From positions 1-64,000 of the forward strand of contig CAUJHZ010000061.1 of assembly GCA_963205185.1 (NCBI GenBank): a stretch of DNA of 64,000 bases. The letters run 5' to 3'. Under the pieces are notes generated by a model. The model saw only the letters and a program-made list of their open reading frames with translations. It was not told where the DNA came from and did no database searches. Origin of the DNA: Planctomycetota bacterium. Its GTDB lineage: Bacteria; Planctomycetota; Phycisphaerae; Phycisphaerales; UBA5793. Shown here in pieces: positions 1-64,000 of this stretch. The position numbers were made by a program, and so were the translations under genes. The first letter of the stretch is position 1, and every line of letters begins with the position of its first letter.

Positions 1-1953
<1,953 letters not shown>

Positions 1954-2168
1954 CGCGTACTGCTCCTTTGATCTGCGGCGTCCATGCGCTGTCCTTCGAT
2001 CACAGAACCCATCGCACCCGACGAGCAACGGTCCCCCGGGCGGCGGGAAAGCCGCCATACAACCTACCCGATCCTGTGGGTCGGTGCAAGAGCAATCTGG
2101 GAAAAATAGATGGATATGTAAAGAACCGGGGTGGACTTCCTGGAGCGCCTCCGCGGGCCGCGGAAAAC

Positions 2169-2714
2169 TCACAGACTCAGCAGCACGTGCAGTGTCGAGA
2201 AGTTGAGAAAGCCCACGCCGAGCATGACCGCGACGGCGAGGATCAGCCCCTCCACTTCGTCGTGCTCCTCGAACGCCTGCGAAGCGCTCCAGAACGCCAG
2301 GCCCAGAGCGCAGACGATGCCCGATGCGAACGCGGCGATGTAGGCATATGTGCCGTACCCAACCTTGGAGCCGAGAAAGAGCATCAGCCAGGCGACGATC
2401 GCCCAGATGAACATGGGCAGCACGCCGTACGCGAGCCATCGGAACGAGAGCAGCCAGTAGAACATCACGGCCTGATCGTTTTTGCGGAGGATGGCCTCGC
2501 GATATTCCGTGCCGCACTCCGGGCACTTGTCGCTCGTGATGCCGCGCATGTCGTAGCCGCACTTCGGGCAGGTGCGTTCTTTTTCGACCGGAGTCGGCGC
2601 CTGCCAGGACGCGACCGGAGCGCGCTCCACGGGCGGCATCACTTCGTAGGTCTCGCCGGCGAGACCATCGAGCGAATCTTCGGTCGGCTGCGGTTGCTGC
2701 GGCGCTGCGCCCAT
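2169..2714 (-). CDS. Zinc-ribbon membrane protein
   Basis: About 181 residues from ATG 2714, chosen because GAGGGA lies eight bases upstream; an in-frame ATG at 2744 has no such site. The N-terminus is Pro/Gln-rich. It is followed by a four-cysteine zinc ribbon (CPKCGYDMRG ... CPECG, roughly residues 49-68) and then several hydrophobic segments (around residues 83-180) that look like four membrane helices. Zinc ribbons with a CGYDxRG signature ahead of membrane helices are frequent in planctomycete genomes; no function is established. A second ribbon of this kind occurs in the gene at 43992-45362. The protein is probably in the inner membrane with the ribbon in the cytoplasm. It lies 115 bases downstream of glnN on the same strand, so a shared transcript is possible. 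Confidence 0.7.
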   Translation of the reverse strand: MGAAPQQPQPTEDSLDGLAGETYEVMPPVERAPVASWQAPTPVEKERTCPKCGYDMRGITSDKCPECGTEYREAILRKNDQAVMFYWLLSFRWLAYGVLPMFIWAIVAWLMLFLGSKVGYGTYAYIAAFASGIVCALGLAFWSASQAFEEHDEVEGLILAVAVMLGVGFLNFSTLHVLLSL

Positions 2715-2829
2715 GGGCGATCCCTCTGCGCCCAAGTGTACCATCGCGGCGAGGCGATCGCTTGTCCCGCCCGGGCTGATTGCGGCCGCGCAGAATGATC
2801 CCCGGCGCCCCTCGCCTGCCCAGCGGGAA

Positions 2830-5022
<2,193 letters not shown>

Positions 5023-5210
5023 CGCGCTCCTGCTCCTTCTGGTGCGAGATTGAGGGTGACCAGCCGCGCGGCGGCCTCAGCCCGGGGCACGCCGCGTAAA
5101 GCTGCAAGCATCGCGGCCCGAACCCAAAAGGCAAGAAAAACCCGTGCAGGCGCGGAGACTTTCGCCGATTGCCTGCCGCTTCGCGCCGGTCAGGCGCCGC
5201 GGTCCGGCCG

Positions 5211-5234
5211 CGGCGGAGGCGAAACGCCTCGCCG
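5211..5234 (-). terminator. Possible terminator hairpin after the cytochrome cluster
   Basis: GAGGCG-AAA-CGCCTC (5216-5230) is extended on both sides by GGCG/CGCC with one bulged G. It lies 46 bases beyond the stop of the last gene of the cytochrome cluster and upstream of glnN. There is no T-run, so intrinsic termination is uncertain. Confidence 0.35.
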
Positions 5235-5279
5235 TAACCCGTTGAACAGGGCGGGGATGCGCCGTCGGCGTCAACCGAA

Positions 5280-6281
5280 TCAGGTGCCTTCGTCGAGCAG
5301 TCGCCGCAGCGCCTGGCGGTAGTGCTCCATCGCCTTTTCGGCCTGGCCGAGCTTCTCGTAGACCATGCCGAGGTAGTAGTGGCTCCGGGCCGGATCGGTG
5401 TTCAGCACGAGCGACTCGGAGAGCATCTTCTCAGCCTCTTCGAGTTGCCCGGCGTGGAAGAGCAGAATGCCGCGCAGCAGTTTGCCGCGCCTGCTGGCGG
5501 CGTCGGACTTCATGACTTCATCGACGAGGTTGCCCGCCTCGTCGAAGCGCTGCATGGCGATGCACAGCGAAGCGAGATCGAGACGTGCCTCCATGTCCGC
5601 CGGATCGACCTCGATGGCGGATCGCAACTCACGCTCGGCCTGGTCGCGCAGCCCTTTCTCGCGCAGCAGGTTCGCGGCCGCGCGGTGGCGCGCGGCACGG
5701 TCTGAAGGCGTGTCGTGGTGAAACCCTTTGGCGGCGAGGTGCTCTTCGAGCTGCTTGTCGTCGAGAAGGCCCAGCGCGTGGCGCGCGTACGCGTCGACCA
5801 TGTGCAGGTAATCCGGCTTGTAGCCGGCGATCACGTGCGACAGGCGACCCTTGGCGTCGACGATGATGGTCGTCGGCAGGACGATGATGCCGAGTTTGCC
5901 GTAGAGCACTCGATCGATGTCGAGCCCCATGGGCGCGTGCAGGCCGGCGCCATCGCGAAAGTCGCGGAACCAGCCCGCCTGAACGACGTCGGCCGTGACG
6001 TACTGCAACTCGAGATCATCGCGCTTCAGGTCGGCGACCGCCTGCTGCGATTCGACCATGACTTTGGTGGAACTGACCTGCTCCGCCGCGACGTACACGA
6101 GCACGAGCGCGTGGCCGCGCGTCGACGCATTGTCGAGCGGCGAATCGCCAAGCGATTTGAGTGAATAAGCCGGAACGGCCTGGCCGACCTTGACGACGCG
6201 CAGTTCATCGGCGAGCGCGGTTGCAGCGACCGCGATCGCGGCGATCGGCGCCAGCAGAATGCTCCAGCGTGCAGTGCTCAT
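5280..6281 (-). CDS. Periplasmic thioredoxin-fold/TPR protein without CXXC
   Basis: About 333 residues. ATG 6281 is chosen because it opens a clean signal peptide (MSTARWSILLAPIAAIAVAATALA). A thioredoxin/TlpA-like fold follows (about residues 30-165): the cis-proline loop VLPTTIIVDAKGRL is there, but the CXXC position is replaced by YVAAEQVSSTK, so no dithiol chemistry is expected. The C-terminal half has about four TPR-like helical pairs (LREKGLRDQAERELRSAIEV; YYLGMVYEKLGQAEKAMEHY). It starts 37 bases after the upstream multihaem gene and closes the cluster. A related protein sits near the other end at 15960-16985. A scaffold or chaperone role in cytochrome assembly is inference. Confidence 0.8.
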   Translation of the reverse strand: MSTARWSILLAPIAAIAVAATALADELRVVKVGQAVPAYSLKSLGDSPLDNASTRGHALVLVYVAAEQVSSTKVMVESQQAVADLKRDDLELQYVTADVVQAGWFRDFRDGAGLHAPMGLDIDRVLYGKLGIIVLPTTIIVDAKGRLSHVIAGYKPDYLHMVDAYARHALGLLDDKQLEEHLAAKGFHHDTPSDRAARHRAAANLLREKGLRDQAERELRSAIEVDPADMEARLDLASLCIAMQRFDEAGNLVDEVMKSDAASRRGKLLRGILLFHAGQLEEAEKMLSESLVLNTDPARSHYYLGMVYEKLGQAEKAMEHYRQALRRLLDEGT

Positions 6282-6318
6282 GACTTGCCCCTTGTCCACG
6301 GCGGCCTCAGCGGCCGCC

Positions 6319-7782
6319 CTACTTTCCATCCGACGCCGGCGCGGCCTGGCCGGCATTGCCTTCGCCCGGCCAGACGGCCGGCTTCTCGACCGGTTCGTAT
6401 TCAACGGGATGATCGCGGTTGTATTCGTACGGCACGTGGCATCCCGGAGCGCACTTGCCGCCCGCGTTGAGCTTCTCGAAATTGATCGGCAGCATCCAGC
6501 CCCCGGTTCCAAACGGCACGGAGTCGCGGATGTGATTCTCCTTGTTGCTCGCGTGCGTTTCGTGGCACGCGCGGCAGGTGCGGCCCTTGGTGTCCTTGTT
6601 CACGTGCAGGTAGTGCAGGTTCAGATCGCCATTGCGGAAATTGGTCAGCGCGGTCGTCCGCTCGTCGTGCACGAGATCCTTGTCGTGGCAGGAGAAGCAC
6701 AGGGCGTAACTCTCCTCGCGGAACGGAGCGTAGAACTGCGGCGGATACTCCTTGATGAGCAGGCGGAAATTGCCCCCGCCGTGAATTTCGTGGCACGCGG
6801 CGCAATTGCCCTGTGCCACCGGCCCGTGCAGACTCTTGCCCGTGGCGAAGACCGCCTTCATGTTCATCAGGTCGCGGCCGTCGGGCATCTTGACCGTGCG
6901 ATCGTGGCATTTCAGACACAGATCCACCATGTCCGTCTTGAGGATCGTCGCGTGATCCGACGCGTGCGGCTCGTGGCAGTTCAGGCACTCCTGGTCCGTG
7001 GTTACGGCGGCATGCTGCGTCGTTGCCGTGTCCACGATGTGCTTGATCGACTCGTGGCACGAAAGACACAGTTCCTTCTTCTCGGCGAGCAGCATCATGG
7101 GGTGATCCGATGCGTGCGGGTCGTGGCAGGCCGTGCAGTCGGTGTTCACCGGGCCGTGCACGTAACGCATCCGCTCGACCTGCTCCTTGGTTGAGGTGTG
7201 GCACTGGAGGCAGAGGTCGCGCCCCTGCGTGAGCAGCAAGTGGTCGTATTCGGAAGCATGCGGCGAGTGGCACGCCGCGCACGCCCCGGCGGCCACCGGG
7301 CCGTGCACCGTCGATTTGCCGGCAAAGACGTTGTCGTGGCACTGCTTGCACAGCGCCGCGGAACTGTCCGCCTTGAGGATGAGCCGGTCCCTTCCGCCGT
7401 GCGGATCGTGGCAGGCGAGGCAGTCGCCGGTCTTGAGGGGTTCGTGAACAGTCGCAGCGCCCTGCACGTTCATCTCGTGGCAGAACAGGCACAGGTCCTT
7501 CGCTTCGCGCACCAGCGAGAAGGTGTGCTGCTGCGCATCGAGCGGCGCGTGGCACGCATCGCAGGCGCCCACTGCGGCGGGGCCGTGCATGACTTCATGC
7601 GCCTTGACGTCGGCGTGGCAGCCAGACGCCAGGCATGATCCCGGCGCGATCTCGCCGGAGGGCCTCTCAGTGGGAGGCTGAATCGGCGCGGCGCCGGCAT
7701 CCGGAGAACGCTGCATGCCCGTCAGCAACGACGCGGCGCCGATCACTGCTGCAATTGCGAAGATGGCGGAAGCCGATTTCAT
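6319..7782 (-). CDS. Multihaem cytochrome c, 15 haem motifs (paralogue C)
   Basis: A 487-residue exported protein with an N-terminal signal (MKSASAIFAIAAVIGAASLL). I count 13 CXXCH motifs, an opening CX4CH (CLASGCH) and a closing CX3CH (CAPGCH). They lie in doubled-CXXCH blocks of the type 'HGPVxxGxCxxCHxPHxS'. Two other cluster proteins (7779-9341 and 16982-18394) have the same 15-motif order and the same C-terminal block (ALCFSCH ... NLHYLHV ... CRACHETHAS ... GGKCAPGCH), so they are paralogues. It should carry electrons in the periplasm or on the cell surface; donor and acceptor cannot be read from sequence. The start overlaps the upstream stop by four bases (ATGA), indicating translational coupling. 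The Pro/Ala-rich C-terminus looks disordered. Confidence 0.93.
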   Translation of the reverse strand: MKSASAIFAIAAVIGAASLLTGMQRSPDAGAAPIQPPTERPSGEIAPGSCLASGCHADVKAHEVMHGPAAVGACDACHAPLDAQQHTFSLVREAKDLCLFCHEMNVQGAATVHEPLKTGDCLACHDPHGGRDRLILKADSSAALCKQCHDNVFAGKSTVHGPVAAGACAACHSPHASEYDHLLLTQGRDLCLQCHTSTKEQVERMRYVHGPVNTDCTACHDPHASDHPMMLLAEKKELCLSCHESIKHIVDTATTQHAAVTTDQECLNCHEPHASDHATILKTDMVDLCLKCHDRTVKMPDGRDLMNMKAVFATGKSLHGPVAQGNCAACHEIHGGGNFRLLIKEYPPQFYAPFREESYALCFSCHDKDLVHDERTTALTNFRNGDLNLHYLHVNKDTKGRTCRACHETHASNKENHIRDSVPFGTGGWMLPINFEKLNAGGKCAPGCHVPYEYNRDHPVEYEPVEKPAVWPGEGNAGQAAPASDGK

Positions 7783-9341
7783 GGCTGACCTCCCGATTCC
7801 TGATCCTGCCCGGCCGGATTCTCGCTCTTGCTCGGTGCGGCATCGTCACCCGGCGTGCGGTGATAGGTCATGGCGACATGGCAGCCGGGGGCGCACTTGC
7901 CGCCGTCCTCCGTGCGCTCGAAACCGATGGGCATCATCCAGTTCGAATTCTCGAAGGGCACTTCCGTCGCCAGGTGCTGCTCCAGATCCGAGCCGTGGAT
8001 TGCGTGGCAAGTCTTGCACGAGCGGCCCTTCTCGTCGCGATGCACGTGCAGGTAGTGCAGGTTGCGATCGCCGTCGCGGAAGTCCGTCAGAGCGGTCGTC
8101 TTCTCGGCGAGGACGAGGTCCTTCGAGTGACAACTGAAGCACAGCGCGTAATTCTGCAAGTCGAAACTCGAGTAGAAGCCCAATGGGAACTCCTGCTTGA
8201 GCAGCCGGCTGTGGGTCGAGCCGTGCACATTGTGGCACGCTGCGCAGTCGCCCGACTCGACCGGCCCGTGCAGGAAGCGCCGACCGGTAACGCTGGCTGT
8301 CATGTTTGGAATGGTGCGCCCGTCCTCCGTCTGAACCGGCCGGTCGTGGCAGGAGAGACACAGGGTCGTCTGGCGATCGCGCAGCAGTTTGGGCCGACCC
8401 GCAGCGTGCGGGTCGTGGCAGTTGGCACACGAATCCGCCGTGAACACCGCCGCGTGCGGCGTGGTGGCGCCGGCGATCGCCTCTTCCAGACCCTTGTGGC
8501 AGTCGAGGCAGAGCTTCTCGGTCGGCTGCTTGAGGTGGAAATCGAAGTCCGAGGTGTGCGCCGCGTGGCACGTCGTGCAATCCTGCCGCGCCGGCTCGTG
8601 CACGTAGGGCGCGTTGGAGATGGCGAACTTCGAATCGGTGTGGCACGCGAAGCAGTGCTCGGATCCGCTCCCGCCCCGGAGCAGATGCGCGTTGTTCGAT
8701 TCGTGCGGCTGGTGGCAGGCCGAGCACTCCCTGGCCGCGAACGGCCCGTGCGCATGCTTGCCCTCTTCGAGCACATGGCAGGTGGAGCAGACCTGATCGA
8801 TTGTCTCCTGCACGAGCAGGAACTTGCGGCCCGCGTGCGGATCGTGGCAGCCGGTGCAGCCGGGCGAATCGAGCGCTTCGTGCTTGTGCAACTGGGTGTT
8901 GCCGGTCTGGTGGCAGAAGTTGCAGGTGTCGTTGCCCTCGCGGAGAAGCGGATAGACATGTCCGCCCGCATCGGCGGCATGGCATGAGAAGCAATCGCCG
9001 GCGGCAAGCGGTCCGTGCAGCCGATCGGCGGCGCCGAAGACAGCATGACACTCGGGGGTGATGCACGTGGCGCCTTCGACCAGCGGCTCCGTGGGCCGCG
9101 GTGCGGGATGATCGGCCGCAATGAACTGCGGCTTGGGCGGCGCGGCCCGCGGGGCGCCTTCGATATAGCGCATCGCCGTGTCGGCCGTGCGTCGCGGTTC
9201 GACCGCGGGCTGCTCGGCCTTCTTTTCTTCCTTGCAGCCGCCCGCGAGCGCGATCATGGCCGCCAGTGAAAGAACGATCGCCCGCGCGCCAAGCGCCGGC
9301 CGCGTTCTGACTCGCATCACACTGGAGGGTCGCGCGTTCAT
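7779..9341 (-). CDS. Multihaem cytochrome c lipoprotein-like, 15 haem motifs (paralogue B)
   Basis: About 520 residues from ATG 9341, whose first base is also the last base of the upstream stop codon. The N-terminus (ALGARAIVLSLAAMIALAGGC) ends in a Cys after a hydrophobic stretch and a KEEKK tail, consistent with a lipoprotein although the lipobox (LAGGC) is imperfect. Haem motifs: CX4CH (CITPECH), 13 CXXCH, then CX3CH (CAPGCH), the same order as the two paralogues in the cluster. Lipid anchoring would place it on a membrane face, perhaps between the soluble paralogues and a membrane partner; that is inference. No porin of the MtrB/PioB kind is visible nearby. Confidence 0.92.
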   Translation of the reverse strand: MNARPSSVMRVRTRPALGARAIVLSLAAMIALAGGCKEEKKAEQPAVEPRRTADTAMRYIEGAPRAAPPKPQFIAADHPAPRPTEPLVEGATCITPECHAVFGAADRLHGPLAAGDCFSCHAADAGGHVYPLLREGNDTCNFCHQTGNTQLHKHEALDSPGCTGCHDPHAGRKFLLVQETIDQVCSTCHVLEEGKHAHGPFAARECSACHQPHESNNAHLLRGGSGSEHCFACHTDSKFAISNAPYVHEPARQDCTTCHAAHTSDFDFHLKQPTEKLCLDCHKGLEEAIAGATTPHAAVFTADSCANCHDPHAAGRPKLLRDRQTTLCLSCHDRPVQTEDGRTIPNMTASVTGRRFLHGPVESGDCAACHNVHGSTHSRLLKQEFPLGFYSSFDLQNYALCFSCHSKDLVLAEKTTALTDFRDGDRNLHYLHVHRDEKGRSCKTCHAIHGSDLEQHLATEVPFENSNWMMPIGFERTEDGGKCAPGCHVAMTYHRTPGDDAAPSKSENPAGQDQESGGQP

Positions 9342-10876
9342 CACTGCTCGGTTTCTGCGGGGCTGGCGCCGAGTCGGCTGCCAATCTCCTTGCAGTTGTC
9401 GATCGAAAGATTCAGCAGCGCCGTGGCATAGGTGATGTTGTGCACGCCGTGAGCAGTGCGTACGAACTCCACGTTCTGGCTGGCGTCGTTGAGCAGCCGC
9501 TGGAGCGCGAGTCGCTCGGCGTCGTCGGCTATGCTCGCGCCGTCGAGGGCGACTCGGGCCGCTTCCACGGCCGCCTGCGCCTGGCTGAGCAGCAGATCGA
9601 CGGAGTTCTTCCACACGTCCAGCACGCCCGTGTAACGGGTGCCGTGGCACGAATCGCACGCCTTTTGCGCGGCGAGGTAGGTGTAGCCCGAAACGCCGTG
9701 CGAAGCGCCGCTGGTCTCTTCGAGGTGGCAGGCGATGCAGTCCACCTGCGCGGTGAACATCGGGCTGGGCATGTTGGGCACGCCGAAGCCTCCCACGCCG
9801 CTGTACATCTTCGCCGGCCCCGAGTGCGTCGCCGAGTGGCACTGGGCGCAGCCTTCCGACGCCTCGCCGGTTTCATGAATCATGCCGGCCAGCGAGAGCG
9901 CCCGATTCGGATTCGCGGTCAAGTGGTGTTCGATCTGCACGTGGCAGTTCGAGCATTCGAGTTTGTGCTCGCTGACGTGAGCGCGGTGCATGAGTTGGGT
10001 TTCGCCGTACTTGGCCAGCTGCTGCGGCTGGTTGTGGCAGGTCCAGCACAACTGGCGCGGCACTTCGCCGTCGCCCTTGATGGCCTCGGAGTGGCAGTTC
10101 TCGCACGCCACCTTGCGATCGAGGTATTCCTGGTGGTTGAACAGCCCCGTGGCGAGGCGGATGTCGCCCTGAGGCGCGCTGTGGCACGAGCCGCAACCGC
10201 CGAGCACTTCTTCATCGCGGCCGTGCTTGACGCCCTTGAAGTGGCAGGTGAAACACGTATCGAGCGTGACCACCAGGTGCTGACCCTGCACGATCTGCGA
10301 GTGGCACGACGAGCAGCGCAGTTCTTTGCCGCGACGCAGTTCGCCCAGGTGCGGCGTGTGGTTGAAGTGGATCTTGATCTTGTCGCCGCGCTGCGTGGGC
10401 ACCTCCCACTCCACCAGCCCGTCGAGCAGGCGCTGCTCGTGGCATCCCTCGCGCAGACACGATTCATCGCGAATCTCGGCGTGCGGCTTGGAGCCGTAAG
10501 TCCGGGTGATGTACTTGGCGACCTGGCTGCTCGCCTGCCACTTGCCCTTGAGCGTGTTCTTGATGCCCGGCTCCATGTGGCAATCGACGCAGGGCACGTC
10601 CTTGTGCGTCGACTCGTGCCAGGCCACGTAGTACGGCTCCATGAGGTGGCAATTGCGGCAGAAGTCCGGCTCCATGGAGTACTCCGCGAACGCGAGGCTC
10701 CCTCCCACCACGATGAGCACGGCGTAGCCCATTTTGGCCCACAGCGTCAGGCCGAACGGGACGTAGCGGCGATCCACCCGACGGACCCCCAGAATCCTCC
10801 ACAAAGTGGGAATCGGCCGACCGGAATCCGGGGCCGTTTTCTCAGTTTCGACAGTGCCAGACATGTCAGACTCCAT
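9341..10876 (-). CDS. NapC/NrfH-like membrane-anchored cytochrome c with 12 haem motifs
   Basis: A 511-residue protein with one membrane helix (about residues 45-67, WAKMGYAVLIVVGGSLAFAEY). Directly after it comes the NapC/NrfH-type start CRNCHLMEPYYVAWHESTHKD, then CVDCHMEPG. Ten more motifs follow, including a CX4CH (CLREGCH), making 12 in all. NapC/NrfH proteins take electrons from quinol at the outer face of the inner membrane and pass them to periplasmic partners, so this is a second candidate quinol-oxidising module in the operon, with a large C-terminal multihaem extension. The last 90 residues have no Cys motifs and look helical. ATG 10876 or ATG 10864 could be the start; both have purine-rich sites. 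Confidence 0.88.
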   Translation of the reverse strand: MESDMSGTVETEKTAPDSGRPIPTLWRILGVRRVDRRYVPFGLTLWAKMGYAVLIVVGGSLAFAEYSMEPDFCRNCHLMEPYYVAWHESTHKDVPCVDCHMEPGIKNTLKGKWQASSQVAKYITRTYGSKPHAEIRDESCLREGCHEQRLLDGLVEWEVPTQRGDKIKIHFNHTPHLGELRRGKELRCSSCHSQIVQGQHLVVTLDTCFTCHFKGVKHGRDEEVLGGCGSCHSAPQGDIRLATGLFNHQEYLDRKVACENCHSEAIKGDGEVPRQLCWTCHNQPQQLAKYGETQLMHRAHVSEHKLECSNCHVQIEHHLTANPNRALSLAGMIHETGEASEGCAQCHSATHSGPAKMYSGVGGFGVPNMPSPMFTAQVDCIACHLEETSGASHGVSGYTYLAAQKACDSCHGTRYTGVLDVWKNSVDLLLSQAQAAVEAARVALDGASIADDAERLALQRLLNDASQNVEFVRTAHGVHNITYATALLNLSIDNCKEIGSRLGASPAETEQ

Positions 10877-10924
10877 TCCCGAGACCTTCCGCAGGACTCA
10901 CTGCAACCCGCATGCCCGAAGGCG

Positions 10925-13180
10925 TCACAGGGCCTGAAGTCCTCCCAGAACGATGAGCACCACCATGCCCGTCCCCACCAGCATCGCCACCACGCCCACG
11001 ACAATCGCCGTGATCCGCTGCCACCGGGGCGCGGGGTCGGTGCGGAACTTGTCCAGCCGCTGCCGCTCGACGAGGTGCGCGTATTCCGCGGCCCGCTCGT
11101 GCTTCATTTCCTCTTCCGGAACGCGGCCGGTGAAGATGACGTCATCCACGGGGAACTTCTCGAGCCGCAGGTGGGCATTGAAGAAGTGGATGGTGAAGAT
11201 GAATCCGACGGCCAGCAGCGCCTCATAGCCGTGCACGACCATCGCGATGTTGAACGCCCAGCCCGGCAGCACGTGCGCCGCAGTTTCGGGGAACCACAGG
11301 AGCAGGCCCGAGCCGCCGATGATGAACGTGCCGACAATCTCGGCCCAGTAGTCAAACTTCTCCCAGTACGTCCAGCGGCCGAAGGCGGGCTTGCCGCGCC
11401 CGGTGATGAACCAGCGGAACATGCCCACGCAGTCTTTCACGTCCTTCCAGCGCGGGAACAGCGAGTGCGGGCCAAAGAGCCAGCCGAGCACCGTGCGCGT
11501 CGGGCCCAAGGGTGTGGTGCGCGCCTGCTGGGCGACCTCGCGGCCGGCTCGCAGGACGCCGATCACGTGCAGGACGAAGTTGAACATCAGCATGATCGCG
11601 AAGAAGCGGTGCCACGTGCCCGCGGCGTCCACGCCGCCGAACACCCTCGCGAGCGTGCCCGCCCAGGGCCGGTCGGAGAAGAACAGCGGGATGCCGGTGA
11701 AGGTCAGGCCGAAGAAGCTGATGATCACCAGCACATGGTTGACGCGGTTGATCCGCGTGAAGCGGCGAATGGCTACGCCCTTGTGAAGAACCGGCCGCGG
11801 CCCGTTGCGGCGCCGCTCGATGACCATGCGGAGAAACCACAGCAGCGAGTGCAGTCCGAAGAATCCGAACGCAGCGCTGATGACGATCAGGAAATACAGC
11901 CACACGCCGTGCAGCAGTGGGTAGCGGTCGGCATCGCGGTAGTCGGCGTGCGGATCGAACATCGCGAAACTGGGCGTCGCGCTTTCATGGCACTTGGCGC
12001 AGACCTGCACCCGGTGCTCGCCATGCAGGGCCGAATTCGGATCGCTGATGGGCAGGATGTCGTGAGCGCCGTGGCAGTCGCTGCAGCGCGCCGGGCGCGT
12101 GGAGCCGAGTTGCGTCACCTGGCCGTGGTAACTGTCGCGGTAAGTCTCGTAGAACGTGGCGCGCCGCGAGCCGGACATGGCGGGATCGTTGTGACAGTCG
12201 CCGCACTCGTTCACGATATCGAGCATGAACGACGACACATTCGTGCGCGTAATGCTGTGGGCGGTGTGGCAGTCGGTGCACACCGGGACCTTCTGGCTGT
12301 TCTCTTCTCCGCTGACGCGCACCTTGGCGTGCACGCTCGTGGCGAAGGTCTCGCTGATGCCCACGTGGCAGCGCCCGCAGGTGGTGGGCACCTGGTCGCG
12401 ATGAACCGGCGAGCGTTCATCGGTCGCCGGGTGCACTTCGTGGAAGCCGTGACAATCGGCGCACGTGGCGGCAACGACCAGGCCGCCCTCCGTGACCAGT
12501 TTGCCGTGCACGCTCTCGAGATAGGCGCTGACCAGCGCCTCGCCGCCTTGCTCGACGGAAGAATTGGTCGCGTGCTGGCTGTGACAGCCGGCGCACGTCG
12601 CGACGATGTTCATGGGATACGTTTTCGAATTGCGGTCGCGCGGCGGGAGAATGTCGTGCCCGCCGTGACACGTCGAACACGTCGGAGTCTGGCCGTTGCC
12701 CGGCTGGGGCTCTTCGGCGTGCACGCCGCGCGTGAACGCCGCCGCCTCGGAGGTGTGGCACGAAGAAGTCGCGCACGACGCCGGCTGCAGCGTCTGCGCA
12801 TGCGGCAGGGCCGCGGCATCGGCGTGGCAGTCGACGCACGAGAGCATCGAGTGCTGCGGGAAGGGAATCTGGTCGGCTGAAATATACAGCCCCGGCCGGG
12901 TCGCCGGCTCATCTTCACCCGGCAGGGTTTGCCGGTCGGTCTGGCCGATCATCGACCGCCGCTCGAACGGATCCAGCGTGGCAATGTGCGCCTGGCCGTG
13001 GCAGTTGAGGCAGCGGCGGTTGTCGGTGGGCGAAGGCGCTTCCTGCTGCGCCGGCGCCGCCGCGGCGACCGCAAACGTCATGCACACAACCAGGAATGCC
13101 TCCCGCAAACGGGAGTGCGATTGAGGCTTGGTCCGCTCAGCGGCGGGGCGCTTTCCAGACTGTCTGCTCAGAAGAATCAC
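10925..13180 (-). CDS. CbcL-like fusion: periplasmic multihaem cytochrome c plus membrane cytochrome b
   Basis: 751 residues, GTG start at 13180, 12 bases after the preceding stop. A signal sequence (about residues 24-45) is followed by a periplasmic region with 11 haem motifs: ten CXXCH and one CX4CH (CATSSCH). From about residue 405 the protein becomes a multi-helix membrane domain with spaced His pairs ([70 protein letters not shown]) resembling the dihaem cytochrome b of formate dehydrogenases and hydrogenases. The same architecture is known from the Geobacter inner-membrane quinol oxidase CbcL, which feeds extracellular electron transfer. Electron flow from menaquinol to periplasmic cytochromes is the likely role, by analogy. 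Confidence 0.88.
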
Positions 13181-13192
13181 GATCCACCCGCT

Positions 13193-14812
13193 TCACGCAG
13201 CGTGCTCCCGGTCGAGGAAGGATGACTTGTAGTACACGAGCAGCCCGGAGAACGCCAACAGCAGCACCACCGCCGCAGAGCCGACCTTGGTCTGCTGGCG
13301 CTGCTGCTCTCGCAGCCGCTCGATGAGATCATGCGTTGCCTGAATCCGATCAACCCCGTCGCTGATTTCCGTGGCGAAATTGTTGATGTCGCGCATGTTG
13401 AAACTGTGAAACACCTGCCGCAACCGCGAATTCACTTCCGCTGCGTTCTGCTGCACCTGCTCGAGCGAAAGGTTGCGATAGCCCCAGGCCGAAAGATCGG
13501 TGCTGAGTTTGGTGGACTCGGTTACCTGGTCTTCGGTCTGCATCAGGATCTCTTTGATCCGCTTGACGGATTCCATCGTTGCGGCGCGGTGGCAAGGCGA
13601 GCAGCGACCGCCCTCGGCCCGCGAGCGCGTGTCGATGATGTCGGGCGACGGCTGGGCGATCTTGTGACTGCCCTGCCCGTGGCAATAGAGGCACGTCGGG
13701 TCGCCGAAGTCGCCGTGCGGGCTGCCGAGGTGCTTTTCCTTGATGTCGGCGTGGCACTTGCCGCAGAAGTACGACACGGCCCGGCCGCGCGTCTGGCTGA
13801 CGAACTCGCTCTCGTTGAGGTAGGTGACGAGGAAATCCGTCTGGCGCTCGAGGTGCGCGGCCCGCTTGAACGCGTCGTCGGACTCAAACTGATCGCGGCG
13901 CAGCGCCGCATTACCGCCGTGGCAGCCGTCGCAGCCGACGTTGGCCGCGAAATGCACGCTGTGCTTCCATTCGAGTTCGACGATCTCGCTCGACCGGCCC
14001 GGCAGGTTCATGTGGCACTGCACGCAGTTGCTCTGCGCGTAAGGATCGGCCTCGTGTCCTTCTGCGGGTGGACTCGAAGCTTCAGGCGGCGACGCGGCCA
14101 AAGCGCGCACGGCCGGCAGCGCCATCGCGGCCAGCGCCGCCAGCAGCAGCAGGCTGTGGTGTTTGAGCCCGGCAAACGGCGGCTCGGTCTCCGGCTGGCC
14201 TTCGCGGTAGAGCACGCGCCGAATGGCCCGCCGCTCGTGCGCGATGAGCACGTAGAACACGATCACGGCGATGCCGGTGAAGATGAAGAACAGCGGGCGA
14301 TGCCCGAAGTATTCGGAGAGAGGCGCCAGTTGCTCGCCTTCCGCGGTCATCTTCTCGGGCCAGCCGCCCCAGAACGTGAAGATGATCGCCAGCGCCGCCA
14401 CGGTGGTGACTGCAATGCGATAGAACCACCTCGGCCGCGTCCGCGCTCTCTGGCCGCGGTACCAGAACGGCAGCAGCACGATGACGAGAATCACGGGCCC
14501 CTGGCTGAGTACGCCCCACGTCTTGCCGCTCAAACCCAGCAGCGTCGTCGGCCACACGCGGAGATACTGGTAAACTGCGAGGAAGTACCACTCGGGCTTG
14601 ATTCCCACGGGCGTCGAACCCTGCGGGTTGGCGGGCTGCTCTTCGTGAGCCATCCCGTGCACGCCGAGCATGTCCAGCAGCACGGGCAGAATGACCAGGA
14701 GCATGATGATCGCCAGGCACACCAGGACTGAAACCGTCATCTTGATGATCTCGTTGGGCCAGAACGGCTCCAACTGATCGACTTCGTATTGCTCGCGGTA
14801 GTCAACGCCCAT
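13193..14812 (-). CDS. Cytochrome bc subunit IV (PetD-like) fused to a pentahaem cytochrome c
   Basis: About 539 residues from ATG 14812, which has AGGAAGGA upstream and lies 23 bases after the cytochrome b stop. Residues 1 to about 215 correspond to the C-terminal half of cytochrome b/subunit IV, with the Qo-site PEWY motif (GIKPEWYFLAVYQYLR) and several membrane helices. A further hydrophobic segment and a Pro/Glu-rich linker lead into a periplasmic domain with five CXXCH motifs (CVQCH, CDGCH, CGKCH, CLYCH, CSPCH). A helical region and a last membrane helix (VGSAAVVLLLAFSGLLVYY) follow. No cytochrome c1 or f gene is nearby, so the pentahaem domain probably takes electrons from the Rieske centre. 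The fusion is unusual. Confidence 0.9.
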   Translation of the reverse strand: MGVDYREQYEVDQLEPFWPNEIIKMTVSVLVCLAIIMLLVILPVLLDMLGVHGMAHEEQPANPQGSTPVGIKPEWYFLAVYQYLRVWPTTLLGLSGKTWGVLSQGPVILVIVLLPFWYRGQRARTRPRWFYRIAVTTVAALAIIFTFWGGWPEKMTAEGEQLAPLSEYFGHRPLFFIFTGIAVIVFYVLIAHERRAIRRVLYREGQPETEPPFAGLKHHSLLLLAALAAMALPAVRALAASPPEASSPPAEGHEADPYAQSNCVQCHMNLPGRSSEIVELEWKHSVHFAANVGCDGCHGGNAALRRDQFESDDAFKRAAHLERQTDFLVTYLNESEFVSQTRGRAVSYFCGKCHADIKEKHLGSPHGDFGDPTCLYCHGQGSHKIAQPSPDIIDTRSRAEGGRCSPCHRAATMESVKRIKEILMQTEDQVTESTKLSTDLSAWGYRNLSLEQVQQNAAEVNSRLRQVFHSFNMRDINNFATEISDGVDRIQATHDLIERLREQQRQQTKVGSAAVVLLLAFSGLLVYYKSSFLDREHAA

Positions 14813-14835
14813 GGGCGTGTCCTTCCTGGTTCCGC

Positions 14836-15495
14836 TCAAAGCGGTTTGGAAATCCCCGTCCGGCGGATCATGACGAAGTGCATGCCCATGAACGCGCTCA
14901 TGATCGCCGGCAGAATCCAGATGTGCAACGAGAAGAAGAACCCCAAAGTCTCGCCGCTGATCGCCTTGCCGCGGCGGACCCACTCGACGACGTCCGTGCC
15001 GATAATCGGTATGGCGCTGGGGATCTCGGTCCCGACTTTCGCCCCCCAGTAGCTCAACTGCGTCCACGGCAGCAGGTAGCCGGTGAAGGCCATCATCGTC
15101 GTCAGAAGCAGCAGCAGCACGCCGCTGACCCAGTGCAACTCGCGCGGGGTGCGATAGATCTTGTAGTACGCGATCCTCGCCATGTGCATCAGCACGAGCG
15201 CGATCATCAGGTTGGCCGCCACGGCGTGAATGCGCTGCACCAGCCAGCCCATCGTGACGTTCGACTTGATGAACGTCACGCTGTCCCAGGCGCTCTCCGG
15301 ATGCGGCTTGTAGTACATGAGCAGCAGCATTCCGGTAAACACCTGCACCAGGAACGTGAAGAACGCCAGCCCGCCGAAGCAGCCAGCCCACGAAAGCGTG
15401 CGCGGCACCCACTTCTTCGTGACGTTCTTTTCCAGTTCGGGCGTTACGTCGAAGCGGTTGTCAATCCAGCCATAGATGCGTCGAATCACACTCAT
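14836..15495 (-). CDS. petB: Cytochrome b6-type subunit of a Rieske/cytochrome b complex
   Basis: 219 residues, the length of a split cytochrome b6. Four membrane helices are visible. Two His pairs for haem b are seen: HAVAANLMIALVLMH in helix B (14 residues apart) and HIWILPAIMSAFMGMH in helix D (15 apart, the longer spacing seen in b6-type proteins). The protein forms the quinol-oxidising core together with the PetD-like half encoded next (13193-14812) and the Rieske protein (15505-15963). CFGG near the start of helix A resembles the cysteine that binds the extra haem c in b6; whether one is bound here is uncertain. The gap to the Rieske gene is nine bases. Confidence 0.94.
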   Translation of the reverse strand: MSVIRRIYGWIDNRFDVTPELEKNVTKKWVPRTLSWAGCFGGLAFFTFLVQVFTGMLLLMYYKPHPESAWDSVTFIKSNVTMGWLVQRIHAVAANLMIALVLMHMARIAYYKIYRTPRELHWVSGVLLLLLTTMMAFTGYLLPWTQLSYWGAKVGTEIPSAIPIIGTDVVEWVRRGKAISGETLGFFFSLHIWILPAIMSAFMGMHFVMIRRTGISKPL

Positions 15496-15504
15496 GTCAG
15501 TCTC

Positions 15505-15963
15505 TCAGGAGATGATGAGATTGCCTTCCTTCACTTCGAACGGAATCTCAAGAAGCGGGGCGCTCACGGGGCCGCTGACGACCTGGCCTTCGCCGCTGAA
15601 CACGGCGCCGTGGCAGGGACAGTGGAAATTGCTGTGAGCCGTGTCCCAGACCACGTTGCAGCCCAGGTGCGTGCACGAAGCGTTGAAGACGCGCGGCCCG
15701 GACTCGCTCATCACGACCACGACCTGCTGGCCATGGAAGTCGGCGTAGTACGCCTGTCCGGGGATCAGTCGGTCAAGCGGTATCTGCACGGGCTTGGATT
15801 CGCCGAGTCGAACCGGCAGTTTGAGGAACGCGACGATGGGGTACACAACGGTTCCGACGGTGATTGCCGCCGCACCGCCGATGCACGCCTGGCAAAAGCG
15901 CCTCCGGCCGCTGCTGGGCGGTTCGTGTGGCCGGTCGTGCGCGTGATCGCTGGCCATGTTCAT
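15505..15963 (-). CDS. petC: Rieske [2Fe-2S] protein
   Basis: 152 residues. An N-terminal twin-arginine-like motif (SGRRRFCQACIGG) precedes one hydrophobic helix, as in Rieske proteins exported by Tat. The cluster-binding motifs are intact: CTHLGC (about residues 100-105) and CPCHG (about 118-122). The protein receives an electron from quinol at the Qo site of cytochrome b and passes it to a c-type haem, here probably the pentahaem domain fused to subunit IV. Its ATG overlaps the upstream stop by four bases, and cytochrome b follows nine bases later. Confidence 0.96.
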   Translation of the reverse strand: MNMASDHAHDRPHEPPSSGRRRFCQACIGGAAAITVGTVVYPIVAFLKLPVRLGESKPVQIPLDRLIPGQAYYADFHGQQVVVVMSESGPRVFNASCTHLGCNVVWDTAHSNFHCPCHGAVFSGEGQVVSGPVSAPLLEIPFEVKEGNLIIS

Positions 15964-16985
15964 TGGTCCGCTCCCTGCCGCTCGAGCAGCAGCTCTGCCG
16001 CCCGCTTGTAGCTGGCCGCCGCCTCGGGCATCTTGTCACGCTGTTCGAGAATCATGCCCATCAGGTAGTGGGCCCGGGGCTGGGTAGGATCGCGGTCGAG
16101 CACCTCGCGCACCAGCGCTTCGGCCTGGGCCAGTTCGTCGCCGCCGCGCACCGCCTGGACATACGCCACTCCGAGCGTGGCTTCGACGAGATCGGGATGA
16201 TCCGCCAGCACGGTCCGGAACTGCGTTTCGGCCTCGGCGATGCGGTGGCGCTTCAGATTCAGCCGGCCGAGCCCCAGCCTCGCTTCGACGCTCTGGGGCC
16301 ACAGCGCGATGGCCTCGCGGTACTTCTCGTCGGCCATTTCATCGAGGCCGCGCCGCGCCAGTTGCCGGGCCAGTTGCGTCACGCGACCGGCGCGAATCTG
16401 CACTTCGTTCAGATCTCCCGGCGTCTCCGGATGCAGCGCTGCTTCGAATCGCTCCACGCTCAGGCGTCCGAGTCCCAGGAGCAGCGCGTCCGTCACGATG
16501 TCGCCCATGCGCGGCGTGACGCCCGCCAGGCTGTAAATCACCCGGCCGTCGCCGCCGACCACCACGACCGTCGGCATCACGCTCACCCGGTAGGCTTCGT
16601 ACGCCTGCCGATTCGGATCGTGCAGCACGACGCCGGCAAAGCCAAGCGCTTCCGCCTGGGTCTTCAGATCGAGGCGCGATGCATTCTGCGCAACGACCAG
16701 CACCGGCGCGATGCGGTCGCCCGCCAGCCTCGGATCATCGAGGACGCGCTCGATGGCGGCGCAGCCTTCGCGCGTCGGCTGGTGGTAGAGTTCGCCAAAG
16801 ATCACTACATACGGCCGACCCTGCACGCTCTGCGCGTCGAAGACATTGCCGTCGAGATCGGCAAGCACCAGCGGCGGCGCTTCCGAGCCGCGCGGCGGCA
16901 TCGTCGCCGCGCCGGCCGCAGCGCAAATGCTCGTGATCAGCAACGCGCCCCAGCGGCCTGCAGACCCGAGAAGGTCAACTCTCAT
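15960..16985 (-). CDS. Exported thioredoxin-fold/TPR protein without CXXC
   Basis: 341 residues. A signal sequence (about residues 10-27) is followed by a TlpA/AhpC-like fold. The usual CXXC is replaced by ELYHQPTREGC, a single Cys, while the cis-proline loop (SVMPTVVVVGGDGRV) is kept. At least three TPR-like repeats follow (ADEKYREAIALWPQSVEARLG; AHYLMGMILEQRDKMPEAAA). Architecture and degenerate active site match the protein at 5280-6281, so the pair brackets the cytochrome genes. It overlaps the genes on both sides by four bases and sits between the first cytochrome and the Rieske gene. A role in assembling or docking the cytochrome complex is inference; disulfide exchange is unlikely. Confidence 0.8.
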   Translation of the reverse strand: MRVDLLGSAGRWGALLITSICAAAGAATMPPRGSEAPPLVLADLDGNVFDAQSVQGRPYVVIFGELYHQPTREGCAAIERVLDDPRLAGDRIAPVLVVAQNASRLDLKTQAEALGFAGVVLHDPNRQAYEAYRVSVMPTVVVVGGDGRVIYSLAGVTPRMGDIVTDALLLGLGRLSVERFEAALHPETPGDLNEVQIRAGRVTQLARQLARRGLDEMADEKYREAIALWPQSVEARLGLGRLNLKRHRIAEAETQFRTVLADHPDLVEATLGVAYVQAVRGGDELAQAEALVREVLDRDPTQPRAHYLMGMILEQRDKMPEAAASYKRAAELLLERQGADQ

Positions 16986-18394
16986 TGCCCGCCTCCCTTC
17001 AGTGGACTGGCCGGCGCGGTCTGCTGCAGCTCGCCGCGTGCATAACTCTTTTCTTCATGGCAGCCCGGCGAGCAGCGCCCGCCATCATCCATTGCTTCAA
17101 AGTTGATCTCGAGCATCCAGCCGCTCGAGCCGAACGGCACCGCCTCACGGATGTGGAACGGCCGCTTGGAGGCGTGCACCTCGTGGCAGGCCCGGCATGT
17201 GCGGCCCTTTTCCTGGTTCACGTGCAGGTAATGCAGATTCTGATCGCCCTCGCGGAATCGCGTCACGCCGATGCCCGACTTGGTCGTCACCATCTCCGGC
17301 AAGTGGCACGTGAAGCACAGCGCGTATCGATCGAGATCGAACGCCGCGTAGAACTCGGGCGGATACGTCTTCACGAGAAGGTTCGCGTTCTCGGCAGCGT
17401 GCGGCTGATGGCATGACGAGCATGAGCCCGCGCGAATGGGGCCGTGATGATCTGGTGAGTCGTGCAGCAGCAGCGCCATGTTCGTCAGCGTCCGCCCGCT
17501 CTCGGTCTTGAGCGGTTGATCGTGGCACGAGAGACACGTATCCGGCTCCGGGCGCTTCTGCAGATTCGGCAGCGTCGAAGAGTGAGGCGAGTGGCAACCC
17601 GTGCAGCCGTTGGCCTGATGGACCGCGCCGTGCACCACCGACGAGGCATCGATTTTCTCCATCATTTCGCCGTGGCACTTGGCGCACAATTCATCGGTCG
17701 CCGCGCGCAGCATGAACGGGTTGGGCGAGGCGTGCGGATTGTGGCAACTCGTGCAGCCCTGCTCCATCGCCGCGTGCACGTGCAGTCCGGCGCCGCTCTG
17801 CGCCACTTCCACGTGGCAGTCGGCGCAGAGTTCGTTCGTGCTCTTCACGAGAAGATTCGCCTTCCACGAAGAGTGCGGCTCGTGGCAGAGAATGCACGCG
17901 CCGGCCGCGACCGGGCCGTGCACGTGCACCAGCGGATCTTCCTCGTGGACGTGGCAACTCACGCACAATCCGCGCGTCGGATCGGCGATCAGCATCATCC
18001 GGTGTTCCGAGCCGTGCGGATCGTGGCAGCCGGTGCACTGTCCGGTGGCCACCGGTCCGTGCACGACGGTCCGATGTTCCATGAGGTGGCACTTCGAGCA
18101 CAGCGTGTCCTGGTTGATGGTCTTGAAGGTGTGCTCGCGCGGCTCGTCGTATTGATGGCAGGCGTCGCATTTGCCTTGGGCCGCCGGACCGTGAAGGAAC
18201 TTGTGCTCGAGCGTGGAGGCGTGGCAGCCCGACTGCGTGCAATTCTCGACGGCGGTCGAGGGTCGGGGCGGCACGTCTGCGGCCGCGGCGTCGCTGGCGG
18301 GAAGCAGTCCCGCCGCCAACACAGCCAAGAGGACCGCGGACAAGCGGCTCTTCGATAACGTGATTCCGGGGCGTTTCGACAATGCAGCCTCCAT
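16982..18394 (-). CDS. Multihaem cytochrome c, 15 haem motifs (paralogue A), first gene of the cluster
   Basis: About 470 residues from ATG 18394, which opens a signal peptide (SRLSAVLLAVLAAGLLPASDAAA). The ribosome-binding site is weak (GGCGAG). Haem motifs: CX4CH (CTQSGCH), 13 CXXCH, CX3CH (CSPGCH), in the same order as the two downstream paralogues, with the same HGPVxxGxCxxCHxPH blocks. The regular spacing is typical of doubled-CXXCH cytochromes. As promoter-proximal gene it may be the most abundant cytochrome of the set. An in-frame extension upstream to 18646 lacks signal-peptide character and was not used. Confidence 0.92.
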   Translation of the reverse strand: MEAALSKRPGITLSKSRLSAVLLAVLAAGLLPASDAAAADVPPRPSTAVENCTQSGCHASTLEHKFLHGPAAQGKCDACHQYDEPREHTFKTINQDTLCSKCHLMEHRTVVHGPVATGQCTGCHDPHGSEHRMMLIADPTRGLCVSCHVHEEDPLVHVHGPVAAGACILCHEPHSSWKANLLVKSTNELCADCHVEVAQSGAGLHVHAAMEQGCTSCHNPHASPNPFMLRAATDELCAKCHGEMMEKIDASSVVHGAVHQANGCTGCHSPHSSTLPNLQKRPEPDTCLSCHDQPLKTESGRTLTNMALLLHDSPDHHGPIRAGSCSSCHQPHAAENANLLVKTYPPEFYAAFDLDRYALCFTCHLPEMVTTKSGIGVTRFREGDQNLHYLHVNQEKGRTCRACHEVHASKRPFHIREAVPFGSSGWMLEINFEAMDDGGRCSPGCHEEKSYARGELQQTAPASPLKGGGQ

Positions 18395-18557
18395 CTCGCC
18401 GGTGGACACATGCACGTTCCGTGCCGCGCCGGTCGGGCACTGCACCCCGGTTTCCGGAATCGCTCCCTCGATTTGGAGGCTGCGGGCGCGGCAAGAGGCG
18501 CCGCGCCCGGGGCGACTTTCCTGTTTGTGAGAATGCGCCGCGCTCCGGCTTCCCAAA

Positions 18558-18585
18558 TGCGGAATGACAGAACCGGAAATCCGCA
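18558..18585. promoter_or_regulatory. Inverted repeat TGCGGA-N16-TCCGCA, possible activator site
   Basis: A six-base inverted repeat lies roughly 57-84 bases upstream of the transcription start predicted from the sigma-54 element at 18616-18631. That is near the short end of distances used by NtrC-type activators. An NtrC-family regulator is encoded one gene downstream. Six-base arms can occur by chance, so this is a suggestion only. Confidence 0.3.
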
Positions 18586-18615
18586 CACAGCCGCCCCGTC
18601 GAGGCTTGGCTCTCG

Positions 18616-18631
18616 TGGTATGGGACTTGCA
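18616..18631 (+). promoter_or_regulatory. Sigma-54 (-24/-12) promoter
   Basis: TGGTATGGGACTTGCA has the invariant GG and GC separated by exactly ten bases, plus the TTGCA of the -12 box, close to the consensus TGGCACG-N4-TTGCA. The predicted start would be near 18642, about 19 bases before the ATG at 18661, leaving room for the GGAG at 18652-18655. The NtrC-type sigma-54 activator at 19378 strengthens the call. Confidence 0.65.
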
Positions 18632-18660
18632 ACAACCCCGCATCAACGAACGGAGCCCTC

Positions 18661-19275
18661 ATGAAACACCCTCTGACTGTTCTTACTCTCGCCCTGCTCA
18701 TCACCGCGCCCAACTTCGGCGCCGCCCGACCCTGGCAGACGCCGCCAGGCCACCCGGACATCACGCCGCAGGGCCATCCGGCGATGACCGACGCGCCCAA
18801 GCCGCCGCCCTCGGACCATCCGCCAATCCCTGCGCCGCCGTACGCGACGTCGGTGGAAAACCTCGTGAACGCCGCGTTCGAGACGATCTCGGGCGGCCGG
18901 GGCGAGGCGCGCGACTGGGACAAGTACCGCGATCTCTTCTTCCCCGATGCGCGTCTGTACAGCGCTCAGGTGATGGGCGACACCGCCGTCATCGGCGGCA
19001 TGACCGTGGATGAATTCATTGCCCGCGAGCAGAAATACCTCGAAGGCTCGGGGTACTTCGAAAAGCCGATCAGCCTGAAGATCGAAGAGTTCGGCCACAT
19101 TGCGCAGGTGCGCAGCGTTTATGAATCGCGCCGCCGCGCCGAAGACGAAGCGCCCTACACGCGCGGCATCTACAGCATTCAACTGGTCGAATCGGGCGGC
19201 AGGTGGTGGATCCTCAATATGCTCTGGCAGCGCGAAGACCCGCAGAATCCCATCCCGGATGAGTATCTGCAGTAG
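18661..19275 (+). CDS. Exported NTF2/SnoaL-like protein
   Basis: 204 residues, GGAG six bases before ATG. A signal peptide (MKHPLTVLTLALLITAPNFGAA) precedes a His/Pro-rich linker (about residues 24-60, with GHPD, GHPA and DHPP). The rest looks like an NTF2/SnoaL-like cone fold (DKYRDLFFPDARLYS ... FEKPISLKIEEFGHIAQVRSVYES ... GGRWWILNMLWQRED). Such folds bind small molecules or serve as periplasmic accessory domains; no catalytic residues can be assigned. It is transcribed divergently from the cytochrome cluster, behind a sigma-54 promoter and ahead of a sigma-54 activator gene, so it may belong to the same response. Confidence 0.75.
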   Translation: MKHPLTVLTLALLITAPNFGAARPWQTPPGHPDITPQGHPAMTDAPKPPPSDHPPIPAPPYATSVENLVNAAFETISGGRGEARDWDKYRDLFFPDARLYSAQVMGDTAVIGGMTVDEFIAREQKYLEGSGYFEKPISLKIEEFGHIAQVRSVYESRRRAEDEAPYTRGIYSIQLVESGGRWWILNMLWQREDPQNPIPDEYLQ

Positions 19276-19309
19276 CGCCCGGCTTTACGATCATCTCTCC
19301 TCACCGCGA

Positions 19310-19348
19310 CTCGGGCCGGCCCGCCGAAATTCAGGCGGGCCGGCCGAG
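19310..19348. terminator. GC-rich hairpin between the NTF2-like gene and the NtrC-type gene
   Basis: CTCGGGCCGGCCCGCC (19310-19325) pairs with GGCGGGCCGGCCGAG (19334-19348), with one bulged G and an eight-base loop. It starts 35 bases after the upstream stop and ends 29 bases before the regulator start. There is no T-run; it may terminate, attenuate or stabilise the upstream message. Confidence 0.5.
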
Positions 19349-19377
19349 TACAATTTCGCCCAGACCCGCGAGGTGTA

Positions 19378-20727
<1,350 letters not shown>

Positions 20728-20728
20728 G

Positions 20729-20750
20729 AAGGTACCCGGTACCTTTTTTT
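20729..20750 (+). terminator. Intrinsic terminator after the NtrC-type gene
   Basis: AAGGTAC-CCG-GTACCTT followed by a run of T, two bases after the stop codon of the regulator. The left arm is preceded by only a few A residues, so any activity for the converging gene at 20775 would be weak. Confidence 0.85.
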
Positions 20751-20774
20751 GAAGTTGGGCGATTTTGTCGCGCG

Positions 20775-21185
20775 TCAGAAGAGCAATTTGAGCAGGTAGT
20801 CCAACCGGCCGCGCAGGACGATGCGCCGGCCCGACTCGCGCATGACCTCGCGGATCTGCTGCCGGTACGTCGGGTGATAGCAGTGGCTCGGGCAGTGCTT
20901 GCACGCCGGCTTGGGATCAAACGGGCACGTCGCCCGCTTCACCCAGGCATGCTGCAGCAGACGCGCGCACTGCGGGCAGAGCACCGGCGGGCGGCGCATC
21001 ACGTCCTCCCACCCGGCCGCGGTGATCGGCGCTTTCTCACTTTCTCGATTCTGGTGATTCGCGCTGCAGTACATCTCAATAAAGAGACCCAGCAGCCGCA
21101 GGTCTTTGCGGAGTTTCCGGTCCTCCGAAGCGTCTGAGCGAAGCACCGGCAGGCGAAAAGCGCGATTGGCAGTTGAAATCGTCAT
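20775..21185 (-). CDS. Cysteine-rich protein of the 'nitrous oxide-stimulated promoter' family
   Basis: 136 residues. The diagnostic part is the C-terminal half: LCPQCARLLQHAWVKRATCPF, KPACKHCPSHCYHP and REVMRESGRRIVLRGR, which match the Cys-rich family named for a nitrous oxide-responsive promoter. Six Cys in that stretch suggest a metal or Fe-S site. The biochemical function of the family is not known. It lies convergent with the NtrC-type regulator, between it and the kinases. The exact start is uncertain; a later ATG at residue 39 (MYCSANHQN) is possible. Confidence 0.75.
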   Translation of the reverse strand: MTISTANRAFRLPVLRSDASEDRKLRKDLRLLGLFIEMYCSANHQNRESEKAPITAAGWEDVMRRPPVLCPQCARLLQHAWVKRATCPFDPKPACKHCPSHCYHPTYRQQIREVMRESGRRIVLRGRLDYLLKLLF

Positions 21186-21256
21186 GGTTCCCGGTCATTG
21201 CGGTTGCAAATCCCGTGCCCGCTCGCTCTGGCGCGCCGTTTGTAGATCAAGACTCG

Positions 21257-22372
21257 ATGCTCCGACGTCGCCTGCTTCTGGGACTTGGCTCCATGATCGT
21301 CCTCTTCGCCGTGCTGGCGATCGGGTCGGTCCTGCTGCTCGACCGCCTCGTGGGCGAGATCGATGACATCAAGGCGACGACAACCACCTACATCTCGCAG
21401 TTGCACGATCTCGGCGGGCACGTCACCGCCGTCGAATCGGCCCTCTACGCGGCCGACCCGCAGACGCTCCCTGCTGCCGAAATGTCGCAGGCTGCGGCCG
21501 ACATGCGAATCGTGATCGGGCGGCTCGGCGACGTCGCGCTCGAGTGGCCCGAGCATTCACCGGCCCCGGGACTCGCCGGCCGGCTCGTCGAAACCGTTCC
21601 CGCCTTTGCCGATCAGGTTGACGCCCTGGCCCGGCTGTCGGATGTGCAGTCCTTCGCCGCAGCGCGCGATCCGGTTCTGCGCAGCCACGTCGCCATACAG
21701 ACCGACGTCCTTGAACTGACTCGCCTGTCGCGGGCCTTTGCCGCCGACAGCCAGACCGCCATCACCAGCCGGTTCCGCTGGATCGTGCTCGGCGTGGCGG
21801 TGGCGTCCATACTCGTGGTCAACGTCTCGATTCTCGTCGTGCTGCGGACCGTCGGGCTCGTCCTGCGGCCGATGGAGCAGATCATCGCCGCCACGAGCAT
21901 CTGGGCCCGCGAGCGCTTCGATCACCGCATCGTTCTCGACCAGCCGGATGAATTCGGCCAGTTGGCCCGCGCGCTCAACCAGATGGCTGATCGGCTCGAA
22001 GTCAGTGAACTGCGCAAGATCGAAACGCTGCAGCAGACGGCAAGGATGCTCAACCACGAATTGAACAACGCGCTGGCGATCATCAGTCTGCAGGTGCAGC
22101 TGCTCGACCGGGCCCGCGATGCGTCCCCGGAACTCAAAGACCGGCTGGATCGCATCCGCGCCTGCCTGGCGCGCATGACCAACACCGTAGACCTGCTCAA
22201 GCAGGTTCGGCGCATCGTGCTCACCGACTACGTGCCCGGGGAGAAGATGCTCGACCTGCCGCGCTCGATCGGCGAAGGAGCCATCGCCGAGGATGAGCTG
22301 CCGCCGGCCGAGGTCACGGTCGCTGCCGCGATGAGACCCACTCCTGCTGCTCAAGGCCCGCCACTGACGTGA
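21257..22372 (+). CDS. Sensor histidine-kinase-like protein without an ATPase domain
   Basis: About 371 residues from ATG 21257. Order: membrane helix (about 8-28, LGSMIVLFAVLAIGSVLLL), periplasmic helical sensor (about 29-175), second helix (about 177-200), HAMP linker with DQPDEFGQLARALNQMADRL, then a dimerisation/phospho-acceptor helix MLNHELNNALAIISLQ containing the candidate His. After about 50 more residues the sequence becomes Pro/Ala-rich and ends: there is no N, G1 or G2 box, so it cannot bind ATP as a normal kinase does. Its last four bases overlap the GTG start of a complete kinase. Phosphorylation in trans, or a sensor subunit, is a reasonable inference. A longer start at 21173 is possible but adds residues without signal character. 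Confidence 0.75.
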   Translation: MLRRRLLLGLGSMIVLFAVLAIGSVLLLDRLVGEIDDIKATTTTYISQLHDLGGHVTAVESALYAADPQTLPAAEMSQAAADMRIVIGRLGDVALEWPEHSPAPGLAGRLVETVPAFADQVDALARLSDVQSFAAARDPVLRSHVAIQTDVLELTRLSRAFAADSQTAITSRFRWIVLGVAVASILVVNVSILVVLRTVGLVLRPMEQIIAATSIWARERFDHRIVLDQPDEFGQLARALNQMADRLEVSELRKIETLQQTARMLNHELNNALAIISLQVQLLDRARDASPELKDRLDRIRACLARMTNTVDLLKQVRRIVLTDYVPGEKMLDLPRSIGEGAIAEDELPPAEVTVAAAMRPTPAAQGPPLT

Positions 22373-23730
22373 CGCACGCATTCTCCGCCGCCAACAACCG
22401 TCTGCTGCTGAGCCAGGTACGCTGGCTGGTGTCGCTGCGCTGGGCTGCGGGGGGCGCCGTCGCGATCGCTGCGCTCGTCGATCGGGTGTGGCTCCAGTGG
22501 TTTCCCAACGCCACCGCCGCGCTCATGCTGGGCATTACGATTCTCGGCTTCAACGCCATGGTGGCGGCCTGGACGCGCCGGAGCATTCCGCTGATGCGCC
22601 ATCCGCGCCGTCTGCTGCTGGCGGTCTGGCTGCAGATCGGCGTCGATCTTTCGCTGCTGGCGATCCTCACGGTGTGGACGGGTGGGCTGGGCAGCATCAT
22701 CAGCGGCTTCTTTGTCTTCCACATGGTTTTCGCGAGCCTGCTGCTCGGCCAGACGATGGCGTATCTTGCCGCGACTTACGCCGTGTGCATCTTCTTCACG
22801 CTGCTGTGCACGCTGGGCCCCTCTCCGGCGAGCCGCGCCGACGCCCTCGCCGGGGTCGGCTTCATCCTGACGCTGTATCTCACCGTGTTCATCGCCAATC
22901 ACCTCACGACCCGACTGCGTCTCAACGAGCATCGCCTGCACGAACACTCCCGCCGCCTGCTGGAGATGACCCACCGGCTTCGCGACCAGCAGCAGGCGAT
23001 GGTGCAGCACGAAAAGATGGTGGGCCTGGGGCAGCTCGCCGCGGGCCTGGCCCACGAGATCGCCAACCCACTCGCCTCCATGGACAGCGTGCTTCAACTC
23101 ATGATCCGCAAGCCCGAGCGCATCACGGAGTCCGCCATCCGAACCCTCCGCGAGCAGATCGACCGCATCAGCAACATCATCCGGCAGATGACCGCGTTCG
23201 CGAGGCCCGACGACCCGACGGGTCCGCCAGTGCCCATCGGCCAACTCATCGAGCGAGTGACCCGCATCATCCAACTCGATCCGCGCGCCCGGCATCTGCA
23301 ACTGATCGAAGATCTCGATCACCGTCTCGCAGCCCGGTGGCTGGTGCCCACGGCCGTGCAGCAGGTGCTCGTCAACCTCTCGCTCAATGCGCTGGATGCG
23401 ATGGCGGGCGTTCCGGATCCACGCCTGACCATCCGCCTCATCCACCGTGCTCATCAAAACGTGGTCGAAGTGCAGGACAACGGCTCAGGAATCGCGCCGG
23501 AGCACTTGAACCGGATCTTCGAGCCTTTCTTTACCACCAAGCCGGTTGGCAAGGGCACGGGCCTCGGATTGTCTATCTCGTATCGGCTCGTCGAAAAGCA
23601 CGGTGGAACATTGCGCGTGCAAAGCGTCGTCGGGCGCGGCACGACGTTCACCATGGTGTTTCCGAGCCCCAAAGCGGCGCTGCGCACCACAGAGCCGGCC
23701 GACCCGGAAGCCGAGCCGGCGCGCGTTTGA
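22369..23730 (+). CDS. Membrane sensor histidine kinase
   Basis: 453 residues with a GTG start at 22369, overlapping the previous stop by four bases (GTGA). The N-terminal 180 residues form about six membrane helices without a large extracytoplasmic loop. A short coiled coil leads to the H-box (LAAGLAHEIANPLASM). The ATPase domain follows, with N-box LSLNALDAM, G1 VQDNGSGI, F-box FEPFFTTK and G2 GKGTGLGLSIS. This is a complete autokinase, most likely paired with the NtrC-type regulator at 19378; the signal is not predictable. SixA is encoded 62 bases downstream. Confidence 0.93.
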   Translation: MTHAFSAANNRLLLSQVRWLVSLRWAAGGAVAIAALVDRVWLQWFPNATAALMLGITILGFNAMVAAWTRRSIPLMRHPRRLLLAVWLQIGVDLSLLAILTVWTGGLGSIISGFFVFHMVFASLLLGQTMAYLAATYAVCIFFTLLCTLGPSPASRADALAGVGFILTLYLTVFIANHLTTRLRLNEHRLHEHSRRLLEMTHRLRDQQQAMVQHEKMVGLGQLAAGLAHEIANPLASMDSVLQLMIRKPERITESAIRTLREQIDRISNIIRQMTAFARPDDPTGPPVPIGQLIERVTRIIQLDPRARHLQLIEDLDHRLAARWLVPTAVQQVLVNLSLNALDAMAGVPDPRLTIRLIHRAHQNVVEVQDNGSGIAPEHLNRIFEPFFTTKPVGKGTGLGLSISYRLVEKHGGTLRVQSVVGRGTTFTMVFPSPKAALRTTEPADPEAEPARV

Positions 23731-23792
23731 CCGCGTTCGCCAACTCGCGTACAAAGGGCGATCCGCAATGCTGACGTCGGGAACCGCACCTC

Positions 23793-24290
23793 ATGCGCAC
23801 GCTGCTGCTGCTTCGCCACGCCAAGTCGAGCCATGCCGACGAAGGCATCTCCGACCACGATCGACCATTGACCAGGCGCGGCCGGCGCGATGCAGCGCGC
23901 ATCGGGCGTCTGCTGGATGAAATCGATCTCATTCCAGAAGCGATCATCGCCTCAACCTCGCAGCGCACGCTGGAGACAGCAGAACTGGTCGTCGAAGCGT
24001 GCGACGCCGGCGCTCGCATCGAGTCGGATGAGCGGTTGTACCTCGCTTCGCGCCGCGTGATCGTTCGCGTGCTCCAGGGGGCGCGGGCCCAGGCGCGCTG
24101 TGTGATGATCGTCGGTCACAATCCCGGGCTCGAAGAACTGGTGACCAGCCTGACCGGCCAATCGGAACACCTGAGCACCGCAACGCTGACCCAGATCGAC
24201 CTTTCCATCGACTCCTGGGCCGACCTCCGCGACGGCACGCGCGGCCGGCTCAAGCAGATGTGGCGGGCGCGCGATCTTGACGGCGACTAA
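23793..24290 (+). CDS. sixA: SixA-type phosphohistidine phosphatase
   Basis: 165 residues, the usual size. The histidine-phosphatase signature LLLRHAKSS (about residues 4-12), SQRTLETAELV, and the second catalytic block IVGHNPGLEELV are all present. SixA removes phosphate from histidine in phosphorelay or PTS proteins in the cytosol. It lies directly after two histidine-kinase-like genes, which suggests it resets that relay. The ribosome-binding site is poor. Confidence 0.93.
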   Translation: MRTLLLLRHAKSSHADEGISDHDRPLTRRGRRDAARIGRLLDEIDLIPEAIIASTSQRTLETAELVVEACDAGARIESDERLYLASRRVIVRVLQGARAQARCVMIVGHNPGLEELVTSLTGQSEHLSTATLTQIDLSIDSWADLRDGTRGRLKQMWRARDLDGD

Positions 24291-24295
24291 TGGCG

Positions 24296-24313
24296 CGGAG
24301 GGGCCGCCCTCCG
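24296..24313 (+). terminator. Hairpin after sixA
   Basis: CGGAGGG-GCCG-CCCTCCG, a perfect seven-base-pair stem five bases after the sixA stop. No T-run follows. Confidence 0.45.
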
Positions 24314-24390
24314 TGACGATCGGGGTGAGATTCTCATTGGCATCCCTGACAAAAGGGTTCACCATTTTAACAATCTCGCGCGTCCCGGCG

Positions 24391-24407
24391 ACCACTTCAC
24401 AAGTGGT
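24391..24407. promoter_or_regulatory. Short palindrome upstream of the C39-like gene
   Basis: ACCACTT-CAC-AAGTGGT, a perfect seven-base inverted repeat 50 bases before the ATG at 24457. It could be an operator or a leader hairpin; nothing in the sequence identifies a binding protein. Confidence 0.3.
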
Positions 24408-24456
24408 GTTGTGACCTTCGTGGGGCACTTGAGACCAAATGGAAACGAGGTGAAAG

Positions 24457-25734
24457 ATGAACGCACGGAAAACACGGCTGATGGCGGCGGCGTTGTTGAT
24501 CGGGCCCTCCGCTGCACTTGCGCAAGTCACGAACTACGTCAGCGGGCTGGTGCCCAACTGGGACCAGCCGCACTACTACCCCGACCCGCTCGGCTTTGAT
24601 CCCTCCGGACCCGGCCCATGGTTCCCCGGCTCGGTCTTCAGCGCCTGGTGCGCTCCAACATCCACTTCAATGCTGATGGGGTACTGGGAGGACTACCACG
24701 GCTGGGTGCTTCTGGGAGATGGCTCCGCGGACGGAATGCAGGCACTTGCCGGCGCCTACGGCGGTCCGGCATGGGGCGCCGGACCGCAGTGGCATGATTT
24801 CTGTGCCGACGGCCTGGCAGGTTCGCCCAATCCCAATCCGTTGCGCGGACTGAGGCCGGTCAATGATCTCGGCTGGTACATGGACACCAACAACTTCGGT
24901 GACCCGGGCCTTCCCAACGGCCCGCACACGGGAACGCAACTCCTCGACTCGCTGACCGGCACGATCAACTTCGTCGCGTCGAGCAGTGTTCCTCAACCGC
25001 TCCAGTTAGCCATCTGGGGAACGAATCCGATGTTCGGCGGCGCGACGGTGCAGATGCTGGCGGATCTGTGCAAGCCGGAGATCGATGCGAACCGGCCTGT
25101 AGTCGCCCACTTCCTCTGGTGGTCGCTCATCGGTCCGCCGGGACCGGGTGAGGGGACGGGCGTTGAGACGACCGAGTCGCAGTGCCCGTACCAGGACTAC
25201 GCCTGGAGCACGCCAGTGTCGAACGGAATGTACGGCGAGCAGTACAACATGCGCGATGATGATGAGGGACTCGGGCATGCGGTCATCATCGTCGGTTACA
25301 CCGCTGTCGGACAGAATGTGACGCACCTGATCGTTCACGACAACTGGCCCAGCACCGTGCGCAACGTGCGGGTGCCGGTTCAGGGCGCACCCCTTGCGGC
25401 CATCACGACGATGAACAACATCGGCTTCAACCTGGCCATCAGCCAGCTGACCGCCGGCCAGAACGCCACGTTCTCCGTCACCGGTGGCTCTCCCAATACG
25501 CTCACCGGACTTGTCTACAGCACCGCAGGACTCGGGATCACGAACCTCCCGAATTACAACGTAACGCTCAACATCAGAATGCCCATCCAGGCCGGCGCCA
25601 CCAAGCGCACCGACGCAAATGGCGCGGTCACCTGGAACCTGCCCATCCCGCGCAATGCAAGCGGACGGACGGTGTACTTCCAGGCGCTGGAGATCGGACA
25701 GGTGACCAACGTCATCAGACGAACGATTCGCTGA
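24457..25734 (+). CDS. Secreted C39-like cysteine peptidase homologue
   Basis: 425 residues. AGGTGA lies six bases before ATG, and a signal peptide (MNARKTRLMAAALLIGPSAALA) follows. The candidate catalytic Cys is Cys65 in FSAWCAPTSTSMLMGYW, the candidate His lies in GLGHAVIIVGY, and an Asp follows in VHDNWPST. That Cys-His-Asp order and these contexts fit the C39-like/papain-fold group. The last 120 residues are beta-rich and carry no dockerin or PEP-CTERM anchor that I can see. Substrates are unknown: it could be a secreted protease or a bacteriocin-leader-type peptidase homologue, but no ABC transporter is adjacent. Confidence 0.7.
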   Translation: MNARKTRLMAAALLIGPSAALAQVTNYVSGLVPNWDQPHYYPDPLGFDPSGPGPWFPGSVFSAWCAPTSTSMLMGYWEDYHGWVLLGDGSADGMQALAGAYGGPAWGAGPQWHDFCADGLAGSPNPNPLRGLRPVNDLGWYMDTNNFGDPGLPNGPHTGTQLLDSLTGTINFVASSSVPQPLQLAIWGTNPMFGGATVQMLADLCKPEIDANRPVVAHFLWWSLIGPPGPGEGTGVETTESQCPYQDYAWSTPVSNGMYGEQYNMRDDDEGLGHAVIIVGYTAVGQNVTHLIVHDNWPSTVRNVRVPVQGAPLAAITTMNNIGFNLAISQLTAGQNATFSVTGGSPNTLTGLVYSTAGLGITNLPNYNVTLNIRMPIQAGATKRTDANGAVTWNLPIPRNASGRTVYFQALEIGQVTNVIRRTIR

Positions 25735-25788
25735 CCCTCGGCGGGTCGCCCCGCAAAGCCCTTTCTGAGTGGCGCGCAAACGCGCTCA

Positions 25789-25817
25789 GCGCGAGATCGA
25801 ACCCATCGATCTCGCGC
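25789..25817. terminator. Bidirectional terminator hairpin between converging genes
   Basis: GCGCGAGATCGA (25789-25800) pairs perfectly with TCGATCTCGCGC (25806-25817) around a five-base loop, midway between the converging stops at 25734 and 25834. There is no long T-run on either side, but the 12-pair stem and the position support a termination role. Confidence 0.7.
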
Positions 25818-25833
25818 CTGGGCTTTGCTCGAT

Positions 25834-26919
25834 TCACGTCTCCTGGCGCAGCCGCCGCGCCAGCGCCGTGAGTGCGGTGTACTCGCCCTCGACGAGCAGT
25901 TCATCGCCCGGCTCGAGAACGGTCTCCGGCCCGGGAAAGAGCCTTGAGCCGTCTTTGGATTTGCGCCGCACGACGCCGATGCCGTGTTCGGTCATCAGGT
26001 CGCCGACCTTGCGACCGCACATCGGCCCGCCATTGCACACCTGCCAGCGCTGCATGACCACGAGCCGGTCGTCGATGGCGAAACTGTACTCAATGGACCG
26101 ATCGACGGCGGCCATGGTGAACGACGGAGCAGAGATGGCCGACTGCGACATCGCGAGGTGGATATCGAACGCATCACCCACCTTGTCGGCGATGTTCTGA
26201 TCGAACATGCGCATGACCACGGGCAGCTCGGGCACGAGATGGCGGGCATCGAGCGCGATCTCAAGATTGGCCAGGTCGTCGTCGGTGGCGAGGATGATGC
26301 TCTTGGCCTTGCGGATGTTCGCCTCTTCGAGCAGCGCTTCGCGCCGGGCGTCGCCGATGAACAGCGGCGAGCCGTCGCGGCGCACATCCTCGAGGAACTG
26401 GTTGTTGGCGTCGCGTTCGAACACGACCACCGCCTCTCCGAGTTTGCGCAGCAGTTTGAAGACCCGGTAGCCAAGCCGACCGAGGCCGACGAGCACCACG
26501 TGATCGTGCATCGATGTCGCCATGGTTCTGCACCAACTCCGTTCGTAGCGCCGGCGGTCGCGGAGCATCAGCGAGAAGTCCACGATGCCTTCGATGATGA
26601 TGGTCAGGCCGAGCACCGGCATGAGAAAGAACAAGGGGCGAATCGCCCACGACTCGGGAAACCGCTCGGGCGGCTCGCCAAACACGAGGCTCCACGAGTA
26701 ATACACCGCCTCCCACAGCGAGAGGCGCTCCGGAGCGTGATAGATGCGGAAGATCAGCGCACCGGTTGCCACAATGAGGACCATCAGCAGCAGGCGGACC
26801 CGAAAGTGAGCCAGGGCCGTGCGGAAAAAGCACCACTCGCGCCACCAGCGCGAGCCGACGAACCGAGTTCGGCCATGCTCGGTTTGAATGTGGAGTCGGT
26901 CGAGCCGTCGCCCGGGCAT
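25834..26919 (-). CDS. RCK/TrkA-type channel-like protein with an atypical filter
   Basis: 361 residues. One membrane helix (about 42-60), a pore-like re-entrant segment (LSLWEAVYYSWSLVFGEPPE) and a second helix (about 95-120) resemble a two-helix potassium channel. The selectivity filter TVGYG is absent: VFGEPPERF stands in its place. An RCK_N Rossmann domain follows (VVLVGLGRLGYRVFKLLRKLG, with the GxGxxG nucleotide site), then an RCK_C domain (about 285-361, EPGDELLVEGEYTAL). RCK domains gate channels by binding nucleotides or ions. Ion selectivity cannot be assumed here. The gene converges on the C39-like gene across a hairpin. Confidence 0.8.
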   Translation of the reverse strand: MPGRRLDRLHIQTEHGRTRFVGSRWWREWCFFRTALAHFRVRLLLMVLIVATGALIFRIYHAPERLSLWEAVYYSWSLVFGEPPERFPESWAIRPLFFLMPVLGLTIIIEGIVDFSLMLRDRRRYERSWCRTMATSMHDHVVLVGLGRLGYRVFKLLRKLGEAVVVFERDANNQFLEDVRRDGSPLFIGDARREALLEEANIRKAKSIILATDDDLANLEIALDARHLVPELPVVMRMFDQNIADKVGDAFDIHLAMSQSAISAPSFTMAAVDRSIEYSFAIDDRLVVMQRWQVCNGGPMCGRKVGDLMTEHGIGVVRRKSKDGSRLFPGPETVLEPGDELLVEGEYTALTALARRLRQET

Positions 26920-27105
26920 GCGCAGCCTCCGAAGGCACAGCGTATCCCCTCCGCGGCACTCGTTCCCGACCTTCGCAGCCGCAGCCGAGTTGAGAATCGC
27001 CGCCGCCGATCTGGCTTGGCGCGCCGCGATCTGTTAGGATGATCGTGGCTGGTGGGCGCGGATTCCCCTGCCGCGCCTGTTCAACTTTGAGAGAGGGAGG
27101 CTGCC

Positions 27106-28476
27106 ATGCTTCACCTGATGCGTCGGTCCGGACGCGCCGCCAGCGGCGCCGTGCTCGTGGCTCTTGCGGCTCTGGCGGTGCTGCCTTCGCGCCCGGCGCT
27201 GGCCCTGCCGCCCCTGCCCGATGACTTCGTCAATGACGAAACCATGGTGCTCGCGGTCATCGACCTCGTGCAGGCCACACCCGCCGCAATCGACGCCACT
27301 GGCCGAGGCATCATTGAGAACATTCCCGAACTGGGCGAGCAGATCGCCAAACTCCGCGCCGACCACGAACCGCTGGTGCAGGCGGGCGGACGTCTCATCG
27401 TCATCGCCGGCGCCGAGCCGGACAACGACGACGTCTTCGCGTTTATGCCGGTCGCGGGGATCCACGTGGACCCCGATGCGTGCGACGAAGCGGCGCTGAC
27501 GGAGATCCTCCGCAAGCACGCCGCCGAATTCACGAGCGAACCCGTCATCGAGCGGCAGGGCGACTGGTTGCTTCTCTGGCAATCGCATCGTCTCAAACTC
27601 ACCAATCCGCCCAAGGACGGGCCCGATCTCGAACTGCCCGGCTTCGATCCCGAGCGCTGCAATCGCGTGCGCGCCGCCTACGCATCGATGAACGGCCGGG
27701 CGATGGCCATCGCGTTCATCCCCACGCAGCGCGACCGCGATGAGGGGCTGGAAGAGTGGAATGCTCAGCCGGAAGAATTGCGCCAATCTCCGGCGGGAGC
27801 GGCCATGCTTCTGCGCATGGCGGTGCAGATGCACGGCTGGATCGATCTCGGCCACAATCCTTCGGTCACTGGCGTCATCGAACTGCCCGAGGCGTCGATG
27901 GCCGCGAAGTTCAAGGCGATCATCGACTCGCTGCCGGGCTTGTTCATGCTGCAACTCGACTCACTTGAAGATGAGGAAGCAATCCAACTCGAGCAGGAGA
28001 TGGAGCCGGAGATGGCGCTGACCTTCCGCGTGCTGCGTTCGCTCTCGTGCGTGCACCAGGGCAGCAAAGTGACGCTCTCGATCGGCCAGGCCGACCTGCG
28101 GCCGATCCTTGACCTCGCCGGGCCGATCCTCGTCAAGCAGCGCGAGCAGGCGAAGCAATACCAGGCCATGAGCCAGTCGCGGCAGATCGGCATGTCGCTG
28201 CACATGTATGCGACCGATCACAACAATCAGTGGCCGAACTCGCTCGACGATCTCGTCACCGCCGAACTGATGACGCGCGAGCAACTCGACGAGATGCTCA
28301 CGCACCCGGTCACCGGCGAGAAGCACGCCTTCCAGTACGTCAAGCCCGACAAGCCGCTCGATCAACTGGAGGAGCCCGGCCTCGTCGCAGTGCTCTACGA
28401 ACTCAAGAACGGCCAGATCAACCGCAAAGGCGTCACGTGCTACGCCGACGGCCACGTCGAATCCGGCGAACGGTAG
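27106..28476 (+). CDS. Exported protein of unknown function with a DUF1559-like tail
   Basis: 456 residues, GAGGGAGG upstream of ATG. The signal peptide is GAVLVALAALAVLPSRPALA. The long central part (about 35-345) alternates helices and strands and matches no family that I recognise. The last 100 residues (SRQIGMSLHMYATDHNNQWP ... KGVTCYADGHVESGE) closely resemble the C-terminal region of planctomycete pseudopilin-like DUF1559 proteins, although the prepilin cleavage motif is absent. An extracytoplasmic location is likely; function is unknown. Confidence 0.65.
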   Translation: MLHLMRRSGRAASGAVLVALAALAVLPSRPALALPPLPDDFVNDETMVLAVIDLVQATPAAIDATGRGIIENIPELGEQIAKLRADHEPLVQAGGRLIVIAGAEPDNDDVFAFMPVAGIHVDPDACDEAALTEILRKHAAEFTSEPVIERQGDWLLLWQSHRLKLTNPPKDGPDLELPGFDPERCNRVRAAYASMNGRAMAIAFIPTQRDRDEGLEEWNAQPEELRQSPAGAAMLLRMAVQMHGWIDLGHNPSVTGVIELPEASMAAKFKAIIDSLPGLFMLQLDSLEDEEAIQLEQEMEPEMALTFRVLRSLSCVHQGSKVTLSIGQADLRPILDLAGPILVKQREQAKQYQAMSQSRQIGMSLHMYATDHNNQWPNSLDDLVTAELMTREQLDEMLTHPVTGEKHAFQYVKPDKPLDQLEEPGLVAVLYELKNGQINRKGVTCYADGHVESGER

Positions 28477-28498
28477 TGCCGGCGGACCGCCCTACGAT

Positions 28499-29332
28499 TT
28501 GCCCGTGTCCAAGCCAGCCAATCGCCAGCCACCTCGCCACGATGGCGCTGCTCGACGACCGCCGCGCAAGCCGCCGCTGCGCCTGCAGACCACGACACTG
28601 TGGGAATATCCCAGCCAGCACTACGACTCGCCCAACGTCGGCGCCATGCAGGGCGACAAGGACTACGCCGGCGCGACGCCCTCGTGGGTCATCTGGCAAC
28701 TGCTCATGCGCTACACCCGGCAGACCGACACCATTCTCGATCCCATGTGCGGCAGCGGCACGACGCTGGACGTGGCGCGCGACCTCGGCCGCCGGGCGAT
28801 CGGCTTCGACCTCGCGCCGCGCCGCCCCGACATCTCTAAAGCCGATGCGCGCCACCTGCCGCTCGAATCGCACAGCGTGGACTTCGTCTTCATCGACCCG
28901 CCCTACTCGACGCACATCGACTACTCAGATGACCCGAACTGCATCGGCCGGCTCGACGCGGGCTCGGATGACGGCGGGAAAGCCTACTACGCTGCGATGC
29001 GGCAGGTCATCGATGAGTCCGTTCGCGTGCTGCGCAACCGTCGCTACTTCGCGCTGTACGTGAGCGACTCCTGGCGCAAGCGCAAAGGCCCCAAGGGAAG
29101 CGGCGCGGGCATTTTCATGCCGATCGGCTTTGAACTGTTCAGCATCATGCGCCGGCGCCTCCAGCCGGTGGACATCATCGCCGTGGTCCGACACAACCAG
29201 AAGTTGAAGCGCGGCAACTGGCACAAGGCGGCCGAGGAGGAGAACTTCTTCCTGCGCGGCTTCAATTACCTGTTCATCATGAAAAAGGTCGGCGACGCCC
29301 AGCCCGGCCGCCCGGGACGCGGCGGCGAGTGA
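28499..29332 (+). CDS. DNA or RNA N-methyltransferase (DPPY type), orphan
   Basis: About 277 residues from TTG 28499; GTG 28505 is an equally possible start. The AdoMet-binding motif ILDPMCGSGTTLDVARDLG (about residues 78-96) precedes the catalytic DFVFIDPPYS (about residue 130), the order of amino-methyltransferases that modify exocyclic nitrogens. The C-terminus is basic (RHNQKLKRGNWHK). No restriction enzyme is adjacent, so it may be a solitary DNA methylase or an RNA enzyme; the sequence does not decide. Confidence 0.75.
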   Translation: MPVSKPANRQPPRHDGAARRPPRKPPLRLQTTTLWEYPSQHYDSPNVGAMQGDKDYAGATPSWVIWQLLMRYTRQTDTILDPMCGSGTTLDVARDLGRRAIGFDLAPRRPDISKADARHLPLESHSVDFVFIDPPYSTHIDYSDDPNCIGRLDAGSDDGGKAYYAAMRQVIDESVRVLRNRRYFALYVSDSWRKRKGPKGSGAGIFMPIGFELFSIMRRRLQPVDIIAVVRHNQKLKRGNWHKAAEEENFFLRGFNYLFIMKKVGDAQPGRPGRGGE

Positions 29333-29378
29333 GCCGTAATATTGCCGTCGCATCAACGCAAGCGGAAACAGGCGGACC

Positions 29379-29795
29379 ATGGAATCAAGTGTCGCATCGA
29401 ACATCGCGCGGGGAACTTTGCTGGAGAAGCAAAGCGATCGCATCGTGCTGGGCATTCCCGGCACGGACTATCGCCTGCACCTCAACGTCGCCACGCCCAT
29501 CGCCGCATCCATCGGTTCATCCATCTCGGGCCGCATCGAAGCCCACGCGCGGCGGATCGACGTGACGCACACCGGCGGGCACTTCATCGACCCGGTCTAC
29601 GGCCGGCCGCGTATCATCCAGGGCCGCGTAATCGATACGGCCCTGGAACATCCGATGATGGTGGTCAAAGCGGTGGTGCCGCTGCACATCCGCGTCCGGC
29701 CGCCGCAGAAGCCGTCGGATTTCGAGATCGGCGCCATTGTGAACTTCTCGGTCGATCCGGGAGCGCAGTTCATCCCCGCGGATGAGCCGCACTGA
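29379..29795 (+). CDS. Conserved-looking hypothetical protein
   Basis: 138 residues, predicted soluble and rich in beta strands (IVLGIPGTDYRLHLNV ... IEAHARRIDVTHTGGHFIDP). No signal peptide, membrane helix or catalytic motif is visible, and I do not recognise the family. It stands 46 bases after the methyltransferase and 13 bases before the molybdenum enzyme, so it is probably cotranscribed with both. Confidence 0.55.
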   Translation: MESSVASNIARGTLLEKQSDRIVLGIPGTDYRLHLNVATPIAASIGSSISGRIEAHARRIDVTHTGGHFIDPVYGRPRIIQGRVIDTALEHPMMVVKAVVPLHIRVRPPQKPSDFEIGAIVNFSVDPGAQFIPADEPH

Positions 29796-29808
29796 GGCAG
29801 GAAACGTC

Positions 29809-30462
29809 ATGCACGATCGAGCGGCCCAAGGCGAGCCGCCCACGGCACCGCTGATCATCAGTCCCGATACGCTGCGCGGCGGGGGCAGCGCCGATGCGCG
29901 CACTCCTCCCGGCCAGACGCTGACGAAGAAGTGGCCCGTCCTGCACTACGGCTCCGTGCCGAACATCGATCCGGCGAAATGGCAACTCAAAGTCTGGGGA
30001 TTGTGCGAGAATCCCTACACACTCGACTGGCGCCAGTTTAACGACCTGCCGCGCGTGGACCTGCGATGTGACATCCACTGCGTCACGCATTGGTCGCGTC
30101 TTGACAACGTGTTTACCGGCGTGCCGACGAAACTGCTCATCGACATGGCCCGGCCCCGCGCCGAGGCGAAGTTCGTCATGCAGCACGCCGCCAGCGCGCC
30201 CGGCAACGACTGGACGACCAACGTATCGATCGATGAGTTCACCGCCCAAGACTGCATCCTTGCAACGCACCACGACGGCCGGCCACTCGAAGCTGAGCAC
30301 GGCTATCCGATCCGCGCTGTTGTGCCGCGGCTCTACTTCTGGAAAGGCGCCAAGTGGATCACCGGACTCGAACTCCGAGCCTCCGATGCGCCGGGGTTCT
30401 GGGAAGTAAACGGCTACCACATGCACGGCGATCCCTGGAAGGAAGAGCGTTTCGGCTGGTGA
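29809..30462 (+). CDS. Sulfite-oxidase-fold molybdopterin oxidoreductase (MsrP/YedY-like)
   Basis: About 217 residues from ATG 29809, which has AGGAAACGTC upstream; ATG 29782 would overlap the previous gene. The sulfite oxidase fold is recognised by WQLKVWGLCENPYTLDW and by DIHCVTHWSRLDN, whose Cys (about residue 91) should bind molybdenum. YPIRAVVPRLYFWKGAKWI and the C-terminal GFWEVNGYHMHGDPW follow. There is no Tat signal, so unlike MsrP it is predicted cytosolic, and no MsrQ membrane partner is present. The neighbouring moaC supplies a step of cofactor synthesis. The substrate is unknown. Confidence 0.88.
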   Translation: MHDRAAQGEPPTAPLIISPDTLRGGGSADARTPPGQTLTKKWPVLHYGSVPNIDPAKWQLKVWGLCENPYTLDWRQFNDLPRVDLRCDIHCVTHWSRLDNVFTGVPTKLLIDMARPRAEAKFVMQHAASAPGNDWTTNVSIDEFTAQDCILATHHDGRPLEAEHGYPIRAVVPRLYFWKGAKWITGLELRASDAPGFWEVNGYHMHGDPWKEERFGW

Positions 30463-30493
30463 GGCCAGCCGCTTCACCCACGCGAAAGGCCCC

Positions 30494-30961
30494 ATGACCG
30501 GCAAACTCTCTCACGTCGATGAACGCGGCCGGGCCAGCATGGTGGATGTGGGCGGCAAGCCGCCGATGCGCCGCCGCGCCGTCGCCGAGGGTTTCTTCAT
30601 CGCCCAATCCGCGACGCTCGACGCCGTCATGGACGGGCAGCTTCCCAAGGGTGAAGCCCTGGCGGTGGCGCGGGTCGCGGGAATCATGGCGGCAAAGCGC
30701 TGCGACGAACTGATCCCGCTTTGCCACAGCCTGCCGATCGAGGCCGTGCAGGTGGACTTCGAGCGCAGCGAACGTGGAATTCGCATCACCGCCAGCGCGT
30801 CATTGACCGGCAAGACGGGCGTGGAGATGGAAGCCCTCACGGCGGTCAGCGTCGCAGCTCTGACGCTCTACGACATGACCAAGGCCATCGACCGGGAACT
30901 GCGGATCGAAGGCATCCGGCTGCTCGAGAAGACCAAGGAGCCGCCCGCCGACGGCCGGTAA
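30494..30961 (+). CDS. moaC: Cyclic pyranopterin monophosphate synthase
   Basis: 155 residues, the normal size. MoaC converts the MoaA product into cyclic pyranopterin monophosphate in molybdenum cofactor synthesis. Signature blocks: SMVDVGGKPPMRRRAVAEG, AAKRCDELIPLCHSLPIEAV (with the LCH motif), GVEMEALTAVSVAALTLYDM and the conserved TKAIDRELRIEG. It sits 32 bases after the molybdenum oxidoreductase. No other moa genes are in the window. Confidence 0.96.
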   Translation: MTGKLSHVDERGRASMVDVGGKPPMRRRAVAEGFFIAQSATLDAVMDGQLPKGEALAVARVAGIMAAKRCDELIPLCHSLPIEAVQVDFERSERGIRITASASLTGKTGVEMEALTAVSVAALTLYDMTKAIDRELRIEGIRLLEKTKEPPADGR

Positions 30962-31134
30962 GTGGGGCCTGGACCGGAGTTTGGGGCCCGGCCGGGCGGG
31001 CGGGCAAGAATTGGTCCCTGCCGGGGCATCTGGCCGAAGTCAACGCAAGGCCGGGGCCAGACCGGCCTTGGTTGGGGGTGGACGCCCCGCTACCATTGCC
31101 CTTATTCATTCGATTCCTCACGGGTGGCTCATCA

Positions 31135-32127
31135 ATGATCATCGACCTCGAAACGCAGGTGTGGACCAATCCGGCACAACTGGGAGCGGAATCCACGGAC
31201 TGGCGACTGAGGGAAGACGTAGAGACCTGGACTTCGATTGACGCCTCTCCAGCCGTGCATGAAGCGGCCATGTCGTGCGTGGATGTGGCGGTGGTGCTCG
31301 GGTTCCGCAGCCTCCACCTCGACGCCCACATCACTTCGGAGAGTGTCGCGGCATTCGTCGGCCGCCAGCCGAACCGGCGCATCGGGTTCGCCGGCATCGA
31401 CCCGATGTGCGATGGCGCGCTCGACGACATCGACAAGGGACTGGCCCTGGGGCTCTGCGGCGTGGTCATCGCCCCGGCCGCGCAGAACTTCCATCCGACT
31501 CACTCCCGGGCCATGCGCGTCTACGAGCGCTGCCAGGCCCTGGGTATTCCCGTCCTGGTGCGCATCCAGCGCCGCCCCACCGCCGCGACCAACATGTCCT
31601 ACGGCCGGCCGCTGCTGTTCGACGAAGTCGCCCGGGCTTTCCCGAATCTTCGGCTGGTCATCGGCGGACTCGGTTATCCGTGGACGGACGAGTCGTTCGT
31701 ACTCATCGGCAAGCATCGGCACGTGTACACGGATCTGGCCGGCCAGGTCTCGCGACCCTGGCAGTTGTACAACTCGCTGATGGCCGCCTTCGAACACCGT
31801 GTGATGGAGAAGATCCTCTTCGCCTCCGGCTTCCCCTTCGACACTCCCGAGCGGGCGATCTCGCGCATCTACTCGCTCAACAGTTACAGCCACGGCACGG
31901 ACCTGCCCTCGATTCCGAGGCAGCACCTTCGCGGCATCGTCGAACGCGATATCTTCCACTGCCTGGGCATCGAGCGCCCCGGTGGTGCAAGCCTGACCGG
32001 CGGCATGTCGCTTTCCCCTGAGACAGTCGAAGTCATGGAAGAGGACGATGACCTTGATGCCCAGATCACGACGCTCACCGGCATGCTCCGGGAGAACGTC
32101 GAACCCGCGCCGCGCTGGAACGCCTGA
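31135..32127 (+). CDS. Amidohydrolase-2-like TIM-barrel protein, metal ligands degenerate
   Basis: 330 residues from ATG 31135. The order of blocks is that of amidohydrolase-2 (ACMSD-like) TIM barrels: MIIDLETQVW at the start, RRIGFAGIDPMCDGALDDID, GLCGVVIAPAAQNFHPT, AFPNLRLVIGGLGYPW, ILFASGFPFDTPERAI. The metal-binding IDxHxH motif near the N-terminus reads IDLETQ, and the Asp of the usual GSDYPF block is Gly in ASGFPF. The classical metal site therefore looks lost, and normal hydrolase activity is doubtful. It may be a regulatory or structural homologue. It follows moaC by 173 bases of GC-rich sequence in which I see no clear feature. Confidence 0.7.
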   Translation: MIIDLETQVWTNPAQLGAESTDWRLREDVETWTSIDASPAVHEAAMSCVDVAVVLGFRSLHLDAHITSESVAAFVGRQPNRRIGFAGIDPMCDGALDDIDKGLALGLCGVVIAPAAQNFHPTHSRAMRVYERCQALGIPVLVRIQRRPTAATNMSYGRPLLFDEVARAFPNLRLVIGGLGYPWTDESFVLIGKHRHVYTDLAGQVSRPWQLYNSLMAAFEHRVMEKILFASGFPFDTPERAISRIYSLNSYSHGTDLPSIPRQHLRGIVERDIFHCLGIERPGGASLTGGMSLSPETVEVMEEDDDLDAQITTLTGMLRENVEPAPRWNA

Positions 32128-32158
32128 CCGCAGCCCGCTGCCGGCGGCGGCTCGGCTC

Positions 32159-32749
32159 GTGCGCGCTCTTTCCGTCGCGCTGTGTCTGCTGCTGATGGCC
32201 GGCTGCGGCCTGATGGGCCACTCCGGCGGCAACATCGAGGTGGTCGGCCTTGGCGATGAGCCCGCCCGCCTCGCCGGCGATCTGAAAACGGCCATCTACC
32301 GCTCGCGCGACGCCAATACCGCCACCTTCGTCTTCAGCGACCTGACTTTGGACGATCTCAAGAATGGCCGCTTTGCCGACGGTCGCGTCATCTGCGTGGA
32401 CATGGCCTGGAGGCCCAAGGCCGGCTCCACCCCCGTCGATCGCACCGCGACGAACTGCACGGTTCGCCAGGTCATTCTCACCGGCAACGCCACCGGCGTC
32501 TACGACGGCGCCGGCTTCCTGGCGCCCGCGGACAAAGCGGGTAGCAACTCGTTTGGCGGGTCGATCTCGGGAGCGGTGCTGCGGCTCATCGAATCCAGCA
32601 GCGGCTTTGACGACCTGCTCGGACCGGCCGAACTGAGCGGCTCGTTTACGGCCCGGCGCGACGACGCCGCAGTCGATCAGATCGCCGTGCGCCTCAACAC
32701 CGAAGTGACGCGCCGCCTGGGCCACCGCTTCTACGTGCTGGGCTTCTGA
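32159..32749 (+). CDS. Small lipoprotein upstream of bamA
   Basis: About 196 residues from GTG 32159. The start is chosen because it opens a lipoprotein signal (VRALSVALCLLLMAGC) with Cys at about residue 16; longer in-frame extensions overlap the preceding gene and lack signal character. The mature part has no family that I recognise: a beta-rich segment (NTATFVFSDLTLDDLKNGRF), then SNSFGGSISGAVLRLIESS. The position 114 bases before bamA raises the possibility of a role at the outer membrane, which is inference. Confidence 0.6.
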   Translation: MRALSVALCLLLMAGCGLMGHSGGNIEVVGLGDEPARLAGDLKTAIYRSRDANTATFVFSDLTLDDLKNGRFADGRVICVDMAWRPKAGSTPVDRTATNCTVRQVILTGNATGVYDGAGFLAPADKAGSNSFGGSISGAVLRLIESSSGFDDLLGPAELSGSFTARRDDAAVDQIAVRLNTEVTRRLGHRFYVLGF

Positions 32750-32863
32750 ACAGCGCGTTCGGCGCGCACTCACTTGAGCCCTCCCGGGCGGTTGTGCCGC
32801 GCGGCGGGCGGCTCTACACTGTCCCCGCTGGGCAGGCTGAACTCTCAGGTGAGGAACACACGG

Positions 32864-35245
32864 GTGAGATGGACATCACAATTGCTGGCCGGCTTGATGC
32901 TGGTCTTGGCGCTGGGTGCGGTGGGACGTCCCGGCGCTGCACGCGCTCAGGACGCGCCGCCTCCGGCATCGCCGCCGATCATGGATGCCTACGAAGGCCT
33001 GCCTGTGCGGCGCGTCGAGTACGTCGGACTCAAGCGCGTCAGCCGGACGCTGGTGGAAAACAACATCCGCATCGCCGTCGGCGAGCCTTACGCAGCCGCC
33101 ACTGTGCAGCAGGATGTTCGCAATCTCACGCGCCTCAACCAATTCCGCGTCATCCTGCCCAAGGCCGAACTCACGCCCGACGGCCAGGCCGTCGTCGTCA
33201 CCTACCAGTTCGACGAGTGGCCGCTGGCCGAGGATGTGCAGGTCACCGGCAATCAGGCGGTCAATGACCAGGACATCTTCAACGCCATTCTCATCCGCGT
33301 CGGTGATCCGCTGGACACTTTTCAGATTAACCGGGCCCGCGAACAGATCGTCGAACTCTATCAGAACCGCGGTTTCTACCTCGCGCAGGTCGAGGTCGAT
33401 CCCAACGTCCTGACGGACTCGAACATCATCCTGTTCAGGATCCGCGAGGGGCCGCGCGTCAAGATCAAGGCCATCGAGTTTCGCGGCAACGTGGCATTCA
33501 GCAGCGATCAGTTGCAGTCGAACCTGAAAACCAAGACGGCGATCTTCCTGCTGCGCACCGGCCAGCTCGATGAAGAAGCCCTGGCCAACGACATCGCCGC
33601 ACTCACCGACTACTACAAGGACCGCGGCTATCTCGACGTGCGCATCGAGCGGCAACTGGACCTCTCCAACGATCTGAAGGAAGCCAAGGTCGTCTTCCTC
33701 ATCGAGGAGGGCCGCCTGTTTACGATGCGCGACGTCGTCGTCGAAGGCAGCCGCCGCCTGCTGCCGGCACAGGTCAAGGCGCTCATCTCGATCAAGACCG
33801 GCGACGTCTACAGCCGCGACCGCATCACCAAGAGCCGCACCATTCTGATGGAGAGCCTGGGCCGGCTGGGCTACATCGACGTCGTCGTCGAGACGCAGGC
33901 GACGCGCGACCCCGAGCAGCCTTTCGTCGATCTGCTCATCACCGTCACCGAAGGGGCCCTGTCGTTCACCGCCGAAGTGATCACCAAGGGCAATCACCTC
34001 ACCAAGAGCGAAGTCATCCTGCGCGAGGTGGACTTTCGACCCAACCGCCCGCTCAACAGCGTGTACATCGAAAACGCCAAGCGGGACATCCGCGCCACGG
34101 GACTCTTCCGCGACGTGCGGATCACCCCCTCGCGGCCCGATCTGTTCGATCCGCTGTATCGAAACATGAACATCGAGGTCGAAGAGGGCGACACCGGATC
34201 GATCAACTTCGGCGCCGCGGTCAGTTCGGACCTTGGCCTCTTCGGCTCGATCGGTCTGACGCAGCGCAACTTCGACATCGCCGACTTCCCCGAGAGTTTC
34301 GATGAGTTCATCCGCGGCCGGGCGTTCCGCGGCGCTGGCCAGGTGTTCAACATCAACATCCAGCCCGGCAACGAGTACAGCAACTACAGCGTCAGCCTGA
34401 GTGACCCGTACGTCTTCGGCACCGACAACGCGTTCTCTTCTTCGCTCGCATACACCGAGCGGGTGCTGGACAGTTACGACGAGAAGCGTTGGGGCGGCTC
34501 GCTGCGCCTCTCGCGCCGCCTGGGCGAAGTCTGGACCGGCTACGTCTCGACGCGCTACCAGTCGATCGATCTTTCCGACATCGACCAGTTCGCGCCCGTT
34601 GACGTATACGACGTGGAGGATGAGAACATCGTCACCGGCCTGGGCGCCGGAATCATTCGCACCACCGTGGACAACCGCGCCCGGCCGTCGCGCGGCAGCC
34701 GGCTCGAACTGGGCATGGAGCAGATCGGCGCTCTGGGCGGCGACTTCGAGTTCACCCGCCTCACCGCGGAGCACACCGTGTTTCTCACCATGGCCGAAGA
34801 CTTCCTCGGCCGCAAGTCCATCCTGCAACTGCACACGCAGGTCGGCTACCAGTTCGGCGGCATGAGCCCGATCTACGAACGCTTCTTCCTCGGCGGCCGG
34901 TCCTTCCGCGGGTTCGATTACCGCACCGTCGCGCCGCGCGGCCTGCGGCCCAACGGCCGCGTGAGCCCCGAGCCCACCGGCGGCGACTGGCTCTTTTTCG
35001 TCGGCGCCCAGTACGAGTTTCCCATCTTCGAGCGCTTCATCGGCGGCGTCGCGTTCGTCGACACCGGCACCGTCACCGAGGATGTCAGCTTCGATCAGTA
35101 CCGCGTATCCGTCGGTCTGGGCGTCCGCCTCTACATCCCGCAACTCGGCCAGGCGCCGCTCGCGTTCGACTTCGGCTTCCCGATTGTGAAAGAGGACACC
35201 GACGACACGCAAGTGCTCAGTTTCAGCATCGACGTGCCGTTCTGA
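32864..35245 (+). CDS. bamA: Outer-membrane protein assembly factor BamA
   Basis: About 793 residues from GTG 32864 (GAGGAA upstream). A signal peptide (LLAGLMLVLALGAVGRPGAARA) precedes five POTRA domains (about 40-110, 110-190, 190-275, 275-355, 355-435), then the 16-stranded barrel ending in Phe. The lid-loop motif is GGRSFRGFDYRTVAPRG. BamA inserts beta-barrel proteins into the outer membrane. Its presence, with Skp and the lipid A genes directly downstream, shows a genuine outer membrane. No other Bam lipoprotein is recognisable apart from the unknown one upstream. Confidence 0.96.
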   Translation: MRWTSQLLAGLMLVLALGAVGRPGAARAQDAPPPASPPIMDAYEGLPVRRVEYVGLKRVSRTLVENNIRIAVGEPYAAATVQQDVRNLTRLNQFRVILPKAELTPDGQAVVVTYQFDEWPLAEDVQVTGNQAVNDQDIFNAILIRVGDPLDTFQINRAREQIVELYQNRGFYLAQVEVDPNVLTDSNIILFRIREGPRVKIKAIEFRGNVAFSSDQLQSNLKTKTAIFLLRTGQLDEEALANDIAALTDYYKDRGYLDVRIERQLDLSNDLKEAKVVFLIEEGRLFTMRDVVVEGSRRLLPAQVKALISIKTGDVYSRDRITKSRTILMESLGRLGYIDVVVETQATRDPEQPFVDLLITVTEGALSFTAEVITKGNHLTKSEVILREVDFRPNRPLNSVYIENAKRDIRATGLFRDVRITPSRPDLFDPLYRNMNIEVEEGDTGSINFGAAVSSDLGLFGSIGLTQRNFDIADFPESFDEFIRGRAFRGAGQVFNINIQPGNEYSNYSVSLSDPYVFGTDNAFSSSLAYTERVLDSYDEKRWGGSLRLSRRLGEVWTGYVSTRYQSIDLSDIDQFAPVDVYDVEDENIVTGLGAGIIRTTVDNRARPSRGSRLELGMEQIGALGGDFEFTRLTAEHTVFLTMAEDFLGRKSILQLHTQVGYQFGGMSPIYERFFLGGRSFRGFDYRTVAPRGLRPNGRVSPEPTGGDWLFFVGAQYEFPIFERFIGGVAFVDTGTVTEDVSFDQYRVSVGLGVRLYIPQLGQAPLAFDFGFPIVKEDTDDTQVLSFSIDVPF

Positions 35246-35448
35246 ACCGGGCGGGAATGCCCATGCCCGAGAAGGCGTCTGTTCTGCAACGATCGCTGCC
35301 GACCCGCCGTCGGCTTGATGAGTTGTTGCCGGTCCAGCCCGTTCCGGGCGTCACCATTCGCTATGATCACTGGATGCGTTGGGCTTGCCGTTGACGCAAT
35401 GCCGAACGTAATGCAAACATTGATTTTCATTCTCAGAGGGTGGTTTCC

Positions 35449-36072
35449 ATGAAGACCTGGTTCAAGAGAAACAGCGCCACACTGCTGGCCATCGCCGGAA
35501 TCTGCATCGGCCTGATGGCGACGCTTCAGGCTTCGGCTCTGTCGCGCAAGCCCGCGACCCCCACCGCCGTCGCCGTGGTGGACTGGATCGCGATCACCGA
35601 CAAGTCCGCCGAGTGGAAAGAGATGCAGACGCAACTTGAGAAGATCGGCGACGATCTCGAGCAGCAGAGCAGCGCCATGCAGAAGACGATTGCCGACCTC
35701 AAGGAGAGCGTCAGCGTCCTCCCCGAAGGCAGCGAAAACCGCCGCAAGGAGGAGGACAAGTTCATCCTCGAGTCCCTCAAGTACGACTCGTGGAAGAAGT
35801 TCGCCGAGAACAAGTACGGCTCGGAGAAGGCGCTCCGCCAGGTGCAGCTCTATAACAAGATCACCGCAGCCGTGGCCCAGGTCGCCGAGCGCGATGGCTG
35901 GGACATCGTGCTCTGGGACGACGCACGGAGCAAGAAGGTCGACGAGGCCAAACTGGACGCCGCGGCCGAACTCATCAGCCGCCGCCAGGTGTTCTACTCG
36001 CGCAAAGACGTGGTTGACATCACTGACGAAGTCATCCTGCTCATGAACAACGAGTTCAACGCGGGCGGCTGA
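35449..36072 (+). CDS. Skp/OmpH-like periplasmic chaperone
   Basis: About 207 residues from ATG 35449 (GAGGGTGG upstream). The signal peptide is LLAIAGICIGLMATLQASA. The Skp-type strand VAVVDWIAI is followed by a long coiled-coil hairpin (about 55-150) rich in Lys and Glu, and then by the closing strand GWDIVLWDD. Skp trimers hold unfolded outer-membrane proteins. The bamA-skp-lpxD order is widespread. The 203 bases before it contain TATGAT (35362-35367) as a possible -10 box, without a convincing -35. Confidence 0.85.
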   Translation: MKTWFKRNSATLLAIAGICIGLMATLQASALSRKPATPTAVAVVDWIAITDKSAEWKEMQTQLEKIGDDLEQQSSAMQKTIADLKESVSVLPEGSENRRKEEDKFILESLKYDSWKKFAENKYGSEKALRQVQLYNKITAAVAQVAERDGWDIVLWDDARSKKVDEAKLDAAAELISRRQVFYSRKDVVDITDEVILLMNNEFNAGG

Positions 36073-36106
36073 TCCCGCCGCCGCCTGACCGACGGAGACG
36101 CCATCG

Positions 36107-37207
36107 ATGACGCAGCAGGCTCACGATCCGGCCATCAACGGAGCGGCTGGAAAGTCGTTCACCGTCGGTGCGCTGGCGCAGCGGCTTGGCGCGGCCGTCG
36201 AAGGCCCCGAGTCTCTCGTGGTCAGCGGCCTCAACGCGCTCGATCTCGCCGGGCCGACGGACATCTCCTTCATCGGCTCCGATTCGTACGCGGCCCGGTG
36301 GGTGGAATCCAAGGCTCTGGCGGCGGCCGTCACGCAGGACCTCATCGTGCCCGGCCACGATGCAAACCGCCGCGCCCTGCTGCGCGTGCCCAATGCCGAT
36401 CTGGCCCTGGCCGAGTTGCTCACGCTGTTTGCTCCAGTCGGCTCGCCGGTCCGGCCGGGCATCCATCCCGACGCCACGGTCGACCCGACGGCGAATATCG
36501 ATGAGTCCGCCGCGATCGGCGCGCGCGTCACGATCGCCGCCGGCTGCCGCATCGGCGCTCGCACCGTCATCGAACCGGGCGTTCAGATCGGCAGCGACGT
36601 GGTCATCGGCGACGACTGTACTATCCGCGCGGGCGTGGTCATCCGCGAGCGTTGCGTCCTGGGCCATCGCGTGAGCATCCACCCCAACTCCGTCATCGGC
36701 TCCGACGGATTCGGCTACCGGCCCGACGGGCGCGGCGGAATGCAGAAGTTGCCGCACATCGGCATCGTGGAAATCCACGATGACGTCGAAATCGGCTCGT
36801 GCACGACTATCGACCGGGCCAAGTTCGGCAAGACCGTCATCGGCGCCCACACCAAGATCGACAACCTCGTGCAGATCGGCCACAACGTCCGCATCGGCCG
36901 GTGTTGCGTGCTCGCGTCGCAGACGGGACTGGCCGGCACGGTGGTGGTGGAAGACTACTGCCAGCTCGGGGCCAAGTCCGGCGTTGCCGATCACCGCCGA
37001 CTCGGCGCCGGCGCGCGCCTGGCGGCCATGACCGGCGTGCACAAGGACATCGAGGCGGGGGCGGAGGTGGTCGGCGCGCCCGCCACGGACCGGCGGCTGT
37101 TCTGGCAGATCCAGGCCGCCCTGCGTAAACTTCCCGAACTTGTCAGAACCGTTGCACGCCTCGAGCAGCAAGAACGACGCAGCGGCGAAGATTCAGACCC
37201 GGCATGA
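36107..37207 (+). CDS. lpxD: UDP-3-O-(3-hydroxyacyl)glucosamine N-acyltransferase
   Basis: 366 residues. An N-terminal uridine-binding domain (about 15-115) is followed by a left-handed beta-helix of hexapeptide repeats (about 115-310) with VQIGHNVRIG, which carries the catalytic His, and a helical C-terminus. LpxD adds the second hydroxyacyl chain in lipid A synthesis. Its stop overlaps the start of the LpxC-FabZ fusion by four bases. Confidence 0.95.
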   Translation: MTQQAHDPAINGAAGKSFTVGALAQRLGAAVEGPESLVVSGLNALDLAGPTDISFIGSDSYAARWVESKALAAAVTQDLIVPGHDANRRALLRVPNADLALAELLTLFAPVGSPVRPGIHPDATVDPTANIDESAAIGARVTIAAGCRIGARTVIEPGVQIGSDVVIGDDCTIRAGVVIRERCVLGHRVSIHPNSVIGSDGFGYRPDGRGGMQKLPHIGIVEIHDDVEIGSCTTIDRAKFGKTVIGAHTKIDNLVQIGHNVRIGRCCVLASQTGLAGTVVVEDYCQLGAKSGVADHRRLGAGARLAAMTGVHKDIEAGAEVVGAPATDRRLFWQIQAALRKLPELVRTVARLEQQERRSGEDSDPA

Positions 37208-38670
37208 CCGACGTGCTTGAATCCAACTCGAAGTCGGCCGCACGCATCTCTTCGGCGCCGACCGAGCCCGAGGCGTCACGGGATGGCGCGCCCCCGCCGG
37301 TCAAGCCCGCGGAACGACCCGCCGCCGCTTCCGCCGCCGAAACGCTCGAAGACGAGGCCCTGCACCAGCACACGCTCGCCGGCCCGGCTGAAGTCACCGG
37401 TCGCGGATTGTTTCACGGGGACCTGGTCACGTGCACGATTCTCCCCGCCCCGCCGGACCACGGCATCGTCTTCGAACGCATCGATCTGCCCAAGCCGGTC
37501 GAAATCCCCGCGACGATCGCCAACGTCACGCCGCGCAACCGGCGCACGACGCTCAAAGTCGGCGACGTGACCATCGAGACCGTCGAGCACTGCCTCTCCG
37601 CCTTGGCTGGCCTCGCGATTGACAACGCGATTATCCGCCTCACGGGCCCGGAACTGCCGTGCGGCGATGGGTCCGCTCTGCCCTATGTCAACGCCATCCA
37701 GAAAGCGGGCATTGTCCGCCAGGATGCGCAGCGCCGCTACTGCCAGATCACCGAGCCCATCACCGTCGAGGAAGGCGATGCGCTGATTGCCGCCCTGCCG
37801 GCTGAGCGCGATGACCTCCAGATTCTCTACGACCTGAATTACCCCGATGAGCCTCGGATTCCGCGACAATTGCACGCGTTTCACCTCAATTCTGAGTCGT
37901 ACGTCCGCGACATCGCCCCCGCCCGGACCTTCAGCCTCAAGGAGGAGGCCCAGGCGCTGTGGGACCGGGGAATGTGCCACCACCTGACGCCGCGCGATGT
38001 CCTCGTGATCGATCAGAACGGCCCGATCGACAACGCGTTCCGCTTCGACAACGAGCCGGTGCGGCACAAGATCCTGGATGTGATCGGCGACATCTACCTG
38101 CTTGGCCGGCCCATCCACGGCCGCATCGTCGCCTACCGCTCGGGCCACTCGCTCAATCACCAGCTCGTCTACCGCCTGCTCGAGAAGCTCCGGGCCGAGC
38201 AGGGCCTCCAGACGCACCTGCAGCGGCAGATGGACGTCCGCTCCATCATGAAGGTGCTTCGTCACCGGTACCCGATGCTCATGATCGACCGCGTCGTCGA
38301 GGTTCACGGCGACCAGCGGGCGATCGGCATCAAGAACGTGACGATTAACGAGCCGTTTTTTCAGGGTCATTACCCGGGGACGCCCATCATGCCCGGCGTG
38401 ATGATCGTAGAGGCAATGGCGCAATTATCGGGCCTGCTGCTCAGCAGTGTGCTGGAGCACCGCGGCAAGATTGCCGTGCTATTGTCGCTGGATAAAGTTA
38501 AGCTTCGCCGCCCGGTGCTGCCGGGGGATCAGATGGTCATCGAAGCCGAGACCATCCGCGCCCAGGGGCGGACGGCGAACGTGAAATGCAAGGCATTGGT
38601 CGGCGGGCAGTTGGCTGCTGAGGCCCAGATCAAGTTCGTAATGGTCGATGCCGAGGACGAAACAGATTAG
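37204..38670 (+). CDS. lpxC/fabZ: LpxC-FabZ bifunctional protein
   Basis: 488 residues. After a Pro/Ala-rich N-terminal extension (about 1-50), residues about 54-330 are LpxC, the zinc deacetylase that commits to lipid A synthesis. Its zinc motif is TIETVEHCLSALAG, with GHSLNHQLV supplying later ligands or catalytic residues. Residues about 340-485 are FabZ (hydroxyacyl-ACP dehydratase), with RHRYPMLMIDRV and the catalytic block GHYPGTPIMPGVMIVEAMAQ. The fusion occurs in Bacteroidetes and several PVC-type lineages. It couples the two enzymes that compete for hydroxyacyl-ACP. The start overlaps the end of lpxD. Confidence 0.96.
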   Translation: MTDVLESNSKSAARISSAPTEPEASRDGAPPPVKPAERPAAASAAETLEDEALHQHTLAGPAEVTGRGLFHGDLVTCTILPAPPDHGIVFERIDLPKPVEIPATIANVTPRNRRTTLKVGDVTIETVEHCLSALAGLAIDNAIIRLTGPELPCGDGSALPYVNAIQKAGIVRQDAQRRYCQITEPITVEEGDALIAALPAERDDLQILYDLNYPDEPRIPRQLHAFHLNSESYVRDIAPARTFSLKEEAQALWDRGMCHHLTPRDVLVIDQNGPIDNAFRFDNEPVRHKILDVIGDIYLLGRPIHGRIVAYRSGHSLNHQLVYRLLEKLRAEQGLQTHLQRQMDVRSIMKVLRHRYPMLMIDRVVEVHGDQRAIGIKNVTINEPFFQGHYPGTPIMPGVMIVEAMAQLSGLLLSSVLEHRGKIAVLLSLDKVKLRRPVLPGDQMVIEAETIRAQGRTANVKCKALVGGQLAAEAQIKFVMVDAEDETD

Positions 38671-38801
38671 CCGCCGCCTTCCCGCCGCGACGGCCGAATC
38701 GGTGTGGTTGGACAACCCACTGCAACTGGCGTGACCTGTGCCTGCTGCGATTCACGATCTCGCGGCCGCACAGCCGATTCCTTGAGGAATCACTTCGTTC
38801 C

Positions 38802-39728
38802 ATGAGATCCATTCACCCCACCGCCATCATCGATCCGCGAGCTGAACTCGGCGAAAACGTTGAGATCGGCCCCTATTGCGTTGTCGGCGCCTACGTCGAG
38901 ATCGGCAGCGGGACCCGCCTGCTCAGCCACGTCAGCATCACCGGCCCGACGACCGTCGGTGTGGACAACACGGTCTATCCCTTCAGCGTCATCGGCGCCG
39001 ATCCGCAGGATCTCAAGTTTCACGGCGAGCCGTCTCCGTGCATCATCGGCGACCGCAACGTCATCCGCGAGCACGTCACCGTGCATCGCGGCACCGAAGT
39101 CGGCGGCGGCGTGACGCGGGTCGGCAGCGACAACCTCATCATGGTCGCGGCCCACATCGCCCACGACTGCCTCGTGGGTTCGCACTGCGTCATCGCCAAC
39201 CAGGTGATGATCGGCGGGCACGCCGTCGTGGAGGACTGCGCCAACATCGGCGGCGGGGCTGGAATCCACCACTACACCACGATTGGCACCATGTCGTTTG
39301 TGGGCGGCCTGTGCCGCGTCAAGAAAGACGTCCCGCCGTACGTCAAGGTCGAGGGCGACCCGATGGAGGTGCGCGGCATCAACACCATCGCCCTCACGCG
39401 CCGCTGCTTCAGCGAAGACGAAATCAACGCGCTCAAGGATGCCTACAAGCGGCTCTTCCTCCACGCCCGCACCAACGGGGTGGACAGCCGCCATGCAGCG
39501 TCCACCAACGGCAACGGCAACGGCAACGGCCACGGCCACGCGCACGCCAAGAGAGCCGAGCGGGCCCTGGCGATGTCCGACCGGATTGAGCAACTTCTTC
39601 ACGACTACAAGCATTTCCCGGCGGTTGTGAGACTCTGCGAATCCCTCCGCAGCGCCGCCAGCGGCGTGCACGGCCGGTCGCGCGAACTGACGCGAGAAGA
39701 CTCGAAGTACGCCACGCAGGCGAAGTGA
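38802..39728 (+). CDS. lpxA: UDP-GlcNAc acyltransferase with extended C-terminus
   Basis: 308 residues against the usual 255-265. Hexapeptide repeats (about 3-190) include the catalytic-His segment MVAAHIAHDCLVGSHCVIAN and the GGHAVVEDC turn. LpxA adds the first hydroxyacyl chain of lipid A. The extra length is in the C-terminal half: a low-complexity NGNGNGNGHGHAHAK linker (about residues 234-248) followed by a helical tail. About 130 bases lie between this gene and lpxC-fabZ, with a weak ribosome-binding site. Confidence 0.93.
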   Translation: MRSIHPTAIIDPRAELGENVEIGPYCVVGAYVEIGSGTRLLSHVSITGPTTVGVDNTVYPFSVIGADPQDLKFHGEPSPCIIGDRNVIREHVTVHRGTEVGGGVTRVGSDNLIMVAAHIAHDCLVGSHCVIANQVMIGGHAVVEDCANIGGGAGIHHYTTIGTMSFVGGLCRVKKDVPPYVKVEGDPMEVRGINTIALTRRCFSEDEINALKDAYKRLFLHARTNGVDSRHAASTNGNGNGNGHGHAHAKRAERALAMSDRIEQLLHDYKHFPAVVRLCESLRSAASGVHGRSRELTREDSKYATQAK

Positions 39729-39779
39729 AACGGCCCCCGCCGCGGCCGGCGCACCCTCCTCAACAGCCAAAAACACAAA

Positions 39780-39799
39780 CGCCCGAATCGCTTCGGGCG
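39780..39799. terminator. Terminator hairpin between lpxA and the converging ClpP-like gene
   Basis: CGCCCGAA-TCGC-TTCGGGCG, a perfect eight-base-pair stem. It is preceded on the plus strand by an A-rich stretch (AAAAACACAAA), which reads as a U-tract for transcripts coming from the minus-strand gene at 39831. Confidence 0.8.
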
Positions 39800-39830
39800 C
39801 TGTGGTTGTTGATCGAAGAGATGAACCGCG

Positions 39831-41075
39831 TCAGTTGCGCTGCCGGACGAGTTGCTTGAGCAGGCGCTCGAGGTCGCGCTCGTCGAGCGCGCCGCCGCTG
39901 CCGTCGGGCATGGCGTACATTTCGGTGATCTGCGGCGCCCGGCGGACCCACTTGATGAACTCACGCACCACGCGGATGCGGTCGTCGAGCGTCGATGCCG
40001 GATTCGCATACTCGCGGTAGAGGCGCGGCAGGTCGATCTCCGCCTGGTCGTAGGTCTGCTGCCACTGATCCATGATCTTGCGGCCGGCGTCGGAGACTTC
40101 CACCCAGCCGCTCAGGTTGAGCATGCGGGCGAACTCCTGCTTGTCATCGACCGTGCCGAGGCTGATGTTGTAACGCTCGGCCTGCGACGCGGTCAGCGTG
40201 AGAATCTCGCCTTCGCGGCAGATGACCTCAGCGCCATCCTTGTAGTGGTCGTAGAAGGTCACGCGGCGCTCGCCGTCGGGCAGTTGCTCGACATCGGCCG
40301 TGAGGACGTACTTCGGATCGATCATGCACTGGATCACGAACGGGTGGTACCCGGCGCGCTGCGACCAGTCGCACGCCTCCTTGATGAGTTCCTCCAGGGC
40401 CTGTCCCGTGACGGCCTTCTCGCCGCTGCCGTCGTTGTACCACGCCGTGGCGGCGCCCATGTGGCCTTCCTTCATGAAGTAAATCTCGCGGCACATCATC
40501 GAGGTCATCGCCGCGGCGGAGATGGCCGACTTCACCCAGACGACGATGCGGACCTCGTCGCGCACCTTGGAGATGTAGTCGCGGAGTTTGAGCACCTCGG
40601 AGAGCGCGCCGCCGGGGCTGTCGATCTCGAGCACGATCACGTCGGGCTTGAACTCGCGCGATGCTTCAATCGCTTCCTCCAGTTTGTCCTGTCGGAACGT
40701 CTGCCCGACACCGCCTCGCATCGGGATGACAAAGACCTTCTTGTTGACGAGATCAGCCGCCTTGCCGCCGGTGTCATCGGCTTTGCCGCCGGCCTCTTTG
40801 GTGGTTACCGTCTTGGCCGATGCGGACTCGGTGGGCGACTTCTGCTCCTGGCCCGCGTTGCGGTCGAGCTTTTCGACGTCGTCTTTCCAGAAGACGTAGG
40901 TCTGGATGATGCCGCCGACATCGACCTTCATGCGCACGATGTCGTTCGTTTCTTCGAGCACCTCGCCCTTGTACGTTTTTCCGTTCTTGAGCGTGATGAC
41001 GTCTTCGGCAAAGGCGCTCAGCGCCAGCGTCAGCATGAGCATTACGGTGAGCAGGCTCTTGAGAGCACGATTCAT
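39831..41075 (-). CDS. Exported ClpP/NfeD-like serine protease homologue (catalytic Ser present)
   Basis: 414 residues. A signal peptide (LLTVMLMLTLALSAFA) leads to a short beta domain (VITLKNGKTYKGEVLEE), a Ser/Thr/Lys linker, and a ClpP/SppA/NfeD-type crotonase fold: VFVIPMRGGVGQ, IVLEIDSPGGALSEV, VVWVKSAISAAAMTS, EIYFMKEGHMGAAT. The Ser in AISAAAM occupies the position of the nucleophile in NfeD/ClpP relatives. It is probably periplasmic. The C-terminal 150 residues are helical and unassigned. It lies 54 bases downstream of a paralogue (41130-42473) that has lost that Ser. Confidence 0.75.
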   Translation of the reverse strand: MNRALKSLLTVMLMLTLALSAFAEDVITLKNGKTYKGEVLEETNDIVRMKVDVGGIIQTYVFWKDDVEKLDRNAGQEQKSPTESASAKTVTTKEAGGKADDTGGKAADLVNKKVFVIPMRGGVGQTFRQDKLEEAIEASREFKPDVIVLEIDSPGGALSEVLKLRDYISKVRDEVRIVVWVKSAISAAAMTSMMCREIYFMKEGHMGAATAWYNDGSGEKAVTGQALEELIKEACDWSQRAGYHPFVIQCMIDPKYVLTADVEQLPDGERRVTFYDHYKDGAEVICREGEILTLTASQAERYNISLGTVDDKQEFARMLNLSGWVEVSDAGRKIMDQWQQTYDQAEIDLPRLYREYANPASTLDDRIRVVREFIKWVRRAPQITEMYAMPDGSGGALDERDLERLLKQLVRQRN

Positions 41076-41129
41076 GGGTACATCCTCAAATCAGCGGTGC
41101 AGTGGGTGGGGCGCAATTCATGGAGCGGT

Positions 41130-42473
41130 TCAGTTGCCGGGCTTGCCCGTCGGGCCGCCGCCGGGGCTGGTCGAGCCCGGGCGGTTCTGCTCGTTGATGT
41201 TGCGCAGCTCCTTCTTGTACGTATCGATCTCGAAGTAGATCTGCTCGGGATCGATGAAGACTTCCAGCGGGGGCCACTTCTTCATGAGGGCCTGGACTTC
41301 GCGCAGCTTGGCGATCTTCTTGGCGATGCGGCGTTCGACCGGCTCGTTATACGTGTCGATCAGGTCCATGTCCGCCCGGATGTAGCGATACTCTTCAAGG
41401 GCGTCCTTCCAGCCGTCGGCCCACTTCTCCGCCCAGTCGTCGGCATGGCCTTCGACGTAGCGGTATTCGCGGAAGCCGAGCTTGAACATGAGATCGTCAA
41501 CCGAGCGGTACGTGCCGCCAGAGATGCCGTACTTGTCGGCGTCCTTGGCGGAGAGTTCCAGGGCGTTGGCCGGCTCGTCGCCGCTGTTGGCGTCGAGGAC
41601 GACTTCGCCCTCGGTGTCATTGCGGAAGTGCGGCTGGTCGCCTTCGTAATCCATGCTCAGCACGCATGGGGGGCGGATCATCGCTTCGCAGAGCATGGCG
41701 TCGTGGCCACCCTCTTCAGCCATGCCGCGGCAGATACCCACCCACGCCGAGATCATCTTGGCGCGCACGGCGGGATCCGAAAACCGCTGGCTGAGCATCT
41801 CGTTGATGGCCCAGCCGCCGCCCATTTCGCCATCCGGCTGGAAGTAGATTTCGGGGAACATCAGCGCGTAAGCCAGAGCCACGCCGCGCGCCTGCTTGAT
41901 CCAGACCACGACGTGGATTTCCTTGCTGCGGGCGTCTCGCTTCAGGTCCTCAAAGAAGTCGCGGTATTTCTCGATATCGACGCCGGGGCCGAGTTCCTGC
42001 TCGCAGTCGAACTCGAGAATGATGGTCTTGGCTCGCGCCTCTTTCGCTTCATCCCAGATCATCTGCATGATGCGGATGTGAGAATCGAGGCCGACAATGC
42101 CGTGCACCGGCACTTTGTAGACCACATGGCGCGGGTCATTTGGATCGTACAGCGGGCTCTCGGTCTCGGCGGGGGGCAGGCCGGCCTTGGTCTCGGGCCC
42201 GACCTCATCGGTGGCGGGAATCGAGTCGTGGAGAATCTCGAGGATGTCCTTGCGCGCCCAGGTCTGCTTGGTGCGCATTCCCAGGCGGATCACTTCCATC
42301 GTGATGGAGTCGTCCGTCTCCTCGACGATGTTGCCGGTGAACTGCCGACCATCGGCGAGCGTGATCTGGTCGAGCATGTCCGAGCCGTCCTGAGCGTAGC
42401 TCGGGACGCCGCCCAGCAGCATCGCCGCAGCGCAAAGGCAGGTCAGAAGACTTCGCATTTTTGACTTGATCAT
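41130..42473 (-). CDS. ClpP/NfeD-like paralogue, probably inactive
   Basis: About 447 residues from ATG 42473 (AGGGG seven bases upstream; a longer frame begins at 42527). It has the same layout as the next gene: signal peptide (LLTCLCAAAMLLGGVPSYA), beta domain QITLADGRQFTGNIVEETDD, and a ClpP-like core TIILEFDCEQELGPGVDIEK ... VVWIKQARGVALAYALMFPEIYF ... GEMGGGWAI. In place of the SPGG strand and the nucleophile Ser it has CEQELGPG and ARGVALA, so proteolysis is unlikely. The pair may form a mixed oligomer with one active partner (inference). The C-terminus ends in a Gly/Pro-rich tail. Confidence 0.7.
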   Translation of the reverse strand: MIKSKMRSLLTCLCAAAMLLGGVPSYAQDGSDMLDQITLADGRQFTGNIVEETDDSITMEVIRLGMRTKQTWARKDILEILHDSIPATDEVGPETKAGLPPAETESPLYDPNDPRHVVYKVPVHGIVGLDSHIRIMQMIWDEAKEARAKTIILEFDCEQELGPGVDIEKYRDFFEDLKRDARSKEIHVVVWIKQARGVALAYALMFPEIYFQPDGEMGGGWAINEMLSQRFSDPAVRAKMISAWVGICRGMAEEGGHDAMLCEAMIRPPCVLSMDYEGDQPHFRNDTEGEVVLDANSGDEPANALELSAKDADKYGISGGTYRSVDDLMFKLGFREYRYVEGHADDWAEKWADGWKDALEEYRYIRADMDLIDTYNEPVERRIAKKIAKLREVQALMKKWPPLEVFIDPEQIYFEIDTYKKELRNINEQNRPGSTSPGGGPTGKPGN

Positions 42474-42695
42474 TGAGAGCCCCTTTTTTTCGATCGACGC
42501 GTCGTCGATCCTCGTCATGTAGCCCAACGCTATCGCCGGCGGTTCCGGATGCCGCCAGACACTGGTTCAGACGCGGCCGGCGGCGGGAAGTTCCGCTGCC
42601 CCAGCCTTTTGCCCGCTTCGCGCGAGAAAAACGCCCGTCGTCCGGGATTCTACCGGGTTCACGGCCTGCTTTCGCCCGAATCCCCCACTTGGGGA

Positions 42696-43952
42696 TCACG
42701 GCGCCAGCATCCGACCAGCCAGCGCCAGCCCCTGCTCGCGGCCCCTCAGCCGGCCCTCCAGCTGCTCGTCATACACGGCATCGAGCACCTGCTTGAACTT
42801 CGGCCCCGGTTCGTACCCGGCGGCAACCAGATCATCACCCGAGACCAGCGGCACGGGGGCCAAACCGCCCGCATGGCCGCTCAGCCGCTCGACCTCGGCA
42901 GCCACGGCATCGCGTTTGGCGGCCTCCATGGCTCCCAGCACCCGCAGCGCCGCGCCGAACCACGGCCCGGCCGCGAGCCGCTTTCGCGCCGCAACGCTCA
43001 AGCTGCCCCACTCATCTCGCAGCCGCGGCAGATGCTCGAACACCGCCCTCAGGCCATCGCGCTCGTCGTTGCTGAGCACCAGGGCTCGGCGCCAGCGGCG
43101 CACGGTCTCGCCCGACTCGACGCCACGATCGTGCGCCCACGCCGCCAGGGATGCGACGATAATGTTCACGTGCCCCTCCGCCGGCTCCAGCGCCAGACGG
43201 GCCACCGTGTCCGGCGTCCGAGTGCATGGAGGCTCATCGAGCACGGGGCCGTCCAGTCCCAGTTCGTGGAGCAGCGCCGCTGCCCGCCCGCGATGCTCAT
43301 CGAGCAGCATGAGGCGGATCTCCTGGCCGATGCGCTCGCGACTCACGCCGCGCAGTTCAGCCGCATCGCGGCGCACGGCCGCGGCCGTGGCCGACTCGAT
43401 CTCAAAGCCGAACCGGGCCGCGAAGCGCACCGCCCGCAAGGCGCGCAGATGGTCTTCACCGAGGCGGGCCGCCGGGTCGCCGATGGCCCGGATGACCCCC
43501 GCGTCGATATCCGCCCGCCCGCCGACGTAGTCGATCACTTCGCCGCCGATGGGGTCCATGAACAGGCCGTTGATGGTGAAGTCGCGCCGCCGGGCGTCGT
43601 TTTCGGCGTCGGTGAATGTCACCGTATCCGGCCGGCGCTTGTCCGCGTAACCCGACTCGTGTCGAAAAGTGGCGACTTCGACCGTCCAGCCGCGCTCGCG
43701 CACGAGGATGACGCCAAAGTGCTCGCCGACAGCCTGGGTGTTGCGGAAGATCTGCCGCACGCGTTCGGGCCGGGCGTCGGTGGCGACGTCGTAGTCCTTG
43801 GGCGCGTGGCCCATGACTTCATCGCGCACGCACCCGCCGGCGAGGTAGGCGACAAACCCCTGCTCGCGCAGCGCCCGCACGACCCGCGTCGCCGCGTCGC
43901 GGGCGGGGGAAGCAGGGTTCACGGGCTGTCGAGGTCCGCCGGAGCCAGCCAT
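42696..43952 (-). CDS. cca: CCA tRNA nucleotidyltransferase / poly(A) polymerase family
   Basis: 418 residues. Motif A at the N-terminus (YLAGGCVRDEVMGHAPKDYDVATDA) carries the Gly-Gly and the DYD metal ligands, followed by RRRDFTINGLFMDP and the RNA-binding block LRALRAVRFAARFGFEIE. The C-terminal body is helical. It adds or repairs the 3' CCA of tRNAs, or polyadenylates RNA; family members of this length do either. The 222 bases separating it from the ClpP-like pair hold no feature I can name. Confidence 0.93.
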   Translation of the reverse strand: MAGSGGPRQPVNPASPARDAATRVVRALREQGFVAYLAGGCVRDEVMGHAPKDYDVATDARPERVRQIFRNTQAVGEHFGVILVRERGWTVEVATFRHESGYADKRRPDTVTFTDAENDARRRDFTINGLFMDPIGGEVIDYVGGRADIDAGVIRAIGDPAARLGEDHLRALRAVRFAARFGFEIESATAAAVRRDAAELRGVSRERIGQEIRLMLLDEHRGRAAALLHELGLDGPVLDEPPCTRTPDTVARLALEPAEGHVNIIVASLAAWAHDRGVESGETVRRWRRALVLSNDERDGLRAVFEHLPRLRDEWGSLSVAARKRLAAGPWFGAALRVLGAMEAAKRDAVAAEVERLSGHAGGLAPVPLVSGDDLVAAGYEPGPKFKQVLDAVYDEQLEGRLRGREQGLALAGRMLAP

Positions 43953-43991
43953 GACTCGAAGTGTAGCGTTTCACTGCAGATGGCAGATCCG

Positions 43992-45362
43992 TCATCGTCG
44001 CCGCCGCGCGGCCACATAATCTCTGAGCCAGAAGGCGTCCCCGCCTTGGCAGACCGGAAATGCATTCGCGTCGATAAACGATGAGTTGAACTGCCAACCG
44101 AGTCGCGCAGGCGGTCTATTGGCCGCGATGTGCCCCTCACGGAGATCGAAGAGCATCAGTTCGATCAGTTCCACCTGTTGCGCATCGGTCGACTCCGCCA
44201 GCGTGGTGCGGAGTAGAGGTGCAACGGCGGGACCGAACGCGCAAAGCGCCACGGCCGCGGCCTTGGCATCGCCCGGAACATCGTTGTCCTTGAGACAGTC
44301 GAGTAGTATCGGACAGGCCAGATCGAATCCTTCGATACAGCCAAGTTGCCCGCACAGCAGCGCACACAGCAGTTGCTGTTGAGGATCTGAAGCTGTCCTC
44401 AGTGTCTGGAGGATCGCGAGCCGGACTTCGGCTTCGGTGCGGCCGTGCCGAAAGAGATAGCTGTATCCGGCCACCGCATTGTGGAAGTACGACTCATTGT
44501 CATCGAGCAGCGCTTCGATCGCTGCGCTGACGGCGCCTGGGTCTGCCTGTGCCGCGCCCGATTCGGCCTCGATCCAGACCAGCACCACCAGCGCGTACTG
44601 CCGCTGCTGCCAATCCGTGGAACGCACCGCCTCAAGCAGTGCCGGGCGAGCGGCTCGGCCGAGCCTCCACAGTTCGTCCATCGCTTCGTTGGCATTCCAC
44701 ACCTTGTCGTCGCCACGGAGATCGTTTGCGAGATACCGCGCCAAGGTCGATGTCACCCACTTCGGTTCACCTCCAGTTCGCACTCGGGCCACCAACTCGC
44801 GGCGCCGGGACGACTCCTGCCACGGCACTCCGGCCTCCTGAATGGCGATCAGCGCAAAGGTCGGCGTATAGCGCACCCAGTCATCGTGCAGGACCGAAAG
44901 GCCAATCAGGCACGACGCGCTTGAGAAGAGGCAAGCCAGCGACACCCGGCCCGGCCGCACGCGGAACCTGCACCGATGAACCCGGTCCGTACGGTGCAGA
45001 CTTCCGCACTCGGGGCAGCGCACTTCACCCGATTCATCGACGGAGCCTTGACCAGAAAGGTCGTAGCCACAGGTGTTCCAGAAGAAGAAGCGGTGCGGCA
45101 GCAGCAGATTGAACCACCAGACGCCGTTGCTCGTCGGGCAGAACATGGGCGAGGGCCGGTTCGACCGTTGTCGCCGGCGAAGCAGCCGCACCAACTGAAG
45201 GCGCATTGCCAACCAGATCAATGCGAGGAGCGACAAGCCTCCCAGCGTCAGCGCGCTTCCGACAAGAATGCGGTCGAGCAGCACGATCGGCCCATCCTGT
45301 TCATCGCCCAGCGCCGCGGGTCGAGCTCGCGAGCCGCGGCGCGGGATGGTCAGTCTCATCAT
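43992..45362 (-). CDS. Membrane protein with zinc ribbon and HEAT-like repeats
   Basis: About 456 residues from the double ATG at 45362. A first membrane helix (about 33-52) is followed by a Cys-based ribbon (NTCGYDLSGQGS ... VRCPECGSLH), a second hydrophobic segment (about 150-170), then helical HEAT-like repeats (AMDELWRLGRAARPALLEAV; IEALLDDNESYFHNAVAGYS; KAAAVALCAFGPAVAPLLR). The ribbon resembles that of the protein at 2169-2714. No enzymatic motif is present. It lies 44 bases after the lipoprotein that follows gspD and may be the last gene of that transcript. Confidence 0.65.
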   Translation of the reverse strand: MMRLTIPRRGSRARPAALGDEQDGPIVLLDRILVGSALTLGGLSLLALIWLAMRLQLVRLLRRRQRSNRPSPMFCPTSNGVWWFNLLLPHRFFFWNTCGYDLSGQGSVDESGEVRCPECGSLHRTDRVHRCRFRVRPGRVSLACLFSSASCLIGLSVLHDDWVRYTPTFALIAIQEAGVPWQESSRRRELVARVRTGGEPKWVTSTLARYLANDLRGDDKVWNANEAMDELWRLGRAARPALLEAVRSTDWQQRQYALVVLVWIEAESGAAQADPGAVSAAIEALLDDNESYFHNAVAGYSYLFRHGRTEAEVRLAILQTLRTASDPQQQLLCALLCGQLGCIEGFDLACPILLDCLKDNDVPGDAKAAAVALCAFGPAVAPLLRTTLAESTDAQQVELIELMLFDLREGHIAANRPPARLGWQFNSSFIDANAFPVCQGGDAFWLRDYVAARRRR

Positions 45363-45406
45363 CGCGTGCAGTCGACTGATGACTGTACAAAATGTACGAC
45401 GATCCT

Positions 45407-45961
45407 CTACCGCCCCGGATGGTCGAGATGCACTGTGGACAGGCCCGATGTGATCGGCTTGCGGCCCGTTTGCGTGAATTGGGCCACGAGGTCGGCGGAT
45501 TCGATTCTGAGATTGTCGCCGGCGCGGTGATCGTCGTCGAGCAGCGAGACCTCGATGTAATAGCACGGCCCGGGCAGCGCTTTGGTCCGGGCGGCGCGCA
45601 TCTGCTCGGGCGTGAACACCCACCGCCGCAACGGCTCCGTCTCCGGGTTGGCGTAGTCGCCGACGCGATACATCGAGATCGTCAGCGTGCCGTCCTCGTG
45701 CAACGGATAGGGGTACGGCTCGGACCAGAGGTAAATGGTCGCATCGAGGCGATCGCCCATGCCGTTACCGTTCATGTCGCGCGCGTACAGCGTGGGATGA
45801 AACGCGAGGCGATTGACGAGCAATGATGATGGCTGCGAGGGGATCGTCGCCGGCTGCGGGCTCAGCGGGGCCTGGCCGTCCTCGTACTCGGTCACGCATC
45901 CTGCCGAGCCCAGCGCCAGCGCACACAGCGATGCGATGCAGGCGCATCGAAGAAGTTTCAC
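45407..45961 (-). CDS. Lipoprotein coupled to the giant secretin (pilotin candidate)
   Basis: 184 residues. The N-terminus (MKLLRCACIASLCALALGSAGC) has a lipobox with Cys at residue 22. The mature part is beta-rich and acidic (ARDMNGNGMGDRLDATIYLW; YYIEVSLLDDDHRAGDNLRI). I do not recognise the family. Its ATG overlaps the gspD stop by four bases, so the two are translationally coupled. Many secretins need a small outer-membrane lipoprotein (pilotin) for targeting, and the position and lipid anchor fit that role, but there is no sequence similarity that I can claim. Confidence 0.65.
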   Translation of the reverse strand: MKLLRCACIASLCALALGSAGCVTEYEDGQAPLSPQPATIPSQPSSLLVNRLAFHPTLYARDMNGNGMGDRLDATIYLWSEPYPYPLHEDGTLTISMYRVGDYANPETEPLRRWVFTPEQMRAARTKALPGPCYYIEVSLLDDDHRAGDNLRIESADLVAQFTQTGRKPITSGLSTVHLDHPGR

Positions 45962-48900
45962 GGCTGCTCCTCCTTCCGATTCGCCGGCTCGTCAATCTTC
46001 GCCGGTTCGCGCGGCTCGTCGCGACGCGGCTTGCTCTTGCCCGGGGCAGGGTCTTCCCAAAGCGTCGGGTCGATGTCGCCGGCCCGGATCTGCTCCTTGG
46101 TCTTGGCCGGGATCGTCATGTCGATGATCGCCTCGTCCGTGAACTGGCGGGCCTCTTCCACCGAGCCGACGACGTGCGGCGTGATCACCACGAGGAACTC
46201 GGTCTTCTCGCGCCGGTGCAGCCGGGTGCGGAACGGCAGGCCGAAGATGGGAATGTCGCCCAGGAACGGCACCTTCTGATTGCGCGTTTCGGTGCGCGTC
46301 GAGAAGAGGCCGCCGATGACCACCGTCTGCCCGTCTTTGACCGTGACAACCGTGTCCACGGTGCGCGTGTCGATGATCGGCGCCTGGAAGTCTTCGCTCA
46401 CCTGCGTCGTGCGGGCCGAGAGGCTCGAGATTTCCGGCTTGACCTCCATGCGCACGAACCGGTCGGGGCTGATGGAGGGCAGCACGTCGAGGATGATGCC
46501 GATGTCCTTGCGCGTCACGCTCGAGCGCGCCGTGCCGGTGTCGGAGATCTGCACGTCTTCGACGATGCCGATGTTCTGACCGACCTGGAAGGTCGCGTTG
46601 ACGTTGTTGTTGACGAGAATCTGCGGGCGGCTGAGCACTTCGAGCCGCCCCTGGGCTTCCAGGGCGCGAATGAGCAGTTCGAGATCGTCCGTGGACACGG
46701 AGAGGTTCGGCACTCCGAGGCCCGACAGCGTCGCCGCAGCCAGGCCAAATGTCGAACCGGCCGTCACATTCTCGCCGCCCAGCGGACCCACGCGCACATC
46801 CATGCCCCACTGCTCATCCGAGTCGAGCGTCACTTCGGCAAGCATGACCGAAATGAGCACCTGCGGCGGGTTCTTGTCCAGTTCCTTGATCATGCTCTCG
46901 ATCTTGTCCATGTAGCGCGGCGAAGCGGAGATCATCAGCGTGTTCGAATCTTCCACGCCGACGACCGACACCTCGCGCTCGAGTTGCTGCAGGATCGAGC
47001 CGGCGCGATCCGGCCCCAGCGTGCGGAGGATGCGCTCCTGCTCCTGGGTGAGGAAGGTGTTGAGGGCTTGGGCGACGTCGGCGGCCCGCGCGTTGCGGAG
47101 CGGATAGACCTGTTCGAGCCGCTGCGTGCCGGTCTTGGAATCGAGTTCGGTGATGACCTCTTCGACGAGATCGAGATATCGTGGCGTACCCGAGACGATC
47201 AGGCTGTTGGTCCGCGCATCGACCGTCATTGAGAGCTGCTGCCGCTCGTCGGTGGCGGTGACGAGCTCGGTGTCGTTGAAGGTGGCGACGACGTTGTCGC
47301 CGGGCGGACCGGCCGACGGGTCATCATCGCGCGGCCGCAGGATGAGGCCCTGATCAGGCAGGTTGAACAACTGGCCGAGCAGTTCAGCCATCTGCAGCGC
47401 ATCGGAATTGACCAGCTCGAAGATGCGCACGCGCTTGGAGCCCGTCTCGGATGAATCGAGTTCGTCGATGAGTTCGCGGATCATCCGCATCGACGACGCC
47501 GGCGCCGAAACGACGATCGAGTTGGTGCGCAGGTCGGGCGTGAAGCGGATCGCCTCGCGCACGGCCATGGAGACTTCGGCTTCGGTCGGCTCACCGTCGC
47601 GCTGGTCTTCCAGTTTTTCGCGCGTCGAGTCGCGGATGAAGCGGATGATCGTCGCCTGGTCCTGGCTGCCGGCGCCGCGCCGCCCGCCGGTGAGCACGTT
47701 TTCGAGCAGCGGCACGATTTCGATCGCATTGGCCGCGTTGAGCGGGATCATCTGGATCTCGCGCACATCGGTCACCTGCGTCGATTCGAGTTCGTTGATC
47801 AGGTCGCGCAGGGCTGCGATGTCAGAAGCCGGCGCCGAAATGGCGATCGCGTTGAGCCGCATGTCGGGCGAGACGCGGATGGTCCCGTCGCCGCGCGTGC
47901 GATTCGCTTCGGTTACATAGAGCGCATTGAGTTGATCGACCATGCGGTCCGCGCGCGAGTTGCGCAGCGTGATGATCTCGACCTCGGCGCCCGTGGAGGC
48001 GAGGTTCTCGGCATCGCCCAGCGTGGTGATCAGCCCCCGGATGATTTCGAGATTCTCATCGCTGGCGGCGACGATGAGGCTGTTGGTCGCCGCATCGGGC
48101 TGGATCACCGTCCGGTCCTGCGCGCCGGCCGACTCGCCCAGCGATCGCTCGCGCTCGCGCATCAGCGCTTCGAGGCGCGGGGCGAGCACTTCGACGCGCT
48201 GACCGGTGATCGGAATGACGTGCAGGCTCAGCGCCGGGTTGAACGGTGCGTTCTCCAGGCGCGTGACGAGTTCGTTGATGCGCTTCAGATCGTCGGCGCT
48301 GGCGGTGACCAGCAGGCTGTTGGTGCGCGAGTCGGTGAGCACCAGCGGCTTCTCGCGCGAGGCGAGTTCGCTGGGCAGATCGGCGTACTGCCGGTCCATC
48401 ACGCGCTGAATGGTGTCAGCCACCTTGGCGGCGTTGCCCCGGTTGAGCGGAATGATCTGCACGTCGTTGGCGGTCGAGGCTCGCGTGTTCTCGAGCGAGT
48501 TGGCCAGTTGCTCGATGACTTCGAAACTCTCGTTGCCCGCCGTCACGAGCAGGCTGTTGGTGCGCGAGTCGGCGACGACCACCGCCTGCTGCTGGTCCGC
48601 TGTCTCGGGCTCGGTCTGGCGCAGGCGCTCGAGGCGCGAGTCCATGAGCCGCTGGATGAGCGGCGCGATCACCGTCGCCGACGCGTTGCTCAGACGGATC
48701 ATCCGGATGTCGTGAAGCTCGGCCGTCTTCTCCGAATCGAGCGACTGCAGCAGCATTTCCGTCACCGCGAAACTGCGCGGGCTGGTGGTGATGATGAGCG
48801 AGTTGGTCCGCTCATCGGCCTGCACGGCCAGGCGGTCTTCATCGCGGATCGCGCCCGTCTGCGCCTGGCGGTCGAACAGCGCCGTGAGAATCGACGCCAC

Positions 48901-51900
48901 CCGGCTGGCCGTGGCGTGTTCGAGCGGGTAGATGCGCACCGCGTTGGAAGGCGCGGCGGCGGGCACATCAAGCATCGCCACGAGTTCGCCCACGGCCTCG
49001 ATGTTTTCCGGCGTGCCGACGACGACGATGGCGTTGAGTTTGCTGTCGGGCCGAATGACCAGCCGCGTCATGGGCACGAAGAGATCGGCGTCCACCATGT
49101 CTTCGGGCCCGCCGCCGCGACGCGCGATGCGCAGACGTCCGACCTGCTTCTGCATCGCCTGCGCTTCCGGGCCGGTCGCCTGGCCGCGCACGAGCACTTC
49201 ATCGAGCGTCTCGGCGAGCGATTCGGCGTCGGCGTGGCGCAGCATGAGCACGCGGGGCTCGACCCACTTGGCGGCGATGTCGCTGTCGAGCTTGCCGATC
49301 AGAACCTCCACAAGCGCCACCGACGCCTCGCGACCGGCGACGATCAGCGTGTTGGTCCGCTCGTCCACCGTCATCGCCACGTCCTCAAGCAGTGCGCCGC
49401 CCACCTCGGTCAGCGGCCGGCCCTCGATGTTCGTGCCCGGCTGCGTCGCGAGTTTGCGGCCCTGCGAGAAGAGGTCTTCCGCGATCGACTTCATCATCGC
49501 CGCAGCAATGTTGCTCAGCGGGAACAGGCGCACCGTCACCGCTTCCGTCACCGGGAGCTTGTCAAACAGCCGCACGATCTCGGCCAGCGCTTCGCAGTTG
49601 GCCGGCGTCGAACTGATGAGCACGCCGTTCACATTCGGCGCGGGCAGCACGCGGATCGGCTGTGTGAGGTCGAGTTCGAGATCCTCCTGTGCGGCCCCGT
49701 CACGCCGCAGACTCAGGCGGCGCACCTGCTCCTGAATCGCCACGGCCATGGGCGTACCGGCGTGCTGCTCGCCGGGCTTGAGCATGTCGCGAATGATCGT
49801 CGCCACCGCGCTTGCCTCGGCCTGGCGCAATTCGACGAGCCTTACCTGCGCCTGGGCAAAGTCGGGCGCCGCATCGAGCGATGCAATGATCGAGAGAATG
49901 CGTTCGCGGTCGCCCGGATTGCCGACCACGGCCAGCGCGCGCCGGCCGGGCAGGACGCTGACTTTGAGCGGCTCGCCGAGGATTCCCGCGGCCCCTTCCC
50001 GCTGCTTGTCGAGATCGAGCGATTCGAGAATGCGTTTCATCTCCTCGGGAGCGACATTCTCGATGGGGATGACGAAGATCTGCTGGCCGCCGGATGGGCC
50101 AAGGCGGTCGAGTTCTTCCACCACCTGCACGATCTGGGCGTAGAGGCGCGCGGACGAAGCGATGACGAGCGTGTTGGCCACGCTGTCCACTTCGATGGCC
50201 AGCGGCTCTTCCATCGACCGGGCCGTGGCGGTAAAGGTCTCGCGAATCGCTTCCGCGACGCGCGGGGCGCTCGCCTTGGCCAGCGCCAGCACCCGCACCG
50301 ACATCCCTTCCTTGCGCGACGTCTGCTCGAGCGCCCGGGCCAGCGCCTCGATCTGCGAGAACTCATCCGGTTCGGCGCGAACAATGATCGTGTTGGACGC
50401 GGTGTCGGCGGAGATCACGATCGACTTTCGGCCGCCGCGACGGGCTCCGGCGCCGCCGCGTTCCTCGGCGTACATGCTCGTGATCGTGGCGGCCACGTCG
50501 GCGGCCTTGGCTTCGTTGAGCGGAATGAGCTGAGCGGGCGGCAGCTGGGCGTAGTCCGCCACATCCAGGCTCTGCACGATCGCCTGGATCTTCTCAAGAT
50601 TCCGCCGGGATGCCGAGACGATGATGGAGTTCGTCAGCGGCTCGGCTGCGGCGCGGACGACATCGGTGTCATCCACGAGTACGCGCGGCACGTTGCCGCC
50701 GTCGCCCTGCTCGCCGTTGCCGCGGCGCACCGGCTGCTCGCCGCCGCGGCGTGCTTCGATCTGCGGCGCAAACGCCTGATTGATCGCCGCGCTGACGGAG
50801 GATGCGTCGGCGTAGCGCAGCGCGATGACCTCCAGTTGCAGCGTCGCGTCGTATTCCTTGCCGTCCAGTTTGCTGATGAGTTCCTTGATGCCCGGCCACT
50901 CACCCTCTTCGGCCGAGATGACCAGGCTGTTGCTCACTGGGTCCGAGACGATCGACACGTTCTGCTTCGAGGGCGTGTCCGCCTCGCTTGCCCATCGGCC
51001 GTAGAACATGTCCAGCGCCGACGCGACTTTCTCGGCCTGCGCGAACTTGAGCGGGATGAATTCCGTCGTGCGAACCGTCGCCGCAGGCAGATCGATCTGC
51101 TTGAGGATCTGTTCGACCTCCGCGTGCTGCTCGGCCGTGGCGGCGATGATCAACCCGTTGTCGCGAGGCGAGGTCGAGACGGTCGGCACCGGATCGTTCG
51201 AAGTGCCGCCTCGCTGCGTGAGCAGCGTCGAAAGCGTCATGCGCACGTCGCTGGCCACGATGTGCGTCAATGGATAGATGCGGTACTCGCGGACGCTCTT
51301 GACGGGCGCTTCATCCAATTCGCCGACAAACCGGGCGATGAGCGGCATCGACTCGGGGGTTGCCACCACGATCACTGCGTTGTTGCGCGTGTTAGCGGTG
51401 ATGCGGGCGTCGATCGCGATCGGCTGCGCGCCCGGCTCCTGGCCCTCGAGCATGAAGCGCGTCACTTCCTCCTGAATGTTCCGCGCCCGACTGCGCTGCG
51501 GCTGGCGGCTCAGGTCGAAGGCGTCACTGAGCACCTCGGCCACTTCAGCAGCCCGCGCGTTGGAGAGCGCGAAGGTCTGGATGAGTTTCACCGTCCCGGC
51601 CGGCGGCGCATCGACCATTGCGAGAACTGCGTCGATCTCTTCGAACCGGTCTTCGGGCGCGCTGATGACGATGCTGTTGGTGCGCGCGTCGGCGGTCACG
51701 ATGACCTGCCGCGCCGGCGGCTCGCTGCGCGTCGGGAAGAGGTCGCGCAGCGTGCGCATCGCGTCGTTGGCGTCGCCGTGCTCGAGCACGTGCAGGCGGA
51801 ACGTGCGGTCGTCGCCCTCAGTGGGCACGTCGATGCTGCCGAGCAGATCGCGGATGGTCGCGATCTGCTGCGGCGTCGCGGAGACGACGATCTTGCCGGA

Positions 51901-54900
51901 TTCGTTGGCCGGCGTCATGGTGATCCCGGGATCGGGAAGGTTCGCCGCTCGCGCCCGATCGTTGAAGAAGCGCACGAGGCTCTGGGCCACGTCGCTGGGC
52001 CGGGCGTGGCCGATGGTCAGGATTTCGATCGTCTGATCGGGCCGCAGCGAAGCCTTGTCGAGTTCGGCGACGAAACCGGCGATGCCATCGAGTTCGGACT
52101 CGCGCCCGGACACGATGAGCAGTTTGTTGCCCGGATCGGTAATGATCTTGACCTCGTCCGGATTGGGCGGGTAATACCACCAGAAGTTGTTCGACTGCGA
52201 GGCGCCGTAACTCTCGCGCACCGCCCTGCCGATGATGTTCACATCGCCGTTCTCGATCTTGAGGATGCGCACCGAGCGGACTGCCTGCTGGTCCGCCGGC
52301 GCATCGAGCGAGCGGATGACGTTCTCGATGAGGGCGAAGTTCTCGCCCGTGCCGCTGACCACCAGCGAGTTGGTGCGCCGGTCCGCCTGGATGCTGATCT
52401 TGCCGCGAGACTCCGAGCGCCCGCCCCACCGGCCGACCGCGTCGTCGTAGGTCAACTCCCAGCCCATGCTGCTGACGATGTTCGACACATCCTCGGCCTT
52501 GGCGAACTTGAGCGGAATGATCTCGTACTTGAGGTCCTGCGCTTCGCTGGGAGCGTCGAACGCCTTGAGCAGATCCTGCATCTCGGCGAAGTCCTGATCG
52601 GACGCGGCGACGAACACGGTGCTGGAGCGAGCGTCGCCCACGACGCTGATGCGCCGCGGGGGACGCGGCTGGCCCGGCCGCTGGCTCAGCCGGGCGCGGT
52701 CTTCAAAGAACTGCTGCAGCGCGCTGGCGGCGCGCTGCGCGTCGGCCCGCTCGAGTTTGATCGCGCGGATCGGCAGTTCCTTCGTTTCGAATCGATCGAC
52801 TTCCTTGACGACGTCCCGGATCGCCTGCAGGTCCTCATCATTGGCGCGAATGAGCAGCAGTTGCGATGGGTCATCGGGCACGAGGACCATGCGCTCGCGC
52901 CGCTTCGGATCGCCGCCGATCAGCACCTGGTCGATGATCTGCTTGAGCCGGCTCGGCGCGGCGCTCTGCGTTTCGAGAATGGTCAGGGGCGGGGCGTCCT
53001 CGATGGGCGTAAAGCGGTTCATCGCCGCGAGCACGCGGCCGATCACTTCGAAATCGACGTCGTTGGCGCTGACGATCAGTCCTCCGCCGGGCTGATCGGG
53101 TATGACGGCCACCTCGCCGGTCAGTCCGCCCGCCACGCCCCGCCGGCGCATCTGGGTGAGCAGCCCGTTGATCGTGTTGGCGATCTGGTTTGCGTTGGCG
53201 CGCTCGTCGAGCGCGATGTAGCGAATCTGCTCGGGGAGGCCGGGGATTTGCGATTGAATCTGCTCGGCCAGTTGCGCCAGCCGGTCGTTCGCCTGGGGCG
53301 AGCCGACGACGATGAGGCTGTTGGACGCTTCATCGACGGCGATGATCACATCCGGCTCCGGAGCCGGCGGGTCCATCGCTACGACCGACGCGGCGAGGGC
53401 CGCGGTGAAATCGGCGAGCCGGCCCACAGTGCGGTGCGCAGATTCGGGAACGCGGGCGAGACTGTCGCCTGCGGGTGCGACTTGCGCGCCGTCATCACCT
53501 GCATCGGGTTCCTCTGTCTTCTGCCGCCGGATGAGTTCATCGATGCTGATGATTTCGACGCGTGCGCCGCTGCGCTGTTCGAGCAGGCGGCGGAGCGTCT
53601 CAGCCGTCTGGGCGGCGTCGGCCTTCGATCGGTCGATGGGGATCATCCGCACTTCGCGGGCCGCGGTGATCGTCGCCGTCTCGAGATCGTTGATAATGCT
53701 CTCGATGACGGCGAACTGCTCGGATGTGCCGCGCACAATGAGGCAGTTGCTGCCGGTGTCAACGCGGATGACGGGGGGAACGGCGCTGCCTGCCGTCTCG
53801 TCGCCGAGCACGGCCTGGAGATTTGCCGCGACATCCTGAGCCCGCGCGTTGAGCAGCGGCAGCACGCGCACCGAGCGCTGCGGCCCGCCGGCGATCTCGC
53901 CCGGATCGACGTCGAGTTGCCGCACCATCTCCTCGGCGAGGTTAAGCACCGACGTGGGCGCGCTGATGACCACGGCGTTGAGCCGCGACTCCGCCGCTAC
54001 GCGCACGTCCGGTCCGAGATCGGGCAACTGCCAGCCGCGGCGCATGAAGTCGAAGCGCATCCACTGGTCCATCTGCTCGCCGCGGAGCAGTTGCTCGACC
54101 ATCGGCGCCACGCGATCCGCCTGCGTGTGCTTGAGAAAGACCGTGCGAACCTGCGGCTGATCGCCCGCCTGCGCCGAATCGAGACTCTCGACGAGCGCCG
54201 CGATCTCCTTCATCTCGTCAGGGGTCGCGGCGACGACGATCGAATTCGTCGAATCTTCGGCGGTGACGCTGGCGGCCCGGCCGGGAGGGCCGGAGCCCTG
54301 CCTCGTCTTGAGCAGATTCGTGATCGCCGGGGCCACGTTGGCTGCCTTGGCCTGCACGAGGTTGAACACCTGCAGTTCCACCGTCTCATCGCCGTTGCGC
54401 GGCTGGTCGTACTCGCGGATGATCGACTGGATGATCTGGTGCTGCGCCGGCTGGGCGGCGACGAGCAGCGAGTTGGTCGCCTCGACCACCTCAACGAGCG
54501 GCGCGGGTCCGATCGTGCCGCCCTGGAAGGACTTGGAAGCCGAGACGAGGTCGTTGAGGAACTTGGCCGCCTTGGCCGCGCTGACGTTCTGCAGCGCCAG
54601 CAGGCGCACATCGCGCCCGCTGCCCAGCGTCTGCTGCAACTGCGTGAGAATGGCCATGTAGCGCGACATCGCCGGCGCGTCGGCCACGAGGTAGATCGCC
54701 CCGGCGGTCGCGTCGTGCTCGACGCTGACCTCAGTCAGCGTTGCGTCGGCCTGGCGCTGCTGAGCGTAGATTTCGCCCGCGCGCTGGAGAATCTGCGCCG
54801 CATCGGCATTACCGACGCTCACCACGCGGAACTGCACGTCGCGGCTGCGCCGCTCATCGAGCGTCTTGACCACCGAGTCGATCACCGGCGCCTGCTCAGG

Positions 54901-56652
54901 CAGTGCGGTGACGAGGATCACATCCAGTGCATCAACCGGGACGATCTCGGGCGCGACAAATGGCGAGCCGTCCTCCGGCGTGAGGAGTTGCGCGCACAGC
55001 GTCTTGAGCGGCGCGGCGATGCGGCTGGCCTGGCCGGGCGAAACGCTGATCTGTCGCGTCTCACGCTCGATGGGAAGAGCCGATTCCACCGTGCTCAGCA
55101 GTTGTTGCCAGCGGTTGATCGAATCGCGACGTCCGATGAGCGTGATGGCGTTCGATTCCGGATCGCGCTCGACGACCACCTGGCTCATCGGATCCGCCTC
55201 GGCCGAACCGATCTCCCGGCCGTAGAGATCACTGACGCGGCGGATCACGTCGTCGGCGTCGCCGCGCGCCAGGCGAATGATGCGCACCTCGCGCGGCCGG
55301 TCGGTCGGTTCGACGTCGAGCGTCTGCGCCAACTGCCGCACGAGTTCGACATCCGACGCCGGGCCCGCGAGGATGAGCGAGCGGCCGTCGGGCGAGGGGA
55401 GCGTGTTGACCAGTCGCGCCTGGCGCGGCGTCATGAGTTGCCTGAGCGCCTGCTGCACGCTGGCGGGCGCGGCAAAGCGCAGCGGCACCACGGCCGCGGT
55501 GCGGGCGAAGTTCACGGGATCGTCGCCCCCGCCATCAACCTCTTTAAGCAGCGTCACAGCCCGCTCGAGCGAGATCGCCGAGCCGACGATGGTGATTCGG
55601 TTGAGCTCATCCAGAGGCAGGATGACCGGCTTTTCCTCGTTCTTGAGCGGCCGGAACAGGTCTGTGAGCATCTTGGCCGCCTCCTGGCTCGAGATGCGGC
55701 CGAGATTGATCGTCGTCATGTCCGTGCCGTCGGCCCCCTGCTGACCGGGCACATCGAGCATGTTGATCATGTCTTCGAGCGTCTCGAGCCGGCCGATCGG
55801 GCCCTTGGCGATGATCGTGTTCGTGCGGCTGTCGGGCTGAATGCGCAGCCCGGCGAGATCGTCCTCTTCGAGTTTAACCTGCTGGCCCTGCTGGTTGATG
55901 ACGTACTTGACGATGCGCTCGCTCATGAGGATCTTGAGCGTGTCCACGAGCGCGCTGGCCTGCGCGTTCTGAATGGGGAAGATGCGCACCTGGTCCTGGT
56001 AGTCGCCCGCGGTGTCGAGCGCATCGATGATGGTCTGCAGCCGCCGAATCTGCCCGGCGGTCTCGGTCACGAGCAGCGCGTTCTGCTGGGGCAGCGGCGT
56101 GAGCCCGCCGTAGGCGCCCACCAGCGACTGCAGGCGCTCGGAGAGTTCGGCGGCGGTGATGTTCTGCAGCGGGATGAGGACGGTGACGAGCTGCTCATTG
56201 GTCACGTCGCCGGGAATCGTGCCCGCAAGATACGTCGGTCCGGGGTTGGTCTTGTCAAATGTGCCGAGGTAGAGAAACTCGCCGTCGCGCGAGAGCGTAA
56301 CGCCCTTGGTCTGCAGGATGATGTTGAGAATCCGCAGCGCTTCGGTGTACGAATAGGAGTCCGGCGAGAAGTAGGTCAGCGCTCCTTTGGGCGGCTCGAC
56401 CTTGGCGATCACCGGCAGCCCGACCGCCCGACTGAAGAAATCGATCACGTCGGCGTAGGGCGCATCCTTGAAGTTGAACTGCACCGTCGGCTCGGGCGCG
56501 GCAGGCGCCGGCTGGGCGGTCGGCGGCGCTTCGGTTGAAGCTGCAGGTTCGGGTGGCGCCGGTTCGTCCTGTGCGTGGGCCGCTGAAGCAAAGCAAAAGG
56601 CGACGAGAGTTGCAACGGACAGCAGGCAAGACCTGATGCTGGTGTTCAGCAT
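45958..56652 (-). CDS. gspD: Giant GspD-type secretin with about 37 N-domains
   Basis: 3,564 residues. A signal peptide (MLNTSIRSCLLSVATLVAFC...) and Pro/Ala linker precede an N0-like domain (about 56-130, VQFNFKDAPYADVIDFFS). From about residue 150 to 3260 I count about 37 units of roughly 84 residues. Each has a first half like 'VRIIPLxNAxAxxVAxxLxxLF' and a second half like 'xDxRTNSLIVxAxxxxxxxIxxLIxxLD', the pattern of secretin N1-N3 domains. The C-terminal 300 residues are a complete secretin domain (VLISVMLAEVTLDSDEQWG; GRLEVLSRPQILVNNN; VPFLGDIPIFGLPFR; KTEFLVVITPHVV). Ordinary GspD is 600-750 residues. The frame is open throughout and no two units look recently duplicated. It should be the outer-membrane channel of the type II system encoded upstream. 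Confidence 0.93.
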   Translation of the reverse strand: MLNTSIRSCLLSVATLVAFCFASAAHAQDEPAPPEPAASTEAPPTAQPAPAAPEPTVQFNFKDAPYADVIDFFSRAVGLPVIAKVEPPKGALTYFSPDSYSYTEALRILNIILQTKGVTLSRDGEFLYLGTFDKTNPGPTYLAGTIPGDVTNEQLVTVLIPLQNITAAELSERLQSLVGAYGGLTPLPQQNALLVTETAGQIRRLQTIIDALDTAGDYQDQVRIFPIQNAQASALVDTLKILMSERIVKYVINQQGQQVKLEEDDLAGLRIQPDSRTNTIIAKGPIGRLETLEDMINMLDVPGQQGADGTDMTTINLGRISSQEAAKMLTDLFRPLKNEEKPVILPLDELNRITIVGSAISLERAVTLLKEVDGGGDDPVNFARTAAVVPLRFAAPASVQQALRQLMTPRQARLVNTLPSPDGRSLILAGPASDVELVRQLAQTLDVEPTDRPREVRIIRLARGDADDVIRRVSDLYGREIGSAEADPMSQVVVERDPESNAITLIGRRDSINRWQQLLSTVESALPIERETRQISVSPGQASRIAAPLKTLCAQLLTPEDGSPFVAPEIVPVDALDVILVTALPEQAPVIDSVVKTLDERRSRDVQFRVVSVGNADAAQILQRAGEIYAQQRQADATLTEVSVEHDATAGAIYLVADAPAMSRYMAILTQLQQTLGSGRDVRLLALQNVSAAKAAKFLNDLVSASKSFQGGTIGPAPLVEVVEATNSLLVAAQPAQHQIIQSIIREYDQPRNGDETVELQVFNLVQAKAANVAPAITNLLKTRQGSGPPGRAASVTAEDSTNSIVVAATPDEMKEIAALVESLDSAQAGDQPQVRTVFLKHTQADRVAPMVEQLLRGEQMDQWMRFDFMRRGWQLPDLGPDVRVAAESRLNAVVISAPTSVLNLAEEMVRQLDVDPGEIAGGPQRSVRVLPLLNARAQDVAANLQAVLGDETAGSAVPPVIRVDTGSNCLIVRGTSEQFAVIESIINDLETATITAAREVRMIPIDRSKADAAQTAETLRRLLEQRSGARVEIISIDELIRRQKTEEPDAGDDGAQVAPAGDSLARVPESAHRTVGRLADFTAALAASVVAMDPPAPEPDVIIAVDEASNSLIVVGSPQANDRLAQLAEQIQSQIPGLPEQIRYIALDERANANQIANTINGLLTQMRRRGVAGGLTGEVAVIPDQPGGGLIVSANDVDFEVIGRVLAAMNRFTPIEDAPPLTILETQSAAPSRLKQIIDQVLIGGDPKRRERMVLVPDDPSQLLLIRANDEDLQAIRDVVKEVDRFETKELPIRAIKLERADAQRAASALQQFFEDRARLSQRPGQPRPPRRISVVGDARSSTVFVAASDQDFAEMQDLLKAFDAPSEAQDLKYEIIPLKFAKAEDVSNIVSSMGWELTYDDAVGRWGGRSESRGKISIQADRRTNSLVVSGTGENFALIENVIRSLDAPADQQAVRSVRILKIENGDVNIIGRAVRESYGASQSNNFWWYYPPNPDEVKIITDPGNKLLIVSGRESELDGIAGFVAELDKASLRPDQTIEILTIGHARPSDVAQSLVRFFNDRARAANLPDPGITMTPANESGKIVVSATPQQIATIRDLLGSIDVPTEGDDRTFRLHVLEHGDANDAMRTLRDLFPTRSEPPARQVIVTADARTNSIVISAPEDRFEEIDAVLAMVDAPPAGTVKLIQTFALSNARAAEVAEVLSDAFDLSRQPQRSRARNIQEEVTRFMLEGQEPGAQPIAIDARITANTRNNAVIVVATPESMPLIARFVGELDEAPVKSVREYRIYPLTHIVASDVRMTLSTLLTQRGGTSNDPVPTVSTSPRDNGLIIAATAEQHAEVEQILKQIDLPAATVRTTEFIPLKFAQAEKVASALDMFYGRWASEADTPSKQNVSIVSDPVSNSLVISAEEGEWPGIKELISKLDGKEYDATLQLEVIALRYADASSVSAAINQAFAPQIEARRGGEQPVRRGNGEQGDGGNVPRVLVDDTDVVRAAAEPLTNSIIVSASRRNLEKIQAIVQSLDVADYAQLPPAQLIPLNEAKAADVAATITSMYAEERGGAGARRGGRKSIVISADTASNTIIVRAEPDEFSQIEALARALEQTSRKEGMSVRVLALAKASAPRVAEAIRETFTATARSMEEPLAIEVDSVANTLVIASSARLYAQIVQVVEELDRLGPSGGQQIFVIPIENVAPEEMKRILESLDLDKQREGAAGILGEPLKVSVLPGRRALAVVGNPGDRERILSIIASLDAAPDFAQAQVRLVELRQAEASAVATIIRDMLKPGEQHAGTPMAVAIQEQVRRLSLRRDGAAQEDLELDLTQPIRVLPAPNVNGVLISSTPANCEALAEIVRLFDKLPVTEAVTVRLFPLSNIAAAMMKSIAEDLFSQGRKLATQPGTNIEGRPLTEVGGALLEDVAMTVDERTNTLIVAGREASVALVEVLIGKLDSDIAAKWVEPRVLMLRHADAESLAETLDEVLVRGQATGPEAQAMQKQVGRLRIARRGGGPEDMVDADLFVPMTRLVIRPDSKLNAIVVVGTPENIEAVGELVAMLDVPAAAPSNAVRIYPLEHATASRVASILTALFDRQAQTGAIRDEDRLAVQADERTNSLIITTSPRSFAVTEMLLQSLDSEKTAELHDIRMIRLSNASATVIAPLIQRLMDSRLERLRQTEPETADQQQAVVVADSRTNSLLVTAGNESFEVIEQLANSLENTRASTANDVQIIPLNRGNAAKVADTIQRVMDRQYADLPSELASREKPLVLTDSRTNSLLVTASADDLKRINELVTRLENAPFNPALSLHVIPITGQRVEVLAPRLEALMRERERSLGESAGAQDRTVIQPDAATNSLIVAASDENLEIIRGLITTLGDAENLASTGAEVEIITLRNSRADRMVDQLNALYVTEANRTRGDGTIRVSPDMRLNAIAISAPASDIAALRDLINELESTQVTDVREIQMIPLNAANAIEIVPLLENVLTGGRRGAGSQDQATIIRFIRDSTREKLEDQRDGEPTEAEVSMAVREAIRFTPDLRTNSIVVSAPASSMRMIRELIDELDSSETGSKRVRIFELVNSDALQMAELLGQLFNLPDQGLILRPRDDDPSAGPPGDNVVATFNDTELVTATDERQQLSMTVDARTNSLIVSGTPRYLDLVEEVITELDSKTGTQRLEQVYPLRNARAADVAQALNTFLTQEQERILRTLGPDRAGSILQQLEREVSVVGVEDSNTLMISASPRYMDKIESMIKELDKNPPQVLISVMLAEVTLDSDEQWGMDVRVGPLGGENVTAGSTFGLAAATLSGLGVPNLSVSTDDLELLIRALEAQGRLEVLSRPQILVNNNVNATFQVGQNIGIVEDVQISDTGTARSSVTRKDIGIILDVLPSISPDRFVRMEVKPEISSLSARTTQVSEDFQAPIIDTRTVDTVVTVKDGQTVVIGGLFSTRTETRNQKVPFLGDIPIFGLPFRTRLHRREKTEFLVVITPHVVGSVEEARQFTDEAIIDMTIPAKTKEQIRAGDIDPTLWEDPAPGKSKPRRDEPREPAKIDEPANRKEEQP

Positions 56653-56679
56653 GGCGCATCCACTCCTTCACTCAACCCA

Positions 56680-56709
56680 CCCCCGTGCGGGGGCTCGCCC
56701 GTGCGGGCG
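56680..56709 (-). promoter_or_regulatory. Two tandem hairpins in the gspD leader
   Basis: CCCCC-GTGC-GGGGG (56680-56693) and CGCCC-GTGC-GGGCG (56696-56709), two bases apart and with identical loops. They occupy the 84-base gap between the GspM/GspC gene and gspD, the largest gap among the T2SS genes apart from gspF-gspG. They could slow transcription or set the level of the very long gspD message. Confidence 0.5.
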
Positions 56710-56736
56710 ACTCGATCATCAATGCGTGCCGACAGT

Positions 56737-57696
56737 CTACTGGTTTACCGGCCGCCGTTCTTCAAGACTCTGTCCGATTTGGATCGAGAACAGCGCTCCT
56801 TCGATGCTGACCACCGCCTGCGTCTGCGAAATCTCCTCCACCTGCGCTTGCAGAATCCGGTCCCCGGCCCGCAGCTGCTTGGCCTCGCTCGTTTTGCGGT
56901 TGCGCAGCCAGAGTTCGGGCTGCCGGTCGATCCAGACGATCCCCGTGACGACCCAGTCGCCCCACGGCACCGGCGCCGGTGGCGGCGGCTGGACCGCCAC
57001 GGCCGGCTTGACCTCGGGCTTCACCTCGAGGGCGGGCGGCGGGGGCGCGCGGAAAAGGTTCTTGCCTGTGAGAGAGGCATGCGACGGCGCCTGCGCCAGC
57101 CCGGGCGCCGGCTGGGGCGGCGGATCGACGCCCGGCAGGATGACCGTCGTCAGCGAGAGCGACACATCCACCACTTCCCCCCCGCGGCGCGGCCGCAGCG
57201 AGAAGCGATCCATCCGGCTGAGATAGGGCTCGGCGGCGATCACTTCGATCGCGCGGACCGCCTGCTCAAAAGTCCCCTGCCCGCTGAAGTCGGCGCTGAG
57301 CGTATAGAAGTCCGGCTGTCCCGTCAGGCTCTTCCAGTCGCGGTTGCGGTAATCCGATTTCGCCGCGGACGCAACGGACCTGGGGTTGGCGGTGGAAACG
57401 CGCAGGTCGGTCAACCCGATGCCGTGACCGATCGTGTTGAGCCGCTCGCGCAGTATGCTGACGGTTTCCTCGGATGTGCCCGCCAGCGTTCGCGCGGCCG
57501 CATCGCGCAAGGCGCGGCGCTGCGCCACTTCCTTGTTGATGGTTTCCTGCAGCCGCGCGATCGTCGTCCGCTCTTCGTCGATACGGTCGAGCAGGTCCCG
57601 CCGCGGCGCGAAGTAGGTCTTGGACGCCGTGGACCACAGCAGCCAGGCCGCCGCAACGCCGGCGATCGAGAAGAAGATGAGTCGTCCGCGCGTCAT
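56737..57696 (-). CDS. gspM: GspM-GspC fusion-like T2SS inner-membrane protein
   Basis: 319 residues. A short cytoplasmic start, one membrane helix (about 6-25) and a coiled coil (about 35-65) lead to a ferredoxin-like GspM/PilO-type domain (about 75-190). A Pro-rich linker (about 190-240) is followed by a C-terminal domain WGDWVVTGIVWIDRQPELWL ... KQLRAGDRILQAQVEEI, which resembles the homology region of GspC/PilP, the part that contacts the secretin N0 domain. Since no separate gspC is seen, one protein may do both jobs. Its ATG overlaps the gspL stop by four bases. Confidence 0.8.
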   Translation of the reverse strand: MTRGRLIFFSIAGVAAAWLLWSTASKTYFAPRRDLLDRIDEERTTIARLQETINKEVAQRRALRDAAARTLAGTSEETVSILRERLNTIGHGIGLTDLRVSTANPRSVASAAKSDYRNRDWKSLTGQPDFYTLSADFSGQGTFEQAVRAIEVIAAEPYLSRMDRFSLRPRRGGEVVDVSLSLTTVILPGVDPPPQPAPGLAQAPSHASLTGKNLFRAPPPPALEVKPEVKPAVAVQPPPPAPVPWGDWVVTGIVWIDRQPELWLRNRKTSEAKQLRAGDRILQAQVEEISQTQAVVSIEGALFSIQIGQSLEERRPVNQ

Positions 57697-59390
57697 CCGC
57701 CGCTCCCTCTGCGGCCGGATCGACGGCCGCGCCCGCCGGCTGGCGAGGTCTCCTCTGTTGGGGCGGTCGTTTTCTGGGGAGCGGACTGCTCGGGCGCAGT
57801 TGCCGCGGCGGGCGCCCCCGTTTGCGCGGGAGGCGTCTGCTCAGGCGCCGCGGCGCCGGCGTTTGACGCCAGCGGCTGGCTCGCTCCGTTCGGCGCGGGC
57901 GGCCTCAGCAGCGGCGTAACCAGCCTCAATCCGAACGCTTCGGTGTAGGTCTTGTCGTTTGACGACGTGTCGGCGACGATCGGCTCGGTGCGGTAGGCGT
58001 CGAGACTGACAAACGCGGCGCGGATCGCATCGGCGATCGGCCGAGTCACCGCAGCACCGCTGAACTGCAGCGAAGCCTGCGTTTCGACGGCGAGCCACTT
58101 GCCGTCCTTGCGCCGCATCACCGGTTCATTCATCGACGCACTGAACGAGCCGAGAATCGCCTCCTGCGTCTGCGGAAGATGCTCGGAGACGAACGCGAGA
58201 TGATCGAGCCAGTCGAAGCGAGCCTTCTCCCAGCGGCTCAGGTGCTCAAGCCGCAGCCGATCGTGCTCGTATCGCAGGAAAGCGGGCAGAAGGTCTTCCT
58301 TCTCGTTGGTCAGAGATTGAAGTTGGCCTTCGAGCCGCCGCAGGTGCATGTTGCCTGCGGTCCAGATCGAGCCGAGCACGATGATGATCGCGGCGATGGC
58401 GGCGAGCACGCGCTGCCGGCGATGCGCCGCCAGATCGGGCGCTTTCTTGGGCTGAAAGAAATCGATGCTGTCGGCGCCCTCGGCGGCCGCGAGCCCGACA
58501 CCCACCAGCGGCCAGGCGGGTCCGAGCGTGGCCGTGTCGCCGGACACCTTCGGGTGGCTCAGGAGCACTTCGGTCGGACGGCCCAGCAGCGTGCGCACTT
58601 CGGTCGCCACGCCGCCGGCCAGGCCGTCGTTGCCGATGACGACGATGTGCTCGACGTCAGGCGACTCTTCCGTCGCGCGGTAACTCATCCACGAGCGCTT
58701 GGCTTCCGTCGCCAGTCGCCGCGCTTCCTCATGGCGATCGACCTTCTCTGACGCCGAGATCACCTCCGTGGCGCGGGCAAAGCAGACGCGGCCGTCGCAC
58801 GCGACGACCAGTTCCACCTCGCCGTAGCGGCGCAAGTCAATCGCCAGCAGCGATCCGCTGCGCTCGCGCGACATCTCGGCAATGAGCGCGCCCGTCGCCA
58901 GCGGTCGCAGCGCGATGCGATCGATTTTGAATCCGCCCGCCTTCGCCAGCGACTTGTATCGGTCGATGAGTTCTTCGCGGGCCGCTGCGGCGATGACTTC
59001 CGATTCGTCTTCGGATTCGCGCACGGCGGCGTAGTCGATGATCGATCCGGCCGCGGGGAACGGCAACTGGCCGGCCATCTTGATCGCCACCATGCCGGGC
59101 AGTTCATCGAGGCGGGTGCTCGGCAGAACGAGATGCTTCAGACCCACCGACTGGCGCGGCACGACGAACACCACCGGGCCGGGGCCGAAGCGGTGCTCCT
59201 TCATCGTCCGGGCCATCCACTTGCCGATCCACTCGTCGTCGCTGGGTTCGATGTCCGGTGGGATGTCGAGGCAGACGCGCGCGCCTACTTTCACGCCCGA
59301 GCGCGCAGCGGTGAGATGCACGGCCGTGAACTGGTCGCTGCTGAGGTCGATAGCGGTGAAGCGGCTCACGCGGCCGCGCGGCGAAAGCAT
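57693..59390 (-). CDS. gspL: GspL-like protein (PilM-type domain fused to a PilN-type part)
   Basis: 565 residues. The N-terminal 300 residues have the actin-like PilM/GspL fold (FTAIDLSSDQFTAVHL; LLAIDLRRYGEVELVV; HIVVIGNDGLAGG). One membrane helix (about 338-356, VLAAIAAIIIVLGSIWTAG) is followed by a coiled coil and a ferredoxin-like PilN-type periplasmic domain. The last 80 residues are Pro/Ala/Gly/Arg-rich, ending GGRGRRSGRRGSGG. GspL recruits the ATPase GspE to the membrane. It follows gspK after a gap of two bases. Confidence 0.85.
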   Translation of the reverse strand: MLSPRGRVSRFTAIDLSSDQFTAVHLTAARSGVKVGARVCLDIPPDIEPSDDEWIGKWMARTMKEHRFGPGPVVFVVPRQSVGLKHLVLPSTRLDELPGMVAIKMAGQLPFPAAGSIIDYAAVRESEDESEVIAAAAREELIDRYKSLAKAGGFKIDRIALRPLATGALIAEMSRERSGSLLAIDLRRYGEVELVVACDGRVCFARATEVISASEKVDRHEEARRLATEAKRSWMSYRATEESPDVEHIVVIGNDGLAGGVATEVRTLLGRPTEVLLSHPKVSGDTATLGPAWPLVGVGLAAAEGADSIDFFQPKKAPDLAAHRRQRVLAAIAAIIIVLGSIWTAGNMHLRRLEGQLQSLTNEKEDLLPAFLRYEHDRLRLEHLSRWEKARFDWLDHLAFVSEHLPQTQEAILGSFSASMNEPVMRRKDGKWLAVETQASLQFSGAAVTRPIADAIRAAFVSLDAYRTEPIVADTSSNDKTYTEAFGLRLVTPLLRPPAPNGASQPLASNAGAAAPEQTPPAQTGAPAAATAPEQSAPQKTTAPTEETSPAGGRGRRSGRRGSGG

Positions 59391-59392
59391 GA

Positions 59393-61027
59393 TCAGCGGT
59401 CTCCTGTCCAGCGCCCGATCGGCTTGACGCGCGGCTTGGCCGGCGGAGCGCTGGCTTCATTCTCCGGATTCTCCGGCGCCGGACCGTCGTCGCCGGAGGC
59501 ATCGTAGCGACCCGGCTCGGGCGGCGCGGGCGACGACTCTTCTTCATCATTGTCAAACGTCGCCGGGTCGATCAGCCGGCCCGACGCATCCCGACGCGAA
59601 GAATACCGCGAGCCCGGCTGGGGCGCAGCGTCGGGGTGCCCGCTCGGCCCGTCTGATTCTTCCGCACTTTCCGCGTCATCCTCTTCCGGCGCCGGCGGCG
59701 CCGGCACGAGGTTTCGCAGGGCAATGACCGTTTCCAGCATCGTCACGTCGCGCAGATACGCCACGCGCGGCTGCGGGCTCGAAAGATCGATCACCGCCTC
59801 GTACACGCATTCCGCCGCCACCTCCGAGCCCTCGCGGTCTCCCGAAAGCACGCGGCCAAGCACGCGCACGCGCCAGGCCGAGGTGCGCCACGTCAGGTGC
59901 GGCGCAGCGGCGATCCACTGCTCGCTGTTCAGCGCGCCGGAATTGACCAGCCACGACACGCCCGCCCGCTCGCTGGCGCTGATCGTTTCGCGGGCCGACA
60001 CGATCGCCGTGGCCAGTTCGCCATCGAGGCCGGGAAGAGCCGAAAGCACCTCAACCGGCGCGCGATTGAGATCCACTCGTCCTTGCGCGAAGTGCTGATC
60101 ATCAAGGCAGAAGCCGTCGATGTATTCGTCCGGCTTGCCTTCGTCCATCTCCGCCTGCGACAGGAGCGTGTACCACGTCTTCTCATCAATGACGAGGTCC
60201 GGCTCGTTCTGCCGGAAGGTGCGCACCGTACTGGCCAGTTCATCGCCAAAGCGCCGCGCGATGCGCCGGTGCATGCTGTCGTCGTACTGCGCGTTGAGGT
60301 TGATGCGATAGCGTCCGGTCGACTGGAGCACGGGCTCGATGCTGTAGACGGTGAGCACATCCGCCAGGCCGCGCGGCGCCGGCCCGCCCACGCCGCGCTC
60401 GAGGTAGCGCAGCCGCCGGTCGAACTGCGCGTCGGCGTCGGGCGACTCGGTCGCAGCACGCTGCACGTCGATGCGCTCGAGCGGGCCATAGAGCATCTGG
60501 GGCGTGAAGCCTTCGATCTGCAGGAGATCGGCAATGGAGTCGAAGCGCCCGCCGGATCGCTGCTTTCGCGCTGCAACGATCGCCTCGGCCTGCTCGGGCG
60601 TGAGCAGATCGCCCAGGCGCGCCAGCGACTCCGCGTCGGCGAGGTTGATGTCGAGTTTGGCGCTTTCGGAGACGAACAGTTCGTCCTCGAGCCCGACGGG
60701 CAGCAGATAGACCATGCCGCGCTCCGTCTCGCTGCCGTAGAGGCTCCAGTTGTCGGTGATCTGCGGCTGGCCGCCGTTGAGCAGATCGGAGCGCTGGCGA
60801 TCGAGTTCGGCCATGACGGCCTGCACGCCCGACCACGCCAGCGCGTGCGCCTGCGAGGTGCGATTGACCAGCGCCGCGCTGCGCATCTCGGCCCGGCCCA
60901 GAAACGACAGGCTGGTCATGATCAGCGCGGCGCCGCTGATGATGACAAACACCACCAGCAGAATCACACCGCGCCGATCACCGCGCCGATGATCCACCTC
61001 GCGCCCATATCTGAACCGGCGCCTCAC
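59393..61027 (-). CDS. gspK: T2SS minor pseudopilin GspK
   Basis: 544 residues, longer than the usual 320. A basic leader and one membrane helix (about 20-43, GVILLVVFVIISGAALIMTS) begin the protein, without the Glu5 of other pilins, as expected for GspK. Two helix-hairpin-helix-like regions follow (DINLADAESLARLGDLLTPE and DLNRAPVEVLSALPGLDGEL). The C-terminal 100 residues are Asp/Glu/Pro-rich and look disordered. GspK caps the pseudopilus tip with GspI and GspJ. It overlaps gspJ by four bases. Confidence 0.9.
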   Translation of the reverse strand: MRRRFRYGREVDHRRGDRRGVILLVVFVIISGAALIMTSLSFLGRAEMRSAALVNRTSQAHALAWSGVQAVMAELDRQRSDLLNGGQPQITDNWSLYGSETERGMVYLLPVGLEDELFVSESAKLDINLADAESLARLGDLLTPEQAEAIVAARKQRSGGRFDSIADLLQIEGFTPQMLYGPLERIDVQRAATESPDADAQFDRRLRYLERGVGGPAPRGLADVLTVYSIEPVLQSTGRYRINLNAQYDDSMHRRIARRFGDELASTVRTFRQNEPDLVIDEKTWYTLLSQAEMDEGKPDEYIDGFCLDDQHFAQGRVDLNRAPVEVLSALPGLDGELATAIVSARETISASERAGVSWLVNSGALNSEQWIAAAPHLTWRTSAWRVRVLGRVLSGDREGSEVAAECVYEAVIDLSSPQPRVAYLRDVTMLETVIALRNLVPAPPAPEEDDAESAEESDGPSGHPDAAPQPGSRYSSRRDASGRLIDPATFDNDEEESSPAPPEPGRYDASGDDGPAPENPENEASAPPAKPRVKPIGRWTGDR

Positions 61028-61854
61028 GGCGAACCTCCGGTGTCGAGCGGCGGCGGAGCGTCGATCGACGCGGCATCGTCGCTGTAACTGCGGCCGTATT
61101 CAAACTCCGGCGCATCGGGGATGATGATCAGCCGCACGCGGTCGGGCGGCGGCCAGTCGCGGTGCTCCTCCTCCATTATCTCGACGGGAACATCGGTCGA
61201 GTCCGGCACGGCCGGCCGCGGCGCGCTGAACATGCCCGCCAGCGGATCATCCTCCTCCATCGGTTGCTCTTCCGCGGCCGGCTCCTGCGGGTCGTGCGGA
61301 GGAGCGACGAACCACACCGCCACCTCCACCGCCACGGGCAGCCGCCCGCTCGCGCCGCTGTCGAATTGGCTGACCCAGCCGCTGCCGTCGTGGTAGCGCC
61401 ACTGCACGTAGCCCAAGTCGTCGGCGATGGTCGCCCAGGCCGGATCGGCCGACGCCGCGCTGCGACTGCCCTGCAGCAGGCGGGAGCCGTCTTCCCATCG
61501 AAACGCGCAGCGCTGCAGATCGCTCAGCGCCGTCGCCAGATCCTGCGACTGCCCCATCGCTCCGACGCTGCGGCTGAGCACCTCGATGGACGAGCCATCG
61601 CCGACGATGCCCGCGCCCTGGCCGGCATCACGCGCCACCGACGTGCGCAGGTCCTGTTCGAGGCGATCGAGAAAGACGCGCACCGCCTGCGATCGCCGCA
61701 TGTGTGCATTCAGTCGGTCGCGGCTGGCGGTGAGGTTCATGCCGAACGCAAAGACGAGCCCCACGAGCACAAGCAGCAGCCCGAGCGCGACGAGCGTCTC
61801 CATGAGCGTGAAGCCGCGGCGGAGCGGAAGTTGATGGAGGCCGGCGTGCTTCAT
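61024..61854 (-). CDS. gspJ: T2SS minor pseudopilin GspJ
   Basis: 276 residues. The prepilin site RRGFTLMETLVALGLLLVLV (about 13-32) has Glu at the fifth position after the cleavage. A globular C-terminal domain follows, with an acidic insertion (EEQPMEEDDPLAGMF, about 195-210). It is assigned as GspJ from its length and its place between gspI and gspK. It overlaps both neighbours by four bases. Confidence 0.85.
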   Translation of the reverse strand: MKHAGLHQLPLRRGFTLMETLVALGLLLVLVGLVFAFGMNLTASRDRLNAHMRRSQAVRVFLDRLEQDLRTSVARDAGQGAGIVGDGSSIEVLSRSVGAMGQSQDLATALSDLQRCAFRWEDGSRLLQGSRSAASADPAWATIADDLGYVQWRYHDGSGWVSQFDSGASGRLPVAVEVAVWFVAPPHDPQEPAAEEQPMEEDDPLAGMFSAPRPAVPDSTDVPVEIMEEEHRDWPPPDRVRLIIIPDAPEFEYGRSYSDDAASIDAPPPLDTGGSP

Positions 61855-62348
61855 CCTCCACCGCCTTCCAGCGGCAGAGGCGGCGCGCCGTTGAGAAGCG
61901 GGTCAGACTCAAACTCTTCCGGAGCCGACGCATTCAGACGGATGAGTTGATGGAGGACGGCCAGTTCCGTCTCGCTGCCCACCGAGCCGCTGCGCGCGTC
62001 GAGTACGCGGATCGTGACGTTGGTCAGCGGGCTGAAGCGCGACGGCTCGGTCTCGACGACGAGGCGCCAGCGCGCCTGCTGCATCTGGGCATCGAGATCG
62101 GCCGCGCTCTGGTCGCTGAACAGTTCCACTTCGACGAGCGAGTCGTTAAGTTGTTCGGCGGTGGTGAGGCCCGCCTCGAGCGCCGCCATCTTCGACACCG
62201 CCAGGTCGGTGGCGATCTGCCGATCGCGCGAGCGGGCCAACGACGCCGTCATGCTCGTAGTCGAGACGAGGATGATCGAACCCGCCGTCACGAACAGCGA
62301 CAGCGCGATGAGAATCTCAAGCAGCAGCGCGCCGCGGCGGGCGATCAT
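61851..62348 (-). CDS. gspI: T2SS minor pseudopilin GspI
   Basis: 165 residues. A very short leader (MIARRG) precedes ALLLEILIALSLFVTAGSII, with Glu5 in place. The C-terminus is a small globular domain (LVEVELFSDQSAADLDAQMQ). It is assigned as GspI from its short leader and position. It overlaps gspH and gspJ by four bases each. Confidence 0.82.
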   Translation of the reverse strand: MIARRGALLLEILIALSLFVTAGSIILVSTTSMTASLARSRDRQIATDLAVSKMAALEAGLTTAEQLNDSLVEVELFSDQSAADLDAQMQQARWRLVVETEPSRFSPLTNVTIRVLDARSGSVGSETELAVLHQLIRLNASAPEEFESDPLLNGAPPLPLEGGGG

Positions 62349-63151
62349 GGCTCACTCTCCGTTGAGCCTTGCTCGTCAGGTTCAAGCACGCCGCCCGCAT
62401 CCGGAGGCGCGACCTCGACCGCACTCCGCGTCACCTGCCCCGTCCAGGGATTGATCTCGATGCGCGATTGTCGTCCGCCCGCATCCACAATCGTGAAGGA
62501 CGCATCACCGAAGGTCGATCCGTCGGGCATGTAGACAAGAAGGGAGACGGGCTGCGCGTCCTCGAGCGAGAAATGGTCCTGCTCGCCGGCCGGAGCAGAC
62601 GGGCGGCCTGAAAGAGCATCCTCAGTTGCTTCCTCTTCCGCCGCCGCACCGGTCTGGATTCGAAACCCCTCAGGCAGAACAAGGCGCAGGCGCGAGCCGC
62701 CCAGCGCCAGTGTCTTTGGATCATCGCCCGCGGCCGCGCCGAGCCGGGCCGATGGTGTGAGTTGATCCGTTGACTCCTGCGGCGATGCGGCGCTTTCGGT
62801 GGAATCACTGTGCAAACCGCTCGCGTCATCGTCCGGCACGACGCTGGTGTCAAGCCATGCGGCATAGAGGGCGCGCTCGCCCGGCTCCCAGAGCAGCTGC
62901 ACCGGTCGCCGCTGCCGCTGCGCCTCGGCGCGCGCCAGCGCGAGCGTGGCGATGACCTGGTCTGCCGTGGCGTCGAAGCGCGTGCTCTCGAAGCGCCGCG
63001 TCATCGCGGGGATGGCGACCGCCGCGGCCGCGACGAGCAGCACCAGCACGATGAGAATCTCAATGAGCGTCAGACCGGCGCGGCAAGGAGACGCCGACGA
63101 ACACCGGCGAAGCGATCGCGGCCGCGCGGCACGGTGCCGCGGGCGGACCAT
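62345..63151 (-). CDS. gspH: T2SS minor pseudopilin GspH
   Basis: 268 residues. The leader is basic and long (about 26 residues); the prepilin motif is CRAGLTLIEILIVLVLLVAA. The GspH-like globular part (VIATLALARAEAQRQRRPVQ) is interrupted by a low-complexity Ser/Glu/Thr region (about 105-190) and ends acidic. A start further inside the leader is possible. gspG ends 48 bases upstream. Confidence 0.82.
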   Translation of the reverse strand: MVRPRHRAARPRSLRRCSSASPCRAGLTLIEILIVLVLLVAAAAVAIPAMTRRFESTRFDATADQVIATLALARAEAQRQRRPVQLLWEPGERALYAAWLDTSVVPDDDASGLHSDSTESAASPQESTDQLTPSARLGAAAGDDPKTLALGGSRLRLVLPEGFRIQTGAAAEEEATEDALSGRPSAPAGEQDHFSLEDAQPVSLLVYMPDGSTFGDASFTIVDAGGRQSRIEINPWTGQVTRSAVEVAPPDAGGVLEPDEQGSTESEP

Positions 63152-63199
63152 CTCAGCCGCAGCGTCGATGCTCGCGGACAGGCTGCACCTCCCACTCGG

Positions 63200-63724
63200 T
63201 CAGATTCCGCTGTCGCCCGAATCAGTCTCTTCGTCGGTTGACTCGTCGAGTTTGATGTCGTCGGCCGTGCCCTCTTCGCCGTCCTTGCCGTTGGACCAGA
63301 GTTCGTACTTGCGGCCGTCGGCTTCTTCGCCGGTCGCGCCCGCCTCGTCGTCGATGGGCCGGTAGCCGTACTCGTTGCCCCAGCGGTCCTTGAGGTTCTT
63401 CTTGCCCTGGGCGAAGTAGTTGCCCATGTGCTTGCTCTGCTCGTTCTCATCCTCGAGTTTGGTCTTGTCCCAGAGCGCGGCGATGCCTTCATCCTCGGTG
63501 GGGTAGCGACCCATGTCGAGATAGAACTGCTCGAGTGCCGACTCGATCATGCGCAACTGGACGCGCTCGGTGTCTTCGAGCGCCTGGTCGCGGCGGGGCA
63601 TGAGATTGACGGCCACGATGGCGCCGATGGCCAGGACGATCACCAGCACGATGAGCACTTCAATGAGCGTGAAGCCCGCGGCAGCGCGTCGGCGCATCGC
63701 GCGGGGCGAGAATCGGTGAGCCAT
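63200..63724 (-). CDS. gspG: T2SS major pseudopilin GspG
   Basis: About 174 residues from ATG 63724, chosen because AAGGAG stands six bases upstream; ATG 63730 directly abuts that site. The prepilin motif is AAAGFTLIEVLIVLVIVLAI. The major-pseudopilin body is clear: MIESALEQFYLDMGRYPTED, RWGNEYGYRPID, and the calcium-loop-like SNGKDGEEGTADDI. The C-terminus is acidic (DEETDSGDSGI). GspG builds the pseudopilus that pushes substrates through the secretin. Confidence 0.95.
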   Translation of the reverse strand: MAHRFSPRAMRRRAAAGFTLIEVLIVLVIVLAIGAIVAVNLMPRRDQALEDTERVQLRMIESALEQFYLDMGRYPTEDEGIAALWDKTKLEDENEQSKHMGNYFAQGKKNLKDRWGNEYGYRPIDDEAGATGEEADGRKYELWSNGKDGEEGTADDIKLDESTDEETDSGDSGI

Positions 63725-63836
63725 GTTCATCTCCTTGCACTCGGCGTCAGATGGGCCGCAACGGCGGTCGCGTCGATTATACCGACCGAACCCCGTTCGG
63801 ATTTCACCTGCTGCCCGCCCCCGGGGCCAATGGCCC

Positions 63837-64000
63837 TCACCCGCCGGCCTGCGCACTGAGCAGCACCAGCGGCACCACCAGCGCCAGGATGATGAACAGC
63901 AGCGTGGCGCCAAGCAAAAGCAGCAGAAGCGGCTCGAGCAGCCGCACCGCCGTACTCAGCAGGCGATCGACGCGCGACTCGATCGTTTCGGCAATCGACA
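63837..64000 (-). CDS. gspF: T2SS inner-membrane protein GspF, C-terminal end only
   Basis: Only the last 54 or so codons are in the window: SIAETIESRVDRLLSTAVRL, a Leu-rich membrane helix, then a short tail before TGA. This matches the C-terminal helix of GspF/PilC platform proteins. The position directly before gspG supports the call. The rest, and probably gspE, lie beyond the right edge. Confidence 0.8.
   Translation of the reverse strand, partial: SIAETIESRVDRLLSTAVRLLEPLLLLLLGATLLFIILALVVPLVLLSAQAGG

Follow-up and report, generated by a model that had tools for sequence, protein, structure and literature searches.

A single reading frame for subunit IV and a pentahaem cytochrome c in a Rieske/cytochrome b6 operon of Phycisphaerae

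The window, a 64,000-nucleotide stretch of DNA from a Phycisphaerae-like planctomycete, carries on its reverse (-) strand a single open reading frame at 13193-14812 that runs from ATG to TGA. The translated sequence comprises 539 amino acids and joins a PetD-like subunit IV to a pentahaem cytochrome c. The subunit IV half (residues 1-203; 14204-14812) contains the PEWY motif of the Qo site and displays four predicted membrane helices, at residues 27-45, 98-116, 133-151 and 173-191. It is followed by an internal signal-peptide-like segment at residues ~217-240 (14093-14164; LKHHSLLLLAALAAMALPAVRALA/ASP), by the pentahaem domain with five CXXCH motifs at residues ~258-420 (13553-14041), and by a C-terminal membrane helix at residues 510-528 (13229-13285). 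The four helices and the signal-like segment compare with three helices for a b6-type subunit IV. A first-pass annotation had described the PEWY-containing half, the five CXXCH motifs and the final membrane helix as parts of one frame, and all are seen here. The domain-architecture search that it proposed finds both expected parts in that frame: Pfam places Cytochrom_B_C (PF00032) at residues 60-153 (E 5e-13) and multihaem c models of the c3/c7/c554 type at ~255-412. The NCBIfam subunit IV model TIGR01156 scores 38 bits, far under its own cut-off of 127 bits.

The CXXCH motifs of the fused protein, at residues 263-267, 294-298, 350-354, 374-378 and 404-408, are all invariant across 27 homologues. 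The pentahaem part also has extra histidines, of which H287, H366 and H383 are invariant and H361 and H469 nearly or widely kept; H469 sits beyond the haem domain, in a helical stretch. These five are candidate distal haem ligands, and judged from the alignment the conserved extra histidines would suffice for bis-His ligation of five haems. A search of PDB sequences with the haem profile gives a best match of only E ~0.01. AlphaFold2 models have a mean pLDDT of 66 and 72, with values below 50 in the central haem region, which is too poor to place the haems. With these moderate-confidence models, neither Foldseek nor VIA yields a significant structural match: HAO-family entries appear at E 0.56-2.5 in Foldseek, tied with unrelated helical bundles, and at Z 5.6-6.8 in VIA, again among unrelated helical bundles.

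Upstream on the same strand are the split cytochrome b6 and Rieske genes that the first-pass annotation had named as neighbours, both identified by Pfam: a cytochrome b6 of 219 amino acids (14836-15495; E 2e-55) and a Rieske protein of 152 amino acids with CTHLGC...CPCHGAVF (15505-15963; E 1e-11). The cytochrome b6 histidines show b6-type spacing, with 13 residues between H90 and H104 and 14 between H191 and H206, and C39 stands at the putative attachment position of haem c-i. The CPCHGAxF motif is found in every Rieske protein of the family that was matched. Further upstream are a thioredoxin-like (AhpC-TSA/Redoxin) protein with TPR (Tlp/TPR; 15960-16985) and a multihaem cytochrome of the paired-CXXCH type (16982-18394, inferred start codon) with 13 CXXCH in relatives (MHC13); the latter is a conserved upstream neighbour in relatives. 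Downstream of the fused gene, also on the (-) strand, lies a multihaem c with 10 CXXCH joined to a cytochrome b561-type membrane part, a CbcL-like architecture (10925-13180), followed by a NapC/NirT-type membrane multihaem cytochrome with 11 CXXCH in relatives (9341-10876) and two multihaem cytochromes of the paired-CXXCH type (7779-9353, start not fixed, and 6319-7782). A second thioredoxin-like/TPR gene (5280-6512) ends the cluster, so that two such genes flank the cytochrome genes. In most split relatives, too, a thioredoxin-like/TPR gene is found beside the Rieske gene, and its product may have a role in cytochrome assembly. As the CbcL-like and NapC/NirT-type genes (9341-13180) share the operon with a b6-type complex, three kinds of quinol-oxidising entry may coexist.

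All five genomes of the window's genus have this fused frame uninterrupted, at 76-93% identity. Among these genes dN/dS is ~0.05-0.25 in both halves and up to 0.9 in the linker; both halves are under purifying selection. An assembly slip, a frame artefact or chance is ruled out by the same open frame in five independent genomes and by the low dN/dS. Outside the genus, every relative examined (at least 14 genomes) has two genes in the same operon. In a class sample of 397 genomes, 16 were matched, three of the window's genus with the fused frame and 13 with separate frames. A phylum sample of 392 genomes gave four profile matches (two of the window's genus and two split), none identified as anammox, and no further, more distant homologue groups. 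The few matches indicate that the family is uncommon and that the fusion is confined, in those samples, to one genus. The MAGs that carry related loci have labels of Phycisphaerae or of other Planctomycetota in almost every case; one of them, PLA1, bears the label Vicinamibacteraceae, yet its contig matches G002, a genome placed in the window's genus.

The gene order MHC13, Tlp/TPR, Rieske, b6, subunit IV, five-haem protein is kept in the split relatives L017-L028 as far as their contigs extend; in G366 the operon genes are present in a different order. The core is also present in six-haem relatives, which show no Tlp/TPR match. In two split loci, L032 and L033 (G729 and G602), subunit IV has ~345 amino acids versus the usual 190-220, an unexplained extension.

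Comparison with the split loci suggests how the fusion was formed. In most of them the start of the haem gene overlaps the subunit IV stop by 4 nt (ATGA). In L017, for example, the subunit IV stop is at 7956 and the haem ATG at 7953; the overlap is found likewise in L019-L022, L024-L026 and L031-L033, and L027, with a frame change in subunit IV, is an exception. The haem protein of the split relatives begins with its own signal peptide. In the tree, the fused sequences form a single clade among split ones, with support of 100/100. Given separate genes in every relative examined outside the genus and one fused clade, the sequences indicate that the fusion arose once, by the joining of coupled genes, and recently, in the ancestor of one Phycisphaerae genus. 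The simplest account of its origin is a small change joining the two genes.

Of interest is that the old signal peptide is still visible at the junction, where a basic stretch leads into a hydrophobic segment. All five fused proteins have such a segment, with AxA sites, and behind it a variable Pro/Glu-rich linker whose rate of evolution far exceeds that of both halves; in G003, one of the five, the signal-like segment falls below the hydropathy cut-off. An internal start giving two proteins was considered and rejected for the window gene, which has no start codon just before this segment; G001 has a GTG there. The former signal peptide is a possible cleavage site or a possible fifth helix.

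The junction bears on whether the mature product is one chain or two, and the signal-peptide-like sequence, together with split relatives that lack a covalent link, indicates that it may be two. The gene could encode a polyprotein, a variant of the main explanation given below: the chain would be inserted whole, signal peptidase would then cut where the internal hydrophobic segment ends in AxA, and the products would be an ordinary subunit IV and a separate pentahaem cytochrome on its own C-terminal helix, with the covalent link only transient. The signal peptide of the split haem proteins, at the corresponding place, and the conserved succession of hydrophobic stretch, AxA sites and fast-changing linker point this way; alanine-rich helices, however, yield AxA sites easily, and the odds of cleavage are put at about even. 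Bradyrhizobium FbcH is a cytochrome b/c1 polyprotein consisting of a whole cytochrome b and a monohaem c1, and is known to be cut. The window gene resembles it in placing a b-family subunit and a c-type partner in one frame across an export signal, and differs in having subunit IV and a pentahaem partner and in that cleavage is, from the sequence, only possible. Slightly less probable is that the chain stays intact, so that a Qo-site subunit and a five-haem periplasmic wire would be one molecule. If so, the product represents a b6-type complex with a built-in multihaem exit, in a family that swaps its acceptor freely between a separate five-haem protein, a five-haem domain fused to subunit IV and a six-haem-NAD(P) oxidoreductase passing through the membrane.

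The first-pass annotation had also proposed that the fusion fixes the exit route for electrons. The comparisons do not support this: among the relatives examined outside the genus none has the two genes joined, the haem protein has an anchor of its own in the C-terminal helix, and the sequence of the junction continues to resemble a cleavable signal peptide. Function does not require fixing by fusion; the complex and the anchor helix already determine the exit route, if it is one.

The predicted topology has the N-terminus inside, PEWY and the haems outside and the C-terminus inside. The two interior n-side loops have 5-9 Lys + Arg each and the p-side loop is acidic, a positive-inside pattern. 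An independent indication comes from four loci of family f111 (L037, L038, L041 and L042, in G620, G703, G667 and G629, respectively), where the haem protein has six CXXCH motifs and is separate from subunit IV. Past the membrane helix, the same frame runs into an NAD(P)-oxidoreductase-like domain, shown by Pfam as Fer4_20 and Pyr_redox_2 in L037, L038 and L041 and by similar cysteine motifs in L042. Because the f111 protein continues into these domains, its C-terminus would be cytoplasmic and its haems outside. The f111 protein may bridge periplasmic haems and cytoplasmic NAD(P) within a single chain, in a manner reminiscent of the Kuenenia complexes. A haem domain on the wrong side of the membrane would have spoken against a role as Rieske acceptor; the predicted topology places it on the Rieske/Qo, that is, periplasmic, side.

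A genome-wide search finds no match to cytochrome c1 (PF02167) and one sub-threshold match to cytochrome f (PF01333), in a frame without any CXXCH. This match is not a hidden cytochrome f, as it reads like RNA polymerase beta'. The absence of a c1 or f gene, previously noted for the window, thus extends to the whole genome, and without such a subunit the complex strictly counts as neither b6f nor bc1. Across the planctomycete operons that were examined, the genes for MHC13, Rieske, b6 and subunit IV, and in most cases Tlp/TPR, accompany the pentahaem gene. The lack of c1/f, the predicted Qo-side haems and the conserved linkage fit a complex subunit that replaces c1/f. The earlier proposal of such a replacement therefore stands in part: the pentahaem part probably takes the place of cytochrome f, and direct electron transfer to it from the Rieske protein is what we infer from that position. 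Other multihaem proteins of the operon could be the Rieske acceptor instead.

Ser and Tyr near the Rieske cluster raise its potential (effect sizes in PMC12954380). The Rieske protein of the window has Ala/Phe at these positions, and the lack of Ser and Tyr suggests a complex of low potential and menaquinol type, suited to multihaem acceptors. The Rieske proteins of Kuenenia differ in having Ser/Tyr or Ser/Phe, at +303/+335 mV; Kustd1480 has Phe, yet titrates at +335 mV and breaks a simple low-potential rule (PMC12954380). A low potential from Ala/Phe is not certain.

The best explanation, with a rough probability of 0.7, is a b6-type complex in which electrons pass from the Rieske protein to the pentahaem subunit and on to the multihaem cytochromes of the operon. 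Its starting points are the domain content and its conservation, the operon context, the two-gene relatives, the single fusion origin in the tree and the c1/f absence; the topology, haem ligation, transfer from Rieske to pentahaem, low potential and onward acceptors are what we infer. The fused gene product would accept electrons on the p side of a b6-type Rieske/cytochrome b complex, whose Qo site (PEWY) would be formed by cytochrome b6 and the subunit IV half. Quinol, probably menaquinol, would be oxidised at Qo with bifurcation, one electron passing to haems b and c-i and the second to a Rieske centre of low potential. The Rieske head would then reduce the pentahaem domain, placed where cytochrome f or c1 would be, and five putative bis-histidine haems would relay the electron to other multihaem cytochromes of the operon. 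Two genes coupled in translation (ATGA) would have been joined into one in the common ancestor of one genus of Phycisphaerae, and the old signal peptide, which may still be cut, would now act as a helix returning the haem domain across the membrane.

Alternatively, the pentahaem protein might act as a parallel shuttle linking the complex to the quinol dehydrogenases of the same operon (NapC-type and CbcL-like), the Rieske protein passing its electron to the 13-haem protein or another cytochrome. The CbcL-like, NapC-type and several multihaem cytochromes of the operon show that other acceptors exist, but a five- or six-haem gene directly follows subunit IV in nearly all relatives, NapC-type and CbcL-like genes are not always nearby, and the six-haem loci have no CbcL- or NapC-like gene in the stretches read, which makes a shuttle unlikely. 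Improbable to a somewhat greater degree is a complex that works in reverse or feeds NAD(P)+ reduction, with the pentahaem part as electron entry, as proposed for the Kuenenia complexes, which combine a multihaem c with an NAD(P) oxidoreductase (PMC12954380). Sister lineages do have a haem protein and an NAD(P) oxidoreductase in one chain; the window protein, however, ends 11 residues past its last helix, and no NAD(P) oxidoreductase is found among the window operon genes scanned. As to the onward path from the pentahaem subunit in the preferred explanation, the genome shows no MtrB/PioB porin; this gives no support to a classical porin-cytochrome conduit and leaves room for other routes.

Several known systems share part of this organisation. 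Bacillus QcrC has one haem, of the ordinary cytochrome c type. In the Bacillus subtilis QcrABC menaquinol:cytochrome c reductase, subunit IV is fused to a c-type cytochrome in QcrC (PMC3475470). The window operon is similar in its split b6, in having subunit IV and a periplasmic c-type cytochrome in one chain (here at the gene level) and in its b6-type organisation. It differs in five haems of the multihaem type, in an additional helix resembling a signal peptide and in an anchor at the C-terminus; moreover, the fusion here arose separately, from a two-gene operon. The complexes Kuste4569-4574 and Kustd1480-1485 of Kuenenia stuttgartiensis have a hexa- or octahaem c instead of cytochrome f (PMC12954380). 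The likeness, in architecture, is that of planctomycete complexes with b6, a subunit IV with extra helices and a multihaem c for cytochrome f. The Kuenenia multihaem protein is described as separate and as accompanied by an NAD(P) oxidoreductase, unlike in the genes scanned of the window operon; the f111 sister lineage shares the oxidoreductase, there in one chain with six haems. In Geobacter, the Rieske and b genes of GSU2930-2937 likewise lie in a cluster with several multihaem cytochromes, among them one with five haems (PMC2825233); no fused subunit IV-pentahaem protein has been described there.

The fusion of subunit IV with a c-type cytochrome, a multihaem c in place of f and clusters of Rieske/b and multihaem genes are thus already known, and what appears to be new is their combination in one gene. 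In a limited literature search, no subunit IV-pentahaem protein encoded by one gene, with a two-gene series behind it, was found. Cytochrome f/c1 is the least conserved part of Rieske/b complexes, and its replacement decides where the energy-conserving electron goes. The planctomycete family presents a natural series on the same b6/Rieske core, namely a separate pentahaem protein, a fused pentahaem domain and a hexahaem protein with NAD(P) oxidoreductase. It links the Kuenenia complexes, in architecture, to non-anammox planctomycetes and indicates a way in which a proton-pumping Q-cycle complex could pass electrons straight to multihaem wires. A survey reported no cytochrome bc1 complex in any Phycisphaerales genome (PMC11266412); c1-less complexes of the present kind may escape such annotation.

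Elsewhere in the genome of the window there is a second split b6/subunit IV pair (L013 7304-9300, on contig C57 of G000), of 261 and 381 amino acids, with PWY instead of PEWY and no haem c gene in the immediate vicinity. The genome also has four COX1-family genes. Adjoining the operon on the opposite strand are a sigma-54 response regulator (19378-20727, +) and histidine-kinase genes (21173-23730, +), which might control the operon.
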